Below, in pieces: positions 1-51,076 of a stretch of 51,076 nucleotides of DNA. How positions within the stretch are numbered: position 1 is the stretch's first letter; each line of letters starts with the position of its first letter. The DNA comes from Candidatus Sysuiplasma acidicola (GTDB lineage: Archaea; Thermoplasmatota; Thermoplasmata; Sysuiplasmatales; Sysuiplasmataceae), in the NCBI GenBank assembly GCA_019721035.1, contig JAHEAA010000010.1, positions 21,667 through 72,742 on the forward strand, read 5' to 3'. Below the pieces are notes generated by a model. That model had not been told where the DNA came from, did no database searches, and saw only the letters and a list, made by a program, of their open reading frames with translations. The translations under genes were made by a program, and so were the position numbers.

Positions 1-336
1 CAATGGCACCGCCAGGCATTGGCGGTCAAAGGCAGGATCCCGCAGGGGTTCAAGATTTCAACTCTGACTATTTCTGAAGCAGTTACCGCGATAGGTTACC
101 GAGCGGGAGGAAAGGCGGCAAGGACACTCTATGATTATTTCATCGACAGTTGTTCAGTGGAGACTGTGGATAGGCAATTGCTGGATTTAGCTATGGCGGT
201 TCACCTCAGGTTCGACGGGATCCTTTCCGTGGCAGATTCGGTTTCTGTCGCGTTAATGACCAGGGATGGAATCAGGCAGATAGTATCATTTGACGGTGAC
301 TTTGACAAAATCAAACAGATACAACGGATCTGCTAG
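1..336 (+). CDS. PIN-domain protein (VapC-like), N-terminus cut by window edge
   Basis: The frame is open from base 1 to the TAG at 334-336, so the gene starts outside the window. A TTG at 19 could be read as a start, but codons before it (WHRQAL) continue the same protein. The C-terminal part carries a PIN-like pattern: a Glu after a hydrophobic strand (TISEAV), an Asp in SVADSVSVALM and the ending IVSFDGDFDKI, which is typical of VapC-type RNases, whose acidic residues bind metal. Such proteins are usually toxins that cut RNA and are paired with an antitoxin; the partner would lie to the left and cannot be seen. The PIN call is fairly sure, the toxin role is inference. Confidence 0.7.
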   Translation, partial: QWHRQALAVKGRIPQGFKISTLTISEAVTAIGYRAGGKAARTLYDYFIDSCSVETVDRQLLDLAMAVHLRFDGILSVADSVSVALMTRDGIRQIVSFDGDFDKIKQIQRIC

Positions 337-571
337 AGAGACATGATTCATTGAATTGGCAAACCCTGGTATCGTCTGTCATAGAATGGCCATCTATTTT
401 GCGGGTTACGAAAGGTAATCCTAACTCATTCACAAGATCGCAATGGATTCGAACATTAAAGCATATCTCCTGCAGCTGTACACAATTCTGGCTTGTATTC
501 GGTGAGTTTCTAATATTGACTTTCATATGCCTATTGAATATGCAGGAAGAAATCTTCGGGATCCAGATGTT

Positions 572-1246
572 ATGAATTCGATCAAGAAAATGATGGAAAT
601 TCATGTAAATGTCCTATTCAATCATAACGAAAAGGGACTGATTACAACTGTCAATGAGCCACCATACGAGCCTGCTCCAATGCTGTATATCGGTCTGACC
701 GGGGAGGGACACTTAATACGCTATAGGGAGGACATCAATGAAACTACCATTAGCAAGCTTGGTTCTGCCATCGGAACTGATCCGGGAAATCGTCTGACTG
801 AAATCGTTGAGGCGCTTAACACTGTGGAACGGATAAGGAGAATCTGGCTTGGTCCTGCCTTCATGTTTCCGAAGGTAAAGAGAGATAGCGATATTGCGAT
901 TCGGATATCACGTTCCAATAGAGCCTTATTGAGGAAACACTTCCCCTTCCTATTCAACGAACTGGAATTAAAGGAACCGGTTTTTGCAGTAGTGGCAGAT
1001 GGTGCGGCAGTTTAAGTCTGTCACAGCGCCAGAACATTTCAAGACGCAGCTGAAGCTGGTGTACACACTGTCGAGGCATTCAGAGGCAGGGGATTTGGTC
1101 CTCAAGTTGTACTGGCTTGGGCCGAATGTCTACAAATGAAAGGAATGGTTGCCCTCTACAGCACAAGCTGGAACAATTTCAAGTCTCAATCCGTGGCCAA
1201 GAAGCTCGGACTGGTTCAAATCGGTTCGGACCTTCACTTTGAGTGA
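572..1246 (+). pseudogene. GNAT acetyltransferase gene interrupted by an in-frame TAA
   Basis: The first part (572-1012) encodes the N-terminal region of a GNAT-family protein, with the pattern VNEPPYEPAPMLYIGLT followed by a helical segment. At 1013-1015 there is a TAA, and the very same frame goes on after it with VCHSARTFQDAAEAGVHT, then VEAFRGRGFGPQVV (the acetyl-CoA pyrophosphate loop, R-x-x-G-x-G type) and STSWNNFKSQSVAKKLG up to a TGA at 1244-1246. The site where TAA stands normally holds a small residue such as Ser, so one TCA-to-TAA change would explain it. The start could be the ATG at 572 or 527; no good ribosome site is seen. Readthrough or recoding is possible but there is no special signal for it. 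Confidence 0.75.
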
Positions 1247-1278
1247 AAGATGCAAACGGATTGCCCCCTGGACATCAG

Positions 1279-1313
1279 ATTGACCGATGATCACACCTGT
1301 TTGATCGGTCAAT
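1279..1313. repeat. Inverted repeat, 10-bp perfect arms
   Basis: ATTGACCGAT at 1279-1288 is repeated inverted as ATCGGTCAAT at 1304-1313, with 15 nt between. It lies in a 224-base gap between two broken genes (1247-1470) that otherwise shows nothing I recognise. It could be a transcription terminator hairpin for the broken GNAT gene or a leftover of a mobile element. Confidence 0.5.
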
Positions 1314-1470
1314 GTATGCCAAGTTCGAACCATAATATTCATCTCCAGGCACCCGCACATAGACTGTTTTGGCATCAGTTTCGAACCTGAAATGAACTGC
1401 GGTTCCAGTCATCCTGCGGAAATTCGAACCTCGATGCCGGTGCACCTATAATTACAGTCAAATTGTATGA

Positions 1471-2268
1471 AGTGCTTCAACCATCATTCTGTGTGGAGGC
1501 ATTCCGTTTTACCTTTCGACTTTCGACAGCACGATCTCTCCCGAGAAGAACATTGACACCATCGTATTCAACAAGGCCGGTATACTGTACGAAGAAGCCG
1601 AGTGGCTTCTGAGTGCAGAAGTGAGGGAGCCTCTGATATATATCAACATAATCGCAACCATAGAAAGCGGCGCCACTATCTATTCAGAAATAGCTGACAG
1701 GTCAAAAGTATCCATCACTAACCTGGGAAAGTATCTGAAAGTGCTGACTGAAAGGGGTATATTGAAAAGGGAATCGCCCGCGATTGGGAATGCCATGCCC
1801 GTGTACATTGTCGCGGGCAATTATGTCAGGTTTTGGTCGAAATTTGTTTTACCTAACAGGGAAAATATTGAAATCGGCAATTTCTCATTAGACGATGTTC
1901 GATCTCTATTCAACCAGTATCTCTATGAAACGTTCGAACTTATCGCAAGGGAGTCCATTCCTCAACTATACAGGAAGAAACTCGTTCCCTTCTCCGGCAA
2001 AGTTGGTAGATACTGGAAAGACGAAGTTGAAATCGATGTTGTATGTGTCGCTGCTGAGAGGCTTATAGCGCTCGAGATCAAATGGAAGAATCTGGATTCG
2101 GACGAAGCAAACAAACTCATAGACAGGATGAAAAACATCCTGGGGATTGAGAATGCTGTTTATGATGTGATTGCCAGAAGTATTAAAGATAAGGAGAAGG
2201 TCGACGGCCCCGCAATAGAATTGCATGACCTGTTTCCAAGCACCACTTCGAAGCACCGGATACAATGA
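1471..2268 (+). pseudogene. C-terminal remnant of archaeal AAA ATPase with DUF234 domain
   Basis: The frame opens after a TGA at 1468-1470 and runs to TGA at 2266-2268. It begins with GGIPFYLSTFDSTISPEKNI, the region that normally follows the ATPase lid in archaeal ATPase_2 (PF01637) proteins. Next come a winged helix (IYSEIADRSKVSITNLGKYL, RGILKRESP) and a DUF234-type nuclease-like end with EVEIDVVCVAAERLIALEIKWKN, a D...E-x-K pattern as in PD-(D/E)xK folds. The Walker A/B ATPase half, usually about 200 residues, is not found upstream in any frame. A GTG at 1621 could start a shortened 215-residue protein. I read it as a decayed gene; these ATPases are often mobile-associated or toxin-like in archaea. 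Confidence 0.7.
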
Positions 2269-2325
2269 GGCTATGTTCTCAACTTGCACGAGTCCGTAAA
2301 GCCAACTGCCCAATCTATTGCTCAG

Positions 2326-2568
2326 TCAGGACTTAAGGGCGGCGGTGCCCTGTGCCGTTATGAAAACAGTGAAGTCGTCCGGCCCGTTCTCTTCAAAGGT
2401 GATTAGACTACCTTCCCTCAGTCTTTCTATTCTCTTCATAAGGTCGGGATAAGCGATGCCCTTCATTACTCTGGCCAGTTCAAAAAGGAGCTCTTCTTTG
2501 TCAATGCCAGCCTTTCCCTTCTTCTCTGCTATTGAGAGTATATCAACTTCTATTGCACCCAGCTTCAA
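2326..2568 (-). CDS. Small winged-helix-like protein, 80 aa
   Basis: An 80-residue protein with a predicted helix-turn-helix followed by a wing: EVDILSIAEKKGKAGIDKEE, then a helix ending LMKRIERLREGSLI and a strand pair TFEENGPDDFTVFITAQG. It resembles small archaeal DNA-binding winged-helix proteins but I cannot name a family. The start is a TTG at 2568; an in-frame stop two codons upstream limits it. On the minus strand a CATATAAC stretch lies about 35 nt before the TTG, so a short leader is likely. It is divergent from the ROK kinase at 2679 and could regulate it, which is inference only. Confidence 0.6.
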   Translation of the reverse strand: MKLGAIEVDILSIAEKKGKAGIDKEELLFELARVMKGIAYPDLMKRIERLREGSLITFEENGPDDFTVFITAQGTAALKS

Positions 2569-2678
2569 TACTTACACACCCGGTGAGCACAGCATAGCTG
2601 TTATATGCGTTAAAGTTTATGCCGCAATTCCATCTGTTGGAACTGGAATAAGTGCGACAATGCCTCAGAGTTGATTGA

Positions 2679-3695
2679 TTGACCGAAAGAAAATTTGCAC
2701 TTGGTTGTGATGTCGGTGCTACAAAGGTATCCGTTACTGTCGCAGGCAGGCCGGGAGTTATCGACGACAGGATTGTGGACACGACCCACAGAATGAGGAA
2801 ACCGTCAGATCTTGTTATGGAAGTGTGCGCAAATATTGACAAACTGCTGGAGAGGAACGGGCTGAACATTTCCGGCTGTATCGGCCTCGGCGTTGCCATT
2901 TGTGGTTTTGTCAGGAGCAGGGAAGGTGTCATAGTCGCATCGCCCAATCTCGAAGGATGGAGCGACACGCCACTCGGTGACCTGCTTGCCGGGAAGCTTG
3001 GCGTGCCTGTGATGATTGATAATGACGCGAATGTGGGCGCGCTGGGAGAGTTCAGATATGGCGGGATCGCGGACGGAAGGGATTTCCTTTACGTCACGCT
3101 GAGCACAGGCATAGGCGCAGGTATCATAATCAATGGCAGGCCGTACGAGGGTGCCTGCCATGTAGCCGGTGAACTTGGTCACACCACAGTAATAATGGAC
3201 GGCCCGAAGTGCAACTGCGGCAAAAACGGATGTCTGGAGACCATCTCCTCAGGACTTGCAGTCGAGAAGATTGCTAACGACAGACTCGGAAGGGAGGAGA
3301 CGTCTCTGAAAAAGAGAGCTGCAGAAAGAGGCGGGAAGGTTGACGCAAAGACTGTCTTCGAAGAGGCAAGGAAAGGGGACCTGCTTTCCATGGAAATCGT
3401 TGATAATGCATGCAGATATCTCGGCCTGGCGCTGTCCAATGCCGTGATGCTTCTCAGTGTTTCCTCCGTGATCATAGGCGGCGGAATGGCCAATGAGGGA
3501 GAGTATCTGAGAAAGAAGGTGGAGCATTACATGAGGAAGGATATAGCGAAGGGACCAAATGAGCAGGCGGAGCTCCACATCTCTGCCAGGCCCACTGGCG
3601 TAGTGGATCTCGGCGCGCTTGAACTTGTATTTGAGGGCAAGGCTCCAGGACATGAACCGGCAGGCAGAGGGAATGCTGCTCCGTTGCGGACGTAG
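2679..3695 (+). CDS. ROK-family sugar kinase (glucokinase-like)
   Basis: A 338-residue ROK protein, the usual length for archaeal ATP-dependent hexokinase/glucokinase. It has an N-terminal phosphate loop (GCDVGATKVSV, residues 9-19), the catalytic Asp in DNDANV (Asp116), a second phosphate motif LSTGIGAG, and the ROK zinc signature with His168, Cys178, Cys180 and Cys185 (ELGHTT...CNCGKNGCLE). It probably phosphorylates glucose or a related hexose with ATP; exact substrate cannot be read. The start is a TTG at 2679 because a TGA lies directly upstream in frame and no ATG precedes the phosphate loop. The Ala/Pro/Gly-rich last 20 residues are probably a flexible tail. Confidence 0.88.
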   Translation: MTERKFALGCDVGATKVSVTVAGRPGVIDDRIVDTTHRMRKPSDLVMEVCANIDKLLERNGLNISGCIGLGVAICGFVRSREGVIVASPNLEGWSDTPLGDLLAGKLGVPVMIDNDANVGALGEFRYGGIADGRDFLYVTLSTGIGAGIIINGRPYEGACHVAGELGHTTVIMDGPKCNCGKNGCLETISSGLAVEKIANDRLGREETSLKKRAAERGGKVDAKTVFEEARKGDLLSMEIVDNACRYLGLALSNAVMLLSVSSVIIGGGMANEGEYLRKKVEHYMRKDIAKGPNEQAELHISARPTGVVDLGALELVFEGKAPGHEPAGRGNAAPLRT

Positions 3696-4000
3696 GCTCT
3701 GATCGACTTTTCGTTGAAATGAAATGAAGTCTCTCTCACGTATATTTTCATTCATAGTCAATCTGCTACATGCTGCTCGCTGCCGGGAGATGTACGGGGT
3801 TCGACTGTGAATATCTGTTCTGTGCCCGATTGCCGGCGATGAAGGTGACCGCGGCAATCAATTACGGTACCAAAAGAAAACCAGCGACCAGCTGGTGGAA
3901 TCTACCAAACCTAGGTTTAATAAGTGACATACGATACTATTTTGCACGTCAAACGGAGGAGATACTCACGAATCCAGAAAAGAATTCTCTGACAAGCAAG

Positions 4001-4282
4001 ATGGAAGTTGAAATTGATCTGCTGAAGAGGCATGTGGCCGTTCTGAAGGCGATCATAGGCCATCAGCCGATTGGCATACTGAAGTTGTCTGAACAGCTCA
4101 ATTATCCGCAGCACAAAGTCCGTTATTCTCTGCGGATTCTGGAACAGGAGGGGCTCATCATTCCTTCACCCAACGGTGCTGTTACAACGGCGGAAATAAG
4201 GCCGTTTCTTGAACACCTGAAGGGCGTTTTGATGGAAATGAGTCAGACCGTTAACGAGCTGAAGACTGTCATAGGAGACTGA
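4001..4282 (+). CDS. Winged-helix transcription regulator, about 93 aa
   Basis: From the ATG at 4001 the protein is 93 residues: a helix, then IIGHQPIGILKLSEQLNYPQ and HKVRYSLRILEQEGLIIPS, a classical winged helix-turn-helix, then a C-terminal helix (FLEHLKGVLMEMSQTVNELK) suited to dimer formation. It looks like the small archaeal predicted regulators that are HTH plus helix. The open frame extends upstream to 3770, but that part has no protein-like character and includes a TATA-like TTTAATAA at about 3915. A purine-rich GGAGGAG at about 3956 has no standard in-frame start soon after it, so the start stays uncertain. Confidence 0.65.
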   Translation: MEVEIDLLKRHVAVLKAIIGHQPIGILKLSEQLNYPQHKVRYSLRILEQEGLIIPSPNGAVTTAEIRPFLEHLKGVLMEMSQTVNELKTVIGD

Positions 4283-4339
4283 GTGCAGGCTGTCTGGATA
4301 AATGATTAATATTGCCGTGCGTCTGGAACGTGCGGCGTT

Positions 4340-4425
4340 GCCGTTGTAGCTCAGTTGGCAGAGCGTGTGGCTGTTAAGAAAACGCAGCTACCATAAGGTC
4401 GACGGTTCAAATCCGTCCAACGGCG
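4340..4425 (+). tRNA. tRNA-Asn (GTT) with about 13-nt intron
   Basis: Acceptor arm GCCGTTG/CAACGGC with discriminator G, D stem GCTC/GAGC, anticodon stem TGTGG (4366-4370) with CCATA (4391-4395), variable AGGTC and T arm GACGG-TTCAAAT-CCGTC. The anticodon loop is 20 nt; taking the anticodon as GTT (4373-4375) and the canonical 37/38 site gives a 13-nt intron at about 4377-4389. GCTG (4370-4373) can pair with CAGC (4385-4388), giving a relaxed bulge-helix-bulge for the archaeal splicing endonuclease. CCA is not encoded. An AT-rich GATTAATATTG at about 4302 could be the promoter. Confidence 0.9.
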
Positions 4426-4428
4426 CCT

Positions 4429-6525
4429 CTATAACAGTTCCATTTCCCTTTCCAGTATGGCTATTTCCTGTTTTCCAAGTGTGTCCTTTCCGACTGAAAC
4501 AATCAGAAGAGAATTGCGCTCCGACATTTCATCCAGCATTCTCCTAAGCAGCCTCACAGTTCCCTCAAAATTGGTATTGCTTATGACATACTGCAGATCG
4601 TCTATGTTCACAACGACCCTTCCCCCGCCCCTGCAGTTATTGTCGATAAAGCCCTTTATTTCATATTCAATCTTTTCCAGCGAAGGTTCAAGCGTCGCCT
4701 CCTTCTCGCTGATCCTGTCGGTAAGCCAGATAACCCTTGCCTTCTCGAGTCCGGGATACTTGCCGCGCAGCCTTGAAGGATTGACACGCGTTATGTCCAG
4801 CGCAGCCCACTTTTCGGCGATCTTTTCCTGGAGCAGGAGGTGGCACAAGTCCGGCCTGTCTTCCTCTATGAGATAACCGTGACCGGGTTTCAGCTCGAAG
4901 CGCTGTTCGCCCTCCTTTTTCTGTTCCTGTCCTGTACCGCGGAGCATACGCTTCACCATATCGACAGTGGGCTGCAGCTTCATTAGTGCGCTGTAAGCGA
5001 CGACCCTGTTCAGAGCACCGGTGAGCTCCCTCACATTATCTTCGAATGTTTCCGCAATGAAGCGCACTACATCCCGCGGTATGACATAATTCTCTTCCCT
5101 GATTTTCATATCCAGTATCTTTACCCGTGTCTCGAGATCCGGCGGCCTGATATCAACCATCAATCCCGATTCCAGTCTTGTCGATATCTGGCTGTCAAGA
5201 CTTCCGATTTCCTTCGGCGTCCTGTCTCCAGCGCAGACCACACGCATGTTCTTCTTCAGCATTGCATTGATAATGCTGAAGAACTCCTCCTGTGCGTCAT
5301 CCTTGCCGGAAAGGAACTGAGCATCGTCAAACAGCAATAAGTCCAGACCCCTGAACCTGCGCAGCAGTGCCTCCCTCCTGCCGGCCGTCGATGATTCATG
5401 CACTTCCTCGCAGAACCGCTCTGCGCCGACGTACATAACTCTGGCTTCCGGCCGCTGGGAAATGAACATGTTGCCTATCGCATTGAGTAAATGAGTCTTG
5501 CCGAAACCCGCAGGGGCAAAAATGTACAGAGGATTGTAGTTGTCGTCACGCTGCTCTGATATTGACACTGATGCCGCATACGAAAATTTGTTGCCCGGAC
5601 CAACAACGTAGTTGCTGAAAAGCATTGACGGATTCAATCCAATTGATCTGACATCGGGTCCCGTCAAAGTGTGTCCGCAGGCGTCGCATGTCCGGCCTGT
5701 CATCTTTGAGCCGCAGTCAGGGCACGGCATTTCCTGGCCCTTCTGCCATCCGAATATCAGACCATAAACTTCGTCATAATCGCTTACCGACTGACCTGCA
5801 TGCTGTTTTGCATCGTTCTGATTACCGCCTCTGGCTCGTTCCTTCTGCTGTGTCCTGCTGCTGAACTGCGGCTCCATGCTTTCCGGTGCTTCGGGCTTTT
5901 CGCCATCGGCATCACTCACATGTTCCGGTGCGCGGGTACCGGAAAACTCGGGGGCGATAACAGAAGTCTCGATGACGGAATCGTGCTCCGCGGCGTCGGT
6001 GACTTTCATCGCAGCGTCTTCACTTCCCGCTTGTCCGACAGCGCTGCCATCGTCAGCTGAATCCTTCAGCTCTTCCTTCACGGCATTACTGCTGTCCTTC
6101 ACGGATGCTGTACCGGGCGCAGGAACTTGTGCTGCCCTGACCTTCTTGAACTTCCTGGATGATGTCTGATTCATTTCTGTTCCTTCAACTCCACCTGCTG
6201 CAGAATCTTTTGGTGATATGCGATATACCCTCAACCTGCTCTTTGGGTCAAGCGCTTCGTGCCAGACTTTTTTCAGCGCATCTCTGCCCTGTTTCGAATC
6301 GAGCGTGCCGTCCGGACCTGAAACTTTGAAGAGCGCTTCGACAATAGCTCCAGATTTATAGGAAATGTAACCATGCACCTTTTCCGCGCCCGCGGATCTC
6401 TCAAGTATGACTACCGCGGACGACTTGCCGTCCTTGATCTCCTTCGATAGCTTTTTCATTGTGTCGGCACCACCCTGAATCGTCATAATGGCGCTGTGTC
6501 TGGCACGGTCGCTGTCTGATTGCAT
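4429..6525 (-). CDS. DnaA-like AAA+ ATPase fused to zinc ribbon and DUF835
   Basis: A 698-residue multidomain protein. Residues 25-100 form a small alpha/beta domain (HGYISYKSGAIVEALFKV) resembling DUF4388-like modules; 110-260 is low-complexity and probably disordered; 268-283 is a CxxC/CxxC zinc ribbon. Then comes a DnaA-type AAA+ core: NPSMLFSNYVVGPGNKF, Walker A GFGKTH (340-345), Walker B LLLFDDAQFL with Asp400/Asp401, arginine finger in ISTRLESGL (Arg450) and sensor 2 VRELTGALNRVVAYS. The DnaA DNA-binding domain IV is absent; residues 549-690 are instead DUF835 (IWLTDRI, VVNIDDLQYVISNTNFEG). ATP-dependent assembly is likely, replication initiation is not shown. An ATG at 6567 is possible, but a TATA box at 6552-6561 makes the ATG at 6525 the better start. 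It converges on tRNA-Asn. Confidence 0.85.
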   Translation of the reverse strand: MQSDSDRARHSAIMTIQGGADTMKKLSKEIKDGKSSAVVILERSAGAEKVHGYISYKSGAIVEALFKVSGPDGTLDSKQGRDALKKVWHEALDPKSRLRVYRISPKDSAAGGVEGTEMNQTSSRKFKKVRAAQVPAPGTASVKDSSNAVKEELKDSADDGSAVGQAGSEDAAMKVTDAAEHDSVIETSVIAPEFSGTRAPEHVSDADGEKPEAPESMEPQFSSRTQQKERARGGNQNDAKQHAGQSVSDYDEVYGLIFGWQKGQEMPCPDCGSKMTGRTCDACGHTLTGPDVRSIGLNPSMLFSNYVVGPGNKFSYAASVSISEQRDDNYNPLYIFAPAGFGKTHLLNAIGNMFISQRPEARVMYVGAERFCEEVHESSTAGRREALLRRFRGLDLLLFDDAQFLSGKDDAQEEFFSIINAMLKKNMRVVCAGDRTPKEIGSLDSQISTRLESGLMVDIRPPDLETRVKILDMKIREENYVIPRDVVRFIAETFEDNVRELTGALNRVVAYSALMKLQPTVDMVKRMLRGTGQEQKKEGEQRFELKPGHGYLIEEDRPDLCHLLLQEKIAEKWAALDITRVNPSRLRGKYPGLEKARVIWLTDRISEKEATLEPSLEKIEYEIKGFIDNNCRGGGRVVVNIDDLQYVISNTNFEGTVRLLRRMLDEMSERNSLLIVSVGKDTLGKQEIAILEREMELL

Positions 6526-6551
6526 CAATGCTCGAAATCTCATTCTGCCAA

Positions 6552-6561
6552 CTATTAAAAG
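6552..6561 (-). promoter_or_regulatory. TATA-like box of the DnaA-like gene
   Basis: CTTTTAATAG on the minus strand, centred about 6556. Transcription would start about 26 nt on, near 6530, only 5 nt before the ATG at 6525, the nearly leaderless layout common in Thermoplasmata. Confidence 0.5.
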
Positions 6562-6591
6562 TTTCATTCATTTGATTTTGAATGCTGATAA

Positions 6592-7824
6592 TCAGGAATA
6601 GCCTAGCTTGCGCATCTGCGAATTTGCACCAAAGAGCAAGGCTGCGAGAATTATCAGAGAGAAGCCGAAAGCAAGAGCCCCGGATGCTATACCGAAATAC
6701 AGGATTATTACACCCAGGACAAGATTGCCCGATCCCCTTCCGAGGCCACGGAACAGATAAGCATTGCCCTTTACTCTCGCCATGTGGTCAGAGTCCACCG
6801 TTGCCTGCAGGTACGAACTCTGACTGTTGTAGAAGACCGGATCGCAGCATCCGATTGCAAACCAGAGCAAATCGAGCGCTGCAATATTGCGGGCAACAAA
6901 AACACTGAGCGCTATGAGAAAGCCTTCTGCGAATGTGGCGGCAAGCATGGCTTTTCCCAAACTCTGTGTTGGATTGATCTTGCCTAGAACAAAATTACCT
7001 GTAAAACCTCCGGCAAGGAATATGCCGTTGAGCAGACCGTATTCTGTAACATTGCCTTTCAGGCTGATGAAAGATATGACAGCCATGAGCAGAATCGGCG
7101 CGACGGAAAAGAAGCCCTGCAGGCCGGACACAAAGAAGAGTTCGCTGAGGTCTTTTCTCCTTCCCTTAAGGACATACAGCCACCCTTCCCTGAGACCGGA
7201 GAAGAGGCGAATATCACCTCCAGAAGGCTTTGATGTAGGTGGAACCTTCACCGTAGTCATGACGGCAGCGGATGCCATGAATGCGAACGCATAGATTGCA
7301 GAAACGCCCTGAACGCCCACTGCAGCGATAATTAAGCCTGCGAGGGCATTGATAAAGATGGTGGATCCTCCTCCAAATGCCTGCATCAGCGAGTTGGCCT
7401 GCAGCAGTTTCTCACGTTTCATGATCAGCGGAAGAATGGCTGTCTGGGCGAGCCATGGGAAGTCCCAGAGTACTGCCATTAAGAATGCCACGAATATCAC
7501 GAGAGGCACAGTCATAGCTCTTACGACTATCAGCACTGTCACAATGACTGCGATGGCGGCCTGAACCGGAAAGATGCGAATGATGAACATCCGCTTGTCC
7601 GGATGAGCATCAATGACTGGACCGATTACGGCAGTCAGGGAGTACGTTGAAAATTCAACGAAGAGAACCACGCCTGTAATGGCTGCAGAATGGCTCAGTG
7701 ATATGGCGAGCCATGTCATTGCGAGCTCAAACATGCTGTAACCCAAGTCTGCAGGAAGTGTCGAAAACCAGAATCTTCGAAAATTACCGTCACGGAGAAC
7801 ATCCGAGTAGCGGCCGTAGCTCAT
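6592..7824 (-). CDS. MFS transporter
   Basis: A 410-residue, very hydrophobic protein with about 10-12 membrane segments in two halves, joined by a charged cytoplasmic loop around residues 195-220 (VPPTSKPSGGDIRLFSGLREGW). The loop after segment 2 (GPVIDAHPDKRMFIIRIF) is a version of the MFS motif A region (G-x-x-x-D-x-x-x-R-R/K). It looks like the MFS group with an enterobactin exporter/macrolide efflux style (MFS_3), so export of a small molecule is possible, but the substrate cannot be told. The ATG at 7824 is used; it is divergent from tRNA-Thr and lies 67 bases upstream on the same strand as the DnaA-like gene. Confidence 0.85.
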   Translation of the reverse strand: MSYGRYSDVLRDGNFRRFWFSTLPADLGYSMFELAMTWLAISLSHSAAITGVVLFVEFSTYSLTAVIGPVIDAHPDKRMFIIRIFPVQAAIAVIVTVLIVVRAMTVPLVIFVAFLMAVLWDFPWLAQTAILPLIMKREKLLQANSLMQAFGGGSTIFINALAGLIIAAVGVQGVSAIYAFAFMASAAVMTTVKVPPTSKPSGGDIRLFSGLREGWLYVLKGRRKDLSELFFVSGLQGFFSVAPILLMAVISFISLKGNVTEYGLLNGIFLAGGFTGNFVLGKINPTQSLGKAMLAATFAEGFLIALSVFVARNIAALDLLWFAIGCCDPVFYNSQSSYLQATVDSDHMARVKGNAYLFRGLGRGSGNLVLGVIILYFGIASGALAFGFSLIILAALLFGANSQMRKLGYS

Positions 7825-7943
7825 TGCAGGTGTAGACTATTGACACGGGTAATATCAATTGCTGTGCTGCAGATTTGGCAGCTGTAACACTCGCACTGTT
7901 GACACAGTTTAGAAATACCAAAATTGTTTAGCAGAGACACCGC

Positions 7944-8017
7944 GCCACTGTAGCTCAGCTGGCCAGAGCGACGGTTTCGTAAACCGTAGGTCGGGGGTTC
8001 GACTCCCTCCAGTGGCT
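7944..8017 (+). tRNA. tRNA-Thr (CGT)
   Basis: Acceptor GCCACTG/CAGTGGC with discriminator T, D arm GCTC...GAGC, anticodon stem ACGGT (7971-7975)/ACCGT (7983-7987), loop TTCGTAA with anticodon CGT, variable AGGTC and T arm GGGGG-TTCGACT-CCCTC. No intron and no encoded CCA. An AT-rich stretch (AAAATTGTTTAG) about 25 nt upstream may be the promoter. Confidence 0.95.
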
Positions 8018-8179
8018 CCTGAATGAAGCGTGATGCGGAATCAATCCTGACGTTCCTTTCCAGACACAGCCACCGGAAGCAGGACAAAGCAGCAATCGAC
8101 GCTTTTGCGACATATTGTCACTTCGTCGCAAATTACCACAATAGCTTTTTTTACACCGACAAGAATATGGTCGTCAGGC

Positions 8180-8653
8180 ATGGAAAAAGCAGATGCGCCG
8201 AACCCGCTGAAGATAAGATCGGTGCTGGTCGCGATAGACTCCTCCAAGAAGTCAGTGAAAGCGCTTGAGTTTTCTTTCCGGCTTCTGGCCAACAACCGTG
8301 AAGGTAAACTTTACATCATAAATGTTGTGAATCCGGTGCTCCTCCGCGTCAGCGGGGATGCCCCGCAGACAGGCATAATGGTCATAGAGAAACAGGAAGA
8401 GGAAGTCAAACTGGCACGGCGGCTTGTGAGCCATGCAGTCGCGCATGCAAAGGCAAATGGCATTCTGAATGTAGAGGGAATAGTCAAAGAGGCAGACCCT
8501 GTCAGGGCGATAATACAGACAGCCGATGCGGTGAAACCGGATATCATTGTACTTGGCAACAGAGGGAGAGGATTCAGGAGAGGAATATTCTTCGGATCAG
8601 TTTCACAGAGAGTCGCCGCAGATTCCCCTGTCTCGGTTATGATAGTCAAATAA
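8180..8653 (+). CDS. Universal stress protein (UspA family)
   Basis: A 157-residue single Usp domain. It opens with IRSVLVAIDSSKKSVKALEF, the first strand and helix of the fold, and ends with IIVLGNRGRGFRRGIFFGSV: this matches the G-x2-G-x9-G-S nucleotide-binding motif of ATP-binding UspA-like proteins, followed by VSVMIVK. The ATG at 8180 is chosen; the 25 residues encoded upstream in the same frame do not look like protein. Usp proteins respond to stress or energy state, usually as dimers in the cytosol. Its end overlaps the end of the convergent alcohol dehydrogenase by 8 bases. Confidence 0.88.
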   Translation: MEKADAPNPLKIRSVLVAIDSSKKSVKALEFSFRLLANNREGKLYIINVVNPVLLRVSGDAPQTGIMVIEKQEEEVKLARRLVSHAVAHAKANGILNVEGIVKEADPVRAIIQTADAVKPDIIVLGNRGRGFRRGIFFGSVSQRVAADSPVSVMIVK

Positions 8654-9653
8654 TGCGCAGAACAGCGCTGCCGTTTATTTTCCCTGCTTTAAGTTCTGAC
8701 AGCGCTGCGTTTGCATCCTCGAGTCTGTATTCCTTTACGACACTCCTGATGCCCGTTCTCCCGGCTAAGCTCATGAACTCCAGGGCGTCTGCCCTTGTGT
8801 TTGCCTCCACGCTGAATAGTTTCTTCTCATGGAAAAGCTGCGATTCATAATCAGTCAGCGGGATGTCATCCATATGTATGGCGGGCACCGCGACGCTTCC
8901 GCCAGCCCTGACAGACTCCAGCGCGAGTCTGACGACATTTCCCGATGGTGCGAAGACAATGGCGGCGTCGAGCGTTCCGCGCAGCGGTGAGGAGTCGTTT
9001 CCATGCAGTTCGATGGCCCCTGTTGCTCCGAGCTGCATCGCAAGCTTCAGATGTTGTTCATTCCGGGACACGACACGAACGTCGTATCCAAGAGCGGACG
9101 CGATTTGCAACGTTATGTGAGCCGAGCCGCCGAAACCAAATATGCCAAGCACGCCGCCCGGTCCGGGCTTCACAAGTTTGAATGCTCTGTATCCTATGAT
9201 GCCTGAACACAGCAGGGGTGCTGCCTGCGCTGGAATCACACCGCTTGCTATTGGTATGGTGAATGCTTCCAGTGCGAGCATGTATTCCGCATATCCGCCG
9301 TTCACGGTGTAACCGGTGAGCGTTTTGCGACGGCACAGGTTTTCCCTGCCGGTAACGCAAAACTCGCATACTCCGCAGGTGCCGTGGAGCCACGGAACGC
9401 CGACCACATCGCCTGTGCTCAATGAGGTGACACCCTCGCCGGTCCTCACAATCTTACCGACTGCTTCATGCCCAGGTACGAGTCCGGGACGGACGTTGCC
9501 GATATCGCCCTCGACAATATGCAGGTCCGTCCTGCATACACCGCACACATCGACTCTGATCAGCACCTCACCGTCACCAGGCTCTTCAGCCGGCATATCT
9601 GTCAATTCCAGCCACTCGCCAGGACGATCGGTGGCAAGCGCCATGGCTTTCAT
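8646..9653 (-). CDS. Zinc-dependent alcohol dehydrogenase (MDR family)
   Basis: A 335-residue medium-chain dehydrogenase. Catalytic zinc ligands are Cys37 (VCGVCRTDLH), His62 in PGHEAVG and Cys148; the four structural zinc Cys are 93, 96, 99 and 107 (GTCGVCEFCVTGRENLC). The Rossmann glycine motif is GIFGFGGSAH (169-178). It belongs to the group of NAD(P)-dependent alcohol or aldehyde reductases (AdhP/COG1064-like); the substrate is unknown. The basic residue after the second Rossmann strand (VVSRNEQ) suggests NADP is possible. Translation from the ATG at 9653. Only 71 bases separate it from the divergent GNAT gene at 9725. Confidence 0.9.
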   Translation of the reverse strand: MKAMALATDRPGEWLELTDMPAEEPGDGEVLIRVDVCGVCRTDLHIVEGDIGNVRPGLVPGHEAVGKIVRTGEGVTSLSTGDVVGVPWLHGTCGVCEFCVTGRENLCRRKTLTGYTVNGGYAEYMLALEAFTIPIASGVIPAQAAPLLCSGIIGYRAFKLVKPGPGGVLGIFGFGGSAHITLQIASALGYDVRVVSRNEQHLKLAMQLGATGAIELHGNDSSPLRGTLDAAIVFAPSGNVVRLALESVRAGGSVAVPAIHMDDIPLTDYESQLFHEKKLFSVEANTRADALEFMSLAGRTGIRSVVKEYRLEDANAALSELKAGKINGSAVLRII

Positions 9654-9694
9654 CCTGTTACCGACAGCGCAATGCTTCTTATTGACACTAATAG

Positions 9695-9703
9695 TTTTTT
9701 ATC
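9695..9703 (+). promoter_or_regulatory. TATA-like box for leaderless GNAT gene
   Basis: TTTTTTATC at 9695-9703; about 26 nt downstream is exactly the ATG at 9725, so this transcript is probably leaderless. The same 71-base gap must also hold the promoter of the divergent alcohol dehydrogenase. Confidence 0.5.
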
Positions 9704-9724
9704 GATGACAGCTATCCAATCGGC

Positions 9725-10693
9725 ATGATCAGCGTCCTGGAAGCTATCCCCGAACAGGCAGACATAAAGCCGTTCATAGCTGGCTTTGGCAACGGTGTAA
9801 GGCAATTCGGTGAAGCACTGCCGCCGAACTGGGCCGATGAACGACTGGAGTCCGTCAGGAAGGGGGAGGAATTCTGTTCTGCAGCAGTTGAGGATGACAG
9901 GATTCTGGGCATAATCCAGTACAACCTGCAGGAGGGAAGGGGATCTGCATTTGTTTCATGGGGGGACACGCCTCCAACAGCTGAGGCCATAAATCTGCTA
10001 ATCAGAAAGTATGTTGAGAAGATGCCGCGCGATACGTGGCTCAGGATCAGCGGCATACACCCTAACGTACCGGAAGAGCTTATGGAGATGGCTTCATCGA
10101 CGTTCGGTTTCGTGAGAAAGCGCAGACTCGAGATGGCTGCGGATCTCTCGAGTCTTCCTGAATCGTCTGCTCCGGAAGGGAGTTTCACTACTGTTTCCAT
10201 TACAGAACAGAGCGAGGAAACGCTTTCGAAACTGGACTGGGACAGCTATTCCGGAACAGTCGACGAAGGCATGTTTGCAAACAGTGCCGAGGACAACAGG
10301 AAAATGTTCAGTTCACTGCTTTCCGGAGAATACGGGCCAGTAATAACGAATGCATCCAGATGTGTAACAATCGAGGGAAAACCTGTTGCCATGATAGCTG
10401 TTACCGACATCGGAGACGGAGCGTTTCTTGCAGATATTGCGGTCCTGCCCGAATACAGGAAGAAAGGACTGGGAAAGTATCTGCTGACGAACGCCATGAA
10501 GGAAGCAGTGGCTGCCAGAAAAAAGAGGATGACACTCTGGGTTTCGGAGGACAACAAACCAGCACTGACGCTGTATTCATCTCTTGGTTTCAGGGAGCTG
10601 CGTATCGGAACCTATTATATCAGAAAAACCGTCGCAGATGTGTCTGTTGAAAAAGCGGAGAATGCGGAAAACGCAGTACCTCCAAATGCCTGA
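9725..10693 (+). CDS. GNAT acetyltransferase, two-domain
   Basis: A 322-residue protein. The C-terminal half has a complete GNAT acetyl-CoA site: FLADIAVLPEYRKKGLGKYL (R-x-x-G-x-G/A motif) and LWVSEDNKPALTLYSSLGF (motif B), followed by the usual closing strand. The N-terminal half (about 1-150) looks like a second, degenerate GNAT domain without a clear acetyl-CoA loop, as in other double-GNAT proteins. It probably acetylates a small molecule or protein amine; no substrate can be named. The last 20 residues are Ala/Asn/Glu rich. The start follows a TATA-like box by 26 nt. Confidence 0.87.
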   Translation: MISVLEAIPEQADIKPFIAGFGNGVRQFGEALPPNWADERLESVRKGEEFCSAAVEDDRILGIIQYNLQEGRGSAFVSWGDTPPTAEAINLLIRKYVEKMPRDTWLRISGIHPNVPEELMEMASSTFGFVRKRRLEMAADLSSLPESSAPEGSFTTVSITEQSEETLSKLDWDSYSGTVDEGMFANSAEDNRKMFSSLLSGEYGPVITNASRCVTIEGKPVAMIAVTDIGDGAFLADIAVLPEYRKKGLGKYLLTNAMKEAVAARKKRMTLWVSEDNKPALTLYSSLGFRELRIGTYYIRKTVADVSVEKAENAENAVPPNA

Positions 10694-10769
10694 CATATAA
10701 GGTTATGATGTTAAGTTCAGCATGAAGCTCCGAAATACGATGCGTGAAGAACAGGCATCGTGAGGGCCC

Positions 10770-11807
10770 ATGGTCATGGCATTATCACCTCATGTGGTTG
10801 TATGGGAAAGCACCAAAGCATGCGACTTTGCATGCAGGCACTGCCGGGCGGATGCCATACCGCACCGCCTTCCCGGAGAGCTCTCAACAGAAGAGGTCAG
10901 GGGCATGATAGATCAGCTGGCAGGAATGGACGTGAAACTCTTCGTGATAAGCGGCGGGGATGCTCTCAAGCGTGACGATATCTTCGAACTGATTGAGTAT
11001 GGCTCGTCGAGATTGCGCACTGCGCTCTCTCCGAGCGGCAGCAGGATAGACAGCACCGTCGCGGAAAGCATCAGGAAGGCAGGTGCAGCGGTTGTGTCCA
11101 TAAGCGTGGACGGACCCCAGCCTGTACATGATGAATTCAGGGGTGTGAACGGTGCATTTTCCATCGCAACAAAAGCCGTTGCTTCGCTCCATGGGGCAGG
11201 CGTGCCTGTTCAGATAAATTCCACGCTAAGTGTGTACAACATAAATGTCCTCTCCGAGTTGAAAGAAACCGTGCTCGCACTGGAGCCGGCCTACTGGGAT
11301 CTTTTCATGATTGTTCCCACCGGAAGGGCCACGGCGGCCATGTCTCTTACACAGGAGCAGGCCAACACGGCAATGAAGGTCGCAGCGGCCTGGCGGGCCG
11401 AAGGGATTCAGGTGCGCATGACCTGCGCACCGTACCTCATACGCATCATGAGCGACCGCGGCGCGAAACCACAGAAACCGGATGAGAAGGGAAGAAAGAG
11501 CCTGAACGGGGCACGCGGCTGCATGGCAGGAAACGGCTATTCATTCATTTCATACAACGGAACCGTATATCCGTGCGGTTTCCTCCCCCTGAGGGCGGGA
11601 AGCATCAGGGAAAGCAGTTTTGCGGAAATCTACGGCGGCACACTGTTTTCCGGATTGAGAAACAGCTCGCTGCTCGGCGGCAAGTGCGGCATCTGCAATT
11701 TCAGGACAGTATGCGGTGGATGCAGGGCGAGGGCATATGCAAACAGCCGCGACTGGATGGCTGAAGACCCCCTGTGCGACTATACCGTTCCCAGGACTGG
11801 TGCGTAA
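10770..11807 (+). CDS. Radical SAM/SPASM protein, AhbD/NirJ-like
   Basis: A 345-residue radical SAM enzyme. The 4Fe-4S binding CxxxCxxC motif is CDFACRHC near residue 18, SAM-binding glycines follow in VISGGDALKR, and the C-terminal SPASM region carries Cys at CGICNFRTVCGGCRARAY plus a final Cys in EDPLC. WESTKACDFACRHCRAD is close to the family that includes AhbD (Fe-coproporphyrin III decarboxylase of the alternative heme pathway) and TIGR04053 proteins. It is followed after a single base by a second radical SAM gene with an AhbC-like start, which supports a heme role. The ATG at 10770 follows a GTGAGGG ribosome-site-like stretch. Heme function is inference. Confidence 0.85.
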   Translation: MVMALSPHVVVWESTKACDFACRHCRADAIPHRLPGELSTEEVRGMIDQLAGMDVKLFVISGGDALKRDDIFELIEYGSSRLRTALSPSGSRIDSTVAESIRKAGAAVVSISVDGPQPVHDEFRGVNGAFSIATKAVASLHGAGVPVQINSTLSVYNINVLSELKETVLALEPAYWDLFMIVPTGRATAAMSLTQEQANTAMKVAAAWRAEGIQVRMTCAPYLIRIMSDRGAKPQKPDEKGRKSLNGARGCMAGNGYSFISYNGTVYPCGFLPLRAGSIRESSFAEIYGGTLFSGLRNSSLLGGKCGICNFRTVCGGCRARAYANSRDWMAEDPLCDYTVPRTGA

Positions 11808-11808
11808 C

Positions 11809-12918
11809 ATGATCAGTGTTTCAAAACTGCTGCACAATACACCTCAGACCGGCGACCACATCAGGTACAGCGGCAGAGATGATCGTTTTCCCGCTGTCCT
11901 CGTGATGAACATAACGAGAAACTGCAACCTCCGGTGCGTGCACTGTTATTCCTCATCCGGCGGAGGACACCGATTCACGGACTTGCCGTTTGAAGTGTGG
12001 AAGAAAGCCATTGAAACTGCCGCCGACATGGGTGTGAGCAACGTGCTCGTTTCTGGAGGTGAGCCGCTGGTCAGGAAGGACGCAGTCGAGCTCATACGTG
12101 TTATGAATGACTGTGGCATGAAGGTCGGACTTTCCACAAACGGCACTGCCATAACCGAACAGATGGCCGGACGGCTTGCAGGCCTCGTTGACTATGCAGG
12201 CATAAGCATAGACGGACCTCAACGTGTGCACGATGAATTCAGGGGTGTCGACGGCGCATACAGGGCGTCCCTGAAAGGCATAGCAAACGCCGCGAAGGCC
12301 GGAATAAAGGTCGGACTCAGATGCACCATTACCCGTATGAACGCACCCTATGTCGGTGACATTTTCGGGCTGGCGCATTCACTTGGAATAGGAAGAATAT
12401 GCTTCTACCATCTTGCATACGCAGGAAGAGGCGGCGCAGAAATGGACATCGACAACAGAACGCGCCTTGAGGTGACGGAAAGTATCTTCAGGCAGACCGT
12501 AGAGGGCACGGACATACTGACTGCAGACAACGCTGTGGACGGCATACACATATTTGCCATGACTGGAGAGAAGAGGGTGCTGGACCTTCTCAGAAAGAAC
12601 GGCGGAAACAGATCAGGAGAGAGGATAGCAGACATAAGTCCTGACGGCACCGTGTACCCCGATCAGTTCACTCAACTGCCGATAGGCAGGATAGAAGAGC
12701 TGCGGCACATATGGGAGGAGCCTGATGCCACGGTGGCCAAACTGAAGGAGAGAAAGAAACTTCTCGAGTGCAAGAACTGCCCGTATCTCGATGCATGCAA
12801 CGGAAACCTCAGGGGACGGGCGCTTGCATTTACCGGCAATCTCTGGGGAAAGGATCCGTCGTGTTATCTGCAGGAGATCAACGAAAAATATCCCGATTCC
12901 ATGGCGCTAATGCAATGA
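11809..12918 (+). CDS. ahbC: Radical SAM/SPASM protein, AhbC-like (12,18-didecarboxysiroheme deacetylase)
   Basis: A 369-residue radical SAM enzyme starting at the ATG 11809, one base after the stop of the previous gene. The opening MISVSKLLHN...IRYSGR and then NITRNCNLRCVHCYSSSG (CxxxCxxC at about residue 40) follow the AhbC pattern closely. A GGEPL motif binds SAM and the SPASM end has CKNCPYLDACNG and a final DPSCYL. AhbC removes the acetate side chains of didecarboxysiroheme to give Fe-coproporphyrin III, which AhbD then converts to heme. The pair C and D is the known end of the archaeal heme route; the siroheme decarboxylase AhbA/B genes are not in the window. Confidence 0.8.
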   Translation: MISVSKLLHNTPQTGDHIRYSGRDDRFPAVLVMNITRNCNLRCVHCYSSSGGGHRFTDLPFEVWKKAIETAADMGVSNVLVSGGEPLVRKDAVELIRVMNDCGMKVGLSTNGTAITEQMAGRLAGLVDYAGISIDGPQRVHDEFRGVDGAYRASLKGIANAAKAGIKVGLRCTITRMNAPYVGDIFGLAHSLGIGRICFYHLAYAGRGGAEMDIDNRTRLEVTESIFRQTVEGTDILTADNAVDGIHIFAMTGEKRVLDLLRKNGGNRSGERIADISPDGTVYPDQFTQLPIGRIEELRHIWEEPDATVAKLKERKKLLECKNCPYLDACNGNLRGRALAFTGNLWGKDPSCYLQEINEKYPDSMALMQ

Positions 12919-12982
12919 CGTCCGCGCATCCCGAAAATGACGGACACTGCGGCCTCCCGTGATATTCCGGAGGACTGCAGCC

Positions 12983-15060
<2,078 letters not shown>

Positions 15061-15070
15061 GGTGTCCTGA

Positions 15071-17722
15071 ATGGCCGAAGAAGGCGAAGCACGGGAACCC
15101 GCCGTACAGCAGATCATCAGCCGCCCCATCGAAATAGAAATGCGCAAGTCGTACATCGACTACGCAATGAGCGTAATCGTCGGACGTGCGCTGCCCGACG
15201 TGCGCGACGGCCTGAAACCTGTTCACAGAAAAATACTCTTTGGAATGAGCGAGCTGGGAGCGTCTGCAGGCAGGGGACACAAGAAGAGCGCCAGGATTGT
15301 AGGAGAGGTTCTCGGTAAATACCATCCGCACGGCGATATAGCGATTTACGATGCTCTTGTCAGAATGGCGCAGGATTTCTCGATGCGCTATCCGCTCATC
15401 GACGGGCAGGGAAATTTCGGCAGCATCGACGGCGATGCGGCTGCCGCCATGAGATACACTGAATGCCGCCTTTCCAGGATTTCCGAAGAGATACTGCAGG
15501 ATCTGGACAGGGAAACGGTAAGAATGGTGGATAATTTCGATGCCACACTCAAGGAGCCGGAAGTGCTGCCGTCGAAATTCCCGAATCTCATTGTGAACGG
15601 GACAAGCGGCATTGCGGTGGGCATGGCTACCAACATGCCACCTCACAATCTGAGGGAAGTTGTCGACGGTATGAACTTTCTGATAGACAATCCTGATGCA
15701 GATCTTTCTCAGCTGATGAATTTCATCAAGGGTCCGGATTTCCCGACCGGCGGCATTGTCTACGGACTGCGCGGCATTGTGGAAGCCTACACCGGCGGAA
15801 GAGGAAGAATAACGGTAAGGGCGAAAACCACAACAGAAGAGGAAAACGGAAGAAAGAGGATCATAGTTGATGAGATACCTTACCAGGTCAACAAGAGCGC
15901 CATGCTCGAGGACATTGCCAGGCTCGTCAAGGAAAAAAAGATCGACGGTATAAGTGATCTGCGGGACGAGTCGGACAGAAGCGGCATGAGGATTGTCATA
16001 GAACTCAAGAGGGATGCGCTGGAGGAAGTGGTGCTCAACCAGCTCTTCAAGCACAGCCAGATGGAAGTTACCTTCGGCATCATCAACATAGCGCTGGTGA
16101 ACAACGAGCCCAAAGTACTTTCGCTGAAGGAACTGATGCGGAATTTCATCGACTTCCGCAGGGAAATGGTAAGGAAGAGGACAGAGTTTGAGCTGAAACA
16201 GGCAACGGCCAGGATGCACATTGTCGAAGGACTCATGGTGGCAATCGACAACATCGATCGCATGATTGAGCTCATACGCTCTTCACCGTCCGCCGAAGAG
16301 GCGAGACAGAAACTCATGTCGGTGGATGACTGGAGCATCGCGACTGCAACTGTTTCACCGCCTGACGGCAAGGGCGCTTTCCACCTGTCCGAAGAGCAGG
16401 CAAAAGCCATACTGGACATGAGGCTCCAGAAGCTGACCGGACTCGAAATGGACGGCGTGAGGACAGAGCACGGAGAGCTGACGTTGCGCATAGCAGACTA
16501 CACTAGGACATTGAGCGACGAAAGCAAAATACTGTCAATAATAAAATCCGAACTCAGCGAAATAAGGGAGAAGTACGGCGATGACCGCAAGACCGAGATA
16601 AATTCGGAGGGGCTGGAGATGACCATCGAAGACCTCATACCGGATGAGGAGGTCATCGTGACTGTAACGAGCAGGGGGTATGTCAAGCGCATGCCTCTTG
16701 CAACATACGAGATACAGCACAGGGGAGGCAAAGGGCTCACCGGAGTGGAAACGCACGAGGAAGATTACGTGGTGGACATGTTTGTTGCATCCACGCACAA
16801 TTACATCCTGTTCATCACAAACAGGGGAAGGGCGTACTGGCTGAAAACATATCTCATACCTACCGGTTCCAGACACAGCCCTGGCAGGCCAATTGTGAAT
16901 CTCCTTCCGAAACTGGAGGATGGGGAGAAAGTAATAGACAACATACCGCTCAAGTCCTTCGATGAAGGGCACTACCTGCTTTTCGCCACCAGGAAAGGCA
17001 GAGTGAAGAAGACATCCGTCATGGCTTACTCGCACGTACGGTCCCTGGGCATTATCGCAATCGGACTGGATGAAGGGGACGAGGTAATAGACACGGTGCT
17101 CACTGACGGCATGCAGGATGTGCTTCTCGCTACCAGGAACGGCTATGTGATAAGGTTCAGCGAGGGATATGTGCGCCCCATGGGGAGGCAGGCCGGAGGC
17201 GTCAGGGGAATAAGACTGAGGTACGGGGACGAAGTTGTGAGCATGGAATGCTCATTCAGCGAGGGGAATTTGCTCCTCACAGTCACCGAAAACGGTTTCG
17301 GCAAGCCGTCATGGGTAGGCGAATACAGGAAAACACGGCGCGGAGGAAAGGGCGTCATAACAATACAGACGACGGAGAGAAACGGCAAAGTCGTGGCCGT
17401 CAGCGCTTTCAGCCCCGGAGACGAAGTACTGCTGACATCTCAGACAGGCATGGTGATAAGGATACCGATTGACGACATAAGAGTCATGGGCCGAAACACT
17501 CAAGGTGTCAGAATCATGCGTCTGGAGCAGCAGGATCGTGTGACGGCAATGATTCGACTCGTCGGTTCCGAGGAGGAAGAGCGGCTGGTCCAGGAGGGCG
17601 AGGAGGAGATGAAGAGACTCGCGTCTAAAACAGAGCCCGCCGGTGAAGAGACGCTGCAGGATAAAAGGGTGAGCGACAACAAGCTGATAGAGCCGAAGGA
17701 AGGGGAAGACGAGGAAGAGTGA
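15071..17722 (+). CDS. gyrA: DNA gyrase subunit A
   Basis: An 883-residue GyrA. The breakage-reunion domain carries the catalytic Tyr129 in [12 protein letters not shown] and the gate region [20 protein letters not shown]. The C-terminal half is the six-bladed beta-pinwheel that wraps DNA; its GyrA-box is IQHRGGKG (canonical QRRGGKG), with further blades RRGGKGVIT and RNTQGVRI. The last 60 residues are highly acidic (ending GEDEEE), a tail that in bacterial GyrA can modulate wrapping. The start ATG at 15071 has GAGGTG 6 bases upstream as ribosome site. It forms an operon with gyrB and is followed by about 530 bases without an intact gene. Confidence 0.96.
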
Positions 17723-17869
17723 GATCTTGTCAAATATTCATTGATATTCCAGCAGCTTAATGACTTCTATGAATGCTCCCCGCTGCAGTCAATCATGTAG
17801 CCGTCAGTTGCAGACAGCGACATGGTTACAGCAGCGAAACAGTCAATGTTATGCGGAAATAACATGTTT

Positions 17870-17891
17870 CGGCGACCTCCCCCTGTCGCCG
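17870..17891. other. Hairpin CGGCGAC/GTCGCCG downstream of gyrA
   Basis: A perfect 7-bp stem, CGGCGAC (17870-17876) and GTCGCCG (17885-17891), with an 8-nt C-rich loop, directly followed by GTTTAAAT. It lies 150 bases after gyrA and 90 bases before a TnpB remnant. It may be a terminator or an end hairpin of an old IS200/IS605-type element. The rest of 17723-17982 shows no gene. Confidence 0.4.
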
Positions 17892-17982
17892 TTTAAATAG
17901 TCTGCATGACTGGATTGATGCATGCGGGCAACACATCACCGGGCTTCAAAGAAGTGTAAATCACAGACTCGGTGCAGTGTAG

Positions 17983-18099
17983 GTGTGGCGATGCCTGTGC
18001 GGTGCCACACATGACCGTGACTTCAACGCAGCCATGAACATATGGTCACGGTCGAACCCAGTGTGTCTGCCCGTGACCCGGGCAGGAGCGGGAGGCTGA
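17983..18099 (+). pseudogene. C-terminal remnant of TnpB/OrfB transposon protein
   Basis: In one frame the DNA reads WRCLCGATHDRDFNAAMNIW and then SRSNPVCLPVTRAGAGG up to a TGA at 18097-18099. CxCG...HDRDxNAAxNI is the end of the zinc finger plus the last catalytic Asp of TnpB (OrfB) of IS200/IS605/IS607 elements, and LPVTRAGA is also usual near its end. Upstream, at 17930-17980, pieces such as TSPGFKEV and HRLGAV fit the same family in shifted frames with stops, so only about 50 residues are left. No intact tnpA or tnpB is present; this is a dead relic in the gyrA-KaiC gap. Confidence 0.7.
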
Positions 18100-18220
18100 T
18101 GAGGCAATGCAGCAGTACAAAGATGCTGAGCGGAAGCCTTCAAGTCAATGTTTTCAAGCGAAAATTGACAGGGTCAAGAGTGAGTTGTTAATTAGTATTC
18201 ATGCAATTCACACTGTAATC

Positions 18221-18228
18221 TTTATATC
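18221..18228 (+). promoter_or_regulatory. TATA-like box of KaiC-like gene
   Basis: TTTATATC centred near 18224. A start about 26 nt on, at 18250, falls 5 nt before the GTG at 18255, which supports an almost leaderless message. Confidence 0.5.
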
Positions 18229-18254
18229 GAATGCGGGAAAATCGTTAACCCGGT

Positions 18255-18968
18255 GTGTGCCGATTGCTAAGAAACACATTGTCGGGACTGGAAAAGATAT
18301 TCAGAAATGATGTTGATGCGCCGAAAGTGGTGCTCGTCATAGGCCCGCCCGGGTCCATGAAGACATCGTTCTGTTTTTCAGTCATGTCCAGGCATCTGGC
18401 GGATTCCGGCGAGATAGGCATGTATCTCACGCTGGAGGAGACGTCGGAGAGTCACGGCAAGAACATGAAGAGCCTGGGCATCGACACAGACAGGAATCTC
18501 GTCATTTCCGACTTCACTGACATAAGGGAGCTGGAAATGGTCGGGGAAGATGCATCGACTGATTATATAGCACTCATCGAACGGCTGGTAAGGAATTTCA
18601 AGCAGAAACACGGAAAGGCATTCACGATGCTCACCATAGATTCGCTCGGTGCGCTTTACTCGCTCATGGATGACAGCGTCTCGCTCAGGAAGAGCATGTA
18701 TCATTTCTTCAAGAACATGAGGGAGATGGGACTCTTCACAATGCTCATCATGGAAGGAAGCATATCGGACGGGAAATTTTATGCTGGCACTGAAGCATTC
18801 CTGAGCGACGGCGTCATTTATCTGGGCATGGACAACAACAGAGGGAAGATCACCAGATTCGTGCAGATAGGAAAGATGCGCGCGTGCGACCACAGCATGG
18901 AGAGGCATGCGCTCGAAGTCGGCCGCGGCGGACTGCAGATCCTCGGCCCGATGCTCGGCAACATGTGA
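18255..18968 (+). CDS. KaiC/RecA-superfamily ATPase, single domain
   Basis: A 237-residue RecA-fold ATPase of the archaeal KaiC/GvpD-like signal group. Walker A is GPPGSMKTSF (30-39), with Met instead of Gly before the Lys. The catalytic glutamates are in YLTLEETSE (Glu61, Glu62), and Walker B is FTMLTIDSLG with Asp129. The rest (KFYAGTEAFLSDGVIYLGM, then ITRFVQIGKMRACDHSMERH) is the usual end of these proteins. Such proteins hydrolyse ATP and often control transcription, motility or signalling, but the function of this one is unknown. It stands 249 bases before a coiled-coil/zinc-ribbon gene on the same strand. The GTG at 18255 fits the TATA box; a TTG at 18267 is an alternative. Confidence 0.82.
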   Translation: MCRLLRNTLSGLEKIFRNDVDAPKVVLVIGPPGSMKTSFCFSVMSRHLADSGEIGMYLTLEETSESHGKNMKSLGIDTDRNLVISDFTDIRELEMVGEDASTDYIALIERLVRNFKQKHGKAFTMLTIDSLGALYSLMDDSVSLRKSMYHFFKNMREMGLFTMLIMEGSISDGKFYAGTEAFLSDGVIYLGMDNNRGKITRFVQIGKMRACDHSMERHALEVGRGGLQILGPMLGNM

Positions 18969-19217
18969 GTGCACGCAGAAGATGCGGGAAACACACAGGC
19001 GCACTGACATAACGGAGCGCAAGCACCTGCTCCTGCCCGGCGGTCATTTAGCATCACATACAGTCAGGTTGATAGTTAGTACAAACGATAAGCGGATGAA
19101 AAGTGCTTAATATTGTGATTCCGAGTTATGAAAAGAAATGAATAAGAGCAAGTGCCTGTGGACTCGCGTGGTAGCGTCGGGATCTGAACACTGCTGTTCA
19201 TTTATGGAGGAGATGGA

Positions 19218-20105
19218 ATGACTTCTGGTGAAACGCCAATATGGCAGGTAATTGAAGAGACGGCAAACAAGCTCAAGAAGCAGCACGAAGATATGAACAA
19301 CAGGCAGGGCAGCCTGGACAGGAAAGAGCAGGAACTGTCGTCCAGACAGAGCCTGATCGAGGAGAAGGAAAGAACGCTGAACGCCAAGGAAGGCAGTCTG
19401 AACGAACTGCAGACAGTGCTGACCGACAGGGAGAACAAGATCACGCACAAGGAGAATGACATTCATGCCGCAGAGTCTGCGCTGAACAACAAGATTGCGG
19501 AAGTGCAGAACAGGGAAATAGAGCTGAACGGGAAGCAGAAGCTCGTAGATTTCCGCGAGCAGAATCTGGAGACCAAGGCTGCCGAGTTGAACACACTCGA
19601 AAAGGATGTCAGGGAAAAGCAGGAGAATCTGAAGACAAAGGAAGAGGAACTCCTGAAACAGGAGCAGGAACTCAAGCAGATTATAGAACTGGTTGTAGCC
19701 AGAAGACAGTCAATCGTCATGCTGGAGGAGACGCTGCGCAAGGAGCTGCAGACCATGAGGCCCGCCGACGCCAAAATGCCCGAACCGCCAAAAGAGCAAC
19801 CCAGAATGCAGCAGCCGCAGCCTGCCCACGATGTCGTAAAGAAACCGGCCGACGATGAGATGTACTGCAGCAACTGCAACGCGATCATAAGCAGGGACGC
19901 AGTCATATGCTATTCGTGCGGTGCGAAAACCGGTGAAACACAGAATGAACAGCCGGAGCTTGCGGAGGACGAGATGTACTGCAGCAACTGCAACGCGATC
20001 ATAAGCAGGGACGCAGTCATATGCTATTCGTGCGGTCAGCGTGTCGAAACTCCCTCGGCCAACGATGACCAGATGAAAAAGGTCATAAAGAAAAGGGTAG
20101 CCTGA
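19218..20105 (+). CDS. Coiled-coil protein with two identical zinc ribbons
   Basis: A 295-residue protein. Residues about 10-175 are a nearly unbroken heptad-like coiled coil rich in Glu, Lys, Gln and Asn (EKERTLNAKEGSLNELQ, REQNLETKAAELNTLEK). A proline-rich linker (about 180-210) follows, then two zinc ribbons with Cys217/220/231/234 and Cys255/258/269/272, both reading YCSNCNAIISRDAVICYSCG. The ending is basic (KKVIKKRVA). The ATG at 19218 has a strong ribosome site GGAGGAG 6-12 bases upstream. There is a TATA-like CTTAATATTG near 19105, so the leader is about 90 nt. It sits between the KaiC-like ATPase and the giant surface protein, whose tail has a related zinc ribbon (CSNCNSWIPSNSKECPVCG). 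No family name can be given. Confidence 0.85.
   Translation: MTSGETPIWQVIEETANKLKKQHEDMNNRQGSLDRKEQELSSRQSLIEEKERTLNAKEGSLNELQTVLTDRENKITHKENDIHAAESALNNKIAEVQNREIELNGKQKLVDFREQNLETKAAELNTLEKDVREKQENLKTKEEELLKQEQELKQIIELVVARRQSIVMLEETLRKELQTMRPADAKMPEPPKEQPRMQQPQPAHDVVKKPADDEMYCSNCNAIISRDAVICYSCGAKTGETQNEQPELAEDEMYCSNCNAIISRDAVICYSCGQRVETPSANDDQMKKVIKKRVA
19857..20036 (+). repeat. Exact 66-base direct duplication inside the zinc-ribbon gene
   Basis: Bases 19857-19922 and 19971-20036 are identical over 66 bases, including synonymous positions, and 114 bases (38 codons) apart. Each copy codes for one complete zinc ribbon. Identity at third positions means a very recent duplication or ongoing gene conversion. 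Confidence 0.9.
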
Positions 20106-20235
20106 ATCACACGGGATACAAACGCCTTAATTCTGATTTTATTTTTGTTCTGCACATGCGGCACCGTCCGTTTTTCGATTGCAAACTGCTTTGATAATTA
20201 CGGAAAAGCATTTTTATATCGCACGATAGCTCGAA

Positions 20236-20245
20236 TTTTTAAATC
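20236..20245 (+). promoter_or_regulatory. TATA-like box of the giant surface-protein gene
   Basis: TTTTTAAATC; a start near 20266 leaves a leader of about 9 nt before the ATG at 20275. A second TTTTTATATC at 20211-20220 may be an alternative promoter. Confidence 0.45.
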
Positions 20246-20274
20246 ATTGATAGCGACGCAGAGCGTGCAAAATT

Positions 20275-23200
20275 ATGCATATATCTCGATTGAAAATGGG
20301 CAAGCTGGCTGGAGTGGTTGTGGCTGCGCTGTTTGTTGTTTCGGCGTTCTTCGGCGGAATTAACCTCATATCGTCGGCGGCCAGCGCCGCATCGGCGATG
20401 CCGTCACAGCAGGGCGGAAATGTCACCGTGGGCACGGGATACAGCCTCACCAGCTGGAACCTGAGCGGCGGAACGCAGGTAATGCAGGGAAACCTGACGA
20501 TAAGGGCAGGCGGAGTCGTGACCCTTACCAACGAGACACTGCTTTTTGACGAGTTCTCTGCCAGCGGCAACTATGCTTCTGCGACTGTATATCACGTTTC
20601 AGTCGTTGACGGAGGAAAGCTGATTATGAGCAATTCCGTCGTAACGACCAATCTGCAGTTGATAAACGACATACCGGTGCTTGGCGTGTTTGAAAGCAAT
20701 GGGGCTTCAATCATAATGAAGGACCATTCATCGTTCATCTTCCCCGGTCAGTTCGTTTCATACATGTCCAATTTCACGATGATCGATTCAACGATAAGCG
20801 GGTTCCAGGCTTCACAGTTCAACACAAATTACGTGAATGCCAGCGTCTTCCCCACAAGCGTCTTTGCGAACCCGCCGGTCGTCTCATTCTATTCGTCAAA
20901 TGTACTGCTCCAGAATTCAAAAATGAACATGTACAGCCTGAACGGCGCATACAATAAGACCACAGTCTATGTGGAACATTATCCGTTCGCTTCAGACAAT
21001 TCAGCGAACAAAAACAACGTATTGTACAGCCTTGAGGCCATACCAACGTCGGTATTCAGGCAGTCCCCGCTTAAAGACACAACAACAAACCAGAACATTT
21101 TCAATCTCACGGCATTTGATCAGTCAAATTACACCGTCCAGGCAGGCCAGACAATGTCTGTGACCAACTTCACCACCGGCGGAATAAACGAACCGCTTTC
21201 TGCAATCACTCTCAATGCCGAATATGAAACGAGCGCTTCGTTCGCGGGCACACTGGACTGGGCCTACGGAAACACAACGCAGCACGTTCAGCAGTCATCT
21301 CTTACGAATACACAGTCGTTCTACTATCCAGGGAAGAACAACTACTATACGACGACGATAACACTTCCATCCAGTCTTACTGAAAATGACCTGAGCAGAG
21401 TCCAGGTATGGGCAAACGTGACGTCCGGAACACTCTATGTCAACAAACTGTGGTTCGGCATGGCTTTCAAGGCACCTGCTTACAAGAATCTGACCATTGC
21501 CGGATCGTCCAGCTTCACGGCGATTCACAGTTACATAGGGGCCAATTTCCTATCAAACGGAGCGAAGCATGATGCAGTATTTGTCGGTGACACGGCTCAT
21601 GCTTATTTCTACGATGTTACAATAAATCAGCAGGCTACATCAGGCTACACTGGTCCATATGCGCCGGCATTTGTAGGTCACCTCACATCAATGAACGCAA
21701 AGCCGCTTACATTCGGACCGCTCAACTCCCCGGTTGCGCCAACACAGCTCAGTTTACTTGATTCGAACACTGCAAATTTCTATAATATCACTTCAGGCTC
21801 GATCATGCAGACGTACGGCCTGAATGTTTCCGGCGATGTCACTCTCAACTCGCAACTGAAGTCAGCTACGCTGAGTGTGAATGTATATTCAGTTGCTTCT
21901 TCTTCGATTCCTATACTGATAGGACAAATAGACCAGCCTGTGTCCAGCTATATTCAATCTGGAATAAGCATACCTGCAGGTGCAGGTTCAACAACCTACA
22001 CTGCGAATCTCTACGCACTGAGCTTCACCAGCCTGTCACAGTTGAGAAACCTGGTCATATATATTGACAATACTGGTGGAGGCGCTGTAGGCATAAAAGA
22101 TGTCAGTGTTCAGGCTAACATTCTGCCGCAGATGTACCTGTACAGGTTTGCCAATGTTACCGTTTCCAGCAGCCAGAATCTTCCTGTCATAAACAGCCAG
22201 CTTGAATTCAAGTACAGCGGAAGCACTCCGACAAACGTCTCTCCGGGTTCGCCGGCAGGATACTTTGTGGGACCATCCAACACATACCAGACAATTCCTC
22301 CAGCATCCGTGCTGTCTTACCTGGGCAGAACAGCCTCCAACTACAACGTGACAAATGCTTTTGGAAATGCCAACGTGCCGCTCCTCACAGATGTTATCAG
22401 CTACACCACATACCCGAACTCGCTTTTCGTCGGTAATTACACATTAACCGTGTCGTATAACTCGAGCCAGTACGGCAATTCCATTTCATTCTCTCCTTAT
22501 CCGAACATAACTGCTGCATCCCAAGAGGTAAACGTGAATATCACGATTCCTGTTACGGTGCCGCTGCCGCTCATCGCTGTCGGAAAACCTTATGTCACGC
22601 CTTCATTCCTGTACCAGAACCAGACCGGCGTGATCACCTTTAACATTACAGACAGCGGTCAGACCGGAGTAAACGCCCTGCCGATAAACATTTCAGACGG
22701 CGCAAACGGGAAACCGATTTCGAGTCTGAACATGAACGTGTCCATAGGACCGTCGCAGACGCTGACATTGAACGTGAACTGGTTATTTGCGGCGGCCGGC
22801 AACAACACTATTGCAGTTAATGCCAATCCTAACAGAACGGTTCCCGAATCCAGCTATTCCGGAGACTACAACTCCACGTTGTTCTTTGTACAGCCTAATC
22901 TGCCTGAGCTGGTTATCTCATCATCGGGCATAACATTCAACCCCAGTCCGGCATTCAGCGGAAAGAGTGTTGTCATAACTGCTTCGGTTCAGAATTTCCT
23001 GGGAAGGGCAGGGGTCTCAAACCTGACAGTCGGCTTCTACTACGGTAACCCGCTCAATGGAGGCACGCTCATCGGCACTAGCGTAGTTAACGTGTCTGCA
23101 GGGGGAGCTAACAGCACATCCATAAGCTGGATACCCACAACCATCGGAAGCGCGCCCATTTATGTCTACCTTGACCCGTTGCACACGATTGCGCAGTACA

Positions 23201-25914
23201 GCACCGCGGGCAACCTGAACTACAGTGTGCTCACAATATATCTGTCAGTCGGACCGCAGGATATTGTCATAAACAACAGCAACTCCGCACCGGCAGTGCC
23301 CTTTGAGATAGTCTCTGCGATAAATATCTCCTCCAACATAGTTGTGACACAGAGCGGATATCTGCGCATTTCAAACGGAGGAGTCAACTTCATTGAAGCC
23401 TACAACGGCCAGTATTCATTCCTGATCAACCAGACTGGAAAGACAGTTATAGAGAATTCAGTCATAAGTTCAAACGGCCTGGTTAACATGTACGTGTTCG
23501 GAGGCGCGCAGCTCTTTCTCATAAACTCCACCATAGGACCGAATATAAACCTGATCACGGGCGGCAGTTCCAGGATATGGATAAACGGCAGTACGGTAAT
23601 GGGAAGCGTACTGACTGCAGCATTTTCGTCATCGTCAATACGTTCATTCAACTCGTCCTTCTCAAACAGCCTGTCATTTGGCTACAATGAGGTGGCAAGA
23701 CTCTACAATGTCTCAGCACCGTCTGTCACGGCCCAGTCTTCGGGTATCGCCTACATTTACAGATGGCTGTATGTTACGACATACGGACAGTCAGGCACGA
23801 CGCTGAGCGGAGCCGTTGTCACGCTTGACACTTTTGCCAACCTGACGAATCCTCACGGTTCATTCTACGCTCGGAGTGCAAGCAATGCAACAGGCGTAGC
23901 GACATTTGCTGGCCTCTCCGACATAATTAAAGCAGGCGCTGATGTGTATGAAGGCAACTACGTCGTCAACACAAGCTATGTCGATGCAGGCACGTGGTAT
24001 GCTCCGAACGAAACAGTTTCGCTTGCGCACTACACTATTCCGCTCATACAGACGAATTCGGCGATTAACGCCGTACTATTCATCAAACTGCCTGACCTTA
24101 CAATATCAGATTCCAACGTATTCTTCAGCCCGTCCCAGGTCATTGAAGGGAGCGCAGTCAACATCTCTGTGCTTGTGTACAACATAGGCTACGCTTCCGT
24201 AACACAGAACTTCACCGTCGTATTCAACATATCGGCCGGAGCATACAGTCAGTCGCTGACTGCCACAACCGCTCTGACGCAGCCGTTCAGTGTGAGCCAG
24301 TCTGTCCCTCTGCCACTTACAACGATCTGGAATGTGCCCATGCTGACAGGGAATATGACTGTCAGCGTTGACGTCAACCCAGCTAACTCGACTGGCCAGC
24401 ACAGCGTTGCAGAAATAAGCTACACCAACAACTTTGCAAGCGCAGTTGTGTATGTATTCTCACTCCCGAAGCTGTCTCCAGTGAGCATGAATGCCTCAGG
24501 TTCGTTCCAGGAGGAGACGAACATGACTTTCAACGTAGTGGTACATAACTCCGGCCAGATATCTGCCTATAATGTTCCGCTTACACTGTTCGAGGGTCCT
24601 TCCGCTGGAAATATCACGACACCCATTGCCAACGCTACGATACCTGTGGTTGCCGGTCTGTCTTCCGCTTCAGCTTCACTGACATGGACAGCCCCGCTCC
24701 TGCCGACAGGCGTCAAACAGGAAACACTCCTCTTCAGTGCTGTTGTAAACCAGAACAGAACGATTAAGGAAAGCAGCTACACCCAGGACACACTCGCACA
24801 GCCCGTCGCGTACAACATAACCCTTGCGAAGGTAAATGCAGTCGTTATAGTTTCCAGCAACTCGTTAAAGTCAGGTTCCGTCATAATAGTCACTGTATCG
24901 ATGACATCACAGGTCACTCACAAACCCATGGCAAACTTCCCGGTGAGCGTAGAGCTGTTCAATATAAGAGGGCTGGAACAAACCTCGTCTACAGTCAACG
25001 GTCTGACGAATACGAACGGAGTGTTTGTCGCCAGAATAGTGCTTCCGACGAATCAGCCGCAGGGTGCATATCACTTCGAAGTCTATTCCAACGGTCAGTT
25101 TGTCAGTTCATCGAGATCGTTTAATGTTCTCTCGTCCCAGCCGACGACAGGCATACCCATACTTTACTGGCTGCTGATTGGCATAGTCATAATTGCAGGC
25201 TTCGTCGGTGTTTCGCTCTATCTCTACAGATACGGGCTTGCACGGGTCGTAGAATGCGGCAACTGTGGCGTATTCATACCCGAGACGGCGAAGAAGTGCA
25301 CATACTGTGGCGTCGAATTCGAAACAGGCACGGCGAAGTGCAGCAACTGTAACTCATGGATACCGTCCAATTCGAAAGAATGCCCTGTTTGTGGCGTTAA
25401 ATTTGCAGACGAAGGTGAAGGGGACAAGGAAGACGATGCCAACGCCGAAATGCGCAGACAGTACATGGAGTTCACGGAAAAGTTCAAAGCACAGGCGAGG
25501 GTGGACATGGGTAACAAGTACACGGACAGGGCGTTCCTCAACTGGTGGAAGAAACAGCCCACATATCTCACCTTCGAAGACTGGCTGGCGAGACAGCAGG
25601 AACTGAAGAAGGCAAAGATGGTCAAATGCCCGTCATGCGGCGAGATGAATCCGGCAAACCTGACTGACTGCATGAAGTGCGGTACACCGCTCAAAGAAGA
25701 AGTGGATAACGAGCGCAAGGATGAACCGCCCAAGCAGCAGCCGCCCCAGATCCCGCAGGGAAAGCCTGTGACACAGGAACCACGCCGAATAGTGGTTCCG
25801 AAGAGGATCATACGCAAGGTGGAAGAGAGGCCGCAGGGTACAGGCGGTCAGACTGATCAGAGCGGCTCCCAGAACAATGCCGCAAGCAATGCGGATGGAA
25901 ACCAGAATCAGTAG
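20275..25914 (+). CDS. Giant surface protein with CARDB-like repeats and cytosolic zinc-ribbon tail
   Basis: A 1,879-residue membrane-anchored protein. Residues 1-42 are a signal peptide (KLAGVVVAALFVVSAFF). The long outer part is Ser/Thr/Asn-rich with many N-glycosylation sequons. Its first part looks beta-helical; CARDB-like or other Ig-like modules begin near residues 766, 876, 1272 and 1397, for instance VNISVLVYNIGYASVTQNFT. One membrane helix lies at 1628-1652 (YWLLIGIVIIAGFVGVSLYL). The cytosolic tail has zinc ribbons CGNCGVFIPETAKKCTYCG, CSNCNSWIPSNSKECPVCG and CPSCGEMNPANLTDCMKCG, with a helical WWKKQPTYLTFEDWLARQQ block between the last two, then a Gln/Asn-rich end. It may be an S-layer-like or sensor protein; that is inference. 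Its end overlaps the convergent SDR gene by 7 bases. Confidence 0.88.
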   Translation: MHISRLKMGKLAGVVVAALFVVSAFFGGINLISSAASAASAMPSQQGGNVTVGTGYSLTSWNLSGGTQVMQGNLTIRAGGVVTLTNETLLFDEFSASGNYASATVYHVSVVDGGKLIMSNSVVTTNLQLINDIPVLGVFESNGASIIMKDHSSFIFPGQFVSYMSNFTMIDSTISGFQASQFNTNYVNASVFPTSVFANPPVVSFYSSNVLLQNSKMNMYSLNGAYNKTTVYVEHYPFASDNSANKNNVLYSLEAIPTSVFRQSPLKDTTTNQNIFNLTAFDQSNYTVQAGQTMSVTNFTTGGINEPLSAITLNAEYETSASFAGTLDWAYGNTTQHVQQSSLTNTQSFYYPGKNNYYTTTITLPSSLTENDLSRVQVWANVTSGTLYVNKLWFGMAFKAPAYKNLTIAGSSSFTAIHSYIGANFLSNGAKHDAVFVGDTAHAYFYDVTINQQATSGYTGPYAPAFVGHLTSMNAKPLTFGPLNSPVAPTQLSLLDSNTANFYNITSGSIMQTYGLNVSGDVTLNSQLKSATLSVNVYSVASSSIPILIGQIDQPVSSYIQSGISIPAGAGSTTYTANLYALSFTSLSQLRNLVIYIDNTGGGAVGIKDVSVQANILPQMYLYRFANVTVSSSQNLPVINSQLEFKYSGSTPTNVSPGSPAGYFVGPSNTYQTIPPASVLSYLGRTASNYNVTNAFGNANVPLLTDVISYTTYPNSLFVGNYTLTVSYNSSQYGNSISFSPYPNITAASQEVNVNITIPVTVPLPLIAVGKPYVTPSFLYQNQTGVITFNITDSGQTGVNALPINISDGANGKPISSLNMNVSIGPSQTLTLNVNWLFAAAGNNTIAVNANPNRTVPESSYSGDYNSTLFFVQPNLPELVISSSGITFNPSPAFSGKSVVITASVQNFLGRAGVSNLTVGFYYGNPLNGGTLIGTSVVNVSAGGANSTSISWIPTTIGSAPIYVYLDPLHTIAQYSTAGNLNYSVLTIYLSVGPQDIVINNSNSAPAVPFEIVSAINISSNIVVTQSGYLRISNGGVNFIEAYNGQYSFLINQTGKTVIENSVISSNGLVNMYVFGGAQLFLINSTIGPNINLITGGSSRIWINGSTVMGSVLTAAFSSSSIRSFNSSFSNSLSFGYNEVARLYNVSAPSVTAQSSGIAYIYRWLYVTTYGQSGTTLSGAVVTLDTFANLTNPHGSFYARSASNATGVATFAGLSDIIKAGADVYEGNYVVNTSYVDAGTWYAPNETVSLAHYTIPLIQTNSAINAVLFIKLPDLTISDSNVFFSPSQVIEGSAVNISVLVYNIGYASVTQNFTVVFNISAGAYSQSLTATTALTQPFSVSQSVPLPLTTIWNVPMLTGNMTVSVDVNPANSTGQHSVAEISYTNNFASAVVYVFSLPKLSPVSMNASGSFQEETNMTFNVVVHNSGQISAYNVPLTLFEGPSAGNITTPIANATIPVVAGLSSASASLTWTAPLLPTGVKQETLLFSAVVNQNRTIKESSYTQDTLAQPVAYNITLAKVNAVVIVSSNSLKSGSVIIVTVSMTSQVTHKPMANFPVSVELFNIRGLEQTSSTVNGLTNTNGVFVARIVLPTNQPQGAYHFEVYSNGQFVSSSRSFNVLSSQPTTGIPILYWLLIGIVIIAGFVGVSLYLYRYGLARVVECGNCGVFIPETAKKCTYCGVEFETGTAKCSNCNSWIPSNSKECPVCGVKFADEGEGDKEDDANAEMRRQYMEFTEKFKAQARVDMGNKYTDRAFLNWWKKQPTYLTFEDWLARQQELKKAKMVKCPSCGEMNPANLTDCMKCGTPLKEEVDNERKDEPPKQQPPQIPQGKPVTQEPRRIVVPKRIIRKVEERPQGTGGQTDQSGSQNNAASNADGNQNQ

Positions 25915-26675
25915 GCGCTCCAGCCGCCGTCGATGCTGACGGCGGAACCCGTCACAAAGGCTGCATCTTCGGAAGCCAGGTAGAGTATGAGCTTGGCCAC
26001 TTCGTCGGCCTTGCCGAACCTTCCGAGCGGATGAAGCGCCTTGTCCTTTTCCACTGCCATATTCTTGTCCTCGACCCTGTTCAGCGCTTCCCACATCATT
26101 GGAGTTTCCACATCGCCAGGGCAGACGGCGTTGACGCGTATGCCGTCGCCGGCATAATCAAGGGCCATTGCCTTGGTAAGCTGGATAACACCTCCTTTCG
26201 ATGCACAATAGGCAGCCTCGTTCCTTACGCCGACAAGGCCGCTCACTGAAGCCACATTGACGATGCAGCCGCGGCTTTTCCTCAGCGGCTTTATTGAGTG
26301 TTTGCTGACAACATAAACACCCTTGAGGTTGGTGTTCATGATCCAGTCCCATTCCTCTTCGCTTGTCTCGTCTATTTTTTTGGCGAGATACACGCCAGCG
26401 TTATTGACAAGCACGTCTAGACCTCCGTGCTTCTTTTCCGCGAGAGAAATGAGTTTTTCAGCATCGGCATCGATGGATACATTGCCTTTGAAAAACTCGA
26501 CGCTGCCTTTCCCCTTAATCTGCTTCAATGCCTTCAGTCCCTTTTCCCTATTCTTGCCTGTGAGTATCACATTTGCGCCGCTTCTGGCAAACATATCGGC
26601 GGTGGCAAGCCCTATACCGGATGTCCCGCCGGTCACTATTACGGACTTGCCGCTGAATACATATCTGGAAGGCAT
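25908..26675 (-). CDS. Short-chain dehydrogenase/reductase (FabG-like)
   Basis: A 255-residue SDR from the ATG at 26675. It has the NAD(P) motif VTGGTSGIG, the LVNNAGVYL motif, and the catalytic Ser (NVASVSGLVG) with Y-x-x-x-K (AAYCASKGGV). The end GSAVSIDGGWSAY is the usual SDR finish. It oxidises or reduces a hydroxy/keto substrate, perhaps a sugar (glucose dehydrogenase-like) or fatty acyl group; this cannot be decided. Upstream in-frame residues from 26750 lack protein character, so MPSRYVFSGK is chosen as start. It is convergent with the giant surface protein gene and divergent from the pilin-like gene. Confidence 0.88.
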   Translation of the reverse strand: MPSRYVFSGKSVIVTGGTSGIGLATADMFARSGANVILTGKNREKGLKALKQIKGKGSVEFFKGNVSIDADAEKLISLAEKKHGGLDVLVNNAGVYLAKKIDETSEEEWDWIMNTNLKGVYVVSKHSIKPLRKSRGCIVNVASVSGLVGVRNEAAYCASKGGVIQLTKAMALDYAGDGIRVNAVCPGDVETPMMWEALNRVEDKNMAVEKDKALHPLGRFGKADEVAKLILYLASEDAAFVTGSAVSIDGGWSAY

Positions 26676-26813
26676 GCTGGAGAGTAATTCAAAGGATGTA
26701 AATAAGCTGTTCTCAGAATGGAATGAGTGGTGCCATCCATGCTGGCACATGATTCATGACGACTACAGAGCGACAACAGAGGGAAAATACCGTATGATAA
26801 CCAGAGCATCACA

Positions 26814-26823
26814 ATTAAATAAC
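26814..26823 (+). promoter_or_regulatory. TATA-like box before the pilus operon
   Basis: ATTAAATAAC centred near 26818; transcription would start near 26844, so starts upstream of this (TTG 26837) are unlikely and the operon's first gene begins at 26861 or 26909. Confidence 0.45.
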
Positions 26824-26860
26824 TCACCGATGCGTTTTGAAGCACGGACCAGTGCAACTG

Positions 26861-27793
26861 ATGCCACGTACGATAGCAGCTAAATCAGTCATACGGCCAT
26901 CGAGGAAGATGAAGGATACTGAAGGAGTGGCCTCAGTTGTAGGAACGATTCTCGCACTGCTTGTCTTCCTTTCTCTACTCGGAATATTCACAAACCACTA
27001 TGTTCCTTCGATGATGGCAGGAAACGAACACGAGCATGACAGCCAGGTGATGACACAAATATCCAATCTGAAACAGAGCATAGACAGCATGATGCTTTAC
27101 TACATCAACTCACAGTCCAACACACTATCTTCATACGATCCTGTGACGCTCGGCTCAGCCGGTGTACCCATGTTCGCAACCGGGACAAACGGGCAGCTCG
27201 GCGTGATACCGGTGAACGGCCTGCAGGATCCCTCCTTTTCTGTTAATTTCACCTACATCCAGAATGGGCACAACTACAACATCAATTCCACATCTGGTGG
27301 CGGTGTTGTCGTGAACATACCCAATCGATATTACATACCGCAATCAGTGCTCTATCAGAATGACGCCGTCATACTCGGACAGAGCAGCGGACAGGTCATG
27401 CTTGCAAGTCCGGGATTCACTATCAGCGCGTCAAGCGCAGGCACAACCGTCAGCGTGCTCCAGTTGTCTGTCGTGACACCGACTTCGTCGAACGTCACGT
27501 ATTCAGGAAGCAACACTGTGGGCCTGAGTTCGCAGCTTCTTGCATTTACACAGCACACATACAGCACACCGCCAGCCCTTGAGAACATGACCATCACAAT
27601 AGTTACACCGTTCCCAGCAGCCTGGTCTAATTTCTTCAATTCAACCTTTTCTCAAGCGGGCCTTCATACAGGGACCTTTAGCATTAAACCGCCGCATGAG
27701 ATTAGTTTCCAAAATTACAAATTAATACTGACGTTGGTGGTCAAGCAGGTAACGCTTTCTACGTCAATAATAAGCATTTCAACGGTGGAGTGA
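26861..27793 (+). CDS. Type IV pilin-like surface protein, first gene of pilus operon
   Basis: About 310 residues. A class III-type N-terminus, basic and then KMKDTEGVASVVGTILALLV continuing to a 20-residue hydrophobic helix, is what archaeal prepilin peptidase recognises. The remainder is a Ser/Thr/Asn-rich beta ectodomain with several N-x-S/T sequons (NSTSGGG, NVTYSGS). It resembles the archaeal pilin-like proteins placed beside secretion ATPases. The start may be the ATG at 26861 or, with GAGG a few bases upstream, the ATG at 26909, which would give a signal peptide of usual length. Its stop (TGA 27791-27793) touches the start of the first ATPase gene, so the two are likely translated together. 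Confidence 0.8.
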   Translation: MPRTIAAKSVIRPSRKMKDTEGVASVVGTILALLVFLSLLGIFTNHYVPSMMAGNEHEHDSQVMTQISNLKQSIDSMMLYYINSQSNTLSSYDPVTLGSAGVPMFATGTNGQLGVIPVNGLQDPSFSVNFTYIQNGHNYNINSTSGGGVVVNIPNRYYIPQSVLYQNDAVILGQSSGQVMLASPGFTISASSAGTTVSVLQLSVVTPTSSNVTYSGSNTVGLSSQLLAFTQHTYSTPPALENMTITIVTPFPAAWSNFFNSTFSQAGLHTGTFSIKPPHEISFQNYKLILTLVVKQVTLSTSIISISTVE

Positions 27794-27795
27794 AC

Positions 27796-29520
27796 ATGGC
27801 ATCTTCGGCAGAAACAGAAGAGGAGAAACAGAGAAGAAGCATTCATTCTCTGATAGGCGAAGGATACAAGCGCTTCCTTTCAAAGAGAGGTAACAGGCGC
27901 GTAAAGATCAAGATGCCCAAGGACGAGGTTACCAGAAAGATGGAATGGGCCGAGGGAAAGGGTTCGCCCTACACCACAATACCGCCGCTGCTCTCGCCGA
28001 CCATGGAGGTTGTCGAAATATATCCTGTGAGACAGCTCTACTCGTTCATAAGAGTCACGTACGACAATGAAACGAGCGGATACCTGCTGGAGGCGATTGA
28101 GCCTCAACTGACTGAGGCTGAAACAAAACTGCTTGCGCTGCTCAAGGACTCTCTCCAGAGAACGCTTGACTACGAATACAAGCAGTTGTCACAGATGGAC
28201 AGAAGAGAGTACCTGCGCAGGAGCATTGAAAGTTTTCTCAGCACGAGAGGGCTGAATATCACGCCTATCACTAAGGACAAACTCGCCTACTACATAATCA
28301 GAGATTTCATGGGATATGGACCTGTGGATGTGTTCATGCACGATCTCAACAGCGAAGATGTGAGCTGTGACGGCGTTGGCGTTCCGATATTCGTCTTCCA
28401 CAAGAAATATGAGAGTGTCAAGACAAACGTCGTATTCAACGACGAAGAGAAGCTGAACTCTTTTGTCGTGTTCCTGGGTCAGAAGTGTGGCAAACAGATC
28501 AGCGTTTCTAGTCCCATACTAGACGGGACGACACCCGAGGGGCACAGGCTTCAGGCAACCTACGCGAGGGAGGTGACAAGCCGCGGCTCATCCTTCACAG
28601 TCAGACTGTTCAAGGAAAAACCGTTCACACCGGTAGACATGATCAAATACGGCACGGCGTCGGCTGAAATGATAGCATATTTCTGGATGAGTGTGGAGGC
28701 AGGCGAGTCGGCGATGATTGTCGGAGGAACAGGCAACGGTAAGACTTCCACACTCAACGCGATATCGCTCTTCATACCTCCGAGCGCAAAGATAGTTACG
28801 ATGGAAGATACGAGAGAAATCAATCTTCCTCATGAAAACTGGATTCCGGGAAGCACCAGAACAGGGGTGGGAGAGCGTAATGCGGATGGAAAAGCGCCCG
28901 GTGAGATTGACATGTTTGATCTCGTGCGTGCGGCTCTGAGGCAGAGGCCCAACTACATAATCGTCGGTGAAGTTCGTGGCAAGGAAGCATACACCATGTT
29001 CCAGGCAATGGCCACAGGGCATACGACGTATGCCACAATGCACGCGGACAGCGTCAAGCTCATGATCAACAGGCTGGAGAATCCGCCCATCAACATACCG
29101 CGAATACTGCTAACGGCACTGAGGACTGTTATTGTGCAGCAGCAGGTGAGGGTGGGAAAGGAGAATGCAAGGAGAGTGAAGACTGTCGTCGAACTCATCG
29201 GTTTTGAGCCCGGAACAAATGAAATCATAACTAACGTGGTTTTTGAATGGGATCAGGCCAGAGACGCATTCACCTTCAAGGGGCACAGTGCTCTGTTTGA
29301 CAAACTGATGGAACTGAAGAACTGGACGCACGAGGAACTGAGCGACGAATTCAACCGGAGAATAGCCATAATCAGATACATGGTGAAGAAGGACATTAAC
29401 AATCACATGGACATATGGTCACTCATCAACAGATATTACAGGGATCAGGAAGAAACAATGAAAGAAGTGCGCTCGGTGCTGGATAAGAGTTCAAGAGAGG
29501 AGGATGTTATAGTTGTCTAG
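27796..29520 (+). CDS. Type II/IV secretion system ATPase 1 (ArlI/TadA-like)
   Basis: A 574-residue VirB11/GspE-type ATPase. The archaeal N-terminal domain carries YYIIRDFMGYGPVDVF and EDVSCDGVGVPIFVFHKKY. The motor has Walker A GGTGNGKT (310-317), an Asp box MEDTREINLPHENW, Walker B IIVGEVRGKEAYTMFQAM and His box GHTTYATMHAD. These hexamers drive pilus or archaellum assembly at the cytosolic face of the membrane. A GTG six bases upstream (27790) overlaps the pilin stop; the ATG at 27796 has GGTGGA as ribosome site. The gene end overlaps the first GspF-like gene by 8 bases. It is clearly related to, but not a recent copy of, the second ATPase in this operon. Confidence 0.93.
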   Translation: MASSAETEEEKQRRSIHSLIGEGYKRFLSKRGNRRVKIKMPKDEVTRKMEWAEGKGSPYTTIPPLLSPTMEVVEIYPVRQLYSFIRVTYDNETSGYLLEAIEPQLTEAETKLLALLKDSLQRTLDYEYKQLSQMDRREYLRRSIESFLSTRGLNITPITKDKLAYYIIRDFMGYGPVDVFMHDLNSEDVSCDGVGVPIFVFHKKYESVKTNVVFNDEEKLNSFVVFLGQKCGKQISVSSPILDGTTPEGHRLQATYAREVTSRGSSFTVRLFKEKPFTPVDMIKYGTASAEMIAYFWMSVEAGESAMIVGGTGNGKTSTLNAISLFIPPSAKIVTMEDTREINLPHENWIPGSTRTGVGERNADGKAPGEIDMFDLVRAALRQRPNYIIVGEVRGKEAYTMFQAMATGHTTYATMHADSVKLMINRLENPPINIPRILLTALRTVIVQQQVRVGKENARRVKTVVELIGFEPGTNEIITNVVFEWDQARDAFTFKGHSALFDKLMELKNWTHEELSDEFNRRIAIIRYMVKKDINNHMDIWSLINRYYRDQEETMKEVRSVLDKSSREEDVIVV

Positions 29521-30598
29521 TCAGGGAAGTCAGCAGGACGATGCCAACCTGTTCGGCAGATTCGAAAGCGTGAAGAAGAGCTTCCTGGGAACGAAGACCG
29601 TCAAATCGAAGCGCATGGTTGAGGGCCCACATCCCGTCAGGCTGCCTGCGGGCACTGTTCCTGACTATGTCAAACTCTCCCCGTATCAGCAGTTCTGCTG
29701 GAGAACAATGCATCGTTTTGTTGAAGCAAGGTTCAAGCAAAACCAGGTACTCGAAGACAATCTGATCAAGGCACACATGAAGATACGGCCGGAGGAATAC
29801 ATGGCGTTTGTCTGGATGACGACGATCATAGTCTTCATCGTCGGCCTGTTCATAGGCGTTGTGTTTGGGGGCATAATACTAACGCTCCTGCACCAGATTG
29901 CCGCGCTCAGGGTTTCTGCAATCCTGCTTGCTGCAATCGTGCCGCCCATCGTCACATACTTCGTACTCCAGTCCATACCTTCCTCGCGAACCAACACACG
30001 GGCGCGAAACATAAACAGGCACATAGGAAGCGCAATGAGCTTCATTTCGGCCCTGGCGTCCGCAGACGTGAACATAGATGTAATATTCGGCGAACTCGCA
30101 AAGCAGCCCATATACGGCGAAATACAGAAAGAAGCCGAGTGGATAACCAGAGATACGACGCTGCTGGGCGTGGACATTCTGACGGCAATACGCAATGCAG
30201 CATCGAGGACGCCGTCCAACAAATTCCAGGATTTCCTTCAGGGCGTGGTGACGACGGCGACATCTGGAGGACACCTGAAACCCTATTTCCTTGCAAAAGC
30301 CGAGCAGTTCGAAAAGGAGGACAAGCTCAACACGAAAAGAGATATGGAAACGCTTGGTCTCTTTGCCGAAACATTCGTCACAGTGGTCGTCGCTTTTCCC
30401 CTTTTCCTTGTCGTCATTATGGCCATCATGGCCATCGTCAATGGAGGAGGAAGCTCACAGGCAGCAGCCGTAATCTTCGGACAGCCTCTGTCGCTGACGG
30501 TGCTGCTGCTGTATGTGGTTGTGCTGCTCATGATACCTGCATCGCAGGCAGGATTCATATTCTTCGTCTGGAACATGGGTAAGGAGGCTGCACAATGA
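29513..30598 (+). CDS. GspF/TadB-C type pilus platform membrane protein 1
   Basis: A 361-residue integral membrane protein. Membrane segments are seen at about 100-125 (FVWMTTIIVFIVGLFIGVVF), 130-155, 285-310 (FVTVVVAFPLFLVVIMAIMA) and 325-350, with a cytosolic domain between (SSRTNTRARNINRHIGSAMS ... GVDILTAIRNAAS) that is the T2SSF/GspF domain. Such proteins are the inner-membrane platform on which the ATPase acts. The start is TTG 29513 inside the end of the ATPase gene; the end overlaps the next gene by 4 bases (ATGA). The N-terminal 60 residues are a polar extension. Confidence 0.88.
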   Translation: MSSQGSQQDDANLFGRFESVKKSFLGTKTVKSKRMVEGPHPVRLPAGTVPDYVKLSPYQQFCWRTMHRFVEARFKQNQVLEDNLIKAHMKIRPEEYMAFVWMTTIIVFIVGLFIGVVFGGIILTLLHQIAALRVSAILLAAIVPPIVTYFVLQSIPSSRTNTRARNINRHIGSAMSFISALASADVNIDVIFGELAKQPIYGEIQKEAEWITRDTTLLGVDILTAIRNAASRTPSNKFQDFLQGVVTTATSGGHLKPYFLAKAEQFEKEDKLNTKRDMETLGLFAETFVTVVVAFPLFLVVIMAIMAIVNGGGSSQAAAVIFGQPLSLTVLLLYVVVLLMIPASQAGFIFFVWNMGKEAAQ

Positions 30599-31518
30599 GC
30601 GCCAATGCAAATGTCTCGTCATACGTCGATTTGAAACCGCTGCTGAACGTGAAGAAGGACCTTGGAAAGCAAATCATGATCGCGTCGGTTGCGGCAATGA
30701 TGCTGTTCATACTGATAGGTATAGTGGGTGCAATCAACGCCACGAACTACGGCGGAATGGCTTTCCTCGACTGGCTCGTGCTCGGACTCGCGGCATTCAT
30801 GGGACCTTACGGTATATATTCCAGCATACAGGTCAGAAAGATAACACAGATCGAAGAAAGGGTGCCTGACTTTCTGAGAGATGTGGCGGAAGCCGGGAGG
30901 TTCGGCATGACACTGGCGCAGGCCATCGTGGTTGCGTCTGCGGGCAAATACGGCAGGCTGACGCCGGAGATACGCAGGATGGCGGCACAGATAGACTGGG
31001 GAGTGCCTGCAACCGAATCGATACGACTGTTTTCTGAAAGAATGAACAGCGTGCTGATAACAAGGATTTCAAACATAATCATAAAGGCCAGCGACGCAGG
31101 CGGCGCTGTGTCCGACGTGCTGACCATGATTGCACACGATTCCAGGGAGAGAATACTGGACAGGAAGGAAAGGACGATAGCGATGAGCACATACATGGTC
31201 GTCATATACATCTCGTTCGCAGTATTCCTTGCAACGATCTTCATACTTGAAGCGACGTTCATACCGGAGATTAAGAAAGCAGGATCGCAGCTTCAGAATA
31301 CAGGCGGCGTTCTCACGGGCAGCGGCGTTTCGACAGTCAATGTGCTGGCAATCGGACCGGTAACGCTTGCTTTCTATATTGCTGTGATAGTCCATGCAAC
31401 GGGAGACGGCATAATGGCTGGCGTTATTCAGGACAGCAGGATTGCAAACGGAATGAGGCATAGCGCGATCATGCTGGCCATAGGTTTCGTGTTCATGCAC
31501 TTTTTCCTGGGGGCCTGA
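30595..31518 (+). CDS. GspF/TadB-C type pilus platform membrane protein 2
   Basis: A 307-residue partner of the preceding protein with the same layout: two membrane segments near the N-terminus (IASVAAMMLFILIGIVGAIN and LVLGLAAFMGPYGIYSSIQV), a T2SSF cytosolic domain (VPDFLRDVAEAGRFGMTLAQ ... VSDVLTMIAHDSRERI) and membrane segments at about 200-222, 252-270 and 285-305. Two platform proteins in a row recall TadB and TadC of Tad-type pili; archaellum and most archaeal pili have one. Translation is coupled to the upstream gene by ATGA overlap; the second ATPase follows after 4 bases. Confidence 0.88.
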   Translation: MSANANVSSYVDLKPLLNVKKDLGKQIMIASVAAMMLFILIGIVGAINATNYGGMAFLDWLVLGLAAFMGPYGIYSSIQVRKITQIEERVPDFLRDVAEAGRFGMTLAQAIVVASAGKYGRLTPEIRRMAAQIDWGVPATESIRLFSERMNSVLITRISNIIIKASDAGGAVSDVLTMIAHDSRERILDRKERTIAMSTYMVVIYISFAVFLATIFILEATFIPEIKKAGSQLQNTGGVLTGSGVSTVNVLAIGPVTLAFYIAVIVHATGDGIMAGVIQDSRIANGMRHSAIMLAIGFVFMHFFLGA

Positions 31519-31522
31519 GCAC

Positions 31523-33238
31523 ATGGCCGTAGCGCAGGATGACACGAAGTCCGAGGAGCAGAAAGTGCGCAGGCAGGGGCTGAGATCAAGATATATTCAG
31601 TTTATGAACACTATTGCGAGCAAACCAGTCAAGATCAGGATACCTGAAGAGGAGTACAGCAAGGGCAAAAGCGCAAGGATTACACCTATACCGCTGATAA
31701 CGGAGAAGCATCAGGAGGAGATTGAGCTCACACCGCTCAAGGATCCTTACTCCTTTGCAAGGATAAAATACGACACCGCACTCAACGAATACATATACGA
31801 GCTTATTGAGCCGCCGCTCTCGATTGACGAAAGGGGTGTGCTTACAAAGCTGAAGGAAGCGCTCATTACATCGATCAACATGAGCAGACTTGAGGAGAAG
31901 GAGGAAAGAGAGAAGTTGCTCAAGAAGGCAACGCTGGAGATCATGCGTGCACTTGACATTTCGCTCAATCCCCTTTCCATGGACAGAGTCTTCTACTATC
32001 TCAGCAGAGATCTGACCGGGCTGGGTAACATAGAGGGAGTCATGCTTGACAGCAACGTCGAGGATGTCTCATGCGACGGCGTAAACATACCCATCTTTAT
32101 CTTTCACAGAAAGTACGGCTCCATAAGGTCGAACATAAGATTCGAGCGCGAGCCGGATCTGGATGCTTTTGTCGTCTGGCTCGCACAGCGCTCCGGAAAA
32201 ACAATATCCGTGGCAAACCCGATGCTCGACGCAACGCTGCCTGACGGTTCTAGGCTCAATGCGACACTTGGAAAGCATGTGACGAAGAAGGGTTCGTCTT
32301 TTACGATAAGAAGGTTCAAGGATGATCCGTTCACACCTATTGACCTTGTGCGATTCAAAACAATGAGCATAGACATGATGGCCTATCTGTGGCTGTGCAT
32401 CGAATACGGCAGTTCCATGATGGTCTGCGGCGGCACGGCAAGCGGAAAAACAACCACGCTGAACGCAGTACTCCTGTTCATTCCGCCACAGATGAAGATC
32501 ATAAGTATTGAAGACACACGTGAGCTCAACCTGCCTCACGAAAACTGGATAGCGTCCGTGACAAGGGAGGGTTTCAGCGGAAAGTCATCCGGACAGATGG
32601 CCGGGGCCGTAGACATGTTCGACCTGCTCACAGCGGCAATGAGGCAGAGGCCGCAGTACCTGATGGTAGGTGAAGTCAGAGGCAAGGAGGCCTACGTGGT
32701 GTTCCAGGCAATGGCCACAGGCACGATAGCATATTCCACATTTCACGCGGACGACCTTGGCTCCATGATACACAGGATGGAAAGCGAGCCAATCAACCTG
32801 CCGAGATCGCTCATGACTGCATTGAACATAATGCTGCTGCAGGGGCAGGTCAAGGTGGGCACAAAGATGACCAGGAGGGTAAAGTCGCTCACAGAAATAG
32901 TGGGCCTTGACCCCGAGACCAACGAGATCATATACAACTCGGTATTCACATGGAACCCCGCTGACGACCGCTTCCATTTCTCCGGCCACAGCTACATATT
33001 CGAGAAAATCAGGCTCTCAAAAGGATGGACGCCGCGGCAGATGGAGAACGAAATGCGCCGCAGGGTAATCATACTCGAGTATATGCGCAAGAAGAACTTC
33101 AACAACTATCAGAAAGTGGCGGGACTCATATCCGCCTATTACAGGGACCCGGAGAAGAGCACGGCGGCTGTGGAGAAGGAACTTGGCGTGATGGAAACGA
33201 GTGCCGCTCCACAGCCGGTGGTGCAGCAGAAGGCATAG
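31523..33238 (+). CDS. Type II/IV secretion system ATPase 2 (ArlI/TadA-like)
   Basis: A 571-residue ATPase with the same domains as ATPase 1: N-terminal YYLSRDLTGLGNIEGVML and EDVSCDGVNIPIFIFHRKY; Walker A GGTASGKT (303-310); Asp box IEDTRELNLPHENW; Walker B YLMVGEVRGKEAYVVFQAM; His box GTIAYSTFHAD. All catalytic residues look present, so it is probably active. It ends the block pilin, ATPase, GspF, GspF, ATPase. Having two intact ATPases could mean separate extension and retraction motors, or two systems fused into one operon. The start ATG at 31523 follows GGGGGCCTGA. Confidence 0.93.
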   Translation: MAVAQDDTKSEEQKVRRQGLRSRYIQFMNTIASKPVKIRIPEEEYSKGKSARITPIPLITEKHQEEIELTPLKDPYSFARIKYDTALNEYIYELIEPPLSIDERGVLTKLKEALITSINMSRLEEKEEREKLLKKATLEIMRALDISLNPLSMDRVFYYLSRDLTGLGNIEGVMLDSNVEDVSCDGVNIPIFIFHRKYGSIRSNIRFEREPDLDAFVVWLAQRSGKTISVANPMLDATLPDGSRLNATLGKHVTKKGSSFTIRRFKDDPFTPIDLVRFKTMSIDMMAYLWLCIEYGSSMMVCGGTASGKTTTLNAVLLFIPPQMKIISIEDTRELNLPHENWIASVTREGFSGKSSGQMAGAVDMFDLLTAAMRQRPQYLMVGEVRGKEAYVVFQAMATGTIAYSTFHADDLGSMIHRMESEPINLPRSLMTALNIMLLQGQVKVGTKMTRRVKSLTEIVGLDPETNEIIYNSVFTWNPADDRFHFSGHSYIFEKIRLSKGWTPRQMENEMRRRVIILEYMRKKNFNNYQKVAGLISAYYRDPEKSTAAVEKELGVMETSAAPQPVVQQKA

Positions 33239-33289
33239 ACACCAGTATTGCTAAAATAGCTGATGCATATAACACTGGCGTGAGAGAAT

Positions 33290-33574
33290 ATGCTTACCGT
33301 CGGTCTGTACTATGACGTTGTTCCAGGGAAGGAGAAGGATTTTGAAGAGTACTTCAACCTCGTCGCTGCTGAAATAAAGAAGAAGGACGGTTTCGTCTCT
33401 GCGCTGCTGTATAAACGAGTGGACAAACCAGACAGTTATCTCATTTATTCAGAGTGGAGAGACAGAGAATCCTTTGAAGCGTTTATCAAGTCGAGGGAGT
33501 TCAGCGGCGCCAAGGCAGGCGGATCTGATATGCTGGCGGGAAGGCCATCACATAAGATATACAACATAGTGTAG
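33290..33574 (+). CDS. Antibiotic biosynthesis monooxygenase (ABM) domain protein
   Basis: A 94-residue ferredoxin-like fold protein with the ABM pattern: VGLYYDVVPGKEKDFEEYFN, DGFVSALLYKRVDKPDSYLI, YSEWRDRESFEAFIKS. Relatives are heme-degrading or quinol monooxygenases that work without cofactor and form dimers; many are of unknown role. The ATG at 33290 has GTGAGAG a few bases upstream. It lies 51 bases after the pilus operon and may be co-transcribed with it or stand alone. Confidence 0.8.
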   Translation: MLTVGLYYDVVPGKEKDFEEYFNLVAAEIKKKDGFVSALLYKRVDKPDSYLIYSEWRDRESFEAFIKSREFSGAKAGGSDMLAGRPSHKIYNIV

Positions 33575-34124
33575 ACAGTAGTAGGAATATCGAGCTACAG
33601 GTTCTTCGTCGGTTTAACTATGACAGAATGCTGGCTGTTGGCACACAATACGATGCAATAACCTGCAAGTAACGCGAGAATGACGCTGCGTTTGACGGCG
33701 TGATAGAGGAAAAATAGATGAAGTGGTGAATTGGTTTAGACGTCGCTTTATAACAGTGTTGATCAGCCAAACGTTACATCATAGTTTGAAAAGTTGATCC
33801 AATCCAAGGATTTTGGATCATTCAAGGGAACATCTCTCCTGCCTGAGACATACTAAAGCTTAAAGCAGTCCAGCAGCAAGCATTCCACAGCCATTCAGCA
33901 GGAATAATGCAATTATGCACTATCGCAATCAAGTTTCTGCATTCGTGTCACAATCTTGAGGTTAAGCCGCCTTCCAGGCACTAAATGCAGTTCATTAATA
34001 GTGGTGACAAGAATCTATTTGCTTATGTGGATAAAGATGGAAGCTGACCGTATCTTTTCTTACCTTTCCATACGATCGGAGTTATCTCATAGAGAGCCTG
34101 ATTTAACAATCGGTGCATGACTGT
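33575..34124. other. 550-base gap without a convincing gene
   Basis: No frame here gives a believable protein. The DNA is AT-richer than the regions to the left. One imperfect hairpin, GATCCAATCC...GGATTTTGGATC, lies at about 33799-33822, after the ABM gene and before the end of the convergent pilin-like gene; it may be a terminator. Confidence 0.4.
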
Positions 34125-35975
34125 TCAATACCAGAATATGGCGGTGAACGGAAGCGTCTGGCCATAGGGGACACCGTAGGTCTGGGGTGATTTAAGCCAC
34201 GGATAGGTTCCAGCTGGCAGCGTGTACCCGAACAGCTCGAGGAAATCGGCTGAAATAGTGCCTGGACTCGACTTACTGCTGCCGGAAAACGGTCCGAAAG
34301 GGCCACCGCTAGTGGATGGAACACTGTAGGCGTTCCCTGTGCTCGCCACAGCTGAGCCAAAGACTACGTGGGAATCAACCGCTACACCACCTATTGCAGC
34401 AGGCAGAAGAACGTATGCTGTATTCCAAGGAGATCCAGATGGTGAGTTACTAGAACTACTCCAACCGAGTGATGGATAACCAGTAGGAACTTTACTCAGC
34501 GGCTGGTAACCTCCACTTGTAGAAACGTTCCAAAGCTGAGATCCCGATGTAGAGTTTATCACGATGAATGAAAGTGCCTGAGCGAAGCCTTTTTGTGCTC
34601 CAAAGAAGAGGTATATGTTACTCAAATCGTCGAGGTAGAGGTCTTGCGAAGTGTTGTGGTTCTGAAGAACGACATTAAAATAAATGCCATAGGTGTTAGT
34701 TATTGATGTGGAAACACTGTTGCCGGGATAATAAGTGTTTACGCTATTGGCTGGGTCCCACTTGAAATTTGAAAAACTCATACTTGTAGGTCCAAGATAT
34801 TTTGATGGGAACGACTGGTTCTGATTTGGGTTTAAACTGTCAACGACAACTAGCTCGACGGTGTAAATGGCTTTGTTCCCGTTAATATCTGTAGCGGTGA
34901 CTATGAATGGCTCAAAGCTTCCTAGTGTTGTGCCATTAATATGGCCAGTCAAAGTGAATATTCCTGGATAGGAACTCGGCTTCATTGAAACTTGTGCCGT
35001 TATATTAGTTATGATCGGAGCGAGAGGAGTGACGGTTATTGCCCCAGCATTGGGAGGATTGAACGACGTCTGGTTGTTGTCCACAACATATGCAGTTATG
35101 TTGAAATTTGTTCCTGGCGTGCCCGGATTAGGATTAATGCTGGAGACAACGATTCTTGGTCCTGTGTTCTCAACATATAGATTGAATGTCTGATTCGTTG
35201 AGAAACTACCCGGACCTTTGACTTCAACTGTGATTGGATAGGATGCACCAACTGCCAAAAATACCTCTGTCTGAACTTTTCCGCTCTGGTATAGGCCTGC
35301 CGAAGAATTATATGTCAGATAAATTGTTTGAACTGATGAAACCAAGCTGACATTAGCACTCACGTTTATGTTTTTGTGGCCATAGATGCTTGCAAAAACG
35401 GTGATGTTATTTCCGGGAGTAACAGGATTCGGATTTGCAAATACACTCTGTACTACGGGCTGAACGTTACCAGATTTTCCTTTCAGCACCGTGCTCCAGA
35501 CAATGTAATTGTTGGCCTTATCTATTATAGAAACACCAACAACACTCGAAGGGGTAACGCCAGTGAGATTCATTATCCATGTTTGGCTCGTAGTCCATTT
35601 TGAACTGGACCAAGGGATTGCTAAAGTCGAGTTAACAAACACATAGCCCGAAGAGAGCGCATATACACTGGTAGTCTGATTGATCTGGACAATCACCGAA
35701 GTCAGCGACGATGTGAGCTGTTGCCCCCCCTCATGTGTTATGTTCAACAGAGCCGAGTTTGTCCCGAAAAAGTTGGTTGAAGGACTCGACAATGTCGCGT
35801 TGAAATTTGCAAACGTCTGGGCGTTCGGAGTCGGGAATGCATTCACGAAGACAAAAACAGTTGAAAACAAGGTAACGGTCATGGCTAGTATCAGTATGTC
35901 GCCTATGATCTCAGACACACCGGAATCCTTATGCTTCCTGAATGATGCCTTATGCCTGTTGCTGATCATGAACAT
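34125..35975 (-). CDS. Large pilin-like surface protein (archaeal type IV pilin N-terminus)
   Basis: A 616-residue protein. A basic N-terminus (NRHKASFRKHKD) followed by SGVSEIIGDILILAMTVTLF is a class III signal peptide of the archaeal pilin N-terminal family (DUF1628/PF07790 type). The rest is a Ser/Thr/Asn-rich ectodomain with Ig-like stretches (NPNPVTPGNNITVFASI and NPNPGTPGTNFNITAYV are repeats of one module) and many N-x-S/T sites. It is far longer than a normal pilin (about 150 residues), so it may be a tip adhesin or a membrane-anchored glycoprotein. The gene is AT-rich compared with neighbours (22 G+C in 60 bases at 34681-34740), which suggests transfer or different selection. Confidence 0.82.
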   Translation of the reverse strand: MFMISNRHKASFRKHKDSGVSEIIGDILILAMTVTLFSTVFVFVNAFPTPNAQTFANFNATLSSPSTNFFGTNSALLNITHEGGQQLTSSLTSVIVQINQTTSVYALSSGYVFVNSTLAIPWSSSKWTTSQTWIMNLTGVTPSSVVGVSIIDKANNYIVWSTVLKGKSGNVQPVVQSVFANPNPVTPGNNITVFASIYGHKNINVSANVSLVSSVQTIYLTYNSSAGLYQSGKVQTEVFLAVGASYPITVEVKGPGSFSTNQTFNLYVENTGPRIVVSSINPNPGTPGTNFNITAYVVDNNQTSFNPPNAGAITVTPLAPIITNITAQVSMKPSSYPGIFTLTGHINGTTLGSFEPFIVTATDINGNKAIYTVELVVVDSLNPNQNQSFPSKYLGPTSMSFSNFKWDPANSVNTYYPGNSVSTSITNTYGIYFNVVLQNHNTSQDLYLDDLSNIYLFFGAQKGFAQALSFIVINSTSGSQLWNVSTSGGYQPLSKVPTGYPSLGWSSSSNSPSGSPWNTAYVLLPAAIGGVAVDSHVVFGSAVASTGNAYSVPSTSGGPFGPFSGSSKSSPGTISADFLELFGYTLPAGTYPWLKSPQTYGVPYGQTLPFTAIFWY

Positions 35976-36007
35976 TACCCGGGAATATGAGAGCTACCCT
36001 GCAAGCG

Positions 36008-36017
36008 TATAATAAAA
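36008..36017 (-). promoter_or_regulatory. TATA-like box of the large pilin-like gene
   Basis: TTTTATTATA on the minus strand, centred near 36012; transcription would begin near 35986, about 11 nt before the ATG at 35975. Confidence 0.5.
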
Positions 36018-36221
36018 CCTCACGACGTGAGTGTCACGATTTGATATTATTGACTGGACCGCAACGCCATGGTCTCATGTGGAGACTTATACGAAAGTCG
36101 TAAATGTGACGGCATGATAGTCCTGGTGAGCACGAAGCACACGGTCAAACCGTTCAGATTAGTTTAATTGCGTGTTGTTGTGTATGGTGCCGAAGGGCTT
36201 CACTCAAACAGAGGCTAGTAA

Positions 36222-36899
36222 ATGAATCTGCGTGATATCAAGGGACTGATGGTCATCGGCGAAAAGAAGGTATTCGGCGAGATTGCCGAAATTATCAGCA
36301 TATCCAGAAAGGCAGATGCGATAATGACCTCCATGCTGACAGAGGGCAACGGCAAAGACAGGCAATCCGAGAATGAGGACATCAGGCTCCTTGAGAAGAA
36401 GTCTGACGATCTCAGTTTCAGCATAAAAGCTGAAGTTACAAATGGTGCAATCAGTTCGAATATAATCGACAATCTGCTCGAATGTGTTGAAATGGCAGAC
36501 AGCATAATGGATGACTTTTACTACATAAGCAGGGAAATGAACCGATTGCGTTCGACGAAATTCGGCAGCAAGGGGAGTGATTGGCTCAGACCGTTCAACA
36601 GCATGATTCTGTCTATGTTGAAGCTTGCAGACAACGCAATGGAAGCGCTCATTAGCATGTTGATGAGCGGGAACCTCTCTGAGATGAAGAATATGAGGAA
36701 AAGAATCGAAGAACTGGAAGAGCAGGGAGACAACATAAAGGATACTGCATTCGACATGCTTTACGGCCTGGCTGCTGACATGCATTACCTTCAGTTCAAC
36801 CATGTCAGCGACATGGTCCATAAAATGGATGACATACTCGACGGCTGTGAAGATGTGTCGGATCTGGTGCTGGCTGTTGCCACATCCATATCGAAGTGA
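36222..36899 (+). CDS. PhoU-like protein (DUF47)
   Basis: A 225-residue all-helical protein of the DUF47/PhoU-like group. Typical are repeated acidic helices: SRKADAIMTSMLTE, LLEKKSDDLSFSIKAEV, NLLECVEMADSIMDD and the late KMDDILDGCEDVSDLV. These proteins bind metal ions and accompany PiT phosphate transporters, where they are thought to regulate uptake. The start ATG at 36222 has GAGG 8 bases upstream. Its TGA overlaps the ATG of the PiT gene by one base (TGATG), so both are made together. Confidence 0.88.
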   Translation: MNLRDIKGLMVIGEKKVFGEIAEIISISRKADAIMTSMLTEGNGKDRQSENEDIRLLEKKSDDLSFSIKAEVTNGAISSNIIDNLLECVEMADSIMDDFYYISREMNRLRSTKFGSKGSDWLRPFNSMILSMLKLADNAMEALISMLMSGNLSEMKNMRKRIEELEEQGDNIKDTAFDMLYGLAADMHYLQFNHVSDMVHKMDDILDGCEDVSDLVLAVATSISK

Positions 36900-37804
36900 T
36901 GCAGACGCTCGAAATAATACTGGCAGCGGCTCTGCTGGCTGCTGTTGCGCTTGTTGCAGGAAATAACCTGAGTGCGTGTGTGGGCACCGCTATCGGCGCC
37001 GGGATACTGAGCAGGAGGGCCGGCATTGCACTCGGCATTGCTGGATACATAGCCGGACTGCTGCTTCAGGGGAGTTCCATGATTTATGCCGTGCACAAGC
37101 TGCTTCCATCCCCCTCCGCGCTACTCGTGACGGAAGCGCTTTCCGTTACCGTTGCCATATTCATAATAGGTCATCTGATGAAGGCGCCGCTGTCGCTGAC
37201 TATGTCGCTCGTAGGCCTTATAACAGGCATTTCAGTGGCTCATCATCTGACGGTCGACAGCGCTTATTTCAGCGAAGTTGCCGTGATGTGGGTCATAGCA
37301 CCCGTTCTGGCCATTGTATCATCATACGCACTCACAAAGATCCTCAGCAGGTCTGACACTGCAGACATCTGGAGACGCGTTTCCGTGTTCAAAATACTCC
37401 TGCTGGTGATGTCGTTCCTCGCGGCTTATGTCCTGGGAGCCAACACCGTTGCACTGATGGTTGCTGTTGCCGGATTCAACACGATTGACATCGGTGTTGC
37501 AATAATTGCAGTCATAGCAGGTTGTTCTCTGCTCAGTTCCAGGGAACTCAAGAGGGTAGGGCACGATCTCTTTTCGCTCAGATATTCAAACGCACTTGTG
37601 ACGCTCGCAAACTCAGTAATTCTTGTTGAAATGGCAACGCTGTTCGGTATACCGCTGTCCAACACACAGACACTGTCCGCGGGTGTCTTCGGCTCCGGCC
37701 TTTCTTATAGACAGCGTTATATCTCAGTCAAACCGTTCGCCGTCATAGTAGGCGGATGGATACTTGCCCCGGCAATCAGTTTCCTTGTGGGTTACATACT
37801 CTAA
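36899..37804 (+). CDS. PiT-family inorganic phosphate transporter
   Basis: A 301-residue membrane protein with about 9-10 helices. It shows the PiT signature twice: GNNLSACVGTAIGAG near residue 22 (family: G-A-N-D-x-A-N...GT) and IPLSNTQTLSAGVFGSGLS near the C-terminus (family: P-x-S-x-T-x). PiT proteins take up phosphate with Na+ or H+. Here the first Asn pair replaces the more common Asn-Asp, a mild variation. The upstream PhoU-like gene is translationally coupled. A GTG at 36896 is an alternative start. Confidence 0.9.
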   Translation: MQTLEIILAAALLAAVALVAGNNLSACVGTAIGAGILSRRAGIALGIAGYIAGLLLQGSSMIYAVHKLLPSPSALLVTEALSVTVAIFIIGHLMKAPLSLTMSLVGLITGISVAHHLTVDSAYFSEVAVMWVIAPVLAIVSSYALTKILSRSDTADIWRRVSVFKILLLVMSFLAAYVLGANTVALMVAVAGFNTIDIGVAIIAVIAGCSLLSSRELKRVGHDLFSLRYSNALVTLANSVILVEMATLFGIPLSNTQTLSAGVFGSGLSYRQRYISVKPFAVIVGGWILAPAISFLVGYIL

Positions 37805-37842
37805 CAACTGCGAAACGAACTACGATTCTCGAGATAATGAAA

Positions 37843-37863
37843 ATAGTTAAACTATTAAGCTTA
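37843..37863. promoter_or_regulatory. Palindromic operator candidates before the SufR-like gene
   Basis: ATAGTT-A-AACTAT at 37843-37855 is a perfect inverted repeat, followed directly by the palindrome TAAGCTTA (37856-37863). They overlap or abut the probable TATA box (TTATTAAA at 37861-37868) of the regulator gene at 37908, so autoregulation is likely. This is inferred from position only. Confidence 0.45.
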
Positions 37864-37907
37864 TTAAAACATAACCTCTCATATCAGGGACAGGGAAGAA
37901 ATAAAAC

Positions 37908-38594
37908 ATGACGGGAAGAAAGCACTACAATCCGGAGAATGAACTTGTCAGCACAGACATTATGGATAAGGCCAATCACTCCACGCGGAACGCAATCGTG
38001 GCACTGGTAAAGCAGAATGGGGAGACAAACATGAAGAGCATCGCCACGTCACTTGGCATAAGCAAGATGGCTGTGAGCAAACATCTCTCAAATCTTGAGC
38101 GGGACAGACTGGTTCAGAAGAAGGTTGTGAGATCCGGCGTCGGTAGGCCGGAATACAGGTATTCACTGACGCCAAATGCGCATTATCTCTTCCCCACGTC
38201 CTATCCATATATGGCGTTGTCTGCGCTCTCCTTCATTGAAGAGAAAGTCGGGAAGATCGGCATATCCGAGTTCTTCGAACGCAGGAAGGGAGAGCTGATT
38301 GAGCGTTACTCGTCGAGACTCACCGGACTGTCACTTGAGGACAAGGTCACGGAACTAGCCAAAATCAGGGAGGAAGAGGGATTTCTTGCCGAATCCGACA
38401 GGCTCTCTGACGGCACCGAAGTTCTCGCAGAGCACAATTGCCCTCTGATGCAGGTTGCCACGCGTTACAACGCCGCATGCACTGTAGAGCTGGAGCTGTT
38501 CAGGGCACTGCTCGGTGAGAAGGTTGAGCGCACGCACTGGATGGCTGACGGACAGCACATGTGCAGGTATCTGATCAGGCCCGTACGGGATTGA
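37908..38594 (+). CDS. SufR-like winged-helix iron-sulfur regulator (COG2345)
   Basis: A 228-residue regulator. Residues 20-90 form an ArsR/MarR-like winged helix (ETNMKSIATSLGISKMAVSK, then HLSNLERDRLVQKKVV and GVGRPEYRYSLT). The C-terminal part has the COG2345/SufR cysteine pattern: Cys178 in EHNCPL, Cys191 after 12 residues, and Cys219 in GQHMCRYLI. Cyanobacterial SufR has Cys-X12-Cys-X13-Cys-X14-Cys; the third Cys is missing here, and in SufR three Cys can be enough to hold the 4Fe-4S cluster. It probably senses iron-sulfur state and represses its targets; no suf genes lie next to it. Palindromes upstream suggest self-control. Confidence 0.8.
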   Translation: MTGRKHYNPENELVSTDIMDKANHSTRNAIVALVKQNGETNMKSIATSLGISKMAVSKHLSNLERDRLVQKKVVRSGVGRPEYRYSLTPNAHYLFPTSYPYMALSALSFIEEKVGKIGISEFFERRKGELIERYSSRLTGLSLEDKVTELAKIREEEGFLAESDRLSDGTEVLAEHNCPLMQVATRYNAACTVELELFRALLGEKVERTHWMADGQHMCRYLIRPVRD

Positions 38595-38664
38595 AAAACA
38601 GCACCGAACCCGCATGTGCCCATGTCACTGGGAATAAATAGAGAACACCCATTAGCCGTGGGCC

Positions 38665-39825
38665 ATGGATGACAGTGTGGATTATTTCAGCGAGCTCGGC
38701 GAACAGGTGAGGGCGCTGCTGCCTGAGTGCATTGAACTCAGGAGGACATTGCATATGCATCCTGAACTGTCGCTGTCGGAAACTGAGACGGTGGCGACGC
38801 TTACCGCCTTCCTGAAAAGGCACGGCCTTTCTCCCGTCAGCGCAGACTTTCCGTCCGTTATTTGCGACACAGGTCCGGAACCTGTGATTGCACTCAGGGC
38901 AGACATGGACGCGCTGCCCGTTAAAGAGAATTCAGGAGAGGTGTTTTCAAGCAGGAATGAGGGAGTGATGCATGCGTGCGGACACGACGCGCATTCGGCA
39001 ATACTCACAGGTGCCGGCGTCCTGATCAGGAAGAGAGGGAGGACGAGGGCAAGACTGATTTTTCAGCCCGCGGAAGAGATAGGAAAGGGGGCAAGCATGA
39101 TGATTGGATCCAATGTCCTGAACGGCATAAAACTGATATTTGGCCTCCATGTCTGGCCCTCTCTGGACACCGGAACCGTAGCGATACTCGACGGCCCAGC
39201 AATGGCAGCATTCGATGAGTTTTCAATAAAAATATCCGGCGGAGGGGGGCACGGTGCATATCCGCACCTGGCAAAGGATACGATTCTTGCAGCTTCGTCG
39301 ATTGTGACAAGCGCAAACTGGCTCGTTTCCAGAATTATTGATCCTGTCCAGAGCGCGGTTCTTTCATTCGGAAGCATACAGGGAGGAAAAGCGGCAAATG
39401 TCATACCCTCTGATGTAACAATGAGCGGAACAATTAGAACTTTTTCCGGGGAGGTTCGTGACAGGCTCATGGACGGGCTCCGGCGAGTGTGTGACAGGAC
39501 GGCCGGACTGTTCGGTGTCAACGTGACCATAGACTGGCGGTCCAGCAGCCCGCCGGTCGTCAATGACGCCTCGTTTGCCTCCGGCTGCAGAACAATAGCA
39601 TCATCATTCATGAAGAACGTCGAGTGCAGCAGGACTATGGGAAGCGAAGATTTCGCATTTTACCTTCAGAAGGTGAAGGGGGCCTTTGCATTCCTTGGCA
39701 CAGGGAAAGATGAGGGCACGAGGGCCTCAAAGCACAGCTCTGCATTCAGGCTTGACGAGGAGGCGATTTATTATGGAATCATGCTTGAAACAGCGATCGC
39801 AGAAGGCGCGATGAAACAGGATTGA
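38665..39825 (+). CDS. M20 family amidohydrolase/peptidase
   Basis: A 386-residue M20D-type metallohydrolase. It has ALRADMDALPV, HACGHDAHSAI (metal-binding Cys and His), FQPAEE (catalytic Glu pair), the inserted dimerisation domain (GGHGAYPH, then IQGGKAANVIPS) and a C-terminal GSEDFAFYL. Members hydrolyse N-acyl amino acids, hippurate, IAA-conjugates or similar. The substrate here cannot be told. Start is ATG at 38665; the gene lies 70 bases after the SufR-like gene and 38 bases before a GNAT-like gene, so an operon with the latter is plausible. Confidence 0.92.
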   Translation: MDDSVDYFSELGEQVRALLPECIELRRTLHMHPELSLSETETVATLTAFLKRHGLSPVSADFPSVICDTGPEPVIALRADMDALPVKENSGEVFSSRNEGVMHACGHDAHSAILTGAGVLIRKRGRTRARLIFQPAEEIGKGASMMIGSNVLNGIKLIFGLHVWPSLDTGTVAILDGPAMAAFDEFSIKISGGGGHGAYPHLAKDTILAASSIVTSANWLVSRIIDPVQSAVLSFGSIQGGKAANVIPSDVTMSGTIRTFSGEVRDRLMDGLRRVCDRTAGLFGVNVTIDWRSSSPPVVNDASFASGCRTIASSFMKNVECSRTMGSEDFAFYLQKVKGAFAFLGTGKDEGTRASKHSSAFRLDEEAIYYGIMLETAIAEGAMKQD

Positions 39826-39863
39826 CAGAACTCGAGTGTGAAATTCAACAACTGTGAACTGAC

Positions 39864-40691
39864 ATGACTGACATAAAGGAAATATCGGAACCGGAAGAGA
39901 TGAAAAAAATATTTCCGGTGGCCAGCAGCGCCTGGGGCATGGAAAAACCGGAGTCTTTAATAAGCGATGTTCTGAATGCCATGCGATTTCATGGCGGGCT
40001 GGTTCTAGGCGCATATGACGGTGAGCGGCTGATAGGCTTCCAGTTCAGCTTTATAGGCAGGAAAAACAGCACCTTCTATCTCTATTCCCATATGACCGGC
40101 GTTCTTGAGGAGAAGAAGTATGCAGGCACCGGCTTCATGCTCAAGACAGCACAGAAGGAGTGGGCCATGCAGAAAGGGTACAGCATAGTGGTGTGGACAT
40201 TCGATCCGCTGATGTCGCTGAACGGCAATTTCAATATCAGGAAACTCGGTGCCATAGGCAGGACTTACCTCGTCAATTTTTACGGAACCATGACTGACAG
40301 ACTCAACACCGGCGTCGAGACCGACAGATTCGTCGCGGAATGGTGGATTCACAGAAACAGGGTTCCTTCGGCGTTTGAGCCCGAGCAATATGCACGAGCC
40401 GACGAGACCGTCGAAATTGCTTCGGGCATGAGGCGCATAACGTCAATCAGTTTTCCGGATGAAAACAGCGTCGTTGTGGAAATACCGGCGGACTTCATAG
40501 CTGTCAAGAAACACAGTCTGGAGCTTGCTGCGGAATGGAGGGAAAAAACAAGGCAAATCTTCAGAACAATGTTCATGAGAGGATATGCCGTGACATCGTT
40601 TACCGGCGCCGATGGCAGAAGCTATTACCTCCTTGAAAGAGGTGCATCGGCCGCCGGTTACTGCGGTGAAAGAGTATTCACCCAGGAGTGA
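39864..40691 (+). CDS. GNAT-superfamily protein (COG3375-like)
   Basis: A 275-residue protein of the predicted GNAT group seen beside M20 hydrolases. The fold is suggested by GLVLGAYDGERLIGFQFSF, the acetyl-CoA loop-like EEKKYAGTGFMLKTAQKEW and IVVWTFDPLMSLNGNFNIRK LG-type motif B followed by GAIGRTYLVNFYG. The usual R-x-x-G-x-G loop is changed to K-Y-A-G-T-G. The second half is characteristic of this group, function unknown. It follows the M20 gene closely, so a link in amino-acid acyl chemistry is possible. Confidence 0.75.
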   Translation: MTDIKEISEPEEMKKIFPVASSAWGMEKPESLISDVLNAMRFHGGLVLGAYDGERLIGFQFSFIGRKNSTFYLYSHMTGVLEEKKYAGTGFMLKTAQKEWAMQKGYSIVVWTFDPLMSLNGNFNIRKLGAIGRTYLVNFYGTMTDRLNTGVETDRFVAEWWIHRNRVPSAFEPEQYARADETVEIASGMRRITSISFPDENSVVVEIPADFIAVKKHSLELAAEWREKTRQIFRTMFMRGYAVTSFTGADGRSYYLLERGASAAGYCGERVFTQE

Positions 40692-40694
40692 ATA

Positions 40695-40782
40695 TGCCGC
40701 AGACCGGATTTGAACCGGCGACTTTGAGATATCCGTGTGGAACACTTCAGTCTCACACTCTCCCAGTCTGAGTTACTGCGGC
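40695..40782 (-). tRNA. tRNA-Phe (GAA) with about 14-nt intron
   Basis: On the minus strand: acceptor GCCGCAG/CTGCGGC with discriminator A, D arm AACTCAGACTGGGAGAGT as in archaeal tRNA-Phe, anticodon stem TGAGA/TCTCA, variable AAGTC and T arm GCCGG-TTCAAAT-CCGGT. The loop is 21 nt; with anticodon GAA at 40748-40746 (minus direction) and the 37/38 site, the intron is 14 nt, about 40744-40731. CTG and CGG can pair to form part of a relaxed bulge-helix-bulge, with bulge ATA at the 3' site. CCA is not encoded. Confidence 0.9.
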
Positions 40783-41034
40783 GCGCCGCTCAAGTAATCG
40801 CTGCAGATATTTAATTTGAATTGTGATGTGGCTCTAAAGCGGAATAATCTCTCAGCATGTAGTGTGCAGCCGCCCGTTGTCCCTGTGCCTGCTCATGGTG
40901 ATAAGCTCTGTCTTCTGCACCACGCTTAAGTACAACAGTTGTTATTGAAAGACTGCAAACAGTCTTAACAGCTGCCATTAGCCGCCGGGCCGGACGGACT
41001 GTAGAAGCTGCAATGTCAGGAAGTGCACTGAACT

Positions 41035-41478
41035 ATGATAATGATAAAGGGATGGGAGGTCAACACACTGGAAGCCAAACGCTTTTCCCAGGTAGGGGAA
41101 AAGATTGCCAACATACGCATAGATCACAACAGTACCGTGACATCGATGGCAGTTGTAGCGCTTGGCGACATAGCAATAGACTTCCGGTTCACGGCAAACT
41201 ACACTGGACTGGGATTCATAAAAATAGACGGCAGAATCATTGTTGCTGACGATGCCTCTGTGCCCGATGTAATTGTGAAAGAATGGAAGAAGACAGGCAA
41301 CATGCCGCCGGAATTTGCAAACATGGTCCACAATGCAGTAATGTCAAACTGTATTCCCACTGCACTGCTCGTATCGCGCGATCTTCAACTGCCCCCGCCA
41401 GTCCCGCTGCCGCACGTTGACGTGACGCAACAGAAGCCCGCGCCAAATCAGTCGGCAAAAGGAATGGAAGTCGCGTGA
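41035..41478 (+). CDS. Conserved-looking archaeal protein of unknown function, 147 aa
   Basis: A compact beta-rich domain (about 1-110): VNTLEAKRFSQVGEKIANIR, VTSMAVVALGDIAIDFRFTA, IKIDGRIIVADDASVPDVIV, followed by a Pro-rich, probably disordered tail (LPPPVPLPHVDV). It looks like a real cytosolic protein: no signal peptide or membrane segment. I do not recognise a family. The start may be the ATG at 41035 or 41041. It is convergent with the KaiC/coiled-coil gene, whose end lies 12 bases away, and about 250 bases after tRNA-Phe; that gap shows nothing else. Confidence 0.65.
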   Translation: MIMIKGWEVNTLEAKRFSQVGEKIANIRIDHNSTVTSMAVVALGDIAIDFRFTANYTGLGFIKIDGRIIVADDASVPDVIVKEWKKTGNMPPEFANMVHNAVMSNCIPTALLVSRDLQLPPPVPLPHVDVTQQKPAPNQSAKGMEVA

Positions 41479-41490
41479 CTGTGCATCCAT

Positions 41491-43134
41491 TCACTTTATA
41501 TGACCAAGTGTGAAGGATCCTATCACCAGGGAACGCTTGCTCGCCGTATACTTGATCTTGTCCCTGGTCTGTGTTTCGCATATGCCCTGTATCGACAGGA
41601 AATTGCTCTGGCCGTCTGTCATGAATTCCATTACGCCGTCCATGACCGAACTTATGATCTGGGCGTCCTGATCACCGATGATACCCTTTTCGATGCTGTA
41701 CATCGCGACGCATTTGTCCCTTTTCCTCTTTGCAACGAACGGTCTGAGGAGTCTGAATATGCTCCTTATGTCGTAGCTCGCACTCAGACTTGAAATCGAT
41801 CTGAATACCAGCCTGTAACTCTTCTTTTCCACTATATCATGAAGAGATTGCACCCTCTGTTCGACCAGCGTGTTTATTGTCTCGAGGTCCGAGCTGTTCT
41901 CCAGATATGCAGTATTTTCAAGCGTAGTTGTATCGCCGATGCCCCTGGAATACGCGTCAACGTAGAAGACAAGACCGAGTTTTTCATATTCTTCGTAGCC
42001 GTTGAGAACATTCTTCATCTCCTCTCGTATCTCGGGGATGGTTTTGTCTGTAGTAACCCAGATGAGAGGGACGCCTTTCTTAAGTCCTTCCGCCGCAAAT
42101 GCATTCATTGCAACTTCCTTGCCCACGAACGACGGTCCGTAAATGATAACCTGCGAGCCCGCGGGTATGCCTCCTAGCAGCAGATCGTCCAGTCTCGACG
42201 TGCCGGTCTTCACCTTATCCTGTTTGAGTTCGGCGACTGCCATTTCCTCGAATGCCACAATTTCCTTCCCGATGAGCGCATTCTCCCGCTGCTTCATGTC
42301 ACTCTCTTTCTGGGCAAGATATTTCTCCGCAGCCCTCAGTTTTTCTTCCTTCTGGGCTATCTGTTCCTGCAGAGACTCCAGTGACTTCTTGAGCTCGATC
42401 TCCTTGACAGAGCCGAGCTGCTGCTTCTTCATCTCAATCTGCCTGAGCTCCTCCTTGATGATCTCCTCTCTGTGCTGAAGATCCACTTCATGCTTGTTGA
42501 ACTCCTCTTCTTTGAACTTCAGCTTTGCTTCGAACTCCTTCATCCTTTCGTCTTTGAATCTGAGTTCGTTACGATAGTCATCTATTGCCTTTTCCCTTTC
42601 CTTCAGCTTCGCTTCCAGTTCGACCTGCAACTTGACGAGTTCCGTTACCTTCCTTTCCGCTTCGCCGGCGCCCATTACTGTCACAGACTCTATGGCTTTG
42701 ACCTCGCTGGTGAGCCTGCTTATTTTTGCCTCGGCTTCGGCGAGTTTCCTGCGAAGCTCCTCCTCTGTCGCGCTGGGCTCCCGAGGTCCTGGTTCGGTGG
42801 CCTGTTGTCTGCTCTCTCCTTCGCTGGCTGCTTCCTCCTGTATCTCGTCCTCGACGGTTTCAATGAACGGGCTCGTGAATTCGTCATCATTATTGGACAG
42901 CCATTTCACTATCGAGTTGAGTTCTGGATTGCTTTCCTCCTGTGGCCCGAACTGCTCCGTAACATCAAAATCCATATCGTCAGGGTTGTCCATCGATGCT
43001 GAGCCGTCATCCCCATTGGAATTGCTGTCATTCATCGAAAGCTGGCCACAGATAACACATCTATCCTCATCGTCAAGATTGCCTCCGCAGAGCCTGCACT
43101 TCATCTGCTGCGTCGTCCTGTCGTCGCCATTCAA
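41491..43134 (-). CDS. Zinc ribbon / coiled coil / KaiC-like fusion protein
   Basis: A 547-residue protein. A zinc ribbon at the start has Cys13/16/26/29 (CRLCGG...CVICGQ); 30-120 is acidic and probably disordered; 121-285 is a long coiled coil (LRRKLAEAEAKISRLTSEV, FKEEEFNKHEVDLQHREE); 305-547 is a KaiC/Rad55-like RecA domain with GTSRLDDLLLGGIPAGSQ, Walker A GPSFVGKE (333-340) and TTDKTIPEIREEM. The Walker B position is LVFRSISSL: the Asp is Arg445, so ATP hydrolysis is doubtful. These are the same parts as the adjacent genes at 18255 and 19218. Start: TTG at 43134 or, more likely by the TATA boxes near 43155 and 43174, ATG at 43104 just before the zinc ribbon. Role unknown. Confidence 0.85.
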   Translation of the reverse strand: MNGDDRTTQQMKCRLCGGNLDDEDRCVICGQLSMNDSNSNGDDGSASMDNPDDMDFDVTEQFGPQEESNPELNSIVKWLSNNDDEFTSPFIETVEDEIQEEAASEGESRQQATEPGPREPSATEEELRRKLAEAEAKISRLTSEVKAIESVTVMGAGEAERKVTELVKLQVELEAKLKEREKAIDDYRNELRFKDERMKEFEAKLKFKEEEFNKHEVDLQHREEIIKEELRQIEMKKQQLGSVKEIELKKSLESLQEQIAQKEEKLRAAEKYLAQKESDMKQRENALIGKEIVAFEEMAVAELKQDKVKTGTSRLDDLLLGGIPAGSQVIIYGPSFVGKEVAMNAFAAEGLKKGVPLIWVTTDKTIPEIREEMKNVLNGYEEYEKLGLVFYVDAYSRGIGDTTTLENTAYLENSSDLETINTLVEQRVQSLHDIVEKKSYRLVFRSISSLSASYDIRSIFRLLRPFVAKRKRDKCVAMYSIEKGIIGDQDAQIISSVMDGVMEFMTDGQSNFLSIQGICETQTRDKIKYTASKRSLVIGSFTLGHIK

Positions 43135-43218
43135 GCGGTTGCCCCGACGGTTTTATACTTGCTGTGTTCGTATATAACCGTTGCCGGCAAAATTTCAATG
43201 ATGGCAGCATTCGAGCCA

Positions 43219-44445
43219 TTACTTCGTCTTCAGATTTACTATATCTTTCGGCAGTGAGTATTCTTTGACGGCCAACTGCGTTGCAGTTCTCCAGTAAACA
43301 GTCGGGTAAACGAGCCTCTTCATTGTTGCCGCGCGCTTCTTGTTCTCGATTACTGCCTGGAATATCTCACGTATAACATCTTCAATCCTCTTTTCCCTTC
43401 TGAAACCGAGCGATGGCAATACACGGTGCTCAACCTCGTATATGTGTTCCTCCCTCTCGACTCTAGGGTTTTCGACATACTCGAACTCTGCATCTATCCC
43501 GAATTCCTTTCCAATTGTCTGCACTTTCTCTGCGAGCTGGAGTGTATCAAATATCTCGTCAATCTGGTTAACAACGCGATTGGCACCCTTGTCTGGAGGA
43601 TTGTCGTGAAGCAACGTCAGACAGTTTATGCTGTCATACAGCGAAAGGAATCCGCGTGTCTGTTTTCCTTTCCCGTAAATGAGCAGTTTGTTTAGCAGGA
43701 CGGCCTGGACGACATACTTGTTGATGACAGTGCCCCATATAGAATCAAAGTCAAATCTTGTGGCCAGTGCAGGGTTTGTGATTTCATCAATTCTTGTTCC
43801 GTAGACGACCCCCTGCATCACATCCGTGGCCCGCATGTCATATATTCGGTTTGCAAATGCGACGTTGTACGTATCGAAAATCTTGCTCAGGTGGTACCAG
43901 CTCTGGCCAGTCCTCGGAAACATGACGCTGGTCTTTTTGCCTTTTCGCTCAATTTCAAGATCTCCCTCGGCAATCTCTATGCCCGGTGTCCCGTATTCCC
44001 CCATGCTGCCCATTTTCAGAAGGTGCGCATCAGGCACATGCCTGACCATGGAAAACAGTATGTTCAGGTTTGTCGCTATGTTGTTCAATTCCGTGTAAAG
44101 CACGTGTTCCTGGTCAACCATGCTGAAAGGAGCAGATCTCTGCTGAGCCAGGTGCACAACCGTTTCTGGTTTGTATTTTGCAATTACCTTGTCCACTGAC
44201 TTTGGATCACGGGCATCGGCTTCAATGAATGTGAGGTTGCTTTTCCCTGTGACCTTGCCGTATGCGGCGAGTCGTTCCTTCATAGACTTTATAGGCACAA
44301 GAGTGTCTGATTTCACTGATTTGACCAGCCGTCTTGTGCAGAGGTTATCCACGAGAACGATCCTGTCGTTCCTTGTATTTCCCAGATGTATTGCCAAAGG
44401 CCATCCAATATAGCCGTCCGCTCCAAATATCACCGTGCTGCCCAT
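43219..44445 (-). CDS. agl3: UDP-sulfoquinovose synthase (SQD1/Agl3-like)
   Basis: A 408-residue extended SDR epimerase. It has the SQD1-type NAD motif FGADGYIGWPLAIHL, a DNLCTRR strand-2 Asp, HLAQQRSAPFSM, MGSMGEYGTPGIEI and Y-x-x-x-K in SWYHLSKIFDT, and later VVYGTRIDEI and TRGFLSLYDS. The plant/cyanobacterial SQD1 and Sulfolobus Agl3 make UDP-sulfoquinovose from UDP-glucose and sulfite; in Sulfolobus this sugar is part of the S-layer N-glycan. The start is ATG at 44445 (a GTG lies at 44454). A TATA-like GATTTATTAC at 44488-44497 (minus) gives a leader of about 22 nt. It is divergent from gmhA. Confidence 0.9.
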   Translation of the reverse strand: MGSTVIFGADGYIGWPLAIHLGNTRNDRIVLVDNLCTRRLVKSVKSDTLVPIKSMKERLAAYGKVTGKSNLTFIEADARDPKSVDKVIAKYKPETVVHLAQQRSAPFSMVDQEHVLYTELNNIATNLNILFSMVRHVPDAHLLKMGSMGEYGTPGIEIAEGDLEIERKGKKTSVMFPRTGQSWYHLSKIFDTYNVAFANRIYDMRATDVMQGVVYGTRIDEITNPALATRFDFDSIWGTVINKYVVQAVLLNKLLIYGKGKQTRGFLSLYDSINCLTLLHDNPPDKGANRVVNQIDEIFDTLQLAEKVQTIGKEFGIDAEFEYVENPRVEREEHIYEVEHRVLPSLGFRREKRIEDVIREIFQAVIENKKRAATMKRLVYPTVYWRTATQLAVKEYSLPKDIVNLKTK

Positions 44446-44661
44446 AATAAACACCAGACCGGAATAGTTGCTGACAAATTAGTAGGAGTAATAAATCTTT
44501 CTAATTCAAATATGCACGCATTCACATAGCAGATTGAGTTCATTACATCGCAATTCAATGATGGAAGGGTCCGAAAACCCTACATATAGGACAGATGGAA
44601 GAGTCTGTACCTCCATAGAAGGCGTTAGCCCTAACAGAACCACCGTGACCGACAGATCGTG

Positions 44662-44671
44662 CTTTTTATAG
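44662..44671 (+). promoter_or_regulatory. TATA-like box before gmhA
   Basis: CTTTTTATAG at 44662-44671; predicted transcript start near 44693, with GGTGA (44696-44700) just before the ATG at 44705. The gap 44446-44704 also contains the opposite promoter of the sulfoquinovose synthase gene and no gene. Confidence 0.5.
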
Positions 44672-44704
44672 TCGCGCCCGCGATTACGGGGCACTGGTGA
44701 GTCA

Positions 44705-45277
44705 ATGTCTGCGCAGATTGTGAAGGATATTAAGACAGAAATAGAAGAAGCCATAAGCGTTCACAAGTTGCTTCTTTCGATAATCGATGAAATAGCAGCT
44801 GCAGGCAATTTGCTCGCAGAAGCATACAAACATGGGGGAAAGATGGTGATATTCGGCAACGGCGGAAGCGCGGCGGATGCGCAGCACATTGCCGGAGAAC
44901 TTGTCGGCAGATTCAAGAAGGAACGAAAGGCGATTGATGCGACTGCCCTTTCAACGAATACATCGATATTGACTGCAATCGGGAACGACTATTCGTTCGA
45001 TGAAGTATTTGCCAGACAGGTTGAAGCCATATGCCGCCCTGGAGATGTCGTGATTGGCTTATCCACAAGTGGCAGATCCAGGAATGTGATTGAAGCATTG
45101 AAGAGAGCGAAAATTGTCGGATGCAGAGCAGTGGGATTGACTGGTGAATCGGGTTTTCCGGCTGGCATTGCGGAACTGTGTATCAAAGTTCCGTCAAAGA
45201 GCACGCAGAGAATACAGGAATGCCACATACTCATAGGACACATTCTGTCAGGCATTGTGGAGGCATCACTTTATTGA
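44705..45277 (+). CDS. gmhA: Phosphoheptose isomerase (SIS domain)
   Basis: A 190-residue SIS protein of GmhA length. It shows GGKMVIFGNGGSAADAQHIA and GELVGRF, then DYSFDEVFARQVEA, GLSTSGRSRNVIEALK and QECHILIGHILSGIVE, which contain the known active-site residues (Glu in AGEL, His in QECHILIGH). GmhA turns sedoheptulose 7-phosphate into a heptose 7-phosphate, the first step to nucleotide heptoses. In archaea these probably enter cell-surface glycans. Neighbouring divergent gene makes another surface sugar, UDP-sulfoquinovose. The other heptose genes (HldE, GmhB-like) are not seen. Confidence 0.9.
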   Translation: MSAQIVKDIKTEIEEAISVHKLLLSIIDEIAAAGNLLAEAYKHGGKMVIFGNGGSAADAQHIAGELVGRFKKERKAIDATALSTNTSILTAIGNDYSFDEVFARQVEAICRPGDVVIGLSTSGRSRNVIEALKRAKIVGCRAVGLTGESGFPAGIAELCIKVPSKSTQRIQECHILIGHILSGIVEASLY

Positions 45278-45418
45278 GCCGGTGTCCGGCGGCTTCAGCA
45301 GGAGGACAATCCGTGACGCTTATTGCGCGCATTCATTAGATTTGAGCACGATCCGCCCACGCGTTAGCTGCCCGGACCATCAGACAGCACACTGTTCAAG
45401 ACACGGGAAAAGATAATA

Positions 45419-45676
45419 ATGCCACACGCTGTTTATTGTGATGAGGAGCAGGCACAGGCTGGTGCAATTTTGAATAAAGGAGAAAAGAGGGTACACTTAA
45501 AGATCGACAGGGGCAGCAAGTTGACCCTCAAGGACGTACTGAGAAAGATCAAAGAGATTCAGACTGCAAACCCTGATCTTGACGTCTTCTTTGACGGCGA
45601 CGAGTACGCCATATGCAGCAGGCCTGTGAAGAAGGAGACGACGATGTCAACCTCCAGAAGTAAAAAACACAAGTGA
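45419..45676 (+). CDS. Small unknown protein, 85 aa
   Basis: An 85-residue protein, with strand-helix pattern KRVHLKIDRGSKLTLKDVLR followed by KIKEIQTANPDLDVFFDGDE and YAICSRP, then a basic Ser/Lys tail (STSRSKKHK). Composition and codon use look like real coding sequence. I do not recognise the family. The start is ATG at 45419; no clear ribosome site, so it may be leaderless. It stands alone between gmhA and a convergent unknown gene. Confidence 0.6.
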   Translation: MPHAVYCDEEQAQAGAILNKGEKRVHLKIDRGSKLTLKDVLRKIKEIQTANPDLDVFFDGDEYAICSRPVKKETTMSTSRSKKHK

Positions 45677-45810
45677 TTTTTGACAACGATCGCGGCAAAA
45701 CCTCACGCCGCTGGCTTTGGCGCAACGACAGAACGGTCAGCCGTGCACGTTTAGATTTCAGGCAAGCCGCATCAGAAGAAAAAAGAATGCGGCCCGCCCG
45801 GGCATGGTGT

Positions 45811-46281
45811 TTATGCTTCCTGGCCTGTGGATTCCTGGAATCCCGTCTCTATCTCGGTCGCGACAGAGTTCACGACACTGTCCACCGACTGGATATACTT
45901 CTCAACAAATGCCTGGAGAACCCTCTGGAACGGAGCAAGCGAGTTTGACTTCACGTAATTTGGATACGTGTGCTCTATCCACTCCTTCTGGTTGTATGTC
46001 AGCTTCACTACATACTCCTGTCCGCCGGGACTGCCGCGTTTCAGCTTAGGTGGTTCGTTTGCCAGCAGCGAGGCAATCCTTTCCAGTGTTTCATCGGTCT
46101 GTGCCTCTATGTTTTCTGAAGGCAGTGACGCGGCGCTTGCAAGTTCCCTCACTATTTCTTCCTCGGCGGCAAGTATCTGCTCCGGGGTAGACGCTACAGG
46201 CACTGCAGCATCGGCGACTGTTGCATCAGCAACGCTGTTTTTCGTTCTCCGACCAAACACACTCTTCAACCTTTCGAACAT
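45811..46281 (-). CDS. Unknown cytosolic protein, 156 aa
   Basis: A 156-residue protein. A basic start (MFERLKSVFGRRTK) is followed by an Ala/Glu/Val-rich, probably disordered or coiled part (ILAAEEEIVRELASAASL) and a conserved-looking C-terminal helical domain: YVVKLTYNQKEWIEHTYPNY, then SNSLAPFQRVLQAFVEKYIQ. The MFERLKSVFGR start recalls peripheral-membrane amphipathic helices. No family is recognised. A ribosome site GGGAG lies 5-9 bases before the ATG at 46281, and a TATA-like TTATTTATAC lies near 46365 on the minus strand. Confidence 0.6.
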   Translation of the reverse strand: MFERLKSVFGRRTKNSVADATVADAAVPVASTPEQILAAEEEIVRELASAASLPSENIEAQTDETLERIASLLANEPPKLKRGSPGGQEYVVKLTYNQKEWIEHTYPNYVKSNSLAPFQRVLQAFVEKYIQSVDSVVNSVATEIETGFQESTGQEA

Positions 46282-46523
46282 TTTCTCCCATCCTTTCTAT
46301 TTCTGCCTTTTAGGCGGATACAGAAATCTGTCGATTCCCAATTCCAGCACATACAATGCGTTTCAAGTATAAATAATGTCTGACGCTCGTATGACGATCA
46401 CTGGAATTCAGCTGACGGGCAACTGCGTCCACATTGGCAATGATTATATTTTAATTTATGTTATAACATAAGTATAATATTATTAAATAAAAATTACAAA
46501 TTACAGCGTGTGTATTTATTTTA

Positions 46524-46733
46524 TTAAAATTCTGCGGAAAACAGGCGTAATATGATGTCGCATGCCTGCTGGAAACTCAGAGGGCCGACAGATTTACCAT
46601 TGTAAGTTGTGTGAAAACCCGTTGGTCCTGAAAGATTAGCGGTCACTAATGTCAGGAGCGCCTTTCCGGCGGTACCCATAACTGACGTGACGAAGAGAAA
46701 GCCGTCAGCAGCGAACATGCCAGCCTGAGGCAT
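46524..46733 (-). CDS. Possible small ORF, 69 aa, doubtful
   Basis: From an ATG at 46733 the frame gives a small hydrophobic-leaning protein (MFAADGFLFVTSVMGTAGKA ... SFQQACDIILRLFSAEF). No ribosome site, no family resemblance. It fills an otherwise empty stretch upstream of cdc48; it may be chance. Confidence 0.2.
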   Translation of the reverse strand: MPQAGMFAADGFLFVTSVMGTAGKALLTLVTANLSGPTGFHTTYNGKSVGPLSFQQACDIILRLFSAEF

Positions 46734-46792
46734 TGATAATGGCAAAAATGTCCTATTCTGCAACACAAAAACAAAAAACCTTAAAGTAAGAG

Positions 46793-46802
46793 CTTTTAGA
46801 TA
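46793..46802 (+). promoter_or_regulatory. TATA-like box of cdc48
   Basis: CTTTTAGATA centred near 46798; transcription would begin near 46824, leaving a leader of about 7 nt before the ATG at 46831. Confidence 0.5.
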
Positions 46803-46830
46803 ACTTACTGGCCGGAAGCAGGATTGCAAA

Positions 46831-49038
46831 ATGAACGAAGGAATAACACTCAAGGTTGCCCGTGCACATCACCAGTCTGAAGTTGGACTGGGAAGGGCGA
46901 GGGTAGACACAGCCACGAGAACTGAACTGCAGGTGGAAGTAGGGGACATTATTGAGATCATAGGAAAGAGAAAAACTGCAGCAAAGGTATTCAGGGCATC
47001 TCACGAAGACGAGAACAAGGGTATCATACGCATTGACGGAATGATACGTGGGAATGCCGGCGTGAGCATAGGGGAGAAAATAGTAGCGAAAAAGGCGGAG
47101 GCGCAGAGGGCCTCTAAGGTGGTTGTCGCGCCGAAGATACCGCAGGGGAAGAAAGTCAAATTTGGCCAGGGAGTTGAGGATCTTTTCAAAAAAGGCCTTA
47201 TGAACAGACCTCTGGTCAAAGGGGACGAAATAATAATACCAAACATTGCACTGATAGGGGACTTTCTTCCTTTCGTTGTCATATCCACGGTGCCGTCGGC
47301 AGTGGTCACGGTTGCCGAGACTACTGAACTGATGGTAAAGAATGAGGCTGTCGAAATTAGCGAGGTTGCCGCGCCGATGATCACCTACGACGATGTCGGC
47401 GGCCTCGAAAACGAGCTGCAGCGGGTTAGAGAGATGATCGAGCTTCCGCTCAAACACCCGGAACTCTTTGAACGGCTTGGAATAGATCCGCCAAAGGGCG
47501 TACTGCTCTACGGCCCGCCGGGAACAGGTAAGACGCTCATTGCAAAAGCCGTTGCCAATGAGGCCGGAGCTAGCTTTTACTCAATACAGGGTCCGGAGAT
47601 CATGAGCAAGTATTATGGCCAGAGCGAGGAGAAGCTCAGAGAGAAATTCGAGGAAGCGGAAAAAAGCGGACCGAGTATAATCTTCATAGATGAATTGGAT
47701 TCGATAGCTCCGAAGAGAGAGGAAGTGCAGGGAGAGGTTGAGCGCAGGGTTGTAGCGCAGCTGCTCACGCTCATGGACGGACTGAGCAAGAGGGGGCATG
47801 TCATAGTCATAGGGGCGACGAACAGGGAAGATGCCATAGATCCGGCGCTGAGGAGGCCGGGGAGATTTGATCGTGAAATAGAGATTGGCGTTCCTACACG
47901 CGACGGCAGAAGGGAAATCATGCTCATTCACACCAGAAGGATGCCGCTGGAAGAGGGTTTCAATCTCGAAAAATTCATTGACCTGACGTATGGCTTTGTC
48001 GGAGCAGATCTGGCGGCGCTTGCAAGGGAAGCCGCCATGAAGACACTGGTACGCTACATACCAGAAATAGATCTGGACAAACCGATTCCGGCCGATATAC
48101 TGGAGAAGATGAAAGTATGCGAGGCTGATTTCTACAACGCGCTGAAGGAGGTCGAGCCGAGCGCAATGAGGGAAGTCCAGGTCGAGATACCAAATGTAAC
48201 ATGGAAGGACGTCGGCGGTCTGGAACAGATAAAGAAAGAACTCTGGGAGGCAATCGAACTTCCTCTCAAGTCGCCCGACTCACTGAAGCGCCTGGGTGTC
48301 AATCCGCCGAGAGGCATATTGCTCTACGGCCCGCCTGGAACGGGTAAGACGCTCATTGCCAAGGCAATCGCAAACGAAACAAAGGCGAATTTCATTGCCG
48401 TGAAAGGGCCGGAAGTCATGAGCAAATGGGTGGGCGAAAGCGAGAAGGCTATAAGGCAGATATTCAAGAAAGCCAAGCAGGTATCGCCGAGCATCATATT
48501 CCTTGACGAACTTGATGCAATTGCACCGCAGCGCGGGTTGAATTATGACTCGGGAGCCAGCGAGAGGGTGGTCGATCAGATACTCACTTCACTTGACGGT
48601 CTCGAATCTTTGGGTTCCGTTACTGTAGTGGCTGCCACCAACAGGCCGGATATTGTAGACAAGGCTCTGCTCAGACCGGGCAGGTTCGACAAAATTATGC
48701 TCATACCGGTGCCTGACCGGGACTCCAGGCTGGAAATACTGAAAGTGCACATGGCTGCAATGCCGCTGAAAGGCGTGGACATCGAGGATATTGCGGAACG
48801 GACGGAAGGTTTCGTGGGTGCGGACATCGAATCACTGTGCAGGGAAGCTGCATTCAATGCACTGCGCGGGTCAATGGATGCCACCGAGGTCAGGATGCAG
48901 GACTTTGAAAAGGCGCTGACAACCGTGTTTCCCTCGACAAATGAGGAAACGATGCGCTATTACGAGAAGTTCGGGCACGATCTAAAGACATCGCTCGTGC
49001 GCAAGGGTGAAAAGGCAGGATACGGCTATTACAGGTGA
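46831..49038 (+). CDS. cdc48: CDC48/VAT AAA+ ATPase (unfoldase)
   Basis: A 735-residue VAT/p97 protein with the full plan: double-psi barrel N-domain ([20 protein letters not shown]), then two AAA modules, Walker A GPPGTGKT at about residues 228 and 500, Walker B IIFIDELD and IIFLDELD, and the second-region-of-homology motifs (RRPGRFD, LRPGRFD). VAT unfolds proteins and feeds them to the proteasome. The C-terminus ends GYGYYR, close to the hydrophobic-Tyr tail with which VAT docks on the 20S proteasome. The start follows the TATA box by about 33 bases. Confidence 0.96.
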
Positions 49039-49125
49039 TTGCAGGCAGGATGCGCATAGCGACAGAATGCGATTGGTCTTCTTCTTGACGTACTGTTAAA
49101 TCACATGTTGGTATAGAGGACCGTT

Positions 49126-49728
49126 ATGAGACTTGACGTTCCGTTTTACAGGCAGACACTTGACTTCACGTGTGGTGCAGCGTGCCTTGTGATGGCTCTG
49201 TCGTTTTTTGATCGCACCTTCAGGATGAGCAGGGATGAGGAGATAGATCTCTGGCGTGAGGCGACAAGCGTTGAAGTCCTCGGAATTGGGCGTTATGGAC
49301 TTTCACTGCCGTTGCTGAGACGCGGATACAGTGTCGAGATATCGACAAACGTGGAAGGGCCCGAATTCCTTGAAAGGATAAAGAAAAGGCTTGGAGCAGA
49401 TCGCATGAAGACGTTCCATGAGCTTTACAGGGAGAGGATGGAGCGGGCAATCGCGCTGGGGCTTGTCGAGAACAGGAAGGAAGAAGTCAAGCTCAGTGAC
49501 ATTTCTGAAACACTTTCAGCCGACGGTCTGCCTGTGCTGCTGTCAGATGCAGGGCCCCTCGGGGATGACGAAGCGCCGCACTGGATTGTTGTTACAGGGA
49601 TCGACGATGAGAGCATTCATTTCAACAATCCGCTGGCGGAGTCGGGGAGTTCGCTGCCTCTCTCCGATTTCAAAAAGATTAACGGCTTCCGGGGAGAGCA
49701 GACTCTCGTTTCCGCATACGCAAAATGA
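49126..49728 (+). CDS. C39-like cysteine peptidase domain protein
   Basis: A 200-residue protein of the peptidase C39-like group (COG3271/DUF3335 style). The probable triad is Cys16 in DFTCGAACLVMAL, His152 in PHWIVVTGID and Asn/Asp at 167-168 in FNNPL. C39 peptidases cut after double glycine and are normally fused to ABC exporters; here the domain stands alone without signal peptide or transporter, so it is a cytosolic protein of unknown substrate. The start is ATG at 49126 following a TATA-like GTTAAATC at about 49094. It is convergent with the PRC-barrel gene, with 3 bases between. Confidence 0.82.
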   Translation: MRLDVPFYRQTLDFTCGAACLVMALSFFDRTFRMSRDEEIDLWREATSVEVLGIGRYGLSLPLLRRGYSVEISTNVEGPEFLERIKKRLGADRMKTFHELYRERMERAIALGLVENRKEEVKLSDISETLSADGLPVLLSDAGPLGDDEAPHWIVVTGIDDESIHFNNPLAESGSSLPLSDFKKINGFRGEQTLVSAYAK

Positions 49729-49731
49729 GCC

Positions 49732-49977
49732 TTATTTCATGTTCATGACGACCACGTCCTTGACTGCCCTCATCTCGCTGAACGGCAGGACAAGTCTTCC
49801 CTGATCGTCTGTTCTGAAAAGACGCGGTTCGATTTCCTCGGCAGGTATGACAAGGACGTTCTCTATACTGCCAGTAGCTGTCTCGATGATGAAATTATCT
49901 ATAAGGCCGAGTATCTGACCGTCCTCGGTCATTACAGTTTTACCCTTCAGTTCGGTTATGAATTTTCTCGCAGGCAT
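49732..49977 (-). CDS. PRC-barrel domain protein
   Basis: An 81-residue PRC-barrel protein: ITELKGKTVMTEDGQILGLI, DNFIIETATGSIENVLVIPA, ending LPFSEMRAVKDVVVMN. Stand-alone PRC-barrel proteins are common in euryarchaea; some bind CdvB/FtsZ-type or RNA-processing partners (CdpB group in haloarchaea), others are unknown. The full domain is present. Start ATG at 49977; the upstream gap to 50180 has no gene. Confidence 0.85.
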   Translation of the reverse strand: MPARKFITELKGKTVMTEDGQILGLIDNFIIETATGSIENVLVIPAEEIEPRLFRTDDQGRLVLPFSEMRAVKDVVVMNMK

Positions 49978-50154
49978 CCCGGTACCCCAGTTTACACCCC
50001 CGATACCCTGAAGTGGATATTTAATCGTGTCGAACGACGCGGAATGAGTATAATAAGGGTCTTTCTAACGACGGCTGTTCTCCATTAGAAACAAACTTTT
50101 ACATTGCCTCTGCCTCCATCCGGTAAATATGCGTTCTCATCATCCCCATATTCG

Positions 50155-50173
50155 GGTGTGGGGGTGCCACACC
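50155..50173. repeat. Short hairpin GGTGTGG/CCACACC
   Basis: Perfect 7-bp arms (50155-50161 and 50167-50173) with a 5-nt loop, 8 bases beyond the stop of the transposase remnant at 50181. It may be a terminator or the end of the insertion element. Confidence 0.4.
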
Positions 50174-50180
50174 TGAACTG

Positions 50181-50723
50181 CTACTTCAGATAGGCAACAG
50201 AAGCAAGGTGCGCCCTGACACCGTGCTGCAATCTGTTGAGTGCAACAGCGAGTATTGTGCAGAGATTGCGCGTCAGGTACCTGTCCACAGACTCAATGCC
50301 CCTGACACGCAGCCTTTTCTGGAGAGCGAGGTGTTCCTTCCAGTAACCGTGATTGCCCTCCTTCCTGGAGTGCAGATGATAGTCCTTGAGGTATGATGCC
50401 GGGTCTGCCTCATACCTGAGCATCTCGATGTTCCTGAAGTAGGCGCCGACCTCCTCGTAACGGCCCTGGTTGAAAAGGAACGTGAGCATGTATCCAGTGG
50501 ATGCCCATGTCCTGTACCCGGCATCCTTCCAGTGTGAATTGTACAGTGCCGTTATGTGCTCGATGGAACCAGCAGGATTGAGCACCCAGTTTTCATGTAT
50601 CAGTACATGAGCGTGACATTGACATTTCTCAACTTTGTTCCTGTTTTGATGTGTAAAGAAAAATGACCAATTGCCTGCATGTCCGGCAGCTTCGCTGCGT
50701 AGTTGAGCATTGCGATGCGGCAT
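50181..50723 (-). pseudogene. Degenerate transposase remnant
   Basis: The 180-residue frame ends with RLRVRGIESVDRYLTRNLC and ILAVALNRLQHGVRAHLASV, preceded by LKDYHLHSRKEGNHGYWKEH: this is the C-terminal catalytic part of a DDE transposase, where the last acidic residue stands in a S/R-x-x-E-x-x-x-x-x-x-K/R motif. The first 50 residues of the frame look shifted: the alternative minus frame near 50690-50740 reads SPVKQICRIAMLNYAAKLPD, more like a transposase interior, so at least one frameshift has occurred. The family cannot be named for certain. It points into the right-edge transposase, which is a different element. Confidence 0.6.
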
Positions 50724-50784
50724 ATCTGTTTCACAGGACTGTCATGAACAGTTTCATTTTACACCTGGATGGAATGCCCCCGCT

Positions 50785-51075
50785 TTACGTGTAGAGCATC
50801 TGGAAGAGTGCCCCGTGCCAGAACATGTCGCAGAAGTCTGCGGCCGGTATGCTGGCAGCCCTCTTCCATCCGTTTCTCATTGCAATGAGCCACTGCCAGA
50901 GAAGCCACAGGTTGCGGAGTATGACGGCAAGGAGAAGGAAGAAGAGCATTATGGAATGATTGCCCGATGTTGTCTTTCCTGTGAACGCATGCTTCTCCGT
51001 TCTGTACTCAGACTCTATACCGAACCGCCGCCAGTACACCTGCGCCAGATGGACGGCGTTCTCCTGTGTGACATC
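50785..51075 (-). CDS. DDE transposase C-terminus, cut by window edge
   Basis: The frame is open to the right edge and ends with TAG at 50785. The sequence VYWRRFGIESEYRTEKHAFT, followed by a hydrophobic stretch (LFFLLLAVILRNLWLLWQWL), is the end of an IS4-like/ISH3-type transposase: the Glu in GIESEYR is the last member of the DDE triad. Whether the gene is complete cannot be seen. The reading start lies outside the window. Along with the remnant at 50181 it marks the right end of the window as a site of repeated insertions. Confidence 0.7.
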   Translation of the reverse strand, partial: DVTQENAVHLAQVYWRRFGIESEYRTEKHAFTGKTTSGNHSIMLFFLLLAVILRNLWLLWQWLIAMRNGWKRAASIPAADFCDMFWHGALFQMLYT

Positions 51076-51076
51076 G

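Follow-up and report, generated by a model that had tools for sequence, protein, structure and literature searches.

DnaA is regarded as the bacterial initiator of replication and Orc1/Cdc6 as the archaeal one. Archaeal AAA+ proteins that have been called DnaA-like include viral ones, namely arCOG07960 of SSV and the primase-AAA-zinc-finger proteins of arCOG07809 (PMC4158269). DUF835 (Pfam PF05763) is known from archaeal response regulators, together with receiver and PAS domains, and has been described as an inactivated KaiC domain (PMC5847659). The protein considered here joins a DnaA-type core to DUF835 and is encoded in a Ca. Sysuiplasma-like Thermoplasmata genome, within a stretch of 51,076 nucleotides that we call the window. 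In the open-licence literature, we found no paper that connects DnaA either with DUF835 or with PF00308 proteins of archaea. The gene and its parts are as follows; the plus strand over the same positions contains 20 in-frame stops.

4429-6567, minus strand: DnaA-DUF835 gene, whole; 712 amino acids, comprising N-domain, linker, zinc ribbon, DnaA AAA+ core and DUF835
6217-6486, minus strand: N-terminal domain, residues 28-117; weak likeness to DUF2226/DUF4388; specific to the family and present once in most genomes searched
5782-6204, minus strand: linker, residues 122-262; disordered in the window protein, coiled-coil-like repeats in many relatives
5677-5724, minus strand: zinc-ribbon-like Cys 282, 285, 294 and 297; two CxxC knuckles in 26 of 43 relatives
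4933-5643, minus strand: DnaA domain III AAA+ core, residues 309-545, with the initiator-specific helices at 382-395 and 398-406
5494-5517, minus strand: Walker A, APAGFGKT, residues 351-358 (alignment with E. coli DnaA)
5323-5340, minus strand: Walker B, LLLFDD, residues 410-415 (alignment with E. coli DnaA)
5176-5178, minus strand: arginine finger R464, equivalent to E. coli DnaA R285
5029-5031, minus strand: sensor-2 arginine R513, equivalent to E. coli DnaA R334
4432-4905, minus strand: DUF835, residues 555-712; Pfam match at 576-709

A DnaA domain III outside DnaA

A preliminary description of this protein had proposed a DnaA-type AAA+ core, with its named motifs, in an archaeon, and this is borne out: residues 309-545 make up a true DnaA domain III, derived from DnaA. 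Pfam Bac_DnaA (PF00308) matches residues 311-472 over the full model (E 7e-49), the PDB sequences that match best are DnaA proteins, that of B. subtilis first, with those of T. maritima and A. aeolicus, and the modelled core fits domain III of B. subtilis DnaA (8bv3) with a TM score of 0.94 at 43% identity. In the alignment with E. coli DnaA, the named motifs fall on K178 (Walker A), D235/D236 (Walker B), R285 (arginine finger) and R334 (sensor 2), and across 43 cores the Walker A Lys and the Walker B Asp are kept in all, the arginine finger in 38 and the sensor-2 Arg in 40. Membership of Hda, DnaC or IstB is ruled out by the scores (94.9 bits with the NCBIfam Hda model against a cut-off of 194.8, and less than 35 bits with the DnaC-type models) and by the full set of initiator-specific (ISM) helices, and the models of the DnaC/DnaI/IstB helicase-loader or transposase-helper clade were not the best-scoring ones. 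A placement of the core outside DnaA, Hda and DnaC, which would have overturned the original proposal, did not occur; it falls together with DnaA.

The window protein has a DnaA domain III yet does not qualify as a DnaA initiator: the tests for domain IV, for domain I and for the equivalog score all came out negative. The Pfam scan of the protein gave no DnaA_N match for domain I, and the NCBIfam DnaA model scores 284.2 bits, under its equivalog cut-off of 343.9. Domain IV (PF08299) was found in none of the 42 genomes searched, the window protein included, with all 10 bacterial controls positive, so that the predicted absence of this domain holds and no true domain IV lies at the C-terminus. 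The E. coli ssDNA-binding positions V211 and R245 are His and Asp in the window protein and are not kept in the family, R245 varying in bacteria as well.

In place of domain IV stands DUF835, as had been suggested (residues 576-709, E 7e-19, 68 bits against a 33-bit cut-off), and PF05763 is matched by 41 of 43 relatives. The reading of this domain as an inactivated KaiC comes from the literature (PMC5847659): comparison with KaiC in the PDB gave weak matches alone (E 0.2-0.3), and profile comparison of DUF835 with the neighbouring KaiC-type protein described below recovered no homology. A zinc ribbon before the core is confirmed by its four cysteines. The supposed long acidic linker is indeed a linker and is predicted to be disordered, and its acidity is mild, with 24 D/E against 16 K/R in 141 residues. 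The preliminary description was incomplete in that it overlooked the N-terminal domain, the wider family and the neighbourhood of KaiC-type, zinc-ribbon and gyrase genes. Residues 28-117 form a small folded alpha/beta domain that recurs in nearly all relatives, usually once per genome. Its likeness to known families is weak: with a permissive cut-off (E up to 5), 14 of 41 members match DUF2226 (best E 2.8e-5) and 5 of 41 match DUF4388 (best E 4.8e-4), and a fold search of the PDB gave no match below E 0.001.

The AlphaFold model has pLDDT mostly above 90 over N-domain, core and DUF835, and its pTM of 0.45 leaves the arrangement of these domains unfixed. Against a 79%-identical relative, dN/dS for the window gene is about 0.08, with dS near saturation, and by this sequence comparison the gene appears to be under purifying selection. 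This value, together with the recurrence of the same domain order across the phylum, argues that the architecture is not a product of chance.

Spread and descent of the family

A strong Bac_DnaA match is present in 108 of 300 genomes of the class and in 27 of 243 genomes of a sample of the phylum, nearly all of the genomes compared being metagenome assemblies. None of the archaeal control genomes has a match at the same limit; other archaeal phyla were covered by these few controls and by a contig profile scan with DUF835. Relatives that have a name carry the label Thermoplasmata, Thermoplasmatota, Methanomassiliicoccales or simply Euryarchaeota, and the nearest is from Ca. Sysuiplasma superficiale. 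The bin of that species holds two copies (L073 and L075), 99% and 58% identical to the window protein, and is possibly mixed (6% contamination).

The commonest order in the class is N-domain, linker, DnaA core and DUF835. Among 80 named loci, 60 have N-domain, core and DUF835, eight have no detected N-domain (some of the contigs being short) and 12 are without the core. In other classes, L164-L166 keep the N-domain/core/DUF835 order, L153 and L157 have an N-domain, many helical repeats, the core and zinc ribbons (L156 is cut at its N-terminus), and L159-L163 have a coiled coil before the core. Several of these proteins are unusual in their own right. L153, L156, L157, L167 and L168 are 1200-1400 amino acids long, with many repeats of about 80 residues (W..GY.V..LE... 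D...) before the core and zinc ribbons behind it; in L158 (6353-7954), which is apparently membrane-anchored, the core is preceded by a membrane helix and a signal-peptide/fibronectin-like part; and L170, L171 and L172, from another part of the phylum, are very divergent DnaA-core proteins of 621-856 amino acids without N-domain or DUF835.

In an outgroup-rooted tree of the core, the root was spoiled by the long branches of Hda, DnaC and IstB, and for this reason these were left out of a second tree. There, the Thermoplasmata cores form one group (91/85) apart from bacterial DnaA, and the other Thermoplasmatota cores fall between this group and the bacteria, whose unity as one clade is not rejected (p-AU 0.48). 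This tree contains 12 bacterial or bacteria-like rows from few phyla, which limits what can be inferred about a donor.

It is worth considering whether such a gene could be a bacterial contaminant, a viral DnaA or a decaying relic, given that the genome, probably assembled from a metagenome, is a 35-contig draft and that phage-borne DnaA genes exist. The presence of the family in 108 genomes of the class, amid archaeal neighbours and together with Orc1/Cdc6, its grouping apart from bacterial and most viral DnaA, and the selection acting on the gene make the chance of this practically negligible. No bacterial or viral sequence was found to be nearer to the window protein than the archaeal family members are. 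A viral origin was likewise rejected: the core-bearing relatives on viral contigs fall with bacterial DnaA, and in most of them the core is followed by about 105 residues, the length of domain IV.

Gene neighbourhood and loss of the core

Three further genes of the window bear on the role of the protein.

13132-15060, plus strand: gyrB, divergent from the DnaA-DUF835 gene
15071-17722, plus strand: gyrA, after gyrB
18255-18968, plus strand: KaiC-type ATPase (PF06745, 115 bits against a 26.6 cut-off), with intact P-loop and EE motif

In the KaiC-type ATPase, the P-loop (G29-T36) and E60-E61 are invariant in seven orthologues. Its gene is present in 69 of 72 carriers of the DnaA-DUF835 core versus 8 of 87 non-carriers, a co-occurrence that partly tracks phylogeny, so that the Fisher value overstates independence. 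Five of these eight non-carriers have a core-less orthologue (G021 being matched to L143 by contig), and the remaining three genomes are incomplete. In 36 genomes of 13 families, some with gyrase elsewhere, the KaiC-type gene lies within 15 kb of the DnaA-DUF835 gene. In addition, the gene for a zinc-ribbon/helical protein lies convergently beside the DnaA-DUF835 gene in 11 of 20 long loci; this protein has a strong match in most carriers, and in the window's genome it is on another contig. These associations are pertinent to the idea that the protein is a STAND-like one-component signalling ATPase, in which the N-domain would sense a ligand, the AAA+ core would switch, and DUF835 would address histidine kinases or response regulators, not the KaiC neighbour. 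The known occurrence of DUF835 in archaeal response regulators (PMC5847659) and the many other DUF835 proteins in these genomes are in keeping with it. Co-occurrence and linkage with one particular KaiC-type gene and one zinc-ribbon gene are specific and speak against it, and we consider it rather unlikely.

The window's DnaA-DUF835 gene lies 6.6 kb from gyrB-gyrA (13132-17722), with the KaiC-type gene following. Across the family, linkage to gyrB, in every case divergent, extends to 24 genomes from 8 families. Archaeal gyrase is thought to stem from one bacterial transfer, in a paper that does not mention DnaA (PMC9348778), and these two facts make it attractive to suppose that DnaA core and gyrase were transferred together from bacteria. 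We reject this supposition: the lineages with the linkage are confined to one region of the DUF835 tree and other families have gyrB unlinked, so that the linkage looks secondary. Apart from this, several Methanomassiliicoccales gyrase ORFs, at 819-1369 amino acids, are far above normal length (L065 gyrA/gyrB; L062 gyrB; L224 and L227 gyrA), and the L065 gyrA sequence has an intein-like insert. A defence system was also considered and set aside, PADLOC having given weak AAA matches alone.

Orc1/Cdc6 is present in all 37 genomes tested, and in seven (G022, G032, G062, G069, G195, G199 and G225) an orc1/cdc6 gene and the DnaA-DUF835 gene are about 41-48 kb apart, hinting that the locus is near an origin. 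The protein might accordingly be imagined as a replication-control factor, its core opening or holding DNA or modulating Orc1/Cdc6 at the origin, as Hda or DnaA does in bacteria. The complete ISM helices, the gyrase linkage in one clade and the orc1/cdc6 distance, seen where both genes are close on one contig, speak for such a role. Speaking against it are the missing domain IV, the His and Asp at the ssDNA-binding positions, the constant presence of Orc1/Cdc6, and the retention of the rest of the locus in lineages that have lost the core; the orc1 distance, moreover, may be plain synteny near an origin. Replication control is therefore unlikely in our judgement, and so is origin initiation by the protein itself.

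The lineages without the core are the most informative. Methanomassiliicoccaceae, a family with cultured members, has an orthologue of 340-395 amino acids that consists of N-domain and DUF835 alone, DnaA core and zinc ribbon being gone; this was read in five genomes and covers most of the 12 named core-less loci. Flanked by thiC and the zinc-ribbon gene, the orthologue's gene lies next to gyrBA and, on contigs that extend far enough, the KaiC-type gene, and these genomes have no Bac_DnaA match elsewhere at the limit used. In the DUF835 tree, 13 core-less proteins form one clade nested within core-bearing relatives, and L143, which keeps its zinc ribbon, marks a second, separate loss. The DnaA core has thus been lost at least twice from an otherwise conserved protein, although its loss in one lineage could also mean that its function was abandoned there.

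Since the core-less orthologues keep N-domain and DUF835, these two ends are the conserved working parts and the core is losable; and since these same-locus orthologues also keep their neighbours, the ATPase is best seen as an accessory part. That it is exactly the DnaA core that was lost makes it probable that the protein is not a replication initiator, and reuse for something other than origin recognition, as first proposed, is supported as probable. Of the two examples offered at that time, a regulator fits the dispensable core better, and a loading factor is not borne out. A helicase or polymerase loader of the DnaC/DnaI kind might be read from a DnaC-like PHROG match (E 4e-13) and the weak scores of the DnaC-type models; the DnaA scores are far better and one lineage does without the core and yet replicates, and we regard a loader as very improbable.

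A possible role, and comparison with known systems

The reading we prefer, tentatively and at a little short of an even chance, is that of a regulatory assembly protein of the Thermoplasmatota, in which the bacterial-type DnaA AAA+ core is an ATP-dependent oligomerisation switch and DUF835 a docking end. ATP binding would stack the cores head to tail, as in DnaA; the stacked cores may then gather the N-domains and DUF835 ends into an array, and the docking partner of DUF835 might be the KaiC-type ATPase encoded nearby or the zinc-ribbon protein. The output would be regulation of a chromosome-related process, not origin recognition, as the gyrase linkage in one clade may suggest. One can imagine going further, with a captured bacterial DnaA motor, a KaiC-type ATPase and an inactivated KaiC domain together forming a switch that senses energy and acts on chromosome topology or gene expression. 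We think this decidedly unlikely; if true, it would be a hybrid DnaA-KaiC system beside bacterially derived gyrase genes, and we know of no counterpart.

With a real core, no DNA-box domain, a defined neighbourhood and natural core deletions, the family is a clean case in which to ask about the work of a DnaA ATPase released from origin binding, and about the way in which a replication motor turns into a regulatory part. The core-less Methanomassiliicoccaceae orthologues are a ready comparison for the role of the core.

It is informative to set the protein beside the systems that it most resembles. With bacterial DnaA domain III (PF00308; B. subtilis 8bv3/8btg, T. maritima 2z4r, A. aeolicus 2hcb) it shares the whole AAA+ core with lid, the initiator-specific helices, Walker A and B, the arginine finger and sensor 2. 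Unlike bacterial DnaA, it has no domain IV and no domain I match, carries DUF835 behind the core and another domain at its N-terminus, and does not keep the ssDNA-binding residues, and its host has Orc1/Cdc6. Hda is similar in being a DnaA-derived AAA+ protein without domain IV, but in E. coli Hda the ISM is shortened and the alignment places an Arg at the position of the Walker A Lys. SSV arCOG07960 and arCOG07809 are set apart by their description as virus-associated, whereas the DnaA-DUF835 family is chromosomal and occupies a conserved locus. Finally, the DUF835 proteins of archaeal signalling (PMC5847659) have the same C-terminal domain as the window protein, but none is described there with a DnaA core.
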